Shown here one piece after another: positions 1-50,714 of a stretch of DNA of 50,714 nucleotides; within the stretch, counting starts at the first letter, position 1, and each line of letters opens with the position of its first letter. The notes below the pieces were generated by a model. The model ran no database searches. It was not told the origin of the DNA and saw only the letters and a program-made list of their open reading frames with translations. The stretch comes from Bacteroidales bacterium (GTDB lineage: Bacteria; Bacteroidota; Bacteroidia; Bacteroidales; JAADJA01). The stretch lies in assembly GCA_020052415.1 (NCBI GenBank), contig JAGVPB010000060.1:1-50714 (forward strand), written 5' to 3'. A program made the position numbers and the translations under genes.

Positions 1-21
1 CCTTAAAGCATATAATGACTT

Positions 22-149
22 CGGGGTTTTTGGTGTGATCCCGGGAGGGCTTCCCGACGTTCCGCTTGCGCTTCAGTCGGGATAAACTTCTCGCCCTCCA
101 AAATCACAAAACCCGCTAAAGGGCGGATTTTTGTGATCCCGGGAGGGCT
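22..149. repeat. Triplicated tRNA-Arg 3'-tail repeat
   Basis: The last 16 bases of the tRNA gene plus two flanking bases (132-149, tgtgatcccgggagggct) recur exactly at 34-51 in the same orientation, and the similarity extends upstream with small gaps (22-51 against 124-149). A third, diverged copy lies inverted at about 92-116, so 93-116 and 121-148 can fold into a long imperfect hairpin. A separate perfect 7-bp inverted repeat, TCCCGAC at 52-58 and GTCGGGA at 76-82, sits between. The structure lies just downstream of the tRNA in its own direction of transcription. It could be a relic attachment site, a repeat nucleated on the tRNA end, or a termination or processing structure. Confidence 0.6.
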
Positions 150-206
150 CGAACCCCCACCCCCAGAACCGGAATCTGGGATTCTATCCAGTTGAACTAC
201 GGGACC
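134..206 (-). tRNA. tRNA-Arg (anticodon CCG)
   Basis: Read on the minus strand, the 73 bases fold into a full cloverleaf: acceptor GGTCCCG with CGGGATC (one G-U), D stem GTTC/GAAT, anticodon stem CCAGA/TCTGG around the 7-base loop TTCCGGT, and T stem GGGGG/CCTCC around TTCGAGC. The loop puts CCG in the anticodon position, which reads arginine CGG codons. The discriminator base is A at 134. The following bases are not CCA, so the tail must be added after transcription. Confidence 0.93.
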
Positions 207-211
207 AAACT

Positions 212-265
212 GATTTAGGATTTAGGATTTCCGATTTATGATTTAAGATTTAAGATTTAAGATTG
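212..265. repeat. Simple repeat, GATTTAAGATTTAAG type
   Basis: AT-rich degenerate tandem repeat of 7-8 base units (gatttagg, gatttatg, gatttaag) upstream of the tRNA. Similar tracts recur near 17680-17725 and around 21760 and 22180 in this window. Confidence 0.6.
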
Positions 266-394
266 AAGCAAAATCCTGATGTCCTTTTATTTCAATAAAC
301 TATGCGGTTGCAAAAGTAAAAACATTTTAACCTGAATTATTCACAATTGTCAACAAATTAACAGCAAATTAATTTCAGATAATTTCAATTTCAG

Positions 395-402
395 TAATTT
401 TG
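395..402 (+). promoter_or_regulatory. Putative -7 box of the aldolase gene
   Basis: TAATTTTG matches the Bacteroidota -7 consensus TAnnTTTG and lies 46 bases before the aldolase ATG. No clear -33 TTTG element is present at the expected 19-21 base spacing. Confidence 0.45.
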
Positions 403-448
403 CAACCCTTTATAAATTTAACTTGAATTTAATTTTAAGGTTTTTATC

Positions 449-1528
449 ATGTCACAAAAAATTTCAGATTTTATAAAACCCGGTGTTTTAGCCGGCGATA
501 ACCTTCAGAAAGTTCTTGCTTTCGCTAAAGAAAATGAATTTGCAATTCCTGCTGTAAATGTAGTTGGAACCAATTCTGTGAATGCTGTTATGGAAGCTGC
601 AAAACTTGTCAATTCACCTGTCATTATTCAGTTTTCCAATGGAGGGGCAGCGTTTTATGCAGGAGCAGGATTGTCAAACGGCAATGAAAAAGCAGCTATA
701 ACGGGTGCCGTTTCCGGCGCCATTCACATTCAACACCTGGCTGAACTTTATGGAATACCTGTCATTATTCATACGGATCACGCTGCAAGGAAACTCCTGC
801 CCTGGATTGACGGGCTACTGGAAAAGGGAGAAATACACTACAATAAGCACGGTAACCCCTTATTCAGCTCTCACATGCTTGATCTTTCAGAAGAACCGAT
901 AAAAGAAAATATTGATACCTGTAAAAAGTACCTCGATAGAATGAGCAGGATCGGGATGACCCTTGAAATTGAATTGGGTGTTACAGGCGGCGAAGAAGAT
1001 GGAGTTGACAATACCAGCATTGACAGCTCAAGATTATATACCCAGCCCGAAGACGTAGCTTATGCTTTCGAACAATTGTCTTCAGTTTCCAATAGTTTTA
1101 CCGTCGCTGCCTCTTTTGGAAATGTTCATGGAGTTTATAAACCGGGTAATGTGAAACTGCAACCCGTTATTTTGAAAAATTCACAGGACTACATTCAAAA
1201 GAAATTCAATACTGCTGATAAGCCTGTTAATTTTGTATTTCATGGAGGCTCCGGTTCGAGCCGTGAAGAGATCAGGGAAGCAATTACCTATGGTGTGATA
1301 AAAATGAATATTGACACCGATACGCAATGGGCAATGTGGGATGGCATACGAAAATACGAAGCTAAAAACCACGGTTACCTGCAGGGACAGATCGGCAATC
1401 CGGAAGGTGAGGACAAGCCCAATAAAAAGTTTTATGATCCGAGAAAGTGGCTGCGTGAAGGTGAAAAAAGTACGATGGAACGCTTAAAGATAGCCTTCGA
1501 TGACCTGAACTGCATTGGCAGATATTAG
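449..1528 (+). CDS. fbaA: Class II fructose-bisphosphate aldolase
   Basis: Reversibly cleaves fructose 1,6-bisphosphate to dihydroxyacetone phosphate and glyceraldehyde 3-phosphate in glycolysis and gluconeogenesis; zinc-dependent and cytoplasmic. The 359-residue product aligns by eye along its whole length with the E. coli class IIA enzyme (also 359). Visible landmarks are HTDH with D110 and H111 (catalytic Asp and zinc His), the SSHMLDLSEE stretch, the LEIELGVTGGEEDGVDN metal/active-site segment, zinc histidines in ASFGNVHGVYKPGN and FVFHGGSGSS, and the phosphate-binding NIDTDTQWA near the C terminus. It stands alone, preceded by a TAnnTTTG promoter motif. The close match to the class IIA subgroup makes the call firm. 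Confidence 0.97.
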   Translation: MSQKISDFIKPGVLAGDNLQKVLAFAKENEFAIPAVNVVGTNSVNAVMEAAKLVNSPVIIQFSNGGAAFYAGAGLSNGNEKAAITGAVSGAIHIQHLAELYGIPVIIHTDHAARKLLPWIDGLLEKGEIHYNKHGNPLFSSHMLDLSEEPIKENIDTCKKYLDRMSRIGMTLEIELGVTGGEEDGVDNTSIDSSRLYTQPEDVAYAFEQLSSVSNSFTVAASFGNVHGVYKPGNVKLQPVILKNSQDYIQKKFNTADKPVNFVFHGGSGSSREEIREAITYGVIKMNIDTDTQWAMWDGIRKYEAKNHGYLQGQIGNPEGEDKPNKKFYDPRKWLREGEKSTMERLKIAFDDLNCIGRY

Positions 1529-1660
1529 CATGGATGTTCGTGAAAAATATTCAGCTTTGATGATGGGCCTGATTGTTAAAAAATAATATTTGTATCCCTG
1601 TAAATATCTTGTAATTTTACTTCTTAATTGATTTTGATAAATATTTAAAAATACTCTTTT

Positions 1661-4600
1661 ATGAAAAAAGTAATACTATTGATTGGAACATTCGTGTTCG
1701 TTAATTTCAGCCTTGTAATGTCCCAGAATCTCGTTGTAAACGGAGACCTGGAATCCTGGACAGCAGGAGTCCCCGACGGATGGACATTAGTGGAAAACAT
1801 TACACAGGAAACCACCATAATTCATGGCGGGAGTTCTTCAGCAAAACATACTGCCGCCGCCACTACCAAGAAATTCAACCAGGTGGTTGCCGGAATAGAG
1901 GAGGGCCAGGAATACACTATCAGTTACTGGTACCTTGATAATGATCCTCAGGCAAGAACCAGAATCTGGTCCTACTGGCTTTCGGGAGGAACAACCTTGC
2001 CCGAAAACCAGGAAGAATTGCGTCCATCAACCTATTCGAGCGATAATGCTGCCTGGCAACATTTTAATGTGATCCTTACGGCTCCGGCAAGCGCTGATGA
2101 ATTCAGGTTTGAAGTAAGGGCCTATCAGGAAAATGGCGAACCTTACGGTGCAGTTTATTATGACGATTTTGAGTTCACGGGAGATATTACCATTTATCCT
2201 GAACCAACTAACTATCCTACCGGTTTTACTGCAAGCGTTGCGGGATTATCCATCAACCTTGACTGGCTGGATGCAACAGGCGCACAATTACCCTCCGGTT
2301 ATATCATTATGGCAGGAACAAATTCTTCTCTCCCGGTTCCTGTTGACGGAACACCTGTACCCAACGACATTGATCTTTCCGATGGAAGCGGCGCCCTTAA
2401 TGTAACTTATGGGACTCAAACTGCAACTTTTGCAAATCTTGAGGGAAGCACACCCTATTATTTTACGATCTATCCTTATTCCAACAGCGCTTCGTTGATT
2501 GATTATAAGACTGACGGAACAGCGCCTTCAGCCAATGCCACCACATCCAGCATTACTACCATTGAATCTGAAAATTTTGACCTCTCATGGGGAAACTGGA
2601 CAACCATCAGTGTGGTGGGCGACGAGCTGTGGGATCGTAATAATACCTTTGGAATAAACAGCACGCCATGTGCAAGGATAAGCGGTTATTCAGGCGGCCC
2701 TCTCGATAATGACGACTGGCTGATTTCACCGGCAATGAACTTCAATGATTATGAAAGTGAAATCCTTGAGTTTTATAATGCAAAAAACTATACCGGGCCG
2801 GATCTGGAGTGTTTGATTTCTACAGATTGGGATGGTGGTGATGATCCATATACAGGAACATGGGAATCGTTAACGTATATCCTGTGCCCCGGATCATGGG
2901 CATGGACTTATTCCGGTGCAATTGATGTTTCAACCTACAATGCTGAAACGGTTTACATCGCTTTCCATTATACCTGCAATACCACAGAATCAGCAACCTG
3001 GGAAGTGGATGATATTGTGATAACCGGTGAAGAAAGTGCCATACCTGATCCGGAACCTTCCAATTACCCGACTGGTTTTGCCGCTGCAGTAGCCGGAACC
3101 GATATTACCCTCACCTGGACTGATGCTGTCGGAACCCAGTTACCGGATAAATATATCATTTTTGGAGGAATTAGTCCCTCGCTTCCTGTTCCTGTTGACG
3201 GAACGCCTGTTTCAAATGACCCTGATCTTTCTGATGGATCCGGTGTTCTCAATATTCTTTATGGAACGGAGGAAGCATTTTTCGGTAACCTTCAGCCCGC
3301 AACCACATATTATTTCTCGATCTACCCATACACTAACAGCGGTGTCAATACAAATTACAAAACCGACGGTACTGCGCCTACAGCAGAAGAAACTACTGCC
3401 AATGTTGTTGTGGTTACTATTGAGGCGGAAAATTTCGATGTTTCCTGGGGCAACTGGACAACGATCAGTGTAATTGGCGACCAGGTTTGGGACAGGGATA
3501 ATACTTTCGGAGTCGGAAATACCCCGTGTGCAAGTATGAGCGGCTATTCAGGACAGGCATTTGATAATGAAGACTGGCTGATCTCGCCTTCCATGAACTT
3601 TAACAACTACATCAATGAAATAATAACTTTCCAGAATGCCAAGAATTATACCGGAAACGATATGAAATTCAGGGTTTCGACCAATTATGACGGTGGCGGC
3701 GATCCCAACTCTGCAACCTGGACCGACATACCGTTCACCATGTCGGCCGGAGGATTTGCCTGGACTTTTTCAGGTGAGCTCGATCTTTCTGTTTATAATG
3801 GGACAGCCGTTTACGTAGCTTTCTTTTTTACCAGTACAAGTACAGCTTCCGCTACATGGGAAGTTGATGACATTGAGATCATCGGAGAGGAAGAAGCTAC
3901 CATTTACCCGGAGCCTTCCAATTACCCGACAAGTTTTTCAGCCGATGCAACAGGAACTACCATCCTTGTTACCTGGACGGATGCTGTTGGAACACAGCTT
4001 CCCGATCAATACATTATTTTCGCTGGAACAAGCTCTGGATTACCATTGCCTGTTGATGGTACACCTGTCGCCGATGATCTTGATCTGAGTGATGGCTCCG
4101 GTGCATTAAATGTTGCTTTCGGACTGGAAGAAGCTACCTTCCCCGGACTCGAACCCGGTGAAATTTATTATTTTGTGATTTACCCCTATACCAATTCAGG
4201 TAATAATACCGACTATAAGACTGATGGCTCTGCTCCAACGGCAAATGCCACTACTACGCTCACTCCCGAACCCACAAATTATCCGACAAGCTTTGACGCC
4301 AACGCTGCCAGCAGCTCTGTTGCTCTTACCTGGACAGACGCCACAGGAACTCAGCTACCAGAGAACTATATCGTTTTTGCAGGATTAGCTGCATCGCTTC
4401 CCGTACCTGCCGACGGAACACCTGTTGCTGACGACACGGATTTAAGCGACGGCTCAGGTGCACTCAACGTTGCCTTTGGAATTGAAGCTGCATCCTTTGG
4501 CGGCCTTACTCCAAATACGATTTATTATTTCTCTATCTATCCCTATACAAACGGCGGGGCAAATATTGATTTTAAGAATGACGGCACTGCCCCAACAGTG

Positions 4601-5377
4601 GAAGCTACCACCGTTGCACCCGTAATTGTGATTATTGAAGCTGAAAACTTTGATGATAGCTGGGGTAACTGGACGACTATTTCTGTAATTGGAGATCAGG
4701 TTTGGGACAGGGACAATACCTTCGGAGTTGGGAGCACACCTTGTGCAAGAATGAGTGGTTTTTCCGGATCAGCTTTTGAAAATGAAGACTGGCTGATCTC
4801 TCCTGCACTTGACCTTGATAATTATATAAATGAGGTTATTACATTTATGAATGCGAAGAATTACACAGGTAACGATCTTGAACTGATGGTATCCTCCGAT
4901 TACGATGGAGTGAGCGATCCGAATTCTGCAACCTGGACTGGCCTACCCTATACCATGTCGCCGGGAAGCTGGGAATGGGCAGAATCGGGTGAAGTTGATC
5001 TTGCTTCGTACAACGGCCAGGCAGTTTACGTTGCCTTTAAATTTACCTCTACTTCTAGTGAATCTGCAACCTGGGAAGTGGACAATATCGAGATCAAGGG
5101 TGAAGAGGATTTAAGCTCCGACGATGAGATTTCAGTAGCTGATTTCCTGAAAATCTATCCAAATCCGTCAAATGGTATAGTGAATATTTCAAAACCCGAA
5201 GGGAAATTCAATTCGGTGAAAATTATTACTGCAACCGGAAAGGTTTTAAGTGAATATGACTGGAATTTATCCGTTGCCGGACTGGATTTATCAGATTTGA
5301 ACAATGGCGTTTACTTTATCCTGTTTTATGACCGGGAAAGCGGCCGCACCATAGCAAAGAAGCTGATTCTGAATTAA
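1661..5377 (+). CDS. Modular T9SS-exported surface protein with Fn3-like and choice-of-anchor-J-like repeats
   Basis: A predicted secreted 1238-residue protein of unknown role, probably adhesive or carbohydrate-binding. Residues 1-21 form a signal peptide (MKKVILLIGTFVFVNFSLVMS). A jelly-roll-like domain follows (about 22-175, starting NLVVNGDLESW). Four Fn3-like units begin with PEPxNYPTxF at about 180, 463, 747 and 869. Three choice-of-anchor-J/cleaved-adhesin-like units begin ExENFDxSWGNWTT at about 301, 588 and 991. The order is NTD-Fn3-J-Fn3-J-Fn3-Fn3-J. The C-terminal 75 residues (FLKIYPNPSNG to KKLILN) are a type A T9SS sorting domain. The repeats are very alike (ENEDWLISP, DQVWDRDNTFGVG), which suggests recent internal duplication. 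No catalytic motif is seen. Exact domain family names need a profile search. Confidence 0.85.
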   Translation: MKKVILLIGTFVFVNFSLVMSQNLVVNGDLESWTAGVPDGWTLVENITQETTIIHGGSSSAKHTAAATTKKFNQVVAGIEEGQEYTISYWYLDNDPQARTRIWSYWLSGGTTLPENQEELRPSTYSSDNAAWQHFNVILTAPASADEFRFEVRAYQENGEPYGAVYYDDFEFTGDITIYPEPTNYPTGFTASVAGLSINLDWLDATGAQLPSGYIIMAGTNSSLPVPVDGTPVPNDIDLSDGSGALNVTYGTQTATFANLEGSTPYYFTIYPYSNSASLIDYKTDGTAPSANATTSSITTIESENFDLSWGNWTTISVVGDELWDRNNTFGINSTPCARISGYSGGPLDNDDWLISPAMNFNDYESEILEFYNAKNYTGPDLECLISTDWDGGDDPYTGTWESLTYILCPGSWAWTYSGAIDVSTYNAETVYIAFHYTCNTTESATWEVDDIVITGEESAIPDPEPSNYPTGFAAAVAGTDITLTWTDAVGTQLPDKYIIFGGISPSLPVPVDGTPVSNDPDLSDGSGVLNILYGTEEAFFGNLQPATTYYFSIYPYTNSGVNTNYKTDGTAPTAEETTANVVVVTIEAENFDVSWGNWTTISVIGDQVWDRDNTFGVGNTPCASMSGYSGQAFDNEDWLISPSMNFNNYINEIITFQNAKNYTGNDMKFRVSTNYDGGGDPNSATWTDIPFTMSAGGFAWTFSGELDLSVYNGTAVYVAFFFTSTSTASATWEVDDIEIIGEEEATIYPEPSNYPTSFSADATGTTILVTWTDAVGTQLPDQYIIFAGTSSGLPLPVDGTPVADDLDLSDGSGALNVAFGLEEATFPGLEPGEIYYFVIYPYTNSGNNTDYKTDGSAPTANATTTLTPEPTNYPTSFDANAASSSVALTWTDATGTQLPENYIVFAGLAASLPVPADGTPVADDTDLSDGSGALNVAFGIEAASFGGLTPNTIYYFSIYPYTNGGANIDFKNDGTAPTVEATTVAPVIVIIEAENFDDSWGNWTTISVIGDQVWDRDNTFGVGSTPCARMSGFSGSAFENEDWLISPALDLDNYINEVITFMNAKNYTGNDLELMVSSDYDGVSDPNSATWTGLPYTMSPGSWEWAESGEVDLASYNGQAVYVAFKFTSTSSESATWEVDNIEIKGEEDLSSDDEISVADFLKIYPNPSNGIVNISKPEGKFNSVKIITATGKVLSEYDWNLSVAGLDLSDLNNGVYFILFYDRESGRTIAKKLILN

Positions 5378-5438
5378 TGATAAAGAGTTAAATAATTAAT
5401 TCGAATCGAGAATTGAAATATTAAATCATTGAAAACAC

Positions 5439-5529
5439 GCCACAAAGACTCAAAGACACAAAGGATCACAAAGAAGTTTGAAAACTAAAAACAACTTAGT
5501 GTATCTTAGAGACTTAGTGACTTTGTGGC
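5439..5529. repeat. Imperfect palindromic CACAAAG repeat
   Basis: Left arm GCCACAAAGACTCAAAGACA and the right arm ending in ACTTTGTGGC are imperfect reverse complements over roughly 40 bases each, built from degenerate units like cacaaag and cttagtg. It lies between two genes and could form a long hairpin in RNA. I see no reading frame in it. It fills most of the 289-base gap between the surface protein and the next gene. Confidence 0.6.
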
Positions 5530-5565
5530 AAGATATGTTATACCATTGATTCATATAACAAAAAT

Positions 5566-5593
5566 AGTCCTCTGAAATCAGGGGACTTTTTTT
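5566..5593 (+). terminator. Rho-independent terminator
   Basis: A stem of AGTCCTCTGA (5566-5575) with TCAGGGGACT (5578-5587), containing one G-T pair, runs directly into seven Ts. In practice the loop is probably larger than the two bases left by full pairing. It would end transcription from the surface-protein gene. Confidence 0.75.
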
Positions 5594-5611
5594 ATGTCAA
5601 TATAAACTTTT

Positions 5612-5619
5612 TATATTTG
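5612..5619 (+). promoter_or_regulatory. Putative -7 box, secreted protein gene
   Basis: TATATTTG fits the Bacteroidota -7 consensus TAnnTTTG, 48 bases before the ATG at 5667 and just after the preceding terminator. Confidence 0.5.
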
Positions 5620-5666
5620 CAAATAGTTATGAATAGTAATTCAGAACGTTTTATTTCGGGATAAGT

Positions 5667-7217
5667 ATGATATTGTCTTCAAAATTTTTAATAACATTTT
5701 TTCTTATTATGCTGGTCTCACTGACAGGGAGGAGCCAGAGTGATCCGCCTCTGCGCATTGAAATTGAAGCAAAATCGGATGAAGCCATGTACAGAGTCAT
5801 TGCCTGTGGCGATCTCGGATTTATCATTTTTTATCAAACGACCCTCACCCAGGACGATTATAAATTCTGGACTTTTGTCAGTTATAATATTTTTATGCAG
5901 GAGACCTGGAAAAAGGAAATTCCTGTTTTTAAAAATGTTGACCTGAGGAAGAAACTATTTAAGGATGGAAATCTTTACCTTATATTTCACGACATTGAAA
6001 AAAAGAAAAAGGAAGTGTCGAATTTCCAGGTTCTTAAAATTGATATTGCCAATACCCGTTACGAATTATACAGCGGCGAACTCCCTGAAAATTCAAAGAT
6101 CGTTGATTTTGATGTTTTTCATCATCATATCATCGCAGGTATTGATATAGGTGAAGAACAAACAGCAATCATAGTCCTGGATGAAAATACCAAAGAAACC
6201 AAAACAATTTTTGAACTGACGGAAAATAGTTCCAGGTTTGAAAGCCTTTATATTGACACCCTCAAAAATTCGTTTACCGGAGTCATTAATATGTTTACAA
6301 CAAAATCGGAATACCATCTGATCCTTGAAGAATTTGACACAGCCGGAAACAATATACAGTCCACCATTATCAGGCCCGGTGAAAATAAAAAGTTAAACTC
6401 CGGGAATATAATTACCATTAATGAAAATGAGAGGCTGGTACTTGGAACGTACGATTTTGTGAAGGGAGGGACCATTGATAAAAAGAGCTATTTCCATAAT
6501 GAATCGAGTGGATTTTATTCTATAAAGATCAATGGAAATCAACAGGGGGAAAGCCGGTATTTCAATTTTCTCGAAATGGAAAATATGACAGGCTATTTGA
6601 AGAGCAAAGAATATGTTCAGGCTCTGAAGAAGGCTGAAAGAAAGGATGATAATCCCGACAAGTATTCACTTGATTTTGACCTTCTGTTGCATGACATTGT
6701 TAAGAAAGACAGCCTGTATTATTTTGTTTCTGAGGCTTATTACGAGGAATACCACACGGTTACCAGCACTTATTATGATTATTACGGCAGGCCTGTCCCG
6801 GTTTCGTATTCGGTGTTTGACGGGTACAAATATTTTAATGCTTTTATATCATGCTTTACAAAGGACGGTATAAAGCTTTGGGACAACGGCCTCGAAATAT
6901 TCAACATTCTCACCTTTGACCTTGAGAACCGGGTGAATATATATTTTGCCGGTGATGAAATTATACTGGCTTACAACCGTGAAGGTAAAATAGGGGCGAA
7001 GATCATCAAAGGCGCTCAGATTGTTGAAGGCCTTGAATACTATCCCCTGGAATCAACTTATATCAATGATAAGATTATCGGCGATTCAAAGAGCAGCATG
7101 GAATTGTGGTATGATAATTATTTTATCGCTTATGGTTTTCAGAATATCAGGAACAACACTTTAGTGGGTAATGACAAAAGGGTTGTTTTTTACCTGAATA
7201 AAGTTTCTTTCAAATAG
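5667..7217 (+). CDS. Secreted protein of unknown function
   Basis: I do not recognise a family for this 516-residue protein. The N terminus (MILSSKFLITFFLIMLVSLT followed by GRSQ) is a clear signal peptide with cleavage near residue 23, so the product is periplasmic or exported. The rest is rich in alternating hydrophobic and aromatic beta-strand patterns (for example FDVFHHHIIAGIDIG and RVNIYFAGDEIILAYNREG), compatible with a propeller-like or other all-beta fold. There is no T9SS sorting tail, lipobox or catalytic motif that I can see. A tyrosine-rich stretch (EEYHTVTSTYYDYYGRPVP) lies near residue 360. It is flanked by its own promoter motif and a convergent gene, so context does not give a role. 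Confidence 0.8.
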   Translation: MILSSKFLITFFLIMLVSLTGRSQSDPPLRIEIEAKSDEAMYRVIACGDLGFIIFYQTTLTQDDYKFWTFVSYNIFMQETWKKEIPVFKNVDLRKKLFKDGNLYLIFHDIEKKKKEVSNFQVLKIDIANTRYELYSGELPENSKIVDFDVFHHHIIAGIDIGEEQTAIIVLDENTKETKTIFELTENSSRFESLYIDTLKNSFTGVINMFTTKSEYHLILEEFDTAGNNIQSTIIRPGENKKLNSGNIITINENERLVLGTYDFVKGGTIDKKSYFHNESSGFYSIKINGNQQGESRYFNFLEMENMTGYLKSKEYVQALKKAERKDDNPDKYSLDFDLLLHDIVKKDSLYYFVSEAYYEEYHTVTSTYYDYYGRPVPVSYSVFDGYKYFNAFISCFTKDGIKLWDNGLEIFNILTFDLENRVNIYFAGDEIILAYNREGKIGAKIIKGAQIVEGLEYYPLESTYINDKIIGDSKSSMELWYDNYFIAYGFQNIRNNTLVGNDKRVVFYLNKVSFK

Positions 7218-7280
7218 ATTGACTAAAATGCCAAAAAAAATCCCTGCAAATTATAAATCCGCATACATATCAATTAAGTT

Positions 7281-7332
7281 GTTTTAGCCATTTTATCATT
7301 TTAGTCATTTTAGTCACTTTAATCAATTTAGA
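7281..7332. repeat. Simple repeat, ATTTTAGTC type
   Basis: Degenerate tandem units (attttatc, attttagtc, actttaatc, atttagac) occupy the spacer between two convergent genes. No gene or terminator hairpin is visible here. Confidence 0.5.
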
Positions 7333-7345
7333 CACTTCTTCAACC

Positions 7346-8731
7346 TCAAATCATCTTCCGGGGATCAACCCAGTTGTTGAATTCGTCATCTGTTACATAA
7401 CCCAGGCCTGTGGCGGCTTCCCGTAAGGTTAAACCTTCCTTGTGCGCTTTCTTGGCGATCTCAGCAGCTTTTTCATAGCCGATATGAGTATTCAGAGCCG
7501 TTACCAGCATGAGGGAATTTTCAAGGTTTTTCTTTATGAACGGCAGGTTGGCTTCGATGCCGACCGCGCAGTTGTCATTGTACGAAACAGAGGCATCGCC
7601 CAGCAATCTCGCAGCCTGTAAGAGGTTATAGATCATGACGGGTTTGAACACGTTCAACTGGTAATGGCCCTGCATTCCGCCAATAGTAATGGCTGCATCA
7701 TTTCCAATGACCTGGGCGCAAACCATGGATAGCGCTTCGGCCTGTGTGGGATTGACCTTTCCGGGCATGATGGATGAGCCCGGCTCGTTTTCCGGGAAAA
7801 TGATCTCACCGATACCGCACCTCGGGCCTGACGCCATCATGCGGGTATTATTGGCAATGTGCATGAGGCTCACGGCTAAAGTCTTCAATGCTCCCGAAGC
7901 TTCAACTATAGCGTCATGAGCCGATAAGGACTCAAATTTATTTTCCGCAGTGCGGAACGGATGGCCGGTAAGCCGGGCAATCTTCTCAGCAACTTTAACT
8001 GCATATCCTTTCGGTGTATTGATGCCGGTTCCAACAGCAGTACCTCCGAGAGCGAGTTCTTGCAAATGATCAAGAGTTGATTTAAGGGCTTTTAGTCCGT
8101 GATCGAGCTGGGAAACATAACCGGAAAATTCCTGGCCGAGTGTTAAAGGTGTGGCGTCCATCAGGTGAGTCCTTCCGGTTTTTACTATGTCTTTAAAAGC
8201 TTCTGCTTTTGAAGCCAGCGTTTTCCGCAACATTTCAACTCCGGGAATTGTGGTTTCAACCAACATTTTATATGCAGCAATGTGCATAGCCGTCGGGAAG
8301 GTGTCATTCGACGATTGCGATTTATTGACATCATCGTTCGGATGTATGGTTTTCTTACTGTCATCAAGTTTGCCGCCGTTAATGACATGCGCTCTGTTGG
8401 CGATCACTTCATTCAGGTTCATGTTGGATTGAGTCCCGGAGCCTGTTTGCCAGATGACCAGAGGGAAATTATCATCCAGCTTACCATCAAGAATTTCATC
8501 ACAAACCAACCCGATGAGCTTTGTTTTTTCATCATTCAGAACACCAAGCTCATTGTTGGCAAGGGCGGCAGCTTTTTTCAAATAGGCGAATGCACGGATG
8601 ATCTCAATAGGCATTGACGCCGGTTCTCCAATAAGGAAATTCATTTTTGAACGCTGGGTTTGTGCGCCCCAATACTTGTCGGCAGGAACTTCTATGGTTC
8701 CCATCGTGTCTTTTTCAATTCTGTAATCCAT
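7346..8731 (-). CDS. fumC: Class II fumarate hydratase
   Basis: Interconverts fumarate and L-malate in the citric acid cycle or its reductive branch; an iron-independent, cytoplasmic homotetramer. The 461 residues match the family length. Seen directly: [19 protein letters not shown] (97-115), [10 protein letters not shown] with catalytic H189, and the superfamily signature [10 protein letters not shown] (318-327) whose serine loop provides the catalytic base. The [10 protein letters not shown] form is characteristic of fumarase rather than aspartate ammonia-lyase. The start lies 35 bases after the stop of the ArsC-like gene on the same strand, so the two may be cotranscribed. Confidence 0.96.
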
Positions 8732-8766
8732 TTTTTCAATTATTTAATTATTGACCTTATTTTTTC

Positions 8767-9141
8767 TCAGCTTTTAATTTCAGAAAGCTGAATTCTTTTC
8801 GTGAACAGTACATCCATTATTTCAGGCGGAACAGCCACTACGGCCTTATAATCCTTAACGACTACGGGCCGCTTTAACAATGCAGGATACTGAATGATGA
8901 TTTTTATCCACTCATCATCCGTAAAATTTTTACCCCTGAATTGCTTCTTATAAATTGCTTCCTTCGTTCGCACCAATTCCAGCGGCCGGATATTCATTTT
9001 CGCAATAATAGTCCTCAATTCTTTTTCAGTTATTGGGTTTTTTAAATATTCAATACATTCAAACTCCAAACCTTTTTCAACCAGATATTTTAATCCTTCG
9101 CGCGATTTCCGGCACCTGGGATTATGATAAATTCTGATCAT
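8767..9141 (-). CDS. ArsC/Spx-family thioredoxin-fold protein
   Basis: A 124-residue member of the arsenate reductase (ArsC)-like family. The start chosen gives MIRIYHNPRCRKSRE; an ATG three codons upstream (9150) is also possible. The family cysteine is present (C10, in NPRCRKS), as are the LKNP segment and KRPVVV, which carries one of the oxyanion-binding arginines. E. coli ArsC uses three arginines (60, 94, 107). The first two have plausible counterparts (LVRTKEA, LKRPVVV), but the third position reads AVVAVPPE with no arginine. It may therefore be a YfgD-like or redox relative rather than a true arsenate reductase. No ars genes are nearby. Confidence 0.85.
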   Translation of the reverse strand: MIRIYHNPRCRKSREGLKYLVEKGLEFECIEYLKNPITEKELRTIIAKMNIRPLELVRTKEAIYKKQFRGKNFTDDEWIKIIIQYPALLKRPVVVKDYKAVVAVPPEIMDVLFTKRIQLSEIKS

Positions 9142-9164
9142 ACATTGCAATTATTAATATCAGG

Positions 9165-9276
9165 TAATATTCCAATATTCCAATAATCCATTATTCCAAT
9201 TTTCCAATCTTCCAGTCTTCCATTATTCCATCCTTCCATTATTCAAATCTTTCATCATTCCAATATTCCATTCTTT
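9165..9276. repeat. Simple repeat, ATTCCA type
   Basis: About 110 bases of degenerate units (tattccaa, cattattcca, tcttccag, ccttccatt) occupy the spacer between the S46 peptidase stop and the ArsC-like gene start. Confidence 0.7.
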
Positions 9277-9280
9277 AAAA

Positions 9281-11446
9281 TCAGTCTGCAACTATTGTCA
9301 TTTCATCTATAAGATGCCCGGCTCCGGCAAATTTATCTATGATAAACAGGCAATACCTTATGTCGAGGCCAATATTGCGGCATTGTGAAATATCGTAGTC
9401 AATATCGCTCATTGTTCCTTCCCAGCAACGGTCGAAGTTCAATCCGATCAGGTTGCCGTCTGCGTCGAGAACAGGACTCCCTGAGTTTCCGCCGGAGGTA
9501 TGATTTGTCGCAGTAAAGCAAACATGCATGGTTCCATCCTGGTCGGCATAATTTCCGTAATCTTTATTCAGGTAAAGTTCCTTAAGTTTTTCGTCAACTA
9601 CGTAGTCGAAAATATCAGGATCTTCTTTCTCCATGATGCCTTCAAGTGTTGTAAAATAATTATATGCGACCGCATCTGACGGATTAAAGCCACTGACATT
9701 TCCATAGGAAATTCGAAGTGTGAAATTGGCGTCAGGGTAAAAATTCTTCATGGGTTGCATTTCAATCTGAGCAGCCATATATATTCGCATCAGGCTGTCA
9801 AGTTTAAGAGAATTCGCAGAGATCACACTTACATACCGGGAATTAGCAAATATTCCTGTTTCAACTGCGATTTTGAAAGCAATGTCCTTTTCAAGGATTT
9901 TATAGTCCGGCCTTTTGTAATTATCAAGCAGAGGAATTAGTTTTTCCTTTGATGTAAAAACCGATCTGCTGTAAATCTTTTCACACATTTTTTCCACATC
10001 CTGATCGCAGTTGTTATACAAACGGGTCAATACCGCCGGCAGTTCAGATTGATCCTTATCAGAAAACAGAGCCGTCATAAGTGCAATAAATACATCTTTA
10101 TCAACTGCGACCTGGTAGTTTTTATAAAAAGTATCGGAAGCTTTTTTTAAATCACTTGCCAATGCCTGAATTTTCTCAACGCCCGCGTTTTTGTCTTTGC
10201 TTGCATTGACCATGTCGCGATAAGTTCTTGCATATTTTATCAGTTCAATCCCAAAAACAGATTCTCCGAGGAAAATAGAATTCCTGTAAACTGGGCTTAA
10301 CTCGTTATAAATCTTTTTAAACTCATCGAGCAATGTCCTATACTTCAGGCGCCTTTCTTCCGAAGTGCCTGCCCACTCCTGAAATTCCAGTTCAAAAGCC
10401 TCCTTTTTGTCAATGGTTTTCAATCGCATGATCCCCCTGTTTTCACCGATGGATTTTTTCCAGCCATTAGCGATGCCGGCAAGCTTGGCAGCATATTGAA
10501 TGCGGATTTCAGGGCTATCATTCATTGCCTGCTTGTAAATATCAATTCGTTTACCCTGAAGTGCAATCCTGACCGGATTGATATAATTAACCTGTAAATC
10601 AACTCCAAAGGAAGGAATATATTCCGTTGTACTGCCGGGATATCCGAAGATAAAAGTAAAATCATCCTGCTTAACGCCCCTGGTTGAAATGGTAAGATGT
10701 TTTTTGGGTTTATACGGAATATTATGAACTGAATATTTTGCCGGGTTGTTTGCTGAATCGGCATAAATCCTGAACAAAGAAAAATCACCTGTATGCCGCG
10801 GCCACATCCAGTTGTCGGTATCACCGCCAAATTTTCCGATGCTGGAAGGAGGAGCGCCGACAAGGCGGACATCCTCAAAAACCTCATTAATAAAAAGGAA
10901 ATAACGGTTCTGACAAAAAAATGATTTCACCAATGCATTGTACCGGGTATCTTTAACAGCGTCCTCCTTTATTTTTATGATGTTTTCCTCTATTTTGGCA
11001 CTTCTGTCAGACTCGTTCATATTTAGTTCAACGCCTTCAAGAACTTGTTCTGTTACTTCTTCCATCCGGATGAGAAACGTGACTTTGAGACCCGGGTTTG
11101 TAAGCTCTTCTGATTTGTCCATTGCCCAGAAGCCATTGGTAAGGTAATCATGTTCCAGCGAAGAATGGGATTGAATCCTGCCGAAACCGCAATGATGGTT
11201 TGTAAGAATGAGACCTTCCCCGGAAATCACTTCTGCAGTACAACCGCCGCCAAAAATGACAATTGCATCTTTAAGACTTGAATGATTTTCGCTGTAAATG
11301 TCTTCTGCAGTAATCCTCATTCCCATAGCTGCCATTTCCGCTTCATTAAGTTCGCCAAGGAATAAAGGTATCCACATACCTTCATCAGATTTTGCAGGAT
11401 TGGTGAACAAAGCAATTGCAAGTACAGTGATGAAAAGTTTCTTCAT
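9281..11446 (-). CDS. dpp11: S46 dipeptidyl-peptidase, DPP11-like (Asp/Glu-specific)
   Basis: An exported serine exopeptidase that removes dipeptides from peptide N termini. Length is 721 residues with a signal peptide (about 1-20) and mature start DEGMWIP, typical of S46. The catalytic triad elements are visible: H85 in TNHHCG, an Asp in the conserved GGDTDNWMWPRHTGDF block, and S655 in GGNSGSPV. Residue 673 is arginine (NFDRCWEG). In Porphyromonas enzymes this position separates DPP11 (Arg, acidic P1) from DPP7 (Gly, hydrophobic P1), and H85, S655 and R673 fall at the same numbers here. Specificity is an inference from that residue. Such enzymes feed peptide and amino acid catabolism. A CAAATATA (-7) motif lies upstream. 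Confidence 0.93.
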   Translation of the reverse strand: MKKLFITVLAIALFTNPAKSDEGMWIPLFLGELNEAEMAAMGMRITAEDIYSENHSSLKDAIVIFGGGCTAEVISGEGLILTNHHCGFGRIQSHSSLEHDYLTNGFWAMDKSEELTNPGLKVTFLIRMEEVTEQVLEGVELNMNESDRSAKIEENIIKIKEDAVKDTRYNALVKSFFCQNRYFLFINEVFEDVRLVGAPPSSIGKFGGDTDNWMWPRHTGDFSLFRIYADSANNPAKYSVHNIPYKPKKHLTISTRGVKQDDFTFIFGYPGSTTEYIPSFGVDLQVNYINPVRIALQGKRIDIYKQAMNDSPEIRIQYAAKLAGIANGWKKSIGENRGIMRLKTIDKKEAFELEFQEWAGTSEERRLKYRTLLDEFKKIYNELSPVYRNSIFLGESVFGIELIKYARTYRDMVNASKDKNAGVEKIQALASDLKKASDTFYKNYQVAVDKDVFIALMTALFSDKDQSELPAVLTRLYNNCDQDVEKMCEKIYSRSVFTSKEKLIPLLDNYKRPDYKILEKDIAFKIAVETGIFANSRYVSVISANSLKLDSLMRIYMAAQIEMQPMKNFYPDANFTLRISYGNVSGFNPSDAVAYNYFTTLEGIMEKEDPDIFDYVVDEKLKELYLNKDYGNYADQDGTMHVCFTATNHTSGGNSGSPVLDADGNLIGLNFDRCWEGTMSDIDYDISQCRNIGLDIRYCLFIIDKFAGAGHLIDEMTIVAD

Positions 11447-11468
11447 TATAACTTAGTTTAACAGTGGG

Positions 11469-11476
11469 CAAATATA
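11469..11476 (-). promoter_or_regulatory. Putative -7 box of the S46 peptidase gene
   Basis: On the minus strand this reads TATATTTG, an exact TAnnTTTG match 22 bases before the ATG at 11446. Confidence 0.5.
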
Positions 11477-11535
11477 ATAAATAGAAATACCCTGCATATA
11501 AATGAAGAAAAAAAACAATCGAAATCCGGAAATCT

Positions 11536-11700
11536 GAGTGGTTTCTGGTTACTGGTTTCTGGTTGCTGGCTGCTGGTTCTGTGTTCCGGGTTCTGTGTTC
11601 AGAGTTCACATGTCCCTTGGCCGACTGCTCTCGCCTTTGGCGAGACCGACTTCTTTATATCTTTTTACTGATCACTGGTTGCTGGTTATTGTACTTTTCA
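11536..11700. repeat. Intergenic CTGGTT/GTTC-type repeat tract
   Basis: The 375-base gap 11447-11821 has no credible gene. From about 11536 it holds degenerate units such as ggtttctggttactggtttc, followed by gttccgggttctgtgttcagagttc, then a short palindrome (listed separately) and another actggttgctggtt run. Related GTTC runs occur at 17625-17665 and 50495-50530. Confidence 0.55.
11629..11645. repeat. REP-like palindrome, copy 1
   Basis: A perfect 7-bp inverted repeat TCTCGCC-TTT-GGCGAGA. The same stem with loop GTC recurs at 50473-50489. Both copies sit in gene-free spacers beside GTTC-rich tracts. Confidence 0.6.
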
Positions 11701-11821
11701 TACAATAAGCAACATGCGACAAGCAACAATACCCTGATGTCAGTTTAAAAATAAATAATCAGATAACAGGTTGCTTGTATTTGTGAATTAACCGTTAACC
11801 CAATAAGATTTTGTCGAAAGC

Positions 11822-13888
11822 TTACTTAAATTCTTTCGGAACCTGGCAATTTACATTATTAAAATTCTCAGGGAACAGTTCATTTTTATCATTATTATCC
11901 GTTTGTCCGTCAAGGTTAATATCTCCTGACAAATAACTTCCTGACCCTGCCTGGGGCGTCCAAACTGTGTTTTTATCCAGGCTATCAATTTGTCCGTCGG
12001 CATTCATGTCTCCGGTTGCCATTCCCCAAACGCCCGTATTCATGATGTCTTTACAACCTGCTGTTCCGCCATAGATCTGAGTTACATCAGTTGAAAAATC
12101 ATAGCTGTAAATTCCTCCGGATGCAGTAACCGGCTGGTTGCTCATGATACCGACATGATTCCGGTGCCAGATTACGAGATACAGGTCGTCCGTTACATTA
12201 ATATCGAACCTCAAAGGACTTACTCCGTCAGTCCCAACAACGTAACCATATCTATGCACGAAAGCAGCCTGTCGTGCGACAATCGTTTGTTCAGTGGCGG
12301 TAGAAGCATCTCCCTGTGTTTCCCGGCATTCTACAAGTATCCAATCTACGATGTTAGGATTGGGAATTGCAGGAACACTCTCAGTTCCATTATAATTCCA
12401 TGGTGGGAGATTAAAAGGTTGGGTCAGGGGAATAAGGCCTTTTTGGAACAGGCCGGCATTCATTTCAAATGTCCAGTCATCAAAAGGGCCTTCGAGAAAT
12501 ACGGTTGCATTAAGTGTAATGCCTGTAATATAGAATTCAGTTGTTTCGATGGTGCTGAAGTTTCCACCATGCTGAATGATATCACCGTCAATATCGGTTA
12601 GTTCATAATAACCATTTCCGGAAGCACAGCAAATCCCATCACCTCCTGAGTCGTTGATCACAAACCTGTAACAATTTGTCTCGTTGAAATTAATTACCTG
12701 TTGTATCAGCGTATTTGGCTGACCGGAGTAAGGCCCTCCCGATGCCACAACTGTTCCGGCAGAATTCTTAAACTGCCAGGTAGTCTGGTTCGGATTGTTA
12801 TCCGTCATGATTTCAAGATTGACCTTAATGTTGTAGGTGGAAGCCTCAATAAACGAACCTTCCGTTGTGTCATTTGATGGATTAAGGTCAGCCATGCCAT
12901 TGGTGCTGTACAAATATGCAACGAAGTCATTGACAGGCTCAACGGTGTAAGTCATTTGAGGCAGTGAAATATTCTGAACCTGGTTTGTGCTGAGACTACC
13001 GGACCAGTTGTAATTGGCCAGTATTCCATTATTAAGACTGTATTTGATTACCGCATTGGTAACATTGATGTTTGATAAATTCTTCAACTGGACAACAGGA
13101 TTAGCAAATCCTGAACAGGCTTCGATGGGCAGATTATTCACACCGAGAAGCGATGCGTCTGCTGCCATTCCCTGTAAGTCGTTGATAGGAAGCTTAACCG
13201 TCTGCAGTACTTCCTTGGTTGAATTGTTCTGGAGGAAGGCGACAATTTCGCAGTTTGCAAGGTTCCAGCTCGCCCCGACATTAAAATCGAGGGTTACCGT
13301 CTGAACCGGTCCTGATGTGAAATTCACACTGGTTCCGTTGGCATTCGGCGCCAACAGCCGGGTTACGTGGTTAAATACATCGCCACTGTAACTCAGGTTC
13401 GATTCGGTAATCGCAAACTGGAAAACAGGATTTGCGCCTGTATAAGTTCCGACCTTTTCAATGGTTGCAATTACATCATAATTCAAACCCGTATGAGTTC
13501 CGTTCAACTGGATGGTAAAATGCGATGAAACGACAATGCGCTGGTTGTACTTTGTTAAAAACTGACTGTACGTTCCGGAAGAACCGCCAAGTACATTTGT
13601 AATGCCGTCGAAATAGGAATTAGGGATACTGCTTATCCCATAATAACTAATTCTTGCCTGTGAATAGGAGTTTGTAAAACCGCTGTAGGAAGATGAAACA
13701 TGATGTTCAAGTACTGCCACATCATATCCGTTTGTTATCAAATCGTCAGCTGCCTGTGCTGCGTATGGACAGTAAGTTCACCAGGTAGCGGTACCGATTT
13801 CTATTAAAACATTTTCTCTAGGGACCACTTGAGAAAATGATATAAATGCAAATAAACACAATGACCAAAGGAGTAATTTTTTTTTCAT
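11822..13888 (-). CDS. Candidate selenoprotein: secreted Omp28/thioredoxin-like protein with in-frame UGA
   Basis: From the ATG at 13888 the frame gives a signal peptide (MKKKLLLWSLCLFAFISFSQ), then VVPRENVLIEIGTATW, a TGA at 13780-13778 (codon 37), then TYCPYAAQAADDL, and stays open to the TAA at 11824-11822: 688 residues if UGA is decoded. Omp28-related proteins carry WCxxC at this point, so the UGA replaces the first redox cysteine (U-T-Y-C), the usual signature of selenocysteine in thiol oxidoreductases. Without readthrough only 36 residues are made; a later ATG at 13741 would lose the signal peptide and redox site. Mid-regions are beta-rich, including NDSGGDGICCASGNGYYELTD. Two calcium-loop motifs (GDMNADGQIDSLDK, GDINLDGQTDNNDK; about 626-671) resemble a dockerin. 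No T9SS sorting tail is seen. The alternative is a nonsense mutation or sequencing error. Confidence 0.7.
13744..13763 (-). promoter_or_regulatory. Possible SECIS-like hairpin after the UGA
   Basis: In the mRNA, 14 bases after the UGA, CG-CAGC pairs with GCUG-A-CG (one bulged A) around the 7-base loop ACAGGCA, which holds a GG. Position and bulge recall bacterial SECIS elements such as that of E. coli fdhF. However, the stem is short and the loop lacks a G in its first two positions. This is a hand-drawn fold only. Confidence 0.25.
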
Positions 13889-13992
13889 ACGACCTGAATT
13901 TTGAATGAGGGGGTAAATGTATTAATTAATTACAAATTGCAAAAACAATTTTAAAATATGAACATAAAGAAGTCATGTGTCCATTTTTTTGG

Positions 13993-14032
13993 AATAAATG
14001 AACACATTATATAAATTAGTTCAATAAATGAA
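13993..14032 (+). promoter_or_regulatory. Possible operator repeats upstream of fic
   Basis: The 10-mer AATAAATGAA occurs at 13993-14002 and 14023-14032, exactly 30 bases (about three helical turns) apart. An inverted pair, TGAAC (13999-14003) and GTTCA (14019-14023), is nested within. The second copy touches the promoter, as an operator would. Confidence 0.4.
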
Positions 14033-14034
14033 TA

Positions 14035-14042
14035 TATATTTG
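14035..14042 (+). promoter_or_regulatory. Putative -7 box of fic
   Basis: TATATTTG, an exact TAnnTTTG match. Transcription would start near 14049, which makes the GTG at 14047 unlikely as a start and favours the ATG at 14068. Confidence 0.5.
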
Positions 14043-14067
14043 CAACGTGTTCAAAAAATACGAAAAA

Positions 14068-15195
14068 ATGGACGTGAGAACATCAGATCCTTTTGACCGG
14101 CATAAACCTTTCAATCATTTACCGTTGCTACCACCGGAATTTGACTTAAACGATCCAGAAGTATTACTGAACTGGGGCTATGCCTCAAGAAACCTTGCAG
14201 AACTTCGAAGGAATATTCTAAGACTCCCAAATCCTAATATGCTTTTAAACACAATTTCACTTCAGGAAGCAAAAAGAAGTTCGGAAATTGAAAATATTTT
14301 TACAACCGATGATGAATTATACAGAGCTATTTCCGATTCGGTTAGAGAAGAAAATGCAAGCCCCGAAACAAAAGAAGTTTTAAGGTACCGTGAAGCGTTA
14401 TGGTCTGGTTATAGCAACATTATAGATAAAAGAGAAATAAGTCAGGAGTCCGTTATTAAAATTTATCAAAAAATAAAAAATACCAAACAGGGGATCAGAC
14501 CACCGCAATCACAGGTGGTTATCAGGAAAGGGCAAAGCGACCTGAATCCGGGAGAGATTGTTTACACACCGCCCAGGGGTCCGGAAGTTATTGAGGTGAA
14601 ATTGGCAAACTTGATTACGTATATTAACGACAATCAACATTATCCGGGTGATCCGTTGCTGAAAATGGCCATTTCCCATTATCAGTTCGAAGCTATTCAT
14701 CCTTTTTCTGACGGTAATGGCAGGGCAGGCAGAATTTTAAATATTCTTTACCTTGTAAATCAGGGATTACTTACCTATCCAGTTTTATATCTGAGCAAGT
14801 ATATCATTGAAAATAAAAACGAGTATTACTATTGCATTGGGGCCGTTACACAAAAAAAGCACTGGAAAAACTGGTTGATATTTATGATGAAAGCAGTGGA
14901 AAACACTGCAAAAAGTACCAATATTCTGATTGATTCCATTTATGACCAGATGTCTGCCACAATGGATTATGGGAAAAAAGAGCTGAAGTGGTACAATAAA
15001 GAGTTGAATGAAGCACTGTTTTATCAGCCATACATCAAACAGAAAACTCTCAGTGAAGTGATTGGACGCACCAGTCGGACAACTCTTACAAAATATATGG
15101 CCGAATTATGCCGGTTAGGAATAGTGACAGCAAAGCAGGAAGGTAAGGAAGTTTTTTATATCAATAATGATTTGGTGAGGATATTGGGAGGGTAA
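14068..15195 (+). CDS. Fic family AMP-transferase with C-terminal winged helix
   Basis: A probable protein AMPylator: Fic domains transfer AMP (sometimes other groups) to hydroxyl side chains. Numbered from this ATG (375 residues), the catalytic motif HPFSDGNGRAGR is at 211-222. An inhibitory-helix motif of the S-x-x-x-E-N type (SSEIEN) is at 71-76, on the N-terminal side, as in class II self-inhibited Fic proteins. The end (KTLSEVIGRTSRTTLTKYM and following) reads as a winged helix-turn-helix, so it may bind DNA. A GTG at 14047 would add seven residues but lies upstream of the expected transcript start. Repeats before the promoter hint at autoregulation. There is no separate antitoxin gene. 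It converges on dxs with a 2-base gap. Confidence 0.92.
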   Translation: MDVRTSDPFDRHKPFNHLPLLPPEFDLNDPEVLLNWGYASRNLAELRRNILRLPNPNMLLNTISLQEAKRSSEIENIFTTDDELYRAISDSVREENASPETKEVLRYREALWSGYSNIIDKREISQESVIKIYQKIKNTKQGIRPPQSQVVIRKGQSDLNPGEIVYTPPRGPEVIEVKLANLITYINDNQHYPGDPLLKMAISHYQFEAIHPFSDGNGRAGRILNILYLVNQGLLTYPVLYLSKYIIENKNEYYYCIGAVTQKKHWKNWLIFMMKAVENTAKSTNILIDSIYDQMSATMDYGKKELKWYNKELNEALFYQPYIKQKTLSEVIGRTSRTTLTKYMAELCRLGIVTAKQEGKEVFYINNDLVRILGG

Positions 15196-15197
15196 TA

Positions 15198-17108
15198 TCA
15201 ATTGATAATTTCACAAGTTTTTTTTGCAGTATTATATATCCCTTCCGCATCATAACCATAAAAGCGGTATAATTCCACTGGAGATCCCTGCCCCACAAAT
15301 TTATCGGGAATGCCAAGCCTTATGACTTTGGCAGAATAATTATGGTCATTTTTAAATTCGAGGACGGCGCTGCCTAAACCCCCGACAATGGTTCCGTCTT
15401 CAATTGTAATAACATTTTTAAAATTTTGGAAAACATCATGTAATGCAGATTCATCAAGCGGTTTCAGGAAACGCATGTTATAAACGGCAGTTTTTATACC
15501 ATCATTATAAAGTTTTTGTGCGGCTTCCAGTGCAAAATTTCCTGTAATACCAATAGAAAGGATCGCTATATCACTTCCATCCCTGATCTTTTCTGCCTTG
15601 CCAATTTCAATGGCTGTGAAAGGCAGCTTCCATTCGGTGAGGAAGCCTCTGCCTCTCGGATACCTGATTGAAAATGTACCTGAACTTTCTAATTGTGCAG
15701 TGTACATCATGTTGCGGAGTTCCAGTTCGTTCAGGGGCGCAGCAATTACAATATCAGGGATCATTCTCATATAGGCCAGGTCGAATGCGCCATGATGGGT
15801 CGCACCATCTTCACCTACCAAACCTCCGCGGTCGAGGCAAAATACAACATGTAGTTTTTGAAGGGCTACATCGTGTATTACCTGGTCAAGTGCACGTTGC
15901 ATAAAAGTTGAATAAATATTACAGAAGGGGATCATCCCCTGTGTCGCCAGGCCGGCAGCGAATGTAACGGCATGTTGTTCTGAAATACCAACGTCGAAAG
16001 CCCTGTCCGGCATAACCTGCATCATCATGTTAAGCGAACATCCTGAAGCCATAGCCGGAGTGATGCCTACAATGCGTTCATTTTTTTCGGCTAATTCAAT
16101 GATTGTTTTGCCAAAAACGTTCTGGAATTTTGGGGACAATTTTTCAGCACATTCGGTATTAATGATCTCTCCCGTGTTTTTATCGAATACTCCCGGCGAA
16201 TGGTAGGTAGTAGGTTCCTTTTCGGCATTCGGCAAGCCTTTGCCCTTTACGGTAATGGTGTGCAATATTTTGGGACCCGGAATCCGCTTAAGATCGCGGA
16301 GGATTTTAACGAGATGGATCACATCATGTCCGTCAGTAGGGCCAAAGTACCTGAATTTAAAAGCTTCAAAAAGATTGCTCTTTTTTAAGATAGTTGATTT
16401 TACTGCATTCCCGACCTGCTTGATGATTGAACGGGAATTGGCGCCATAACTCGTATCACCACCCATTATTTTCCAAACCAAATCTTTAAACCGGTTATAT
16501 GATCTTGATGTGGCAATATCGAGAAGGTATTCTTTGAGTGCTCCTACATTTTTGTCAATAGCAATATTATTATCATTAAGGATAACAAGCAGGTTGGCTT
16601 TTGAAACACCGGCATTGTTCATGGCTTCCATTGCCATACCGCCTGTCATTGAGCCGTCACCGATGACGGCAATATGTTGCTTCCCGGTGTTTTTCAATAA
16701 GGATGAAGCGACAGCCATTCCAAAAGCGGCGGAAATGGAAGTAGAAGAGTGTCCGGTTCCAAAAGCATCATATTCGCTTTCCGACATTTTTGGGAAGCCG
16801 CTTATTCCGTCAAATTTACGAAGTGTGTAAAATCTGTCTTTCCTGCCTGTAATGATCTTATGTGCATAAGCCTGGTGACCGACATCCCATATCAGTTTAT
16901 CCGCAGGTGTTTCGAAAACATAATGAATGGCTACAGTCAGCTCTACCGTCCCAAGACTTGCTGACAAGTGACCCGGATTTACCGAGATCACTTCAATGAT
17001 AAACCGCCGGATTTCATCACACAGCCGGGGCAATTCATCCTCGCTGAGTTTTCTTAAATCAGCAGGAGAATTAATAGTGGATAATAAAGTCCCGGCTTCT
17101 GGAGACAT
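15198..17108 (-). CDS. dxs: 1-deoxy-D-xylulose-5-phosphate synthase
   Basis: Condenses pyruvate with glyceraldehyde 3-phosphate to make DXP, the entry step of the MEP isoprenoid pathway and a precursor for thiamine and pyridoxal in many bacteria. The 636 residues fit the family. Visible features are NPGHLSASLG (45-54), the thiamine pyrophosphate motif from GDGSMTGG (150-157) to NDNNIAID (178-185), the GHDVIHL segment, and the transketolase-like pyrimidine-binding segment around VGISEQHAVTFAAGLA. It is downstream of the suf genes on the same strand but has its own promoter motif 16 bases before the ATG. thiL, which acts in thiamine metabolism, is 7.5 kb away. Confidence 0.97.
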   Translation of the reverse strand: MSPEAGTLLSTINSPADLRKLSEDELPRLCDEIRRFIIEVISVNPGHLSASLGTVELTVAIHYVFETPADKLIWDVGHQAYAHKIITGRKDRFYTLRKFDGISGFPKMSESEYDAFGTGHSSTSISAAFGMAVASSLLKNTGKQHIAVIGDGSMTGGMAMEAMNNAGVSKANLLVILNDNNIAIDKNVGALKEYLLDIATSRSYNRFKDLVWKIMGGDTSYGANSRSIIKQVGNAVKSTILKKSNLFEAFKFRYFGPTDGHDVIHLVKILRDLKRIPGPKILHTITVKGKGLPNAEKEPTTYHSPGVFDKNTGEIINTECAEKLSPKFQNVFGKTIIELAEKNERIVGITPAMASGCSLNMMMQVMPDRAFDVGISEQHAVTFAAGLATQGMIPFCNIYSTFMQRALDQVIHDVALQKLHVVFCLDRGGLVGEDGATHHGAFDLAYMRMIPDIVIAAPLNELELRNMMYTAQLESSGTFSIRYPRGRGFLTEWKLPFTAIEIGKAEKIRDGSDIAILSIGITGNFALEAAQKLYNDGIKTAVYNMRFLKPLDESALHDVFQNFKNVITIEDGTIVGGLGSAVLEFKNDHNYSAKVIRLGIPDKFVGQGSPVELYRFYGYDAEGIYNTAKKTCEIIN

Positions 17109-17123
17109 AATTTATTTTTTATG

Positions 17124-17131
17124 CAAAAGTA
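17124..17131 (-). promoter_or_regulatory. Putative -7 box of dxs
   Basis: Minus-strand TACTTTTG fits TAnnTTTG. It lies 16 bases before the dxs ATG, giving a very short leader. Confidence 0.5.
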
Positions 17132-17230
17132 TATTTTTTTAAAGCGACATTCCTGGATTAACCAATCTTTTCAAATGAAGAACCAAAACCCTAAACCTCA
17201 GATTAATTGTTCCGGCAGGCAGCATCAGGC

Positions 17231-17554
17231 TTAAAGTAAACCGAGCTCAAGCATCGCTGCTTCCGACATCATGTCTTTATCCCAGGGTGGTTCAAATGTT
17301 AGCTCCACACGAACCTGGTTCAGTCCTTCAATATTACCGACACGCTCCTTCACTTCAACCGGAAGGGATTCAGCAACAGGGCAATTCGGAGAGGTAAGTG
17401 TCATCAGAATATCAACATTATAATCATCATCTATCTTTACTTCATAAATCAGGCCCAGTTCATAAATATTCACCGGTATCTCAGGGTCATAAACATCCTT
17501 AAGCGTTTCGATGACGGCATCGCCGAGGATTCCTTTTGTTATTTCGTTTGACAT
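17231..17554 (-). CDS. sufT: SUF-associated MIP18/DUF59 protein (SufT-like)
   Basis: A small 107-residue DUF59 protein. Family members help mature Fe-S proteins and are often encoded with suf genes. The family motif DPEIPVNIYELGLIYEV (23-39) is clear, as is TLTSPNCPVAESLP, which holds the conserved cysteine C58. It is the last suf-type gene here, 218 bases after sufE, separated by repeat-rich spacer. The name sufT rests on the domain plus operon position; PaaD-like function is excluded by context rather than by sequence. Confidence 0.9.
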   Translation of the reverse strand: MSNEITKGILGDAVIETLKDVYDPEIPVNIYELGLIYEVKIDDDYNVDILMTLTSPNCPVAESLPVEVKERVGNIEGLNQVRVELTFEPPWDKDMMSEAAMLELGLL

Positions 17555-17567
17555 AAAAATTAGTTCA

Positions 17568-17765
17568 AAGTTTCAAGTTTAATGTTTCAGGAAGCATGGA
17601 CCAAGGAGCACGGAGCAGGGAGTTTCGGGTTCAAAGTTCAGGGTTCTCTGTTCTCTGTTCTCTGTCCTGAGCTTGAGACATCTAATATCTAATATCTAAA
17701 ATCTAAAATCTAAAATCTCAAGTATCCTTTCTCAAGTCTCCTTTCTCATGACTAAATACTAAATA
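17568..17765. repeat. Composite simple repeats in the sufE-sufT spacer
   Basis: Three runs follow each other: ttcaaagtttcaagttt units, then gttcagggttctctgttctctg units (about 17625-17665), then ctaatatctaaaatctaaaatc units (about 17680-17725). No gene is visible. The spacer is unusually long for a tight suf cluster. Confidence 0.55.
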
Positions 17766-17772
17766 CTCAGTA

Positions 17773-18204
17773 CTAACCATTTACCTCCATCTTCGTCTTA
17801 AAAACAAGTGCGTACAATTTCATTTGTTTGATCATTGAAACCAAACCGTTCGAACGGGTAGGGGAGAGGTGTTCCTTTAACCCGACCTGATCAATAAAGT
17901 TCAGGTTAGAATTCAGTATGTCGTCCGGCCTTTGATTTGAAAGAACTCGTATCAGCAGGTTTACAATTCCCTTGGTAATGACGGCATCACTGTCGGCTTT
18001 AAAAACAATTACCCCATCTTGCATTTCTGCCGACAGCCATACTTTTGACTGACAGCCGGAGATCAGATACTGATCGGTTTTGTATTTTTCATCAATCACC
18101 GGAAGCGATTTTCCCATCTCAATCAGGTAATTATACTTATCCATCCAGTCTTCAAAAATTGCGAACTCATCAATGATTTTTTGCGCCTGTTCCTGAATAC
18201 TCAT
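17773..18204 (-). CDS. sufE: Cysteine desulfuration protein SufE
   Basis: Accepts persulfide sulfur from the cysteine desulfurase SufS and passes it to the SufBCD scaffold. The 143-residue length fits. The acceptor cysteine is C51 in the conserved ISGCQSKVW segment, and the family sequence RSNGLVSMIKQMK is near the C terminus. It follows sufS by 102 bases; the spacer contains a CAAACTC-type repeat. Confidence 0.95.
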   Translation of the reverse strand: MSIQEQAQKIIDEFAIFEDWMDKYNYLIEMGKSLPVIDEKYKTDQYLISGCQSKVWLSAEMQDGVIVFKADSDAVITKGIVNLLIRVLSNQRPDDILNSNLNFIDQVGLKEHLSPTRSNGLVSMIKQMKLYALVFKTKMEVNG

Positions 18205-18238
18205 CTTTTATTCTAATTTATTTCGCTCAACTTCAATT

Positions 18239-18275
18239 TTCAAACTCCAAACTCCAAACTTCAAACTTCAAACTC
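18239..18275. repeat. Simple repeat, CAAACTC type, sufS-sufE spacer
   Basis: Tandem 7-mers alternating caaactc and caaactt. The same family occurs at 20960-21000 between sufC and sufD. Confidence 0.6.
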
Positions 18276-18306
18276 CTACTAAATACTCTCTACTAACAGC
18301 CCCCCA

Positions 18307-19533
18307 TCATCCCAGCATTTCCTGAACTTTATGAATTGCTCCCATCAGAACATCTGCCTCTCCTTTTGTATTATAAAACGCAAATGAAGCCCGGAGCGTA
18401 CCCGGGATATTAAATCTGTCCATCACAGGCTGGGCGCAATGATTACCAGTCCTCAGCGCTATCCCCAACTTATCAATTATTGTTCCTGCATCATAGGGAT
18501 GTATGCCTTTCAGGTTAAATGAAATCACTCCAATCCGTTCACATTTATCCCCATAAACCGTAATTCCCGGAATAGTTACAAGGCGTTCTGAAGCATAATT
18601 AAAGAGTTCTTTTTCATAAGCTTCAATATTTTCCATTCCGATAGATTCAATGTAGTGAAGAGCTTTATCAAATCCGATCATATCAGCCACATTTGGAGTT
18701 CCGGTTTCAAACTTAAAGGGGAGATCATTAAAAGTTGTTTTTTCAAATGTCACTGTCTTGATCATTTCACCACCCGTTTGATAGGGAGGAATTTCGTTGA
18801 GTATTTCTTCCTTGCCATACAAAATGCCTACCCCCATCGGTCCGTAAAATTTATGACTGGAGAAACAATAAAAATCACAGTCGAGGTCTTTAACATCAAC
18901 TTTTTTATGGACGATACCCTGTGCTCCGTCAATCATAACCGGAATGCCTTTATTGTGGGCCATTTTTATGATTTCTTTTACCGGAAGAATAACACCCAGT
19001 GAGTTGGATATATGAGTGACGGATATGATTCTGGTTCTTTCGTTCATCATTGATTCCAGCTCGGCAAGGCGAAGTTCCCCACTGTCATTAACAGGAATGA
19101 TCCTTAGCTTTGCTTGTTTTTCTATACAGATCATTTGCCAGGGTACAATATTGGCATGATGTTCAAGCGCCGAGATGATCACCTCATCACCTTTTTTCAG
19201 GAACTTTTTTCCAAATGAATTTGCCACCAGGTTTATGGCATCAGTGGCACCTTTGGTGATAATGATTTCATGTGAATAACGGGCGTTAAGATACTGACAG
19301 ATATGATTTCGTGCATCTTCAAACGCATCCGTTGCTTTTTGGCTCAGATAATGAACCCCCCTGTGAACATTGCTGTTGATGGTAGAATAATATTCCGAAA
19401 TAGCACCTATAACTACTTTTGGTTTTTGCGAGGTAGCTGCATTATCAAGATAAACAAGCGGTTTTCCATATATGGATTGATGAAGCGAAGGAAAATCTTT
19501 CCGGATATTATTAACATCAAAGTTCACTGCCAC
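18307..19533 (-). CDS. sufS: Cysteine desulfurase SufS
   Basis: A PLP enzyme that takes sulfur from L-cysteine as a persulfide for Fe-S cluster assembly. The 408 residues show the PLP lysine K228 in SSHKFYGPMGVG, EHHANIVPWQ (124-133), and the active-site cysteine C366 in RTGNHCAQPVM, the short-loop group II pattern typical of SufS. The GTG start at 19533 is supported by its position 5 bases after the sufD stop and by an N terminus (VNNIRKDFPSLHQ) of family length. Translation is probably coupled to sufD. Confidence 0.96.
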   Translation of the reverse strand: MAVNFDVNNIRKDFPSLHQSIYGKPLVYLDNAATSQKPKVVIGAISEYYSTINSNVHRGVHYLSQKATDAFEDARNHICQYLNARYSHEIIITKGATDAINLVANSFGKKFLKKGDEVIISALEHHANIVPWQMICIEKQAKLRIIPVNDSGELRLAELESMMNERTRIISVTHISNSLGVILPVKEIIKMAHNKGIPVMIDGAQGIVHKKVDVKDLDCDFYCFSSHKFYGPMGVGILYGKEEILNEIPPYQTGGEMIKTVTFEKTTFNDLPFKFETGTPNVADMIGFDKALHYIESIGMENIEAYEKELFNYASERLVTIPGITVYGDKCERIGVISFNLKGIHPYDAGTIIDKLGIALRTGNHCAQPVMDRFNIPGTLRASFAFYNTKGEADVLMGAIHKVQEMLG

Positions 19534-19538
19534 CGGAA

Positions 19539-20936
19539 TTATATTTTACTCATATCAATGTTAAAATCGTATATCTTTTCCTGGTTCCTGCAATGCAAAA
19601 CACATTGGTCGCAAATGGCAAGTTCACCGCGAAGTCTTTTTTTCACAAGATCATCAATCCTGTCTTTTAGTGGGACAATCGTAATTTTATTGATGACCTC
19701 TGCTGCAAATGCATACATAAGTAATAGTTTCGCATTATATTCACTTATACCCCTCGATTTGATATAAAACATTGCCTCATCATCCAGTTGCCCGACAGTG
19801 GCTCCGTGGCTGCATTTCACATCATCTGCATAGATCTCAAGAAAAGGTTTGGCATTTACAGTCGCTTTGTCAGAAAGGAGAACATTACGGTTTTTCTGGT
19901 AGGCATTGGTTTTTTGCGCATCTTTCCGAACCAGGATATGCCCGTTAAAAACCGCTGTGGACTGATCATCTAAAATTCCTTTAAACAATTCATTTGATGT
20001 ACAACCCGGTTTGGCATGATCAACAAAGACCTGGTTATCTACGTGTTGTTCTTTATCAACGAGGTACAATCCGTTTATATCCGCATTGGATCCTTCGCCA
20101 TCCAGAGTGATGCGGATATCATTCCGGATTAGCCCTCCGTTAAGTGAAATGGCAAAGCTGGTGAGGTTGCTGTTAGCCGACTGATAAAAGAATGTAGAAT
20201 TGATAAGCGAAGTAATGTTATTAAGATTCTGAAGCTTGTAGTGATCCACCTTTGCACCCTCATCCATGAATACTTCGGTAACTGTATTTGTAAAACTGGA
20301 CTTATGATTATGCGAATCATCGCAATGGACAAGGGTTAATTTACTGTTTTTGCCAACAATCACAAGGTTTCTGTTTTGTACAAATAAGTTATCCTCTTTG
20401 TTCAGAATATTGACCATTTGGATTGTTTTGTAAGTCTCAACCCCATCCGGTACGTAAATGAATATTCCATCCTGCGCGTAAGCGGTATTAAGAGAATTCA
20501 AACCATTCTTGTTTTCTTTTGCGTATTGATTGTAATGTTTTAGGATGATTTCGGGATATTCTTCCATAGCCCTTGCAAAACTCCCTAAAATGGTTCCGTC
20601 GGGCAATTTTGTAAGCGGTTTGTCGCGATAAACATACCAGCCATTGTACAACGAGATGATATGTGTATCAAAATCCGGAACTTCACATTGAAAAACTTTT
20701 TCAATATCAATATGTTCCTTAGCGGGTTCAAAATAGAAATTATAATCACGGTCGAGTACTTTCTTCAGGTCGGTATTCTTCCAGGCTTCCCATTTAATTG
20801 TTGGAAAGTCAAGCCTGAGAAAATCAGCAAAAGCAGTTTCTCTTAATGCTTTAACCTCATCAGGATCGTTATTGAAAATTTTAAATTTGTTTTTAACAAA
20901 TAGCTCCGATATTTTTTCCTTCAGTACAGTTTCCAT
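19539..20936 (-). CDS. sufD: Fe-S cluster assembly protein SufD
   Basis: Partner of SufB in the SufBC2D scaffold complex. The product (465 residues from the ATG at 20936; a TTG at 20951 would add five) shows the SufBD core of stacked beta strands and the C-terminal family sequence EIYADDVKCSHGATVGQLDDEAMFYIKSRGI (broken here only for naming). This includes the KCSHGAT segment with the conserved Cys-His pair. It is followed tightly by sufS and preceded by sufC. Confidence 0.95.
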   Translation of the reverse strand: METVLKEKISELFVKNKFKIFNNDPDEVKALRETAFADFLRLDFPTIKWEAWKNTDLKKVLDRDYNFYFEPAKEHIDIEKVFQCEVPDFDTHIISLYNGWYVYRDKPLTKLPDGTILGSFARAMEEYPEIILKHYNQYAKENKNGLNSLNTAYAQDGIFIYVPDGVETYKTIQMVNILNKEDNLFVQNRNLVIVGKNSKLTLVHCDDSHNHKSSFTNTVTEVFMDEGAKVDHYKLQNLNNITSLINSTFFYQSANSNLTSFAISLNGGLIRNDIRITLDGEGSNADINGLYLVDKEQHVDNQVFVDHAKPGCTSNELFKGILDDQSTAVFNGHILVRKDAQKTNAYQKNRNVLLSDKATVNAKPFLEIYADDVKCSHGATVGQLDDEAMFYIKSRGISEYNAKLLLMYAFAAEVINKITIVPLKDRIDDLVKKRLRGELAICDQCVLHCRNQEKIYDFNIDMSKI

Positions 20937-20959
20937 TTTGCTTTTAATCAATAAAAATT

Positions 20960-21000
20960 AACTCCGAACTTCAAACTCCGAACTCCAAACTTCAAACTTC
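20960..21000. repeat. Simple repeat, AAACTTC/AACTCCG type, sufC-sufD spacer
   Basis: Degenerate 7-base units (actccga, acttcaa, actccaa, acttcaa). The tract runs into the 3' end of sufC, so its GTT TGA supplies the last sense codon and the stop codon of that gene. This suggests the repeat replaced the original end of the gene. Confidence 0.6.
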
Positions 21001-21735
21001 TTTCAACCATTCATATCCTTTTTCTTCCAGCTCGAATGCTAATTCCTTACCGCCCGATTTAATTATTTTGCCGTTATTCAAAACGTGAACGAAATCGGGT
21101 ATGATATAATCCAGCAACCGCTGATAATGAGTAATGACAAGAGTGGCGTTATCTTTTGTTTTCAGGGAATTCACTCCTTTTGCAACTACCTTAAGCGCAT
21201 CAATGTCGAGGCCAGAATCGGTTTCGTCGAGAATGGCGAGTTTCGGTTCGAGCATTGCCATCTGGAAAATTTCATTCCTTTTTTTCTCGCCACCTGAAAA
21301 TCCTTCATTAACCGAACGGGTTGTAAGTTTATCATGAATTTCAAGCAGCTTGCGCTTCTCTTCCATTTTTGCAAGAAATTCACTTGCCCCGATGGGGTCA
21401 AGTCCTTTATATTTCCTGTGCTCATTGATGGCTGTTCTCAGAAAATTAATCATGCTGACCCCGGGAATCTCAACCGGGTATTGAAATCCCAGGAAAATAC
21501 CTTCAAGCGCGCGTTCTTCGGTCGAAAGAGTTAGCAGATCATGACCCATATAAATTACTTCACCTTCAGTTACTTCATAGCCTTCCTTACCAGTAATTAC
21601 AGAGGCCAGTGTACTTTTGCCCGTTCCATTCGGACCCATGATCGCGTGAACCTCACCAGCATTGATTTCTAAATTCAGACCTATCAGAATTTCTTTTCCC
21701 TCAATCGAAACGTGAAGGTTTTTTATTTTTAGCAT
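20992..21735 (-). CDS. sufC: Fe-S cluster assembly ATPase SufC
   Basis: The ABC-type ATPase that drives SufBCD scaffold rearrangement. In 247 residues it shows Walker A GPNGTGKST (34-42), the ABC signature SGGEKKR (147-153) and Walker B LAILDETDSGLD (167-178). The SGGEKKRNEI wording is diagnostic of SufC rather than a transporter ATPase. The final residues EV and the stop fall inside a simple repeat. Upstream, a four-helix-bundle gene separates it from sufB. Confidence 0.97.
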   Translation of the reverse strand: MLKIKNLHVSIEGKEILIGLNLEINAGEVHAIMGPNGTGKSTLASVITGKEGYEVTEGEVIYMGHDLLTLSTEERALEGIFLGFQYPVEIPGVSMINFLRTAINEHRKYKGLDPIGASEFLAKMEEKRKLLEIHDKLTTRSVNEGFSGGEKKRNEIFQMAMLEPKLAILDETDSGLDIDALKVVAKGVNSLKTKDNATLVITHYQRLLDYIIPDFVHVLNNGKIIKSGGKELAFELEEKGYEWLKEV

Positions 21736-21757
21736 AAAAAGTGATTTAAGAAATATG

Positions 21758-22205
21758 ATGTATGATATTAGATTTATGATTTGGTTTGAGCAGTTTTCTT
21801 ACTTGCAACGAAAATCGAAACCAATTCATTATTTTCTGTTAGCCCCGAATCAACAATGACCTTTTTTGACGAAAGGTTGGTCAATCGGATAATTTTTAAT
21901 CCTACCAAAGTTTCTCTTAATTCTTTTAAAACAATGCCCATTTTATGAATGAAGTCTTTTTTTGATTCCGCACCACGTGCCTCACCATAATTCAAAGCTG
22001 ATGACGTTGCTGATTTTACCAGTTGACCTGATAATATCTTACCTGCAGGTGAATTTGGCAAGGATTCACAAATTTCAATTACTAAAGCTGCAAACCTGAT
22101 TAAGCGATCTTCCATTTCATGACTATTCATATTTAATTTAATAATGATTATAACATAATAAAAAATAAATCTAATATCATAAATCTATAATCTAATATCA
22201 TACAT
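21758..22205. repeat. Inverted-repeat-bracketed insert between sufB and sufC
   Basis: A perfect 17-bp inverted repeat (ATGTATGATATTAGATT at 21758-21774 and its complement at 22189-22205) brackets the four-helix-bundle gene. Beyond 17 bp the similarity continues imperfectly (left to about 21780; right from about 22165, with a second partial copy). The unit is 448 bases and fits neatly between the sufB stop and the sufC start. It could be a mobile cassette, or simple ATCTAATATC-type repeat expanded on both sides. Confidence 0.5.
21774..22130 (-). CDS. Four-helix bundle protein (23S rRNA intervening-sequence family)
   Basis: 118 residues of predominantly helical sequence with the family pattern RFAALVIEICESLP, GQLVKSATSSALNYGEAR and KKDFIHKMGIVLKELRET, typical of the small four-helix-bundle family first seen in 23S rRNA intervening sequences (S23/IVP type). 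The biochemical role is unknown in general. Here it is not in rRNA but between sufB and sufC, co-directional with them and flanked by an inverted repeat. It is therefore probably an insertion rather than a SUF component. Its stop codon overlaps the left repeat by one base. Confidence 0.9.
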   Translation of the reverse strand: MNSHEMEDRLIRFAALVIEICESLPNSPAGKILSGQLVKSATSSALNYGEARGAESKKDFIHKMGIVLKELRETLVGLKIIRLTNLSSKKVIVDSGLTENNELVSIFVASKKTAQTKS

Positions 22206-22210
22206 TGGTC

Positions 22211-23659
22211 TTACCCCACACTTCCTTCCAAACTTATTGTCAGCAATTTCTGCGCCTCCACGGCAAACTCCATCGGCAGTTGTTTCAACACTTCCCTTGC
22301 ATATCCGTTCACGATAAGACCGATGGCATTTTCAGTACTGATCCCTCTTTGCTTGCAATAAAAAAGCTGATCGTCCGAAATCTTTGATGTTGTTGCCTCA
22401 TGCTCCACTATCGAGGTACTGTTTTGTGCATCAATGTAAGGAAATGTATGGGCCCCACATTTGTCGCCGAGCAAAAGAGAATCGCACTGTGAGAAATTCC
22501 TTGAGTTTTCAGCTCTTCGCAAAATCTTAACCAGTCCGCGGTAACTGTTGTTGCCAACTCCCGACGAAATCCCTTTCGAAATAATTGTGCTTCGTGTGTT
22601 CTTACCGATATGGGTCATTTTCGAACCTGTGTCGGCTTGCTGATGATGGTTTGTAACTGCCACCGAATAAAATTCACCCACCGAATTATCGCCAAGCAAA
22701 ACACAGCTTGGATACTTCCAGGTAATGGCAGAACCGGTCTCAACCTGTGTCCATGAGATTTTCGAATTGTTACCTTTACACATTCCCCGTTTGGTTACGA
22801 AGTTATAAACTCCACCCTTACCATTTTTATCACCCGGATACCAGTTCTGAACCGTAGAATATTTTACCTGCGCATCCTTGAGCGCTACAATTTCAACCAC
22901 AGCCGCATGAAGCTGGTTCTCATCCCGCTGAGGCGCTGTACATCCCTCCATATAGCTGACATAGCTGCCTTCGTCGGCAATGATCAGGGTTCGCTCAAAC
23001 TGGCCGGTTCCGGCGCTATTGATCCTGAAATAAGTGGAAAGTTCCACCGGGCATCGAACACCCTTAGGGATATAGCAAAATGATCCATCTGTAAAAACAG
23101 CCGTATTCAATGCAGCAAAGAAGTTATCTCCCGGCGGCACAACCGATCCCATGTATTGCTTTACAAGGTCCGGATGTTTTTGAACCGCCTCACTGAAAGA
23201 GCAAAAGATGATCCCGTGCTTTTGAAGGGTTTCACTAAACGTTGTTTTAACAGATACACTGTCAAAAACAGCGTCCACTGCTACACCGCTGAGTCTTTTT
23301 TGTTCTTCGAGTGAAATGCCAAGTTTGCTAAAGGTAGCCAGCAATTCAGGATCCACTTCATCGAGGCTTCCCAACTCCTTTTTCTTCTTTGGTGCCGCAT
23401 AATAAATGATTTCATTATAATCAATGGGCGGGACCTTGAGATGAGCCCAGTTGGGCTGTATCATGTTTTTCCAGCGTTCATAAGCTTTCAGCCTGAACTG
23501 AAGCATGAAGTCGGGTTCGTTTTTTTTGTTCGAAATATATCGGATTATATCCTCATTCAGCCCTTTGGGGGCAGTTTCCATTTCAATATTTGTCACAAAC
23601 CCGTACTTGTAATCGTTGCGGGTTACTTCCTGTATTATATTGTTGTTGTCTTTTTCCAT
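22211..23659 (-). CDS. sufB: Fe-S cluster assembly protein SufB
   Basis: The main scaffold subunit on which Fe-S clusters are built by SufBC2D. The 482 residues show the family sequences [37 protein letters not shown], the [12 protein letters not shown] segment with the conserved cysteine, and [23 protein letters not shown] near the C terminus. It is the first gene of the suf set. A purine-rich AAAGGAG lies about a dozen bases before the ATG, unusual in a window where Shine-Dalgarno sequences are mostly absent. Order with its partners is B-[insert]-C-D-S-E-T. Confidence 0.97.
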
Positions 23660-23705
23660 TTTTAGAGGCTCCTTTCAACCCCGTGCCGGGATTAAGTAAG
23701 CGGTG

Positions 23706-23713
23706 CAAAAGTA
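23706..23713 (-). promoter_or_regulatory. Putative -7 box of the suf operon
   Basis: Minus-strand TACTTTTG, an exact TAnnTTTG match 47 bases before the sufB ATG. The leader between holds a small CCCG-GCA-CGGG hairpin sequence and AAAGGAG. Upstream, 23714-23910 is AT-rich with no visible gene. Confidence 0.5.
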
Positions 23714-23910
23714 TGAATTATCATCCTTTAAATTATCTTTCACCTCATTTGTAAAACAACAAAGACAACAATTTGTTATATTTTGAGCCATGTACATTGT
23801 AATTTAGTTCTTCTGGAATTTAATTATAATCTGATTAAAAATTTAAACTCCGAATTGATTCCTGAAAATTATAATTTATTAATTGAATAATTTTAATCAG
23901 TGAAAGAACT

Positions 23911-23918
23911 TTATTTTT
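23911..23918 (+). promoter_or_regulatory. Putative -7 box of the hicB-like gene
   Basis: TATTTTTG fits TAnnTTTG and lies 41 bases before the ATG. Confidence 0.4.
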
Positions 23919-23958
23919 GTACGCTTTATATTTTATATTCAATAAAGATGACTAAGCT

Positions 23959-24351
23959 ATGAGCAAAGGTTATTTTTTCGCTGGTGATTTCGGCAATGAA
24001 AAATTCATTGTGAAAGTCCGGTTAGATATCATTTCCTTTGAGGAGGAAGGGACAAGAATTTGTTATTCTCCTGCACTTGATTTGAGCGGATATGGCGTAG
24101 ATGAGGAGAAAGCCAAAAAATCGTTTGAGGTATCACTTAAAGAATTTCTAAGATATACGACCAATAATAATACATTAATTGAAGAGCTAAAAAAACTTGA
24201 ATGGGAAGTTAAGGGTAGAAAGAACAACAGAATCTTTAAACTGCCATATTTGGATCAATTGTTTCAAAACAGGGAGTACCTTTCTGATATTGTTCGAAAT
24301 AAAAACTTTTCAAGAACAACGCGCGAAGTAGGTATTCCGGCAATGGCCTGA
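23959..24351 (+). CDS. hicB: HicB-like antitoxin
   Basis: A 130-residue protein with the HicB partial-RNase-H-like layout: an N-terminal beta region (FIVKVRLDIISFEEEGTRICYSPALDLSGYGVDEEKAKKSFEVSL) whose SPALDLSGYGxDEEEA-like wording is typical, then a helical tail. HicB antitoxins neutralise HicA mRNA interferases and repress their own operon. The reading frame is complete. One base separates its TGA from the ATG of a decayed HicA homologue, so the order is antitoxin first. With the toxin broken, it may be a free-standing relic. Confidence 0.75.
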   Translation: MSKGYFFAGDFGNEKFIVKVRLDIISFEEEGTRICYSPALDLSGYGVDEEKAKKSFEVSLKEFLRYTTNNNTLIEELKKLEWEVKGRKNNRIFKLPYLDQLFQNREYLSDIVRNKNFSRTTREVGIPAMA

Positions 24352-24352
24352 T

Positions 24353-24580
24353 ATGGCAACACTGAAAAAAATTGAAACGAGAAAGTATAGAATGTTTTTG
24401 ATTCAAATCGGATGCAAATAAATACGGACATCAGGAGGTCATGAACATTGGACAAGAAATGATTTAAGCGGGCCCATCACTTTTCAATCACATTTTAGGA
24501 CCATACCAATCTTCATCGCTAAACAACATTTACGTCATCTCGGATTATCAAATGAGGAATTTTTAGATTTATACAGATAG
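24353..24580 (+). pseudogene. hicA: HicA-like toxin, interrupted by a TAA
   Basis: From the ATG at 24353 the frame reads MATLKKIETRKYRMFLIQIGCK, a TAA at 24419-24421, then IRTSGGHEHWTRNDLSGPIT and on to NEEFLDLYR before TAG at 24578-24580. Both sides stay in frame (76 codons). The part after the stop carries the HicA hallmarks, including the GGHEHW histidine region and a C-terminal helix like AKQHLRHLGLSNEEF. HicA proteins usually have an aromatic residue where the stop falls. The simplest reading is a single nonsense mutation that removed the toxin. Confidence 0.75.
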
Positions 24581-24610
24581 TACCTCTAATTTTACTCCTG
24601 ACCATTTTAG

Positions 24611-24618
24611 TAATTTTG
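24611..24618 (+). promoter_or_regulatory. Putative -7 box of thiL
   Basis: TAATTTTG, an exact TAnnTTTG match 27 bases before the thiL ATG. No TPP riboswitch consensus is visible in this short leader. Confidence 0.5.
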
Positions 24619-24644
24619 CATTTTATTTTAAATTCACATTCCTA

Positions 24645-25700
24645 ATGATAGATAATTTACCACATAGAACAGAATTATCCGAACTTGGTGAATTCGGACT
24701 GATTAATTATCTCACCAATAACATCAAGCTTAATAATCCTTCTTCGATTAAAGGTGTGGGAGACGATTCGGCAGTTTTGAATTATGGAGATAAGCAGACT
24801 CTGGTTACCACCGACCTGTTGATCGAAGGGATCCATTTCGATTTAACCTATGTGCCCTTAAAACACCTGGGCTATAAAACAGCCGTCGTCAACTTTTCAG
24901 ATATCGTTGCAATGAATGGTTCGCCAAAGCAGTTACTCATTGGTATTGGGGCATCCAATCGCTTTTCTGTAGAAGCTATGGAAGAAATTTATAAAGGGAT
25001 CTATCTTGCATGCAAGACCTATAAAGTTGATCTTGTGGGAGGTGACACCGTCAGTAGTCCTTCGGGCTTGTTCTTATCTGCAACTGCTATCGGAGAAGCA
25101 AAAGCCGAAGATATTGTTTACAGGAACACAGCTCAAAAGGGTGATCTTATTTTTGTTTCCGGTGATCTTGGCGCTGCATATATGGGGCTGATGCTCCTTG
25201 AAAGAGAAAAACACGCTTTTAAAGCCGATCCGAAAATGCAGCCCGACCTTGAAGGACATGATTATATTCTGGGCAGGCAGCTTAAGCCGGAAGCGCGGAC
25301 AGATATTTTAAAGTTGCTGAAGGGTGTGGGCATAAAGCCGACGGCGATGATTGATATCTCTGATGGGCTGGCTTCTGAAATTTTGCATATCTGCATTAAA
25401 TCAGGACTGGGTTGTAATATTTTTGAAGATAAGCTGCCAATTGATATTACAACTATTACGGTTGCAAGGGAATTTGGTATTGATCCGACAACCTGTGTGA
25501 TGAATGGTGGTGAGGATTATGAGCTGCTGTTTACCATTTCGCAGGCTGATTATGAAAAGGCGAAAGGAATACAGGGAATCTCTGTGATAGGTCATCTAAC
25601 TGAAAAAAATGAAGGCCATAACCTGATCAGCAAGTCGGGCTCGGTGGTTCCGATAACGGCACAGGGATGGGATGCGTTTTTGAAGAAAGGAATGAAATAA
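24645..25700 (+). CDS. thiL: Thiamine-monophosphate kinase
   Basis: Phosphorylates thiamine monophosphate to the cofactor thiamine diphosphate with ATP. The 351-residue product is of family length and shows the N-terminal metal/nucleotide loop GVGDDSAVLNYGD, then TTDLLIEGIHFDLTY, NFSDIVAMNGSPKQLLIGI, VGGDTVSSPSGLFLSATAIG, DISDGLASEILHI and MNGGEDYELLFT, all conserved ThiL blocks. It stands alone between the decayed hic module and uvrC. Dependants of its product encoded in this window are dxs and the 2-oxoacid oxidoreductase. Confidence 0.96.
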   Translation: MIDNLPHRTELSELGEFGLINYLTNNIKLNNPSSIKGVGDDSAVLNYGDKQTLVTTDLLIEGIHFDLTYVPLKHLGYKTAVVNFSDIVAMNGSPKQLLIGIGASNRFSVEAMEEIYKGIYLACKTYKVDLVGGDTVSSPSGLFLSATAIGEAKAEDIVYRNTAQKGDLIFVSGDLGAAYMGLMLLEREKHAFKADPKMQPDLEGHDYILGRQLKPEARTDILKLLKGVGIKPTAMIDISDGLASEILHICIKSGLGCNIFEDKLPIDITTITVAREFGIDPTTCVMNGGEDYELLFTISQADYEKAKGIQGISVIGHLTEKNEGHNLISKSGSVVPITAQGWDAFLKKGMK

Positions 25701-25795
25701 AAGATAAAAGTAAAAAGTATAAAGGAAAAAGTTAAAAGTTAAAAGGAAAAAGGAAAGGTTTCTTTGCTTATGTATCACGAATTCATTCATTCTTG

Positions 25796-27613
25796 ATGGC
25801 GAAAAACAAACACTACAGCCAACTCGAACCGGTAATCAGATCGCTCCCCGGCAAGCCAGGTATTTACCAGTATTTTGATGCTGACGGGAATATCATCTAT
25901 GTGGGCAAAGCCAAGAACCTGAAAAAACGGGTGGCAAGCTATTTCAACAAGGAGGAAACGATGAGCGGGAAGCTCAAAGTACTCGTTAAGAAAATCGCTC
26001 AAATCAAGCATGTCGTCGTGGATACCGAACTTGATGCGCTGTTGCTTGAAAACAACCTGATAAAGAAATATCAGCCGCGCTACAACGTGATGCTGAAAGA
26101 CGACAAGACATACCCCTGGATTTGTATTAAAAATGAACCATTCCCCAGGATTTTCCCAACGCGTAATGTTATCCGCGACGGATCGGTCTATTTCGGGCCT
26201 TATGCTTCGGTCAGGATGATGAATACGCTGCTCGACCTGGTCAGGCAACTGTATCAATTACGGACCTGCAATCTTAGTCTCACCGAAGAAAACATCAGTA
26301 AAAAGAAATTTAAAGTCTGCCTCGAATACCATCTCGGCAACTGCAAAGGACCTTGTGAAGCTTTGCAAACCAGGGCTGACTACGAATCGTCTCTGACTGA
26401 GATCAAACAAATCATCAAGGGAAATATCAATTCGGTTATCGGACAGTTAAAGGAGCTTATGAAACACTATTCCGATCATCTCGAATTTGAAAAGGCTCAG
26501 ACGGTAAAGGAAAAGCTGGAGCTTCTTCAGCGCTATCAAAGCAAGTCAACAGTTGTAAATCCGAAAATTGAAAATGCAGATGTCTTTTCCATTCTTTCAG
26601 ACGCTGACTTCGCTTATGTTAATTTCATGAAAGTAGTCAAAGGCGCTATTGTTCAATCGCATACTGTGGAGATAAAGAAAAAGCTTGATGAACCGGAGGA
26701 TGAGCTTTTAAGAATTGCAATTCTTGATCTCCGCCAGCGTTTTGAAAGCAATGCACCTGAGGTGATTTTACCCTTTCGGGTTGAAATGAACATTCCCGGA
26801 GTGACTTTTACTGTCCCGAGAATTGCTGACAAAAAGCATTTGCTTGAACTTTCCGAAAGAAATTGCAAATATTATAAGCTGGAAAAAGAAAAGCAGGCCG
26901 AGCTGGTTGATCCTGACCGGCATGTCAACAGGATCATGGCTCAGATGAAAAAGGACCTGAGAATGAGTAAGGAACCCAGGCATATTGAATGTTTTGATAA
27001 TTCGAATCTTCAGGGAACCGAACCTGTAGCAGCGATGGTCTGTTTTAAAAGCGGAAAGCCCGATAAAAAGGAATACCGCCACTTTAATATTAAAACCGTT
27101 GCCGGACCGAATGATTTTGCTTCGATGGAAGAGATCATTTACCGGAGATATAAGCGTTTGCTGGATGAAAACCAGGAACTACCGCAACTAATTATTGTTG
27201 ACGGAGGTAAAGGGCAACTGAGCTCGGCACTGAAAAGCCTTGAAAAACTTGAGCTAAGAGGTAAGATCTCCATCATCGGCATTGCTAAAAAGCTTGAGGA
27301 AATCTATTATCCAGGCGATTCGCTGCCCATGTACCTTGATAAGAAATCAGAGACATTAAAGGTAATCCAGCACATAAGGGATGAAGCACACCGCTTCGGA
27401 ATTACTCATCACCGCAGGAGAAGGGAAAAGGCAACTGTGAAAACGGTTCTCACCGAAATAGAAGGAATCGGTTATACCAACGCTCAAAAACTTTTATGGA
27501 AATTTAAATCGGTGAAAAGTATTGAGAAAGCGAGCCTTGAGGATTTACAAAAGACCATAGGCAATGTGAAGGGAAAGATTGTTTACGAGTATTTTTCAAA
27601 AGAATCTATTTAG
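25796..27613 (+). CDS. uvrC: UvrABC excinuclease subunit C
   Basis: The dual-incision nuclease of nucleotide excision repair. From the ATG at 25796 (a TTG one codon earlier is less likely) the product has 605 residues. Domains in order are GIY-YIG (about 15-95, PGIYQYFDADGNIIYVGKAKNLKKRV), a region with NCKGPCEAL cysteines, a UVR motif (about 205-240), the UvrC RNase H-like homology domain (HIECFDNSNLQGTEPVAAMV, LIIVDGGKGQLSSA) and C-terminal helix-hairpin-helix motifs (LTEIEGIGYTNAQKLL). The spacer before it (25701-25795) is an A-rich aaaaagt repeat. Confidence 0.97.
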   Translation: MAKNKHYSQLEPVIRSLPGKPGIYQYFDADGNIIYVGKAKNLKKRVASYFNKEETMSGKLKVLVKKIAQIKHVVVDTELDALLLENNLIKKYQPRYNVMLKDDKTYPWICIKNEPFPRIFPTRNVIRDGSVYFGPYASVRMMNTLLDLVRQLYQLRTCNLSLTEENISKKKFKVCLEYHLGNCKGPCEALQTRADYESSLTEIKQIIKGNINSVIGQLKELMKHYSDHLEFEKAQTVKEKLELLQRYQSKSTVVNPKIENADVFSILSDADFAYVNFMKVVKGAIVQSHTVEIKKKLDEPEDELLRIAILDLRQRFESNAPEVILPFRVEMNIPGVTFTVPRIADKKHLLELSERNCKYYKLEKEKQAELVDPDRHVNRIMAQMKKDLRMSKEPRHIECFDNSNLQGTEPVAAMVCFKSGKPDKKEYRHFNIKTVAGPNDFASMEEIIYRRYKRLLDENQELPQLIIVDGGKGQLSSALKSLEKLELRGKISIIGIAKKLEEIYYPGDSLPMYLDKKSETLKVIQHIRDEAHRFGITHHRRRREKATVKTVLTEIEGIGYTNAQKLLWKFKSVKSIEKASLEDLQKTIGNVKGKIVYEYFSKESI

Positions 27614-27659
27614 CTCTGGATTTTTTCTCACCTTTGCTTCAATATAAAACACAAAAATA

Positions 27660-27845
27660 ATGGATGGCATTGATTATATTGTTGATGAAAAAGGGAAAAA
27701 AAAAGCTGTCATCATTGACCTTGAAACATTTGGCTCATCATACGAGGATATTGAAGATATTCTTGTTGCGTATAGCAGGATAAATGAACCCAGAATACCT
27801 TTCGAAAAAGTTATAAAAACACTTCTGGGCAAAGGTAAACTATAA
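27660..27845 (+). CDS. Small antitoxin-like protein
   Basis: A 61-residue acidic protein beginning MDGIDYIVDEKGKKKAVIID. It resembles the short antitoxins (RelB/Phd-like N terminus VDEKGKKKAVIIDLETF, helical C terminus) found beside RelE toxins. Its TAA overlaps the ATG of the next frame by one base (TAATG), the arrangement of translationally coupled toxin-antitoxin pairs. The partner toxin is broken, so any function would be residual. Confidence 0.6.
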   Translation: MDGIDYIVDEKGKKKAVIIDLETFGSSYEDIEDILVAYSRINEPRIPFEKVIKTLLGKGKL

Positions 27846-28100
27846 TGTACACCATTGTTTTTACATCTTCTGCACTTAAGGAGATTGAACTCCGTACCTC
27901 ACTTAAATAGCAAGAATAATAAGGAAAATTGAAGCACTTTCATTAAATCCCGGACCACAGGGTGTTAAAAAAATAAAAGGAAAAATTGAATTGTGGAGAA
28001 TCCGGTCAGGGAACTATGGGATAATTTACTCAATACAAAATATATACTGATAATTGAAATTATAAGAATCAAACATCGAAGAGAAGTATATAAGAAATAA
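27845..28100 (+). pseudogene. RelE-type toxin, two frameshifts
   Basis: The start MYTIVFTSSALKEIE, the middle IARIIRKIEALSLNPGPQGV (continuing to ELWRIRSGNYGIIYSIQ) and the end ILIIEIIRIKHRREVYKK are consecutive pieces of a RelE-family mRNA interferase in three different frames. The first shift lies between 27890 and 27907, the second near 28040. Together they preserve the core motif ELWRIRSGxY and the C-terminal RxKHRREVY. As written the gene cannot make a toxin. Confidence 0.8.
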
Positions 28101-28160
28101 TCGCCTTTATTGAGTAATGCAATTTTACCCTGGCATCAAATTATTCCGAAAACCATTTAT

Positions 28161-28168
28161 TACATTTG
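28161..28168 (+). promoter_or_regulatory. Putative -7 box of the small barrel gene
   Basis: TACATTTG, an exact TAnnTTTG match 22 bases before the ATG at 28190. It overlaps the alternative TTG start at 28166, which is therefore rejected. Confidence 0.5.
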
Positions 28169-28189
28169 CAAAATTTAACAAAACATTTT

Positions 28190-28807
28190 ATGAAGGGTGT
28201 TGCTTATATTATTTTAATTTTCTTATTACTAACAAGCTCTGCAATTTTTGCTCAGAAATTCAATGGAGGTGTTCTCGGTGGATTGAGCGCTTCGGAAATT
28301 TCAGGTGATGGGAAATGGGGTCCAAACCATGCAGGAATATATGCCGGTGTTTTTGTGAACCGGTATTTCAGCCCGCGATCATCTTTCCAAATGGAGCTCG
28401 ATTTTATCCAAAAAGGAAGCCGTGAAAATCCGGATTCAACAAATAATTACGATTTTTATCTTTTAAGGCTTAATTATGTTGAACTCCCGTTACATTATAA
28501 ATACGATTTTCATGAAAGGGGAACCCTGGAAGCGGGCCTTTCGCTGGGAGTTCTAATTTACAGTTATGAAGAAGGCAATCCCGGAAACCCTCCCAGTGGC
28601 GGAGAATTCGATAAAACTGACCTTAGCTTTAATTTTGGAGCTTACTATACCATTTTTGAAAACTTAAGGGTGAACGTCAGGTACTCAAATTCATTAATAA
28701 AAGTGAGGGATCACTCATCGGGAGCGACTTACCGGCTCAACCGGGGGCAGTACAATGAGGTTCTTAGTTTTACACTTCACTATATTATTCCGGGATTGTC
28801 ACGCTGA
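28190..28807 (+). CDS. Outer-membrane beta-barrel protein (porin-like family)
   Basis: A 205-residue protein with a signal peptide (MKGVAYIILIFLLLTSSAIF-AQ) and a small 8-strand barrel pattern: KFNGGVLGGLSASEISGDG, YAGVFVNRYFSPRSSFQMEL, LRLNYVELPLHYKYDF, LEAGLSLGVLIYSY, LSFNFGAYYTIFENL and VLSFTLHYII. This is the layout of the Bacteroidota outer membrane protein beta-barrel domain (PF13568-like). The cargo or partner is unknown. The 3' end overlaps the convergent lipoprotein gene by 23 bases. Confidence 0.85.
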   Translation: MKGVAYIILIFLLLTSSAIFAQKFNGGVLGGLSASEISGDGKWGPNHAGIYAGVFVNRYFSPRSSFQMELDFIQKGSRENPDSTNNYDFYLLRLNYVELPLHYKYDFHERGTLEAGLSLGVLIYSYEEGNPGNPPSGGEFDKTDLSFNFGAYYTIFENLRVNVRYSNSLIKVRDHSSGATYRLNRGQYNEVLSFTLHYIIPGLSR

Positions 28808-29387
28808 TCAGTCCCCTGAAATCCCCGGCAGAATAGCCGATAGCCCGGTCCTCCGGATATAGTTTCGCCAACTGATTTACAACAGAAGTATCCATATTTT
28901 CAGGCATACCGTGACAGCCGAGGCATAGTTGTTCAACCTTAACAGGTTTATAATAACAGAAGTAAGATTTATTATTTTCAATTACCTTCTGGACATAATA
29001 ATCCGGAATTTCCCTGTCTTCAGAAATCATTTGATTGAAATATTCCAGTGCGAGTGTTTCAATACTGTCGGGTGCATTCAGTGGATTCCGGTATTTGAAC
29101 GATGTCCGTTTGATTTTCAGGTTAAAGTTATTCCCGGTTGTTTCTGTGAGGGGTTGTGCTATCTGGTTGCAGACAGTTATTGCATTCAGAAATCCACCTT
29201 CTTCTATCGCTGCCTTTAGTTCTTTTTTTAATGTATTGGTGATGATTACAGATATTGAATCACCGGCAGATTTAATTTTTACCATCTCCTGCTGTGAAGG
29301 CTCAACAATCTTCATTTGAGAATTATAGCAACTGATTAATAATGCCGGTAAAAGTAAATATACAGCAATTGTGATAAATCTCTTCAT
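28785..29387 (-). CDS. DUF3365-type lipoprotein with a CxxCH haem motif
   Basis: A 200-residue lipoprotein: signal ending LLISC with lipidated C20, then a helical sensor-like domain typical of DUF3365 (FLNAITVCNQIAQPL, KRTSFKYRNPLNAPD, CYYKPVKVEQLCLGCHG). C155-x-x-C158-H159 is a canonical haem c attachment site near the end, as in Tll0287-like proteins. It probably faces the periplasm and binds haem, with a redox or sensing role not determined. No cytochrome maturation genes are in the window. Confidence 0.85.
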   Translation of the reverse strand: MKRFITIAVYLLLPALLISCYNSQMKIVEPSQQEMVKIKSAGDSISVIITNTLKKELKAAIEEGGFLNAITVCNQIAQPLTETTGNNFNLKIKRTSFKYRNPLNAPDSIETLALEYFNQMISEDREIPDYYVQKVIENNKSYFCYYKPVKVEQLCLGCHGMPENMDTSVVNQLAKLYPEDRAIGYSAGDFRGLISVTIPE

Positions 29388-29455
29388 GATATTTAGAAAA
29401 TCAATAAATATGAGTAACTGAATAATCAGTGCTTCATTATCCCTGATATAATCAA

Positions 29456-29854
29456 TTAAAAGTTCATGGACAAATTGATATAATCAAGGTATTCGGCTGA
29501 ATCATCACCGAAAATTTCCATGGTTTCGCCGATAATTTTAAATGTACTTTTTTCACCAGCCACCCGGGAAAACAGAATTTCGAATTCACGGTTTTCTTCA
29601 TCAACCATGATGATCTTCGCTAAATTTTGATGAAATCCAGAAGATAGTGCAGTATGACAAATAGGGCAATAAAAGTCAAGAGCATCACCTTCACGGTATT
29701 CGAATTCCGGATTTTTATTTACATTGTAATCACCCAGATCAGAATGAAGAGAAATTATTCCAACCTTTTGATCAGGTGTTCGCACCGAAAAAAATACAGA
29801 ATCATTAAGTGCCAGGTATCCATGGCAGTGCGGGCAACGATAATTAATGTTCAT
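29456..29854 (-). CDS. Hypothetical protein with two CxxC zinc-ribbon knuckles
   Basis: A 132-residue cytoplasmic protein. I cannot place it in a family. It starts MNINYRCPHCHGYLALND and has a second knuckle FYCPICHTALSSGF; C7/C10 and C63/C66 could form one zinc ribbon or two half-sites. The remaining sequence is acidic and beta-rich. It is separated from the DUF3365 gene by 68 bases on the same strand, so the two could be cotranscribed. Confidence 0.7.
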   Translation of the reverse strand: MNINYRCPHCHGYLALNDSVFFSVRTPDQKVGIISLHSDLGDYNVNKNPEFEYREGDALDFYCPICHTALSSGFHQNLAKIIMVDEENREFEILFSRVAGEKSTFKIIGETMEIFGDDSAEYLDYINLSMNF

Positions 29855-29940
29855 AATGACATGTTCAAATAATTAAAACAAATTTCTGTCCCGAAGATAC
29901 AAATTTTATTGACTTAAATCAATAAATCCACAACATATAT

Positions 29941-29981
29941 AAAACGAAAAAGCCCCGAAAGTGTTTTACATCAAAGGCTTT
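29941..29981 (-). terminator. Possible terminator of the 2-oxoacid oxidoreductase operon
   Basis: On the minus strand, AAAGCC and GGCTTT (29981-29976 with 29954-29949) enclose a 21-base loop and are followed by TTTTCGTTTT. The stem is short, so this is tentative. Confidence 0.45.
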
Positions 29982-30000
29982 GATCTTTCATTAATAAGTT

Positions 30001-30552
30001 TTAAACCGTCTGAACTACCTCAACAATTTCAAGTCCCCGGCTTATGGCCTTCTCATTTTCCGGAATCAAATGATGATATCGCTCCGGCAATGATTTTTTT
30101 ATTCCGCGTATTACATTATCAAACCCGACCACAGGTTTCACTTTCAAATAACCGCCAAGAACGATCATGTTGAATATTTTTCTCAGTCCTAGGTTTGCAG
30201 CTTCTTTACTGGCTTCAATTCTATAAATATTGATGTCTTTGCGTGAAGGGTGATGCGTAATACCGTTGGGATCATAAAGCAAAGTACCACCAGGCTTTAC
30301 CATGGATTCGAATTTGTCCATTGATTGCTGATTTAAAATGATTGCGGTATCAAAGAGATTCAGGATGGGTGAACTGATCCTCTCGTCGCTCAAAATTACT
30401 GTAACATTTGCTGTTCCACCCCGCATCTCCGGGCCATAAGAAGGCATCCAGCTGACTTCCTGGTCCTGCATTATTCCTGAATATGCCAGGATTTTACCCA
30501 TTGAAAGAACACCCTGTCCACCAAAACCGGCTATGATAATTTCTTCAGTCAT
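30001..30552 (-). CDS. 2-oxoacid:ferredoxin oxidoreductase, gamma subunit
   Basis: The small CoA-binding-type subunit of the 2-oxoacid:ferredoxin oxidoreductase encoded by this operon. The 183 residues show the family start EEIIIAGFGGQGVLSMGKIL, then SYGPEMRGGTANVTVILSDERI and GLRKIFNMIVLGGYL. It is the last of four genes in the order ferredoxin-alpha-beta-gamma, 38 bases after beta. The separate-subunit four-gene layout is like the VOR/KOR enzymes of archaea and anaerobes. Confidence 0.93.
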   Translation of the reverse strand: MTEEIIIAGFGGQGVLSMGKILAYSGIMQDQEVSWMPSYGPEMRGGTANVTVILSDERISSPILNLFDTAIILNQQSMDKFESMVKPGGTLLYDPNGITHHPSRKDINIYRIEASKEAANLGLRKIFNMIVLGGYLKVKPVVGFDNVIRGIKKSLPERYHHLIPENEKAISRGLEIVEVVQTV

Positions 30553-30590
30553 GACAAATATGATTTGTTAGATTTTTTACAATTGAATTA

Positions 30591-31382
30591 TTACTTTTTA
30601 ACAAGCTCTCCGTCAACCTTTATATCTCCAAGCGGATAAAACGGGAACATATTATCTACCATCCACTGGTTTGCCTGGACCGGGGTCATTTTCCAACCTG
30701 AATTACAGTTCGAAACGATTTCAACAAAGGTCAGACCCTTGTTTTGCTGCTGCAATTCGATGGCTGTCCGAACGGCTTTTTTTGCTTTTCTCACACTTAC
30801 CGGAGTATGCACTGCCTGACGGGTAACATAATAAGTTCCGGGTAACTGAGCAATCAGCTCGGTCATTTTTAAAGGATGCCCCATCCTCTGCCATTCCCGT
30901 CCGTAGGGAGTGGTTGATGATTTCATTCCTTCCAGTGTTGTCGGGGCCATTTGTCCGCCGGTCATACCGTAAATCCCATTATTTATAAAAAATATTGTAA
31001 AATTTTCTCCGCGGTTGGCTGCATGTATTGTTTCAGCAGTTCCGATGGCCGCCAGGTCGCCATCACCCTGATAAGTAAAGACGGTCTTTTCGGGATGGAG
31101 TCTTTTAATAGCAGTTGCCAGTGCCGGTGCCCGGCCGTGTGCTGCCTGCTGCATATCAATGTTCATGAAATCATAAGCTAGAACGGAACATCCAACCGGA
31201 GCAACACCAATTGTCTTCGCTTGTAATCCCATTTCATCTATAACCTCCATTATGATCCGGTGTGCCGTTCCATGGCCACAGCCCGGACAATAACTCAATA
31301 CGTTATTGGTCATCATGCTGGTTTTTTTATAAACCAGGTTTTCGGGATTGATTATCTCAGCCTTTGTGATTGTATCTGCCAT
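30591..31382 (-). CDS. 2-oxoacid:ferredoxin oxidoreductase, beta (TPP) subunit
   Basis: The thiamine diphosphate-binding subunit. In 263 residues it carries LSYCPGCGHGTAHRI with conserved cysteines, APVGCSVLAYDF, HGRAPALATAIKRL and the TPP motif GDGDLAAIG (about 106-114) leading to NRGENFTIFFINNGIYGMTGGQMAPT. The last motif is the usual TPP/Mg site of this superfamily. It lies 4 bases from alpha, indicating tight coupling. Substrate (2-oxoglutarate, branched-chain 2-oxoacids or others) cannot be told from this subunit by eye. Confidence 0.95.
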   Translation of the reverse strand: MADTITKAEIINPENLVYKKTSMMTNNVLSYCPGCGHGTAHRIIMEVIDEMGLQAKTIGVAPVGCSVLAYDFMNIDMQQAAHGRAPALATAIKRLHPEKTVFTYQGDGDLAAIGTAETIHAANRGENFTIFFINNGIYGMTGGQMAPTTLEGMKSSTTPYGREWQRMGHPLKMTELIAQLPGTYYVTRQAVHTPVSVRKAKKAVRTAIELQQQNKGLTFVEIVSNCNSGWKMTPVQANQWMVDNMFPFYPLGDIKVDGELVKK

Positions 31383-31386
31383 AGTT

Positions 31387-32472
31387 TTAACCTTTGATGA
31401 ATTGATGTTCCAAAAAATCTGCTACTTCAGTAGGTGATGGGATTATGCCTCCCATCCTGCCAAAATGATAAACCGGGACTTTGCATTCGACGGCAAGCTT
31501 GATGTCTTCGATCATTTGTCCTGCGCTCATTTCAACACTTAAAATTCCTTTGACATTTTTTACCATTTTATAAAGCGGTTCTTTCGGGAAAGGATAAAGT
31601 GTGATGGGTCTGAATAAACCGACTTTAATACCTTTAGCCCTTAAAATCTGTATGGACTTCAGGCAAATCCTTGCACTTGTTCCATATGCGACAAAAAGAA
31701 ATTCCGCATCATCGCATTGTATCTTTTCAAATCGTACTTCAACTGCTTCTATTTCTCTGTATTTTTTTTGCAGTTTAATGTTATGTTTTTCCTGAACCAG
31801 TGAATCCAGGTTGAGGGAAGTAATGATGTTTCTTTCACGGTTGGGAGTTTTACCGGTGGTTGCCCATGGACAATTCCTTATGATTTCTTCTTCGGTTAAT
31901 CGTATTTTCTGATCACCGGTCTGTACTTTCTCCATCATTTGCCCTATTGCGCCATCGGATTGAACCATCACCGGCGTCCGGTACTTAAAAGCAAGTTCAT
32001 ATCCAAGCTCCACATAATCATACATTTCCTGCACCGATGAAGGAGCGAGTACTATTGTGTGGTAATCTCCATGTCCGCCGCCTTTTGTGGATTGAAAATA
32101 ATCGGCCTGTGAAGGCTGGATAGTTCCTAAACCAGGCCCACCACGGACAACATTAAGTAAAACACATGGCAGTTCGGCTCCGGCCATGTATGAAATACCC
32201 TCCTGCATGAGACTAATGCCCGGGCTGGATGATGATGTCATTACTTTTTTACCACAGGCAGCACCGCCATACAACATATTGATTGAGGCCACTTCGCTTT
32301 CTGCCTGAAGAACGATCATTCCCGTCCGCTCATGAGGTTTTTCGGCGGTAAGATATTCCATTACCTCTGATTGCGGCGTGATCGGATAACCAAAATAACC
32401 GTCCACTCCAGCCCGTATTGCTGCTTCGGCAAAGGCTTCATTCCCTTTCATTAATTTGAGCTCTTTTCCCAT
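31387..32472 (-). CDS. vorB: 2-oxoacid:ferredoxin oxidoreductase, alpha subunit (VorB/KorA type)
   Basis: The catalytic pyrimidine-binding subunit. With beta it oxidatively decarboxylates a 2-oxoacid to an acyl-CoA and reduces ferredoxin. The 361 residues include MKGNEAFAEAAIRAGVDGYFGYPITPQSE, ASINMLYGGAACGKKVMTSSSSPGISLMQEGISYMAG and a C-terminal domain FRPITLYPFPKEPLYKMVK. It resembles subunits annotated as 3-methyl-2-oxobutanoate dehydrogenase VorB in Bacteroidota. That choice over KorA (2-oxoglutarate) is tentative. Gene spacing of 25 bases to the ferredoxin gene supports one transcript. Confidence 0.93.
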   Translation of the reverse strand: MGKELKLMKGNEAFAEAAIRAGVDGYFGYPITPQSEVMEYLTAEKPHERTGMIVLQAESEVASINMLYGGAACGKKVMTSSSSPGISLMQEGISYMAGAELPCVLLNVVRGGPGLGTIQPSQADYFQSTKGGGHGDYHTIVLAPSSVQEMYDYVELGYELAFKYRTPVMVQSDGAIGQMMEKVQTGDQKIRLTEEEIIRNCPWATTGKTPNRERNIITSLNLDSLVQEKHNIKLQKKYREIEAVEVRFEKIQCDDAEFLFVAYGTSARICLKSIQILRAKGIKVGLFRPITLYPFPKEPLYKMVKNVKGILSVEMSAGQMIEDIKLAVECKVPVYHFGRMGGIIPSPTEVADFLEHQFIKG

Positions 32473-32497
32473 ATTGTCATAGTATTTTTTACGAAAA

Positions 32498-32716
32498 CTA
32501 TACTTTTACTCTATAAACAGTGATCACACCATCAGGGCAAACAACTGCACAATTGGTGCAGCCGGTACATTTGCCGTGAATGTCCTGCATATAATGATAC
32601 CCTTTGCCGTTCACTGCATCTACCATTGCAATGGTTTCGGTAGGGCAATGTGCGAGGCATACTTCACAACCTTTGCACTTTTCAATGTCAACGACTATTT
32701 CTCCTTTTAAAGCCAT
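32498..32716 (-). CDS. 2[4Fe-4S] ferredoxin subunit of the 2-oxoacid oxidoreductase
   Basis: A 72-residue electron carrier subunit (delta type). It has two complete CxxCxxCxxxCP sets: C14, C17, C20, C24 and C50, C53, C56, C60, each expected to hold one 4Fe-4S cluster. It is first in the operon and would take electrons from the alpha/beta core. The upstream gap 32717-32935 (219 bases) shows no gene. Confidence 0.95.
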   Translation of the reverse strand: MALKGEIVVDIEKCKGCEVCLAHCPTETIAMVDAVNGKGYHYMQDIHGKCTGCTNCAVVCPDGVITVYRVKV

Positions 32717-32935
32717 AATGTTTAATATATCGTAAGTTCTTACGTCCTCATTCCGCTTGTTGTTTTAAGCTGCAGTAACAAGTTAAGAACTTTTATGACC
32801 CGTACTGTGAGCAGAATAACAACCGGACGAAATTAGAAAAAAATCATGGGAAACAAAGGAAAAAGAATTTTTTTTGGAAAGGGTACCAATAATGACAAAA
32901 AATAATTGCACGAAGGCTGTAGAGTAATCCTTTAA

Positions 32936-34372
32936 TTACTCTGTTTTAATCATCTTCTTCATTTGACTTAACCTCCCGTTTATTTCGAGGGCATATAAAT
33001 AAATTCCTGTCCGCAATTCCGACGAATAAAATGTTGTGAGGTGCGATCCGTGATTTATCGAGCCAAGATTCAAACTTTTAATTTTCTTGCCCGTGAAATC
33101 AAAAATGATTAGTGAAACAAAAGCATCCTCTTCAAGGGTGTATTCGATTGTTGTGGTGTATGTGAAAGGGTTGGGCACATTTTGCAGCAACTGACCTGAT
33201 TGTTCATCATTTTCCTGTAGTGAAGTCAAAATTTCTTTTTTTCTGAAAATCAACTTGGTATATCCGGATGGTCCAATAACCGTATCAACATGAACATTGA
33301 TAAAATAAATGTATCCGTTTTTACAGAGTAATCGGTTATGATAGAAGGTATAATTGTTTTCATCAATTGTACTTACTTCCCATTCATCGTTTATTTTTTT
33401 ATATTCTTTCAGGTAAAAACTTTCATTGATGTTTTCTACTTGAATAATATATTTTCGGTTAAAATTATCAATCACAATTGCCGGAAAGTTGCCATAACAA
33501 TTAATCAATTCAGGAACAGACCAACCTTCTGATGTTTTGTAGCGGTACATTATGCTGTCGTTATCGTAAGCCACTCCAGGAACATGCTGACACCAAACAA
33601 AATGTGGAAATAACTGATTATCTAAAACCATGTCATTATTAGGAAGAATAGTATTTGAACCAATTATTTCCGGAATACTCCAGGCGTCATTATTAAATTT
33701 AAAATAAGTAATCCTCGAATAGGATAACATTGGGTTAAAATCTCCCATGATATTTAGTGAATTATCCCCGCCTACAATAATTTTTAAAAACATTGCACTG
33801 TCGCACGGATTAAATACTTCGCTCCATTCATTATTTCCAACATCCAAATACCGATAATACACTGTTCCCGATGCCCAGTGCCAGAAACAGTATAGACGGT
33901 TATTATTATCTGCGACTAATAAATTACGATGGCCATTATCCAGATCAATTGTATCAGGATCAGACCAGGTATCCCAGTTGATTCCATCATTGAATTTGTA
34001 AATAATATGCGGGTCAAACATATCATCATCATATGTCAGATGAATTGTTCCTTCACTATCGCTGACAATATGCGGGTACGACATCCGTTTGTCATTATTT
34101 TGAGAAACATTATAAGGCGTCGTCCAGGTTTCGCCATCATCTTCTGACTTAGAATACCAAATTCGGTAAAAAATTTGCCCATGTTGCGTGCTCCATACAC
34201 AATGAATTATCCCATTATTATCGACACAGAAATCAAGATAAGCGGAATAGAGCTGGGATTGCCAGGGATTGATAACTACAGGTTGAGACCATTCCTGGCT
34301 TTGGCTTATTGACCAGAATAACAGAAAAATACAGGTTATTTTTATTTGGCGATATGGCTTAAAAGCTTTCAC
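32936..34372 (-). CDS. T9SS-exported protein with BNR/sialidase-like repeats
   Basis: A 478-residue secreted protein. The N terminus (KITCIFLLFWSISQSQ) is a signal peptide. The body has repeated propeller-type strands with BNR-like wording, for example YSKSEDDGETWTTPYNVSQN and HIVSDSEGTIHLTYDD, and HFVWCQHVPGVAYDNDS later. It ends with a type A T9SS sorting domain (LLQNVPNPFTYTTTIEYTL to MKKMIKTE), so it is probably delivered to the cell surface or medium. No sialidase catalytic set is evident and I would not call it an enzyme. An 8-bp inverted repeat AGAGTAAT/ATTACTCT spans the stop codon. Confidence 0.85.
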   Translation of the reverse strand: MKAFKPYRQIKITCIFLLFWSISQSQEWSQPVVINPWQSQLYSAYLDFCVDNNGIIHCVWSTQHGQIFYRIWYSKSEDDGETWTTPYNVSQNNDKRMSYPHIVSDSEGTIHLTYDDDMFDPHIIYKFNDGINWDTWSDPDTIDLDNGHRNLLVADNNNRLYCFWHWASGTVYYRYLDVGNNEWSEVFNPCDSAMFLKIIVGGDNSLNIMGDFNPMLSYSRITYFKFNNDAWSIPEIIGSNTILPNNDMVLDNQLFPHFVWCQHVPGVAYDNDSIMYRYKTSEGWSVPELINCYGNFPAIVIDNFNRKYIIQVENINESFYLKEYKKINDEWEVSTIDENNYTFYHNRLLCKNGYIYFINVHVDTVIGPSGYTKLIFRKKEILTSLQENDEQSGQLLQNVPNPFTYTTTIEYTLEEDAFVSLIIFDFTGKKIKSLNLGSINHGSHLTTFYSSELRTGIYLYALEINGRLSQMKKMIKTE

Positions 34373-34728
34373 TCTACCACCTCCACCTCATAGCTTCCTT
34401 CCGTGTTCTCACTTTCATTGTAGTCCATCAGGAATGTATTGTTCACTTAATTGTTGTTTAATTTTGCTGTTGTAAAGTTAGAATACTTTTTTCAATATTT
34501 ACAAAAATTTTTACGATTACCTGAAGGGAAAAGAACCGGTTCAATAGATCATAGTATGTACACATTGAAAATGTTGGCATTATTATCTAAATGATTGATT
34601 TATTAGGACGTACATCCACCCCGGAATTTTCCACAGGGGTCTGTCGTGTCTGGAAAGATGCCACGGGATTTTCCGGAACCAACCTTAAACCTTGAACTTT
34701 GAGACCACTCCGAAAAGTATTGTTAAAC

Positions 34729-34811
34729 GTCATTGCAATCCCGCTCCAGGCGGGAGAAGCAATCTGTTCATTATCAAATGATACGAATTGCTTCACCACG
34801 TTCGCAATGAC
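34729..34811. repeat. Palindromic GTCATTGC...GCAATGAC element
   Basis: Terminal GTCATTGC (34729-34736) and GCAATGAC (34804-34811) are perfect inverted repeats. Inside are cgctccaggcgggagaagcaatctg and gaattgcttcaccacg, which look like the arms of a REP/MITE-like element widely seen in bacterial spacers (recalled, not searched). It lies in the 521-base gap 34373-34893, where I see no convincing gene; a minus-strand frame at 34587-34799 reads through this repeat and is probably spurious. Confidence 0.65.
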
Positions 34812-34870
34812 TTATGATAACTTTTCAGGGTGGACTCAACATTTGATATAAGATCATAACAGAGTTTCGT

Positions 34871-34878
34871 TAATTTTG
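34871..34878 (+). promoter_or_regulatory. Putative -7 box of the parE-type toxin-antitoxin operon
   Basis: TAATTTTG fits TAnnTTTG and lies 16 bases before the antitoxin ATG, giving a short leader. Confidence 0.5.
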
Positions 34879-34893
34879 TAAAAAATTCATCAA

Positions 34894-35109
34894 ATGACAG
34901 AAATCAAAGAAATATTAAAACTAAGTGTGGAAGAACGCCTCCATCTGGTTCAAACCATTTGGGACAGCATTTCGGGAGAAGCCGAAGAGGCTGATATCAG
35001 CGATGAGCATAAGGCAATTTTAAATGACCGCCTTGAGTCCTATAAAAATAATCCGAAAGACAATGTGCACTGGGAGGAAGTTGATAAAAAGGTCAGAAAG
35101 GTTTTATGA
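34894..35109 (+). CDS. Addiction-module antitoxin (TIGR02574-like)
   Basis: A 71-residue acidic protein beginning MTEIKEILKLSVEERLHLVQ, the usual opening of the short stabl_TIGR02574/DUF2281-like antitoxins (ILxLSxxERLxLxxxIWDSI), with a helical C terminus ending DKKVRKVL. It overlaps the downstream toxin ATG by 4 bases (ATGA), so the two are translationally coupled. It probably neutralises that toxin and may repress the operon. Unlike the other two modules in this window, both frames here are intact. Confidence 0.88.
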   Translation: MTEIKEILKLSVEERLHLVQTIWDSISGEAEEADISDEHKAILNDRLESYKNNPKDNVHWEEVDKKVRKVL

Positions 35110-35414
35110 CTTTTAAAGTAGAATTTCGGAAGGAAGCTCTTGAGGATTTGCTTAATACCATCGCCTGGTATGAAAAACAAGTTCCCGGATTGGGCGATGA
35201 ATTCTATTTAGCTTTTTCAAATGAAATAAGGATATTCCGCCATAATCCTCTGATATATGCGCCCAAATACAGGGAAATCAGAAAGGCAATAACCAAAAGA
35301 TTTCCATACATTATTTATTTCATCGTTAAACCGCCTGAAATAGTAATCATAATTGCAGTACTCCATATGAAACGAGGATCAATTACCTTTAAAAAAAGAA
35401 TGAATAAATTATAA
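35106..35414 (+). CDS. ParE/RelE-superfamily toxin
   Basis: A 102-residue ParE-like toxin. It begins VEFRKEALEDLLNTIAWYEKQVPGLGDEFYLAF, followed by FRHNPLIYAPKYREIRKAITKRFPYIIYFIV and IIIAVLHMKRGSITFKKRM, the ParE pattern with R-R-A-x-x-x-R-F-P-Y and the terminal AVLHxxR. ParE members usually poison gyrase, while RelE members cut mRNA; which applies here is not certain, but the fold call is strong. It pairs with the antitoxin just upstream. Confidence 0.92.
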   Translation: MTFKVEFRKEALEDLLNTIAWYEKQVPGLGDEFYLAFSNEIRIFRHNPLIYAPKYREIRKAITKRFPYIIYFIVKPPEIVIIIAVLHMKRGSITFKKRMNKL

Positions 35415-35427
35415 AAAGGAAAAATTT

Positions 35428-36747
35428 CTATCTGACCGGATGATTTTCCTGGAATGTCTTCAGCCGGGTTTCAAGTACCGGGAATTGATCACGTTGTATT
35501 AAGGAAACACATGCCCTGATCCCTTCCAGCCTTTCGCTGCCGGTAATCTCAAGGGATATGGCGCTAATGCCATAAGAAAGTAATTCTTTTAATAGTTCAT
35601 CACCGGTAAACCCTGGATAAGAGAAAGTAAAGTAAAATCCATCGGCAATGGGATTATCTTCGTCTTTATCATAAACAATTTTAAATCCGTTGTCAATAAA
35701 CGTTTTTTTCATAATCTTCGCTTTTTCTCCGTATTCTTTCACCACCTCAACAAAATTGTAAGTGCCGTCGTTAACTGCTTTAAGTATGGCTGCAAGGGCA
35801 AACTGAGGTGTATGGGCTGTTCCGGAACTGATGGCATAAACCGATCCGAATATCATTGCTTTTCCAACCTGATCAAAGGCATAGAACCTCTTTAAATCGG
35901 GAGCGATGGTTTGAAATACATGGTTCGAAATGGCCATCATTCCCACACGCTGGCCCGCATAGCTGAATGCCTTGGAACTTGAAATAAGCAAAACATATTT
36001 ATCAGTATAATGCGAAACAGAAGGCTGGTAGGGCGGTTGTCCCGGTTTTGAATAATCTTTACGGAAATCCATCCCGAAATAAGCCAGGTCTTCAATAACA
36101 ATGACGTTGTACTTATCAGCTAATTCAGCAATTATTTTTAATTCTTTTTCAGTAAAACAAATCCAGGATGGATTATTAGGGTTTGAATATAAAATGGACG
36201 AAACTTTACCACCTGCCATGTAAGATTCCATCTTATCGCGGAGTTTATCGCCACGGTAATTATACACATCAAATGCATAATGCTTTTGTCCTAAAATGCG
36301 GCATTGCTGCTTATGAACGGGAAATCCGGGATCAAGAAATAAGGTTCCGTCTCTGTCAGCAAACATCCTGTTGATGGTCAGAAAAGAAGCGAATGCTCCC
36401 ATCATTGACCCGACTGTTGGCAGACAGCCTTCTTCATTTATATCAATATTGAGAAAAAGCTTGCAAAACCTGGAAATTTCTTTTTTTAATGAAGGAATTC
36501 CATAGATGTCAGGGTAAATGGCTGCCATTCCCCGGTGAAGTGCATCAATTTCAGCTTCTATGGCAATCTGAGAAGGCGGAAGACCGGGTATCCCCATTTC
36601 CATCCTGATGAACTTTTCACCGGAGTCTTTTTCGATTCCATCAATTAATTTCTTTATTTCCCTTATGGAAGCGCGGCCAACGCTTACGATACCGCTCTCT
36701 TCTAATCTTCTGCTGACAATTGCTGAACTGACTGGTGTTTCCTTCAT
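35428..36747 (-). CDS. Class I/II pyridoxal-phosphate aminotransferase
   Basis: A cytoplasmic fold-type I PLP enzyme, 439 residues. Seen directly: YGIPSLKKEISRF (82-94), NPNNPS (189-194), the ED pair of VIVIEDLAYFGMDF that contacts the pyridine ring, and the Schiff-base lysine K259 in ISSSKAFSYAGQRVG. An unusual long N-terminal part (MKETPVSSAIVSRRLEESGI to FIRMEMGIPGLPP) precedes the core. Substrate is unknown; amino acid catabolism fits the neighbours. A promoter motif lies 47 bases upstream. Confidence 0.92.
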   Translation of the reverse strand: MKETPVSSAIVSRRLEESGIVSVGRASIREIKKLIDGIEKDSGEKFIRMEMGIPGLPPSQIAIEAEIDALHRGMAAIYPDIYGIPSLKKEISRFCKLFLNIDINEEGCLPTVGSMMGAFASFLTINRMFADRDGTLFLDPGFPVHKQQCRILGQKHYAFDVYNYRGDKLRDKMESYMAGGKVSSILYSNPNNPSWICFTEKELKIIAELADKYNVIVIEDLAYFGMDFRKDYSKPGQPPYQPSVSHYTDKYVLLISSSKAFSYAGQRVGMMAISNHVFQTIAPDLKRFYAFDQVGKAMIFGSVYAISSGTAHTPQFALAAILKAVNDGTYNFVEVVKEYGEKAKIMKKTFIDNGFKIVYDKDEDNPIADGFYFTFSYPGFTGDELLKELLSYGISAISLEITGSERLEGIRACVSLIQRDQFPVLETRLKTFQENHPVR

Positions 36748-36793
36748 ACTTTAAATCTTAAAAGGTTGAATTTTTTTCATTTTTACAAGTCAC

Positions 36794-36801
36794 CAAATAT
36801 A
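36794..36801 (-). promoter_or_regulatory. Putative -7 box of the 36.7 kb aminotransferase gene
   Basis: Minus-strand TATATTTG, an exact TAnnTTTG match 46 bases before the ATG. Confidence 0.45.
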
Positions 36802-36886
36802 TAAATTTTGAATATACAAAGCAGGGGGCTGAATTTTTTTAATTAAAATTATTGTTCATTCTTCTGTTGAAAGATTCTGTTGAATG

Positions 36887-36919
36887 TTTGCATGGGTTGG
36901 GATTGTTGGTTTATATTTG
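36887..36919 (+). promoter_or_regulatory. Promoter of the porin-like gene (-33 and -7)
   Basis: TTTG at 36887-36890 and TATATTTG at 36912-36919 are separated by 21 bases, the full Bacteroidota sigma-ABfr arrangement. The ATG at 36940 follows 20 bases after the -7 box. An ATG at 36880 lies upstream of the promoter and is rejected. Confidence 0.6.
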
Positions 36920-36939
36920 TTCATCTTAAACTTACAACA

Positions 36940-37971
36940 ATGAAATACGGATTCATAGCAGCGCTTTTTATTATTGTTCCCCTAATTTCGATCCCTCAGA
37001 ATACAGCACAGGACATTACAAAAGAACAATCAAGTTATGCTTTCGGCCAGATTTATTCAGGATTTTACTATTGTTTTAAAGATTCTTACAAACCACAGAC
37101 AGCCTTTGTATTTAACCAGGGAATTCTGGGGTACTTCCATGAATTTTCGGGAAAGGTAAGTGGCAGGATCATGTTTGATGTTACCCGAACTACTCATCTC
37201 GATTCGTTGATTGATGTTGATGGCAACCGTGTAAAATATTATTATTTTGAAGGAAGCAAATATACTGCCTACCTAAAGATGGCTGAAATTTCATGGAACA
37301 TTAATAAGGTCTTCACCCTACGGGTCGGGCAGTTGCTGAATACAGAGTACCTCACATTTCAGGATAAATTCTGGGGATACCGTTATATAGACGTGACTTA
37401 CCTGGAAAAGTTCAGGCTCGGGAATCCGGCTGATTTTGGAGTTCAACTGGATTATACCCTGAAGGATAAGTTACTGAACCAGTTCTCGGTTGTTAATGGA
37501 GAAGGCCCGTTTCGCCACCAGGATGAGTATGGTAACTTCATTTTTTCGGATAATATTCAGTTTTATCCAACCAAAAACCTGACTTTTAAATTATATGCGG
37601 ATTATGGCCCATCACCCGATACCGGATCAGATGCCGCGAAAGCAAGTATTGCAGGATTTGCTGGTTATAAAAACGACAAATTCAGGATAGGAGGCGAATA
37701 TGCTTATGTTTTTAACTTTGGATATATCGATCAGTATGATTTTTACGGACTCTCAGTTTATGGTTCTCTGGTTCTGAATAATCATTTTCAGGCTCTTGCA
37801 AGGTTCGATCATTTAACATTTGGTAAACCAGGCAATCGTTCTGAAATCAACTATTATATAGCCGGTTTTCAGTATGAACCGGCAAAACCTTTTACTACAT
37901 CTGTAAATTTCAGGTATTATTCAGTAGATGCCCTGCCTTTTGTGTATGTTAATTTTGGATTGAAGTTTTAA
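36940..37971 (+). CDS. Outer-membrane porin-like beta-barrel protein
   Basis: 343 residues from the chosen ATG. A signal peptide (MKYGFIAALFIIVPLISIPQ) is followed by amphipathic strands with aromatic girdles: YAFGQIYSGFYYCFKD, KVSGRIMFDVTRTTHL, FTLRVGQLLNTEYLTFQDKF, LTFKLYADYGPSP, FRIGGEYAYVFNFGYID, HFQALARFDHLTFG and a final FVYVNFGLKF ending in a C-terminal phenylalanine, the classical outer-membrane barrel signal. Substrate unknown. It converges with the sodium symporter gene and overlaps it by 23 bases; uptake across both membranes by the pair is conceivable. Confidence 0.85.
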   Translation: MKYGFIAALFIIVPLISIPQNTAQDITKEQSSYAFGQIYSGFYYCFKDSYKPQTAFVFNQGILGYFHEFSGKVSGRIMFDVTRTTHLDSLIDVDGNRVKYYYFEGSKYTAYLKMAEISWNINKVFTLRVGQLLNTEYLTFQDKFWGYRYIDVTYLEKFRLGNPADFGVQLDYTLKDKLLNQFSVVNGEGPFRHQDEYGNFIFSDNIQFYPTKNLTFKLYADYGPSPDTGSDAAKASIAGFAGYKNDKFRIGGEYAYVFNFGYIDQYDFYGLSVYGSLVLNNHFQALARFDHLTFGKPGNRSEINYYIAGFQYEPAKPFTTSVNFRYYSVDALPFVYVNFGLKF

Positions 37972-39397
37972 CCGGAACTAAAAAAGAAACTACGGGATTT
38001 AAAACGAGCGAAACTCCCATACCAATCGTACCTGCTTCAGGAGAAGGGATTCCAACCACATAAAGAATAATACAGGCAGCCAGGCCAAGAACCATTGAAG
38101 CTATTGCCCCTGCCTTATTCGCTTTTTTCATAAATAATCCCCACACGAACGGGCCGAGAAATGCCGATCCGATGGCGCCCCAGGATATTCCGAGAATTGT
38201 GACTATGGTTTCCGGCTTTATTAAGGCAATGATCACCGATAAGAGAACAAAAAATGCGTTGGAAACCCGCATCAGCAAAGTGAGCCTTTTATCGCTGAGA
38301 TTCCTGTTAATAAATCCTGCATAAAAATCTTTGGAAAGTGATGAACTTGAAATCAGGATGAGTGAGGCAAGTGTGGACATTGAAGCTGCAAGGATCAGTA
38401 GCAGAACGACTATAGATAATGAATTGGGAATGACTGTCGTGAGCATGACAGGCATCAGGGCATCTACATTAGGATTTCCATCAGCTAAAAAAGCGTTAGG
38501 AGAATTTTCAGGGTTCAGAAAGAAACGGGAAGTAGAACCAATATAATATGCTACGATCCCAATCAGTAATGAAAACAATGTTGATGCGATCATCCCGATA
38601 TAAACCGAGCGTCTGTCGCGGATCGCATAAAATTTCTGTACCAGTTGCGGCATCGCAAAAGGCGCCACACTCGTTAGTATGATCAGTGAAAATAATGGCC
38701 ACCAACCGGGAGGACCGATTACGGCAGTCAAACCTGGATTGATCTGATTAAGTCCCTCCGTAATGTTTTGGAAGCCGCCTCCTTTATTAACTGTAACGGC
38801 TACAAGAATGATCACTCCGGCGGTCATGATCATTCCAAAAATTACATCCACAATAGCCATAGATTTGTATCCGCCCATAACCAGGTACAGTGCGGTAAAA
38901 ACGCCCATAAATACTACGGTGTGCCAATACTGGATACCCGGGAAGGAATAAGTGAAAAGATAGGATAGGCCAATGAATACTGCTGCCGAATAGGGAACAA
39001 GGAAAACAAAGATCGCGATTGAGGCAAAGAGCTTTAGGAAAGGTGAGTTGTACCTCTTTTCAAGGTATTCACTCATCGTGTCCACCTTATATTCAACTGA
39101 GATTTTTTTAATTCTCCACCCAAGCAATGCCCAAACTCCGAGGACACCGACCAATCCGTTAAAAATACCAATCCACATTCCGGAATATCCGAATCCCCAT
39201 CCGACTTTTCCGGCAAAGCCGATGAAAACAACTGCTGAAAAATAGGCTGTCCCATAAGAAAAGGCGCTCATCCAGGGACCAATATTAGCACCACCGTGAA
39301 AAAAGTCTTTGAAAGATTTTGTCCTTCGCATTCCAATGTACCCGATCACCAGGATCATCAATGCATAAAGGGAAATAAGGATAATTTTGATAACCAT
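37949..39397 (-). CDS. Sodium:solute symporter (SSS family)
   Basis: A 482-residue inner-membrane transporter of the sodium:solute symporter family (LeuT fold). The first helix MVIKIILISLYALMILVIGY is followed by RRTKSFKDFFHGGANIGPWMSAFSYGTAYFSAVVFIG, close to the SSS N-terminal pattern, and by about 12 further hydrophobic segments. These include YKSMAIVDVIFGMIMTAGV and LILAASMSTLASLILISSSSL, the serine-rich stretch associated with the sodium site. Substrate cannot be named; proline, sugar and monocarboxylate carriers all share this fold. The start is at the first methionine before helix 1. Confidence 0.93.
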   Translation of the reverse strand: MVIKIILISLYALMILVIGYIGMRRTKSFKDFFHGGANIGPWMSAFSYGTAYFSAVVFIGFAGKVGWGFGYSGMWIGIFNGLVGVLGVWALLGWRIKKISVEYKVDTMSEYLEKRYNSPFLKLFASIAIFVFLVPYSAAVFIGLSYLFTYSFPGIQYWHTVVFMGVFTALYLVMGGYKSMAIVDVIFGMIMTAGVIILVAVTVNKGGGFQNITEGLNQINPGLTAVIGPPGWWPLFSLIILTSVAPFAMPQLVQKFYAIRDRRSVYIGMIASTLFSLLIGIVAYYIGSTSRFFLNPENSPNAFLADGNPNVDALMPVMLTTVIPNSLSIVVLLLILAASMSTLASLILISSSSLSKDFYAGFINRNLSDKRLTLLMRVSNAFFVLLSVIIALIKPETIVTILGISWGAIGSAFLGPFVWGLFMKKANKAGAIASMVLGLAACIILYVVGIPSPEAGTIGMGVSLVLNPVVSFLVPVKTSIQN

Positions 39398-39452
39398 TTT
39401 AATCTGATAACCTGTTTTGAAATAAATCGAACACCCTCAATAAAGTTAAATT

Positions 39453-41330
39453 TTATTGATAGCTGAAGCATCTTACCCAGGCGATATCCATCGAAACCGG
39501 CAACTGAGCATGAGCAGCATTTCCACTTATTCCGGAACTGAATACCAGGTACATTTCTTCCTGCGGAACGCCTTGTGTCTGTTCATTTACAACCACGTCA
39601 TTGATTTTCCAGGTGAGCTTATTTTTCGTCCATTCGAGTGTGTAAATAAAATAATCCTGGCTGACATCAAGGCCGGAAAATTCTCCGGTTTTCTTTTCCG
39701 GCGCTTTTTTGTCGGAAATATTTCCATAGAGATTCGCCATATCTACTTTGGATTTCTTGTCGCTTAATTTCATGATGTCCACGTGCGGCAGGTTCATCTC
39801 TGATGCCATCCAGAAATGATAATGAACAGGCTTTGAATAATTCACTTTTATCTTAGCCTCAATTTTACCAAATTTTTGCCTGTGCGATTTGGCAGTGCTG
39901 ATAAGCCCCGAAGTATAACTAAATTCCTGAGGAATAAAACCAAAAGGTTGTTTCCACATCTTTCCTTCTGTTTTTTCGGAACGTGTAACAATCTTTAATA
40001 TACCATCCCTTAATTCAATATTTTTACCGTCTGTCGGGAAAGCCTTTTCGGTCTCGAACGCATAAGCGTCATTGATGAGTTTGTCGCCCCAGTAATAACG
40101 AGTCATCCATTTGTTTCTGTCAAGTTTATTTTCTTTAAAGTCATCTTCAAAAACAAGTTTTACTTTTTTGATCTCATCGAACTTATTGGAATCTTTAATT
40201 GCCAGGTACCATTTGAACTTCTTTGAGTTTTTGTAATTGTCATATTTTGAACGTTTTTCCTTTTCAGTGGTCTCCTTTGCTTCGAGCGATTTCATCAGGT
40301 TCTTGTGCTCATCCGACTTGAGGTATTTCTCATTGGCGAGATAATCCGCAAGTTCTTTTGATTTCTCAAATGCGACAAATGTTTTGTAGCTTGAAGAATT
40401 TCCGAATTTATAAAAGTCTCTAATGGATTTTGATTTCTTTTTATTCAGGTAGGAATGGAGCTGTTCATTGAGCTTTGCTAACTCTTTTGTTGAAGAATCA
40501 AGCTTATCTTTATGTTCCTTCGAATTGCTGTAGCTTTCAAGCTCATAGTATTTTTTGAGTTCAGACGATTTCTCAAAAGACATATATTCCTTGTAGGCGC
40601 TGGAATCCCTGAATTTATAATATTTTTTTATAATGCCTGATTTTTTCAAATGGTCATATTCTGCCAGTTTTTTACCTTCTGCCGATTCTTTAAATGTTTT
40701 GGGGTCCGCTGTGCTTTTAGCTTTCTGGAATTCCTTTGAACCAACTAACTTTTCGAGATCTTCTAACTTTTTTAGTTCAACTGATGTGGTTGTATGGTTA
40801 AAGGTTTTTAACTTTTCCGAATCTTTAAACCTGAAATAATTCCTGACAGGCTTCGATTTCTTTAGCTGATTGAATTCAGCAATTTTCTTTTCCTCACCGG
40901 CTTTCTGATTTTCGAAATTCTTCTTTTCGTCTTCAAACTTTTTGGAAGTCACCACTTTCTCAAGCTCTTCAAAATCCTTCAATTCCCTTGAATTTGCAAA
41001 AGCAAGATATTCCCTGAGTTTTGCCGAATCCCTGAATTTAAAATAGTCTTTGAACGGTTTAGACTTTTTTCTTGTTTCGTACGATTTTATTTTTTCGTTT
41101 TCCTTGTTTTTAGTGTTTTGAATCGAAGTAATGGTGTCAATACATTCCTTTGATTCAAGATATTTCCCAAGCTCATTGAAATCTTTTAGCTCCTGCGAAC
41201 CAATATATCCGATGAGTTCATCAAATTCCTTCTGAAGGTTTGTTCTGTCTGTTTCAATCTTAGAAGTTTTTGGGATTGAACTGAATTTCGAAAAAATAAA
41301 GTATTTACTTCCAAATGCAATATTTGCCAT
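39453..41330 (-). CDS. Repeat protein with a C-terminal GH16-like domain lacking catalytic glutamates
   Basis: 625 residues with no signal peptide. Residues about 17-390 are highly charged (Lys/Glu/Ser/Tyr/Phe) and built of tandem units of about 70 residues: KKSK-type starts recur at 88, 157, 229, 298 and 367, each followed by xYFKFRDSxxYKEY, then FExSxELKxYxELExYxxSKE. From about 388 (VKLVFEDDFKENKLDRNKWMT) a GH16/concanavalin-like domain runs to the end, with KFGKIEAKIKVNYSKPVHYHFWM and DYFIYTLEWTKNKLTWKINDVVVNE. At about 514-519 the catalytic motif ExDxxE reads HVDIMK: both glutamates are replaced. It is therefore probably a carbohydrate-binding or scaffold protein rather than a hydrolase. 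A promoter motif precedes it. Confidence 0.8.
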   Translation of the reverse strand: MANIAFGSKYFIFSKFSSIPKTSKIETDRTNLQKEFDELIGYIGSQELKDFNELGKYLESKECIDTITSIQNTKNKENEKIKSYETRKKSKPFKDYFKFRDSAKLREYLAFANSRELKDFEELEKVVTSKKFEDEKKNFENQKAGEEKKIAEFNQLKKSKPVRNYFRFKDSEKLKTFNHTTTSVELKKLEDLEKLVGSKEFQKAKSTADPKTFKESAEGKKLAEYDHLKKSGIIKKYYKFRDSSAYKEYMSFEKSSELKKYYELESYSNSKEHKDKLDSSTKELAKLNEQLHSYLNKKKSKSIRDFYKFGNSSSYKTFVAFEKSKELADYLANEKYLKSDEHKNLMKSLEAKETTEKEKRSKYDNYKNSKKFKWYLAIKDSNKFDEIKKVKLVFEDDFKENKLDRNKWMTRYYWGDKLINDAYAFETEKAFPTDGKNIELRDGILKIVTRSEKTEGKMWKQPFGFIPQEFSYTSGLISTAKSHRQKFGKIEAKIKVNYSKPVHYHFWMASEMNLPHVDIMKLSDKKSKVDMANLYGNISDKKAPEKKTGEFSGLDVSQDYFIYTLEWTKNKLTWKINDVVVNEQTQGVPQEEMYLVFSSGISGNAAHAQLPVSMDIAWVRCFSYQ

Positions 41331-41369
41331 TTTCTTATCCTGATTTATTTATTTCATGAGACAATGATA

Positions 41370-41377
41370 CAAAAGTA
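41370..41377 (-). promoter_or_regulatory. Putative -7 box of the GH16-like repeat protein gene
   Basis: Minus-strand TACTTTTG fits TAnnTTTG, 40 bases before the ATG at 41330 and just after the stop of the acyl-CoA synthetase gene. Confidence 0.5.
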
Positions 41378-41388
41378 AAAGTTTCAGA

Positions 41389-43452
41389 TTACAATTTTTT
41401 CGAGATATTAATTCTCGCATCCACTGCAATAATTTTGTTTTCCGAGCCCAATAACGGATTGATATCCATTTCTGCAATCTCAGGTGCTGCAATAACCATC
41501 GCCGATACTCTTGTAATAATTTCTGTGAAAGACTCAAGGTTTATACCCTTCTGACCCCTTATGCCTTCAAGAATTTTCTTTCCTTTTAACCTGCTGATCA
41601 TATCCAGCGCCTCTTCTTTGCTAACAGGAGCAAGAGCAGATTGAACATCTTTAAGAACCTCAATGAAAATGCCGCCGAGTCCGCAAAAAACAAGATGACC
41701 GAATTTGGGTTCCCTTTTCACGCCGATAAAGAGCTCAATGCCCGATAACATCGGTTGGAGGAGGATACCTTTGGTTTCCGGAATCCTCATCATTCTGGTA
41801 AATTCACTGGTTAAGGAAATTTCATCCCTCACATTCAGAACCACTCCACCGACATCCGATTTATGAAGAGGACCGACTACTTTCATCACCAGTGGATAGC
41901 CTGTTTTCTGAGCTGCTTTTTTAATTTCATCTGCACTTGTAACAACTGTTTCTTTTGCTCTCGGAATTCCTGCTGCATCAAATAGTTCCCCTATTTCGAA
42001 AGGTGATAAATACCCTTCCTTCGCCTCATCTACGACCTTTCGTATTGCCTCATTGTCAATTTCGGGAACTTCGACCTCTTCCGGCTGTGGCTCTGGTGTA
42101 AAATAAACCTTTGCCAGAGCAGATCCCAGGTGAACCTCATCCGGAAAATTGATCCTTCCTTTACTTAAAAACTCATCCACTTCTTTCCTGGCCGTAATAA
42201 TCGAAGGCAAAACCGGAAAAATAGGCTTGGGCGAAGTTTTCATTTTCTCGTCAAGGAGATTATATACATCGTTGATGGGAACAAGTCCCGGAGTACCGAA
42301 AATAACGACCATTGCATCAATATGATCGAATTTTTCATTTACGTAGTCTATAATTGTCCCGAGTTGTTCGGCTGTCCCCGTAGCAAGGAAATCTATCGGA
42401 TTGTTTACAGATGAACCTGGAAAAAGCCTGGCTTTTAATTCATCAGCGTATTTCCCATTAATCGGCGGTACATTCAGACCCCCGTTGGATAAAGCATCAG
42501 TTAGCATCACTGCTGGCCCTCCTGCATGTGTTATGATGGCAATATTTTTACCTTTTAATTCAGGATGTAGGAAGACCGAAGCGACGGCGACCAGTTCTTC
42601 CCTGATGTAACACCTTATAATTCCCGCTTTACGGAATAAAGCATCAACAGCAATATCCGGTGTAGCCAGTGCGCCGGTATGCGACGACGCCGCCCTTAAA
42701 CCGGCTTCAGAACTTCCTGCCTTAATGGCCGCTATTTTACAGCCTTTCCTGATAAGGGAACTTGCATGTTTTAATAATATCCCGGGATTATCAATGTTTT
42801 CGAAATAGAGTAATTTTACGAGAGAGGTATGTTCCGGAGGCGAGGTTTCATCCATATATTTGATCATTTCCTCTATCCCCATTTGGGCAGAATTACCTGT
42901 GGAAATAATTTTGGAAAACGATAATCCTTTATGAATGCCCGATTCCATAAAATAGCAGGCGGTTGCTCCGGAAGCCGATAGAAGGTCGCATCCGTTTGGG
43001 TCGAGTTTTGGAATAGGCTGAGTGAAAACTCCGTGAAAAGCAGGGGTAAGGATGCCAATGCAATTGGGGCCGATAAGCGCTGCATCGTATTTGTTAATCT
43101 GGTTTACCACTTTTTCTTCAATGATCCTTCCCTCTTCACTCACTTCGCTGAATCCGGCTGACAGGATAATGAATGCTTTGGTATTTTTCTGCTCTGTGAG
43201 GATTTTCACCACTTCCAAAGTAAATTTGGCTGCAATGGCAATGATTGCCATTTCCACATCAGGCAGTTCTTGGGTATGCTGGTAACTTTTGATCCCCTGG
43301 ACTAAATTTTCCTTGAGGTTGGTAACATACAACTCTCCCTGGTAATTTCCATCAATAAGGTTTTTCAGCACTTTGCCGCCGGGTTTGGTAACATCGTTAG
43401 AACCTCCGACGACAACAATACTTTTGGGGTCAATTAATTGCCGGTTAATCAT
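41389..43452 (-). CDS. ADP-forming acyl-CoA (acetate-CoA ligase type) synthetase, fused alpha-beta
   Basis: Converts an acyl-CoA plus ADP and phosphate to the free acid plus ATP, giving substrate-level ATP in anaerobes. In one 687-residue chain it has the CoA-binding alpha part (ISIVVVGGSNDVTKPGGKVL-like start at 11, IGPNCIGILTP, SGATACYFMESG), the phosphohistidine H258 in AASSHTGALATPD, and from about 480 an ATP-grasp beta part (LFDAAGIPRAKETVV, GYPLVMKVVGPLHKSDVGGVVLNV, AEMDINPLLG). It would act after the 2-oxoacid oxidoreductase at 30-32.7 kb. Which acyl group it prefers is not visible. Confidence 0.94.
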   Translation of the reverse strand: MINRQLIDPKSIVVVGGSNDVTKPGGKVLKNLIDGNYQGELYVTNLKENLVQGIKSYQHTQELPDVEMAIIAIAAKFTLEVVKILTEQKNTKAFIILSAGFSEVSEEGRIIEEKVVNQINKYDAALIGPNCIGILTPAFHGVFTQPIPKLDPNGCDLLSASGATACYFMESGIHKGLSFSKIISTGNSAQMGIEEMIKYMDETSPPEHTSLVKLLYFENIDNPGILLKHASSLIRKGCKIAAIKAGSSEAGLRAASSHTGALATPDIAVDALFRKAGIIRCYIREELVAVASVFLHPELKGKNIAIITHAGGPAVMLTDALSNGGLNVPPINGKYADELKARLFPGSSVNNPIDFLATGTAEQLGTIIDYVNEKFDHIDAMVVIFGTPGLVPINDVYNLLDEKMKTSPKPIFPVLPSIITARKEVDEFLSKGRINFPDEVHLGSALAKVYFTPEPQPEEVEVPEIDNEAIRKVVDEAKEGYLSPFEIGELFDAAGIPRAKETVVTSADEIKKAAQKTGYPLVMKVVGPLHKSDVGGVVLNVRDEISLTSEFTRMMRIPETKGILLQPMLSGIELFIGVKREPKFGHLVFCGLGGIFIEVLKDVQSALAPVSKEEALDMISRLKGKKILEGIRGQKGINLESFTEIITRVSAMVIAAPEIAEMDINPLLGSENKIIAVDARINISKKL

Positions 43453-43668
43453 CTCATGTTCCTTTAGTTCCCATCATGTAATTTACAGGCGGCTAAAATA
43501 AGAAAAAGGGGAAAGAATCAACCATGTATTGTGAGCAAAAAAAGCAATTCGTAATTATATTTTGCATCAATACAAAAAAATTAAATATGGCTTGAACCAA
43601 CACGAAATTTATTTTAGGTATGTAAAGCTTTTTTATACATCTTTGCGTTAAATCGGATATTTCAGTAA

Positions 43669-44562
43669 ATGATAACATTAGACAAAGATTTGCAAAAACC
43701 AAAGCATACTCTTGATGAGTTCTTTGATATTACCATTCGTCTTTTAAGTCACTTTCCAAATGTTTTAAGTAGTTTTGAAGACAAAGGTGAATATAGAATT
43801 TATGTTTCTGAAATAGCAGGAACAAAAAAAATTACAAGGCCCATAAATAAAATTCTTTTCATTGATGAGCCAGACAGTTTTTTATTATCTTTTAATAACT
43901 TAACCACTATTATCTCCAGAATCAAACAAAAAGAATTAATATTTTCAGTTGATGAGAAAAAAATAATTGATAAAACATTTTATACAATTCAACAAGCCAT
44001 TGGCGTTGGTTTAGATTTATTGGTGGAACAAAATAGTGCACGGAAACATGTTGGGAACAGATTTGAAGAATTGATTAAAGTTATTTTTACTGAGATTGGT
44101 ATTGCTAATAAGAAAATGGTACTTCAAATACCTTATGAAACTGAAGAAGGAACCAAGATTTATAAATGTGAAAATGACTTGATATTATCCCCTTATAATG
44201 AAGTTGAATCTTCCTCATCTTCACTTGACTTAAATGAAATAGTGGTTTCAGCAAAGACTACATCAAAGGATAGAATGGGTAAAATGTTTATAGATAAAAT
44301 TTTATTGGAACGATTTGTTAAACATCAGCAAAAGGTCATCGGTATATTCCTGAACGATGTTCAAAGAAAAAAGGACAATAATATTAGTTTTACTTTGGTA
44401 ACTGGATTATTTATGGTTTACTCCAAGTTTCTTACGCAGTTGGAAGGAATATATTATTTTGATTTGCCCCCAACCGCAAGGAAAGCTCCTTATTCAAATT
44501 ATTTGAAACCTTTTTCCGAATTGATTACACACGACATCGGCATCTTATTAACCGCGAAGTGA
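43669..44562 (+). CDS. Putative type II restriction endonuclease (PD-(D/E)xK)
   Basis: 297 residues; identified by motif and by its convergent methyltransferase partner. A plausible nuclease core is E133/E134 (GNRFEELIKVIF), D170 (KCENDLIL) and K196 in VVSAKTTSKDRMGK. The SxKTxxxDR wording is common in type II restriction enzymes of this fold. Base composition looks more AT-rich than neighbouring housekeeping genes, which suggests horizontal gain. The recognition sequence is unknown. The 3' end overlaps the methyltransferase stop by 15 bases. Confidence 0.75.
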   Translation: MITLDKDLQKPKHTLDEFFDITIRLLSHFPNVLSSFEDKGEYRIYVSEIAGTKKITRPINKILFIDEPDSFLLSFNNLTTIISRIKQKELIFSVDEKKIIDKTFYTIQQAIGVGLDLLVEQNSARKHVGNRFEELIKVIFTEIGIANKKMVLQIPYETEEGTKIYKCENDLILSPYNEVESSSSSLDLNEIVVSAKTTSKDRMGKMFIDKILLERFVKHQQKVIGIFLNDVQRKKDNNISFTLVTGLFMVYSKFLTQLEGIYYFDLPPTARKAPYSNYLKPFSELITHDIGILLTAK

Positions 44563-45618
44563 TTTCCTTCTTTTCTGAGATGCTATTTCATCTTTACCGG
44601 ATAGAATCCGAGCAATATGAATTTCATCCGACAACCGCTCTTTTATAATTTTGCAATATTCTAATTCCAGCTCAGTGCCTATCCATTTTCGTTTATAAGC
44701 TTCAGCGACTGCATAAGTTGAACCAGAGCCGCCAAAAGGATCCAGTATAATGCTATCAGGATTTGAAGATGAAAGGATTATTCTTCTCAGTAATTCAATA
44801 GGTTTTTGAGTTTCATGGGGATATTTTTCCCAAGCACCATTTGAAATTGTAGGAATTTCAAGTACATCCTTTGGTTTAGCTCCGATAGGATTCGGTTCCC
44901 ACAAATAATCTGTTTGTTTCCCGTTTGAATATTGAGAACTTTCAGCCTGAGTACGTTTTGGATATTTTAATGTATGCTGGTTATAGGGTATTCGCACCTC
45001 ATCGCTGTTAAAAATATAGGTCTTGGATTTTCTGAAATGTAAAATACTTTCATGCGATCTGCCCCAATCATTTCCAAGATTAGCTTTATTCCGGTAAAAC
45101 CAGATCAACCATTTACAGCCCTTAAATAAATGCGCAGCAGACCATTTTATATCTGCAAGAATTTCAGAAAAGCCGCAAATGTATAATGAACCTGTATTTT
45201 TAAGAACTCTATGGGCTTCGGTAATCCATTCCATGCTCCACTCAACATAAGCTTTCTGGGAAGAAAATGTGTCCCATTCAGCTTTTTTAATATTATACGG
45301 AGGATCAGCAAATATAAGGTCAATAGAATCAGATTCAATATGTTTTAAAAATTCTATTATATCATAATTGTATAGCTTACCATAAGCTGTAGTATAAAAA
45401 GGAAGTAATTCGGTTTTTTTCTCAAAAACAGGCGAGTATTGAATCTCTAATTGAAGTTCCTCTACCAGGTTTTCAACCTGAAACTCTGAATAAACTCTGT
45501 AATTATTTATAGGATGTCGACGACTTTTAAATTTCCCGCTTTTATCCCATCTCCTCAGTGTTTCAGAGCTTACTTTTAATTTTTCTGCAACCTGCTTTAT
45601 TGTTAGGTATTTTTCCAT
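44548..45618 (-). CDS. DNA methyltransferase (beta-class) with N-terminal MerR-like HTH
   Basis: Probably the modification enzyme of the restriction pair. The 356 residues start with a MerR/excisionase-type helix-turn-helix (LTIKQVAEKLKVSSETLRRWDKSGKF, residues 5-30, with RHPINNYRVYSEFQVENLVEEL). The methyltransferase core has motif IV ADPPYN (104-109) before the SAM-binding motif DPFGGSGST (293-301), the beta-class order seen in N6-adenine and N4-cytosine enzymes. The HTH could add DNA contacts or let the enzyme regulate its own operon. Its stop region overlaps the nuclease gene. Confidence 0.92.
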   Translation of the reverse strand: MEKYLTIKQVAEKLKVSSETLRRWDKSGKFKSRRHPINNYRVYSEFQVENLVEELQLEIQYSPVFEKKTELLPFYTTAYGKLYNYDIIEFLKHIESDSIDLIFADPPYNIKKAEWDTFSSQKAYVEWSMEWITEAHRVLKNTGSLYICGFSEILADIKWSAAHLFKGCKWLIWFYRNKANLGNDWGRSHESILHFRKSKTYIFNSDEVRIPYNQHTLKYPKRTQAESSQYSNGKQTDYLWEPNPIGAKPKDVLEIPTISNGAWEKYPHETQKPIELLRRIILSSSNPDSIILDPFGGSGSTYAVAEAYKRKWIGTELELEYCKIIKERLSDEIHIARILSGKDEIASQKRRKSLRG

Positions 45619-45651
45619 TTTGTTATATAAACCTTATACAAGATTACACAA

Positions 45652-45659
45652 CAAAATTA
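45652..45659 (-). promoter_or_regulatory. Putative -7 box of the methyltransferase gene
   Basis: Minus-strand TAATTTTG, an exact TAnnTTTG match 33 bases before the ATG. Confidence 0.5.
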
Positions 45660-45816
45660 AATCAAAATAATTTATTAATTGACTTAAGTTGAAAAAAAAA
45701 CATCGGGTTTCAGTTTATCTTGATTAAGGCAACATTATAAACTTAGAAACTGAATAACAATTATAGTTCGGGAATCAGTTTCAACCTTACCTTATATAAA
45801 ACCTGAAACTTTCAAC

Positions 45817-47622
45817 TTACTCCAGCAACACGGCCAATCCTACTACTCCCGGGCCCACATGCGTTCCGAGTACCGGCGAGGCAGCGCTCATAAATTTAGG
45901 TTTCATCCCGGTAATGCTTTCCATCTCGGTGGCATACCAGTCAGCTCCTTCCTGGTTTTGAGCATGCGCAATTGCATAGCCCCAAAGCTTTTTCCCATCA
46001 ATGAGCCGGATGGTTTCATCAAGCACCATCTTCATACCTTGAAGAGTGGAGGTTGGTTTGCCATAAACTTCTGCTTTTCCTTCCTCGTTCACTTTTATAA
46101 TCGGCTGAACTTTTAAAAGTTTACCGATAAAGCCTTTAAGAACACTTACCCTTCCTCCCCTGATAAGGTATTTCAGGGTTGGGGCATTAACAAACAGAAG
46201 GGTTTTACTGACCCAATCTTTAATGTCTTTAATAATCTCATGAAAACTTCTGCCGTTTTCAATGGCCTCCGCGGTACGAAGAATCTGGAGTCCAAGCGCA
46301 ACCGATACTTTATTTGAACTGAAAACAGCAATATCCTTCTCCTGCCGCTCCTGTATAGCATAGGCAGCTTTACGGCTGTTCGAAAAAGTGCCGCTCATCT
46401 TTTCGCTGATGTGAATGCCAATGATGGATTCATAGTAGCTTGAAAGGTAGTTATATTTATTAGTAAAATCTTTATAGGTCGGTTGAGCCGTTGTAGGATT
46501 GGTTTCGGAGTCACCCAGAAGCTTATAAAACTGTTCAGGAGTTATGGTTACTGTGTCCAGATAAAAATCTTTCTCAAAATGAACTGTCAAAGGAACCACA
46601 TGAATTTGGTAACGCTCGATGATCTCCTGCGGAAGGTCGCAGGTTGAATCGGTCACGATGCCTGTATCCCATTTGCGGTGATGGACAATATTGCTTTGCA
46701 TCACCATATCATCCACTTTTTTGTACGTGATGTTTCCCAGGTCTTTGATCACCGAAAAAAGTTCGGCTGGTTTATCGGTATGAATATGGATTCTCAGTTT
46801 TTTTGGCGAACCGGCAACCACGAGTGAATCACCAAAAGAATTAATGCGCTCCTTTAAAATATTTTTGCTATCCTCATTCTTTGATTCAAGAGAAATTAAT
46901 GCTTCGGTGCAATACCTGAATTTTATTTCGCCCTCTTCATGAACCACCTCTTCAAATTCCTTTACCTTGATTACATTTCTTGTAGTTGCCAATCGTTTAA
47001 GTTCGCCATGCTGAAAAAAGTCAATCATCCCTTCCAGGAAAACCACGAATCCTTTGGCTCCGGCATCAACCACATGATTTTTAGCCAGGATTTCAAGCTT
47101 GGTTGGGGTTTCTCTTAAGGCCTGTTCCGCTTTTGAGTATGACTGAATGATCAGCTGGTTAAAGTCTTTGATCTTATCCTTAAGGATGTAAACGTAATCG
47201 GCCCAATCGCGCATTACTGAAATCATGGTACCTTCGACAGGATTGGCAATGGCCTCATAAGCATATTTAACAGCTTTTTTGATCAGTTCAGCAAAATCAT
47301 CTACCGTAAGGTTCTTCTCGTCCTGAATTTCGTTGCTGAATCCATAAAGAAACTGTGCGAAAATAATTCCGGAATTTCCCCTTGCTCCAACCAAAGCAGC
47401 ATCCGCAAGGGCAACCGCTGTCACCTTAATATTGTCAGTCGGGATTGATGTGTCAATAACAGAACGGAGGGTGGATGCAAGGTTGGTGCCTGTGTCTCCA
47501 TCGGCTACCGGGAAAACATTAATCTTGTTAATGCCTTTGTATTGATCGAAAATTTTCTGGGACCCTGCTATAAAACTGTAATAAAACCGTTTGCCGTCCA
47601 GTTCATTAAAGTTAATATCCAC
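45817..47622 (-). CDS. Fused DAK2 (FakA-like) kinase and DegV (FakB-like) protein
   Basis: 601 residues in one chain. The N terminus (about 1-205) is a DhaL/DAK2 kinase domain with the metal-binding motif NVFPVADGDTGTN (35-47, D41 and D43) and VGARGNSGIIFAQFLYGF. A middle segment (FRYCTEALISLE, GDSLVVAGSPKKLRIHIHTDKP) matches the FakA linker region. From about 320 a DegV domain begins (WDTGIVTDSTCDLPQEIIERY, IGIHISEKMSGTFSNSR, TLKYLIRGGRVS), the lipid-binding fold of FakB. In Firmicutes these are separate proteins that phosphorylate exogenous fatty acids, so a self-contained fatty acid kinase is the inferred role. Confidence 0.92.
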   Translation of the reverse strand: MDINFNELDGKRFYYSFIAGSQKIFDQYKGINKINVFPVADGDTGTNLASTLRSVIDTSIPTDNIKVTAVALADAALVGARGNSGIIFAQFLYGFSNEIQDEKNLTVDDFAELIKKAVKYAYEAIANPVEGTMISVMRDWADYVYILKDKIKDFNQLIIQSYSKAEQALRETPTKLEILAKNHVVDAGAKGFVVFLEGMIDFFQHGELKRLATTRNVIKVKEFEEVVHEEGEIKFRYCTEALISLESKNEDSKNILKERINSFGDSLVVAGSPKKLRIHIHTDKPAELFSVIKDLGNITYKKVDDMVMQSNIVHHRKWDTGIVTDSTCDLPQEIIERYQIHVVPLTVHFEKDFYLDTVTITPEQFYKLLGDSETNPTTAQPTYKDFTNKYNYLSSYYESIIGIHISEKMSGTFSNSRKAAYAIQERQEKDIAVFSSNKVSVALGLQILRTAEAIENGRSFHEIIKDIKDWVSKTLLFVNAPTLKYLIRGGRVSVLKGFIGKLLKVQPIIKVNEEGKAEVYGKPTSTLQGMKMVLDETIRLIDGKKLWGYAIAHAQNQEGADWYATEMESITGMKPKFMSAASPVLGTHVGPGVVGLAVLLE

Positions 47623-47659
47623 TGTTCTTGTTTTTATTTTGAACTGTCAAAACTTTGCA

Positions 47660-47667
47660 CAAAGATA
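47660..47667 (-). promoter_or_regulatory. Putative -7 box of the DAK2-DegV gene
   Basis: Minus-strand TATCTTTG, an exact TAnnTTTG match 37 bases before the ATG. Confidence 0.5.
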
Positions 47668-47751
47668 TATATAAATAGATCAATCTTTCTGAACTCTACG
47701 GAAGTGACTTCATTGGTTCAATTGCCAATTATAAATCAGAAAAGGTAAGGT

Positions 47752-48279
47752 CTATTTTAGTTTGGTAAATTTACCAAAGTCCTTTCCATCAATCGCCGCA
47801 TTTAATTCTGTGATTATGTCTTTGAATTTGTACTTACTGCCGCAACTATACATTTCGGTGAAGGGATCTTTATCGAGTATCATATTGTACAGCTCTTCTT
47901 TCGATGGTGTTTTTTCAAGCTTGCTATAGGCCTCATAGGTAATATTAAGAAAGGCAGAAGTGGGGTCAATGCCCCTGTTGTCGAGTAAATAACCATCATT
48001 CAGTTTTGTGGGATAGGCCAGTTCTCCTTTGTAATAAACATCTTTGATACCCGGATAATTAACAATATCTTTTTTATCCTCGGAAAGAGTTACTGCTACT
48101 TTATCATAGTAATCCGATGAAGTTTTATAGATAATTGTTGGTGGCCCGGCTGCATCTTTCTTCCCGGACATTTCATTTTCCGCTTTTTTTGAATCGTTCA
48201 CTTTGGATGAATTGGAACACGAAACAAACACAATCATCAGAAATAAAACTGATGCGAAAATCCAATATTGTTTTTGCAT
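47752..48279 (-). CDS. Lipoprotein of unknown function
   Basis: From the ATG at 48279 the product has 175 residues and a clean lipoprotein signal (MQKQYWIFASVLFLMIVFVS-C) with lipidated C21. An upstream in-frame start at 48342 would add 21 basic residues that spoil the signal, so it is rejected. The mature part is polar with KDAAGPPTIIYKTSSDYYDK, YKGELAYPTKLNDGYLLDN and a C-terminal helix LITELNAAIDGKDFGKF-like. I do not recognise a family. It is divergent from the DUF1573 gene. Confidence 0.78.
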   Translation of the reverse strand: MQKQYWIFASVLFLMIVFVSCSNSSKVNDSKKAENEMSGKKDAAGPPTIIYKTSSDYYDKVAVTLSEDKKDIVNYPGIKDVYYKGELAYPTKLNDGYLLDNRGIDPTSAFLNITYEAYSKLEKTPSKEELYNMILDKDPFTEMYSCGSKYKFKDIITELNAAIDGKDFGKFTKLK

Positions 48280-48451
48280 AGCGATGTTGATTTTTTTTTT
48301 TTGTAAAAGTAGAAAAAAGAATTTATCAATTTCCTTCAACACTGCTACATAATTTTTGTTTTAAAAGTAGAAATTTGAAAACAGCATAATTTACATTTCA
48401 TTTACAAATGTAAAAAAATGTTAAGCCATAAGGTGGGTTTGAATTAATAAA

Positions 48452-48459
48452 TACATTTG
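48452..48459 (+). promoter_or_regulatory. Putative -7 box of the DUF1573 gene
   Basis: TACATTTG, an exact TAnnTTTG match 43 bases before the ATG at 48503. Confidence 0.45.
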
Positions 48460-48502
48460 TGCGATTATTTTAAATATCAATAAAATTAAAAAATTATTTT
48501 GT

Positions 48503-49045
48503 ATGAAAAAATTAGTTCTTTCAATTGCAGTAGTCGTTTTTGCAACTTTTGCATTAAATGCCCAGGTTTCAACATCTGATAAATCAACTGATGCGCAGAA
48601 AAAGGAATTGGACAAGAAGCAGATGGAAATGGAAAAGCAACAAGCTGAAGCTAATGCTCAGGCCAACAATCCCAATGCTCCGGTTATTAAATTTGATAAG
48701 CTGGAACATGATTATGGCACAATTGAACAGAATGGCAACGGTGATTGTGAATTCAAATTCACCAATGACGGTAAAGAACCATTGATCCTGTCGAATGTAC
48801 GCTCATCGTGCGGTTGTACAATTCCAACCTGGCCAAGACAACCCATTTTACCAGGACAATCTGAAGCCATCAAAGTTCATTATGATACCAAGAGGGTTGG
48901 GGTAATCAGTAAAACTATTACCGTATATTCAAATGCCAAAGAGGCTACTGTTACTTTGAAAATTAAAGGAAATGTTCGTGGAATGGCAACTGAGAAAATG
49001 CCTGAAAAAGACTTAAATAAAGAAGGTGCTCCAGTAAATAAATAA
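48503..49045 (+). CDS. DUF1573 domain protein, exported
   Basis: 180 residues: signal peptide (MKKLVLSIAVVVFATFALNA), a charged glutamine/lysine-rich linker (about 25-55, KKELDKKQMEMEKQQAEANAQ cut short here by the naming limit), and a DUF1573 Ig-like domain with IKFDKLEHDYGTI, FKFTNDGKEPLILSNVRSSCGCT and LPGQSEAIKVHYDTKRVG. The VRSSCGCT cysteines and the final GNVRG are typical. The role of this family is not established; many Bacteroidota encode several. A strong terminator follows. Confidence 0.92.
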   Translation: MKKLVLSIAVVVFATFALNAQVSTSDKSTDAQKKELDKKQMEMEKQQAEANAQANNPNAPVIKFDKLEHDYGTIEQNGNGDCEFKFTNDGKEPLILSNVRSSCGCTIPTWPRQPILPGQSEAIKVHYDTKRVGVISKTITVYSNAKEATVTLKIKGNVRGMATEKMPEKDLNKEGAPVNK

Positions 49046-49062
49046 TAAATATTTAATTAGCT

Positions 49063-49116
49063 GAAGGCTAAGGTTGGAATAAGATTTTCTTGTTCTTTCC
49101 TTAGCCTTCTTTTTTT
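49063..49116 (+). terminator. Rho-independent terminator
   Basis: A perfect 11-bp stem GAAGGCTAAGG (49063-49073) with CCTTAGCCTTC (49099-49109), followed at once by seven Ts (49110-49116). It ends the DUF1573 transcript. Confidence 0.88.
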
Positions 49117-49140
49117 ATATGTATATTCCCCAAATATATT

Positions 49141-49171
49141 TTGATTTTCCTTTTTAATTGCTATAAATTTG
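49141..49171 (+). promoter_or_regulatory. Promoter of the terminal aminotransferase gene (-33 and -7)
   Basis: TTG at 49141-49143 and TAAATTTG at 49164-49171 are spaced by 20 bases, as in Bacteroidota promoters. The ATG is at 49269, so the leader is about 90 bases long and without an obvious hairpin or riboswitch. Confidence 0.55.
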
Positions 49172-49268
49172 CAGCTTTCTGACGAATGCAAGTATTCAGG
49201 GATTTATTTAAATGACCGGATATACTTCAAAAACAGAATAGTAATAACTCCGTTAAAATAAAATTAAA

Positions 49269-50465
49269 ATGCCGGTTATATCAAAAAAAGGCAGGATGAT
49301 GCCTGCTTCACCCATCCGCAAGCTTGTTCCTTATGCAGATGCCGCGAAAAAAAGGGGAATTAAAGTTTTTCATTTGAATATTGGCCAGCCCGATATTGCA
49401 ACACCAAAAATTGCACTGGATGCCGTCAGGAATTTTGACCAGAAAGTTGTTGAGTACAGTCATTCGGCAGGAATTTTATCCTACCGGAAAAAACTGGTTG
49501 ATTATTATGCCCGGTTCGACATTCATATCACAGCCGATGATATTATAATCGGAGCCGGAGGATCAGAAGCTATTTTATTTGCAATGAATTCGTGCATGGA
49601 TCCGGGTGATGAAATAATTATTCCCGAGCCATTTTATGCAAATTATAATGGTTTTGCCGTCAATGCCGGCATCAAGGTTATACCCATTCCTTCGAAGATT
49701 GAAACAGGCTTTGCACTTCCACCCATAGCAGATTTTGAAAAAGCAATCACGCCACGAACCAAAGCAATAATTATTTGTAATCCCAATAATCCAACCGGCT
49801 ACCTTTATTCAAGAGAGGAACTGGAAACATTAAAGGCAATCGTTTTGAAGCATGATCTCTTTCTATTCGCCGATGAGGTTTACAGGGAATTTTGTTATGA
49901 TGGGAAAAAGCATTTTTCAGTTATGCATCTTGAAGGCCTGGATGAAAATGTTGTTCTCATTGATTCGGTTTCGAAGCGTTACAGCGCATGCGGAATACGA
50001 ATTGGCGCAATGATTTCGAAAAACAAAGAACTCATGGCCACTGCCCTAAAGTTTGCCCAGGCCAGGCTGAGTCCTCCAACCCTGGGACAGGTAGCGGCGG
50101 AAGCAGCCATTGATACTCCTGATGAGTATTTTGTGAATGTTTTAAAAGAGTATGTCGCTCGGCGCAATGTAGTTGTAGATTTCATTAACCAAATGCCGGG
50201 AGCTTTTTGTCCGAATCCTTCAGGTGCTTTTTATGTTGTCGCACGCCTTCCGATTGATGATTCCGACAGGTTCTGTAAATGGCTGCTTGAAGATTTCAGT
50301 TATCAGAACCAAACAGTAATGCTGGCTCCGGCAACCGGTTTTTATGCTACCCAAGGACGGGGCCTTGATGAAGTCAGAATTAGCTATGTTTTGAAAGTTG
50401 AGGACTTAAAAAGCTCTATGAACTGTCTTCAGGAAGCATTGAAAGTATATCCGGGAAGGAAATAG
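49269..50465 (+). CDS. Aspartate-type PLP aminotransferase
   Basis: 398 residues of the aspartate aminotransferase subgroup Igamma. Visible: NIGQPDIATP (37-46), the GAGGSEAIL loop (95-103), NPNNPTG (171-177, N174), ADEVYREF (201-208, D202 pairs with the PLP ring nitrogen), the Schiff-base lysine K236 in DSVSKRYSACGIRIG and the carboxylate-binding arginine in the C-terminal EVRISYV. The exact amino acid is not predictable by eye. It has its own promoter and a long leader. Confidence 0.95.
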   Translation: MPVISKKGRMMPASPIRKLVPYADAAKKRGIKVFHLNIGQPDIATPKIALDAVRNFDQKVVEYSHSAGILSYRKKLVDYYARFDIHITADDIIIGAGGSEAILFAMNSCMDPGDEIIIPEPFYANYNGFAVNAGIKVIPIPSKIETGFALPPIADFEKAITPRTKAIIICNPNNPTGYLYSREELETLKAIVLKHDLFLFADEVYREFCYDGKKHFSVMHLEGLDENVVLIDSVSKRYSACGIRIGAMISKNKELMATALKFAQARLSPPTLGQVAAEAAIDTPDEYFVNVLKEYVARRNVVVDFINQMPGAFCPNPSGAFYVVARLPIDDSDRFCKWLLEDFSYQNQTVMLAPATGFYATQGRGLDEVRISYVLKVEDLKSSMNCLQEALKVYPGRK

Positions 50466-50472
50466 TAATTCG

Positions 50473-50489
50473 TCTCGCCGTCGGCGAGA
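50473..50489. repeat. REP-like palindrome, copy 2
   Basis: TCTCGCC-GTC-GGCGAGA, the same 7-bp stem as at 11629-11645. It is followed by gttcagggtttttgagttcc and gtgttcagggtttctgtg, the same GTTC-type tract that flanks the first copy. Confidence 0.6.
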
Positions 50490-50615
50490 TGAAGTTCAGG
50501 GTTTTTGAGTTCCGTGTTCAGGGTTTCTGTGTTTGCTGCAATTTCAATAAATATCAATTAATTTCTTCCTATTTCCATGTATTCCCCCTATACTCCTATT
50601 TCCCATTTTTACAGT

Positions 50616-50649
50616 AAAAAAAGACCCCACATCTCATGAGGTCTCTTTT
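50616..50649. terminator. Bidirectional terminator-like hairpin
   Basis: AGACCCC (50622-50628) and GAGGTCT (50638-50644) pair with one mismatch. An A run (50616-50622) stands before and TTTT (50646-50649) after, so it could stop transcripts from either side. The rest of 50490-50714 holds no gene. Confidence 0.55.
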
Positions 50650-50714
50650 ATATATCAATTTTAATTGAAGATAGGTAGCTGTCACCCCGTTAACCAGCAA
50701 CTTGAAACCTTAAA

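Follow-up and report, generated by a model that had tools for sequence, protein, structure and literature searches.

A Probable Secreted Selenoprotein of the Omp28/HBP35 Type in an Uncultured Bacteroidales Lineage

A gene of an uncultured Bacteroidales bacterium very probably encodes a secreted selenoprotein in which the UGA at codon 37 is decoded as selenocysteine (Sec) by the cell's own sel machinery, giving a UxxC oxidoreductase. A selenoprotein had been proposed in a preliminary description, based on the window alone (that is, the whole stretch of DNA analysed, 50,714 nucleotides; it forms contig C56 in a genome of 94 contigs and 4.67 Mb). This reading is now supported by a sel gene cluster in the same genome, by the alternation of TGA and Cys codons among relatives, and by co-occurrence with SelA. 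The conserved TGA, its alternation with Cys, the sel genes, the genome-level co-occurrence, and the predicted fold were all established by computation only.

The Gene and Its In-Frame TGA

Translation of the window gives a frame on the minus strand that runs from an ATG at 13888 to a TAA at 11824–11822 and that comprises 688 codons with one internal stop. This stop is a TGA at 13780–13778 (residue 37, context GTATW-TGA-TYCPYA), after which 651 codons are open. Retranslation of 11822–13888 bore out the original claim that the only internal stop occupies the first position of a U-x-x-C motif, which ends in C40. The features of the gene are as follows:

11822..13888, minus strand: probable selenoprotein gene, 688 codons, UGA at codon 37, TAA end; paralogues and relatives have the same TGA
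13829..13888, minus strand: probable signal peptide, residues 1–20, recognized by eye; helix 2–18 in the predicted structure
13778..13780, minus strand: probable Sec-UGA codon, residue 37, forming U-x-x-C with C40; the column is TGA in 33 of 169 relatives and Cys in 134
13744..13763, minus strand: SECIS-like hairpin, nt 15–34 after the UGA, with a 7-nt loop from 21 nt after the UGA; weak in the window gene
13529..13819, minus strand: thioredoxin-fold part, about residues 24–120, with U37, C40, and Pro89 (AlphaFold2; thioredoxin structures align to about 23–120)
13181..13528, minus strand: beta domain of the Omp28/HBP35 type, about residues 121–236 (Pfam, predicted structure, and structure comparison)
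11825..13180, minus strand: C-terminal part, residues 237–688, with two EF-hand/dockerin-like repeats near the end, seen by eye; no match to a T9SS tail

UGA had been taken to be a normal stop in the window, so that no reassignment of the code was involved, and this holds: the 28 non-overlapping open reading frames of at least 200 amino acids end in TAA (16), TGA (7), or TAG (5). A reading of the UGA as some other amino acid, through suppression by Trp or Cys or through a changed code, is argued against by these seven TGA ends, by the presence of tRNA-Sec and selA, selB, and selD in the genome, and by the occurrence of TGA only at the redox-Cys position in the domains examined; nothing came up in its favour, and such a reading is highly improbable.

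Alternatively, translation could end at the UGA, giving a leader of 36 residues, and begin again downstream to make a second protein that would have neither a signal peptide nor a complete active site. A 639-codon frame from a TTG at 13741 does exist in the list of open reading frames. However, Sec and Cys homologues can be aligned with one another in the residues ahead of position 37, the Cys homologues have one unbroken frame, and the restarted product would, on the predicted structure, be without strand 27–33 and both active-site residues, which makes this the least probable of the alternatives considered. Since ordinary calling of open reading frames splits such genes at the UGA, they are easily missed.

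At its C-terminal end, the window protein has no match to TIGR04183 or PF18962, the profiles for T9SS type A tails, at E 0.1. Such tails are carried by all three paralogues (profile search; see below), and T9SS-like ends were seen by eye in most TGA genes of the family. By eye, the C-terminus of the window protein, with its EF-hand-like repeats, is similar to that of a protein encoded at C55:246204 (locus L016) rather than to the T9SS tails of the paralogues, which looks like a tail swap. Divergent from the gene, at 14047–15195 of the window (plus strand), lies a gene for a SoFic-like Fic protein (Fic_N, Fic, and SoFic-like C).

Alternation of TGA and Cysteine

A search with the N-terminal 236 residues found three further genes in the same genome, 44–45% identical and each with one TGA, plus a fifth match (E 0.014) without a stop. 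All four TGAs fall on the same codon (TWUTYCP, TWUYYCP, TWUSFCP, and FWUGYCP; L012 is among these loci). Across the 17 genomes of the genus, a TGA is present in 20 of 51 matches (one of which also has a TAA), the other 31 being stop-free.

The preliminary description had called for an alignment of homologues that would reveal U and Cys in alternation, and the two do share one column: in 169 distinct domains, the position is TGA in 33, Cys in 134, Thr in one, and Gly in one. These 169 are the distinct domains that span the position among the loci examined, 9 truncated domains having been dropped; the genomes compared are largely MAGs. To these loci, one scan for relatives contributed 80 of 215, and it disfavours Sec forms because one of its two peptide patterns had Cys at the position. 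Each of the 33 TGA domains contains exactly one TGA and the other 136 contain none; a TAA or TAG is seen inside the domain of just two rows, one with TGA and one with Cys. Counted from a Met that lies 25–50 residues before it and was taken as the start, the Sec position is number 37 in 28 genes of the 33 and falls within 36–39 in the others.

A tree built with FastTree covered 146 of the 162 rows, with three of the 19 distant Cys rows among them; on it, the U and C labels require six changes, of which well-supported branches force at least two. The Thr copy (L046:2836-3510, on G005:C167), which lies beside a TGA copy, and the Gly copy (L115) are, to judge by sequence, perhaps inactive relatives.

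A nonsense mutation, or an assembly or base-call error, in an ordinary Cys gene would also place a TGA here: the Cys homologues are the commoner form (134/169), a single base change suffices to yield TGA, and one relative, L038 in genome G010, has both a TGA and a TAA in its domain and looks decayed. L038, however, is the sole TGA row with a further stop in the domain, so that the search for gene decay among homologues turned up one case in 33. The remaining 32 are without one, the TGA recurs at the identical codon in 33 distinct genes (four of them in the same genome), and the TGA forms track SelA, as described below. A base-call error is unlikely because the TGA recurs in many genomes. The pseudogene or error explanation is thus nearly refuted, and we consider it very unlikely.

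The Sec Machinery and Its Co-occurrence with the TGA Form

A genome that decodes UGA as Sec should contain selA, selB, selD, and tRNA-Sec, for which the preliminary description had proposed a search. All are present in one cluster, on one strand, on contig C79 (locus L011):

L011 12343-12251: tRNA-Sec, anticodon tca, on one strand with the whole cluster
L011 12216-10798: selA (SelA match E 7e-133)
L011 10801-8840: selB
L011 8826-8218, minus strand: TusA/DsrE-type gene, between selB and selD
L011 8108-7074: selD, Cys form by eye

Within the genus, a full SelA (a match with E below 1e-120) is found in 13 of the 17 genomes; the figure is 13 rather than the 14 tallied because the match in genome G012 is only partial (E 7e-5), as are the second matches in G011, G013, and G014. 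SelA is present in 12 of the 13 genomes with a TGA gene vs. one (G001) of the four others (Fisher's P 0.02, kinship ignored). The exception, with a TGA gene and without a full SelA, is G012, which is 82% complete and in 820 contigs.

At the level of the order, the domain was found at E ≤ 1e-30 in 78 of 393 genomes, and SelA was sought in the 73 of these that lie outside the genus. It was present in 24 of them: in all nine genomes with a TGA form vs. 15 of the 64 without one (Fisher's P 1.3e-5, kinship again ignored), where "without" means that none was found, since this first look at the order scored at most seven candidates per genome. The nine genomes contain at least 13 TGA matches. In G362, a genome from another family, tRNA-Sec, selA, and selB are followed immediately by a TGA gene of the window type with 769 codons (L246:4533-10597).

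The Hairpin after the UGA

A check for a SECIS element, which had likewise been suggested for the window gene, gave a divided answer: a short hairpin is kept, and covaries, more in Sec than in Cys homologues, but in the window gene the hairpin is a weak one that does not fit the standard bSECIS model. This model, as given in part of a recent review, has a G in the first two loop bases, a loop 16–37 nt from the UGA, and an MFE of −7.5 or lower (PMC13188914). The window gene has no hairpin that meets the G rule, and its best other hairpin, a longer form of the one at nt 15–34, is at −7.1 kcal/mol. Among the relatives, the standard model is passed by 13 of 33 Sec vs. 60 of 134 Cys genes; with the G rule imposed, the two sets do not differ (P 0.63). 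When any loop is allowed, the hairpins of the Sec genes are the stronger (P 0.007). The same part of the review states that some selenoprotein genes fail the bSECIS model (PMC13188914), so the miss in the window gene counts only against a SECIS of the standard type. The MFE fold of 61 nt of the window includes the hairpin at nt 15–34, with a z of 0.59; 146 of 200 shuffles fold equally well.

Leaving family f75 aside, the Sec genes number 27, and among them one hairpin recurs, with a loop that begins after 20 nt; its four core pairs are formed in 22 of the 27 vs. 43 of 134 Cys genes. Both partners of the covarying pair are third bases of Ala codons, so the pair can vary without altering the protein. 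Among genes with Ala at both fixed positions (19 Sec and 96 Cys genes; kinship not fully corrected), this synonymous pair is Watson–Crick in 18 of 19 Sec genes (11 A-T and 7 T-A) vs. 40 of 96 Cys genes (P 2e-5), with about three changes of the Sec pair on the tree. None of 20,000 permutations reached the Sec value; 139 reached the Cys value, so there is some pairing bias in the Cys genes too.

These pair counts exclude the six TGA genes of family f75 (loci L237, L239, L240, L242, and L243), which come from three genomes and have a different, strong hairpin of −13.5 to −17.6 kcal/mol, with the loop GGUGUG in four of the six and the G rule met in five. To judge from these comparisons, the covarying hairpin lends the Sec reading moderate support, and it may be regarded as a candidate for a non-standard class of SECIS.

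Predicted Fold and Activity

The description of the N-terminal part as an Omp28-like thioredoxin domain agrees with the Pfam profile Omp28 (PF11551), which matches residues 80–236 above its cut-off (E 2e-13; 51 bits vs. 34.9), and with a thioredoxin fold that is predicted confidently. The AlphaFold2 model, based on 59 aligned sequences (pLDDT 94.4, pTM 0.89), has a thioredoxin part followed by a beta domain. In it, U37 lies just ahead of helix 40–52 with C40 at the helix start, and the invariant Pro89 precedes strand 90–93. The nearest solved structure is HBP35 (PDB 5y1a; Foldseek E 1.6e-12; VIA-align Z 23.4, rmsd 2.5 over 211 of the model's 236 residues), and HBP35 comes first by sequence as well (E 0.002). 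VIA-align places 2axo, a protein from Agrobacterium, next (Z 19.1), and after it the Omp28 domain 2r2c (Z 10.0, 112 residues). On the strength of this model, we infer that the window protein is a secreted selenylsulfide/thiol oxidoreductase.

Sec insertion, a role for the hairpin, export, and redox activity are inferred as parts of the best explanation, which might run as follows. SelA and SelD of the cell's own cluster would make Sec-tRNA(Sec), with which SelB would read the UGA at codon 37 as selenocysteine, perhaps assisted by the short hairpin just 3′ of the UGA. The signal peptide would export the product out of the cytoplasm, where the U-x-x-C in its thioredoxin fold would carry out thiol/disulfide (selenylsulfide) oxidoreduction, as HBP35-type proteins do with C-x-x-C.

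A Second, Putative CxxU Family beside tRNA-Sec

Directly upstream of tRNA-Sec lies a second apparent selenoprotein gene (L011:12437-14278, minus strand; C79:178439-180277 in the genome's own numbering). It has a single internal TGA, in GCYCVD-U-GLTPPG, and its own end is also a TGA. In the genus, it adjoins selA in all 13 genomes with SelA, with gaps of 435–819 bp; G012 has a fragment, and G002, G003, and G008 have no close match. Extra stops occur in five of 14 rows of the family; in four of them the TGA sits in a frame of some 600 codons that is open apart from it, and the fifth is the G012 fragment.

A search of the order's 393 genomes at E ≤ 1e-20 gave 17 matches, spread over 13 genomes. 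Every one of the 17 has a single TGA and no more, and no Cys form is among them; SelA is present in 13 of these 13 genomes. Outside the genus (nine genomes), a copy is on the selA contig in seven and within 2.2 kb in six. Across an alignment of 25 sequences, neither C357 nor Sec360 varies. In distant stop-free relatives, the nine loci that cover the Sec360 position have Tyr (seven) or His (two).

The protein carries a T9SS tail, and all of the remaining NCBIfam matches fall within that C-terminal part. Its predicted structure is of moderate quality (pLDDT 82.7, pTM 0.59), and the Foldseek matches to this model were set aside: they are beta-rich proteins, mostly glycoside hydrolases, with a TM of about 0.2 and an rmsd above 20.

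Comparison with Known Selenoproteins and Thioredoxins

A 2006 survey detected the Sec-decoding trait nowhere in Bacteroidetes (PMC1794560). A 2026 review tabulates 119 prokaryotic selenoprotein families or subfamilies; the section of this table that was compared includes GOS_C, but PF11551 does not appear in it and none of its families is named as T9SS-exported (PMC13188914). The passages available from PMC12013277 contain neither Omp28 nor any word beginning with Bacteroid-. Literature searches surfaced only work on H. pylori strains when Omp28 was joined with selenocysteine, only dairy-cow work for selenocysteine, Bacteroidota, selenoproteins, and UGA, and only rabbit work for selenoprotein with type IX secretion. 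A groundwater MAG study cited by PMC13188914 may already contain such genes.

It seems rather probable that this uncultured Bacteroidales lineage has an exported, probably cell-surface selenoproteome. This would consist of up to four UxxC thioredoxins of the HBP35/Omp28 type per genome, most with T9SS-like tails, with Sec gained independently of GOS_C and a hairpin outside the standard bSECIS, together with the T9SS-tailed CxxU protein, which has only a Sec form here and is usually beside tRNA-Sec and selA. Several selenoproteins per Bacteroidales MAG look exported, which raises the question of what keeps the selenol reduced outside the cell.

With HBP35 of Porphyromonas gingivalis, the window protein shares the same two-domain fold, a thioredoxin part plus a beta domain, but it differs in having Sec and Cys where HBP35 has two active-site cysteines, and the two are 16% identical. 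The part of the study of HBP35 that bears on this describes a thioredoxin activity abolished by mutation of these two cysteines, hemin binding, and a cell-surface form (PMC2907840). For the Omp28 lipoprotein family (PF11551, NF033782, PDB 2r2c), the cut-off of PF11551 is passed, but the NF033782 score is 38.6 bits vs. a cut-off of 150. Selenocysteine thioredoxins and other selenoproteins in the excerpted review (PMC13188914) have the UxxC Trx fold in common with the window protein, which is distinguished by being large, multidomain, and predicted to be secreted.

The preliminary description knew of no selenoprotein of the Omp28 type, and on this it has to be corrected: an Omp28-related selenoprotein, NF045500, had already been catalogued. 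It corresponds to the hypothetical protein GOS_C, UxxC, in the table section cited above (PMC13188914), and the excerpted original report assigns GOS_C a Trx-like fold and counts 74 sequences with Sec and 312 with Cys (PMC2398784). The NF045500 model, with which the comparison was made rather than with a member sequence, is likewise Omp28-related, Trx-like, and UxxC, and aligns to residues 26–252 of the window protein. The difference is one of score: the cut-off of the model is 200 bits, whereas the window protein reaches 69.9 and the paralogues 61.8–80.4; the values are 55.1–87.1 for six Cys relatives and 42–80 for eight other Sec genes. These scores, below the cut-off and similar in Cys relatives, make the window family a relative of GOS_C rather than a member, and its Sec may, on sequence grounds, have arisen separately. 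A search of 296 Bacteroidota genomes with NF045500 gave no match at E 1e-20, and since control genomes were equally silent, this does not establish absence. An Omp28-related selenoprotein is, then, of a known kind, and what is new here is the variant.
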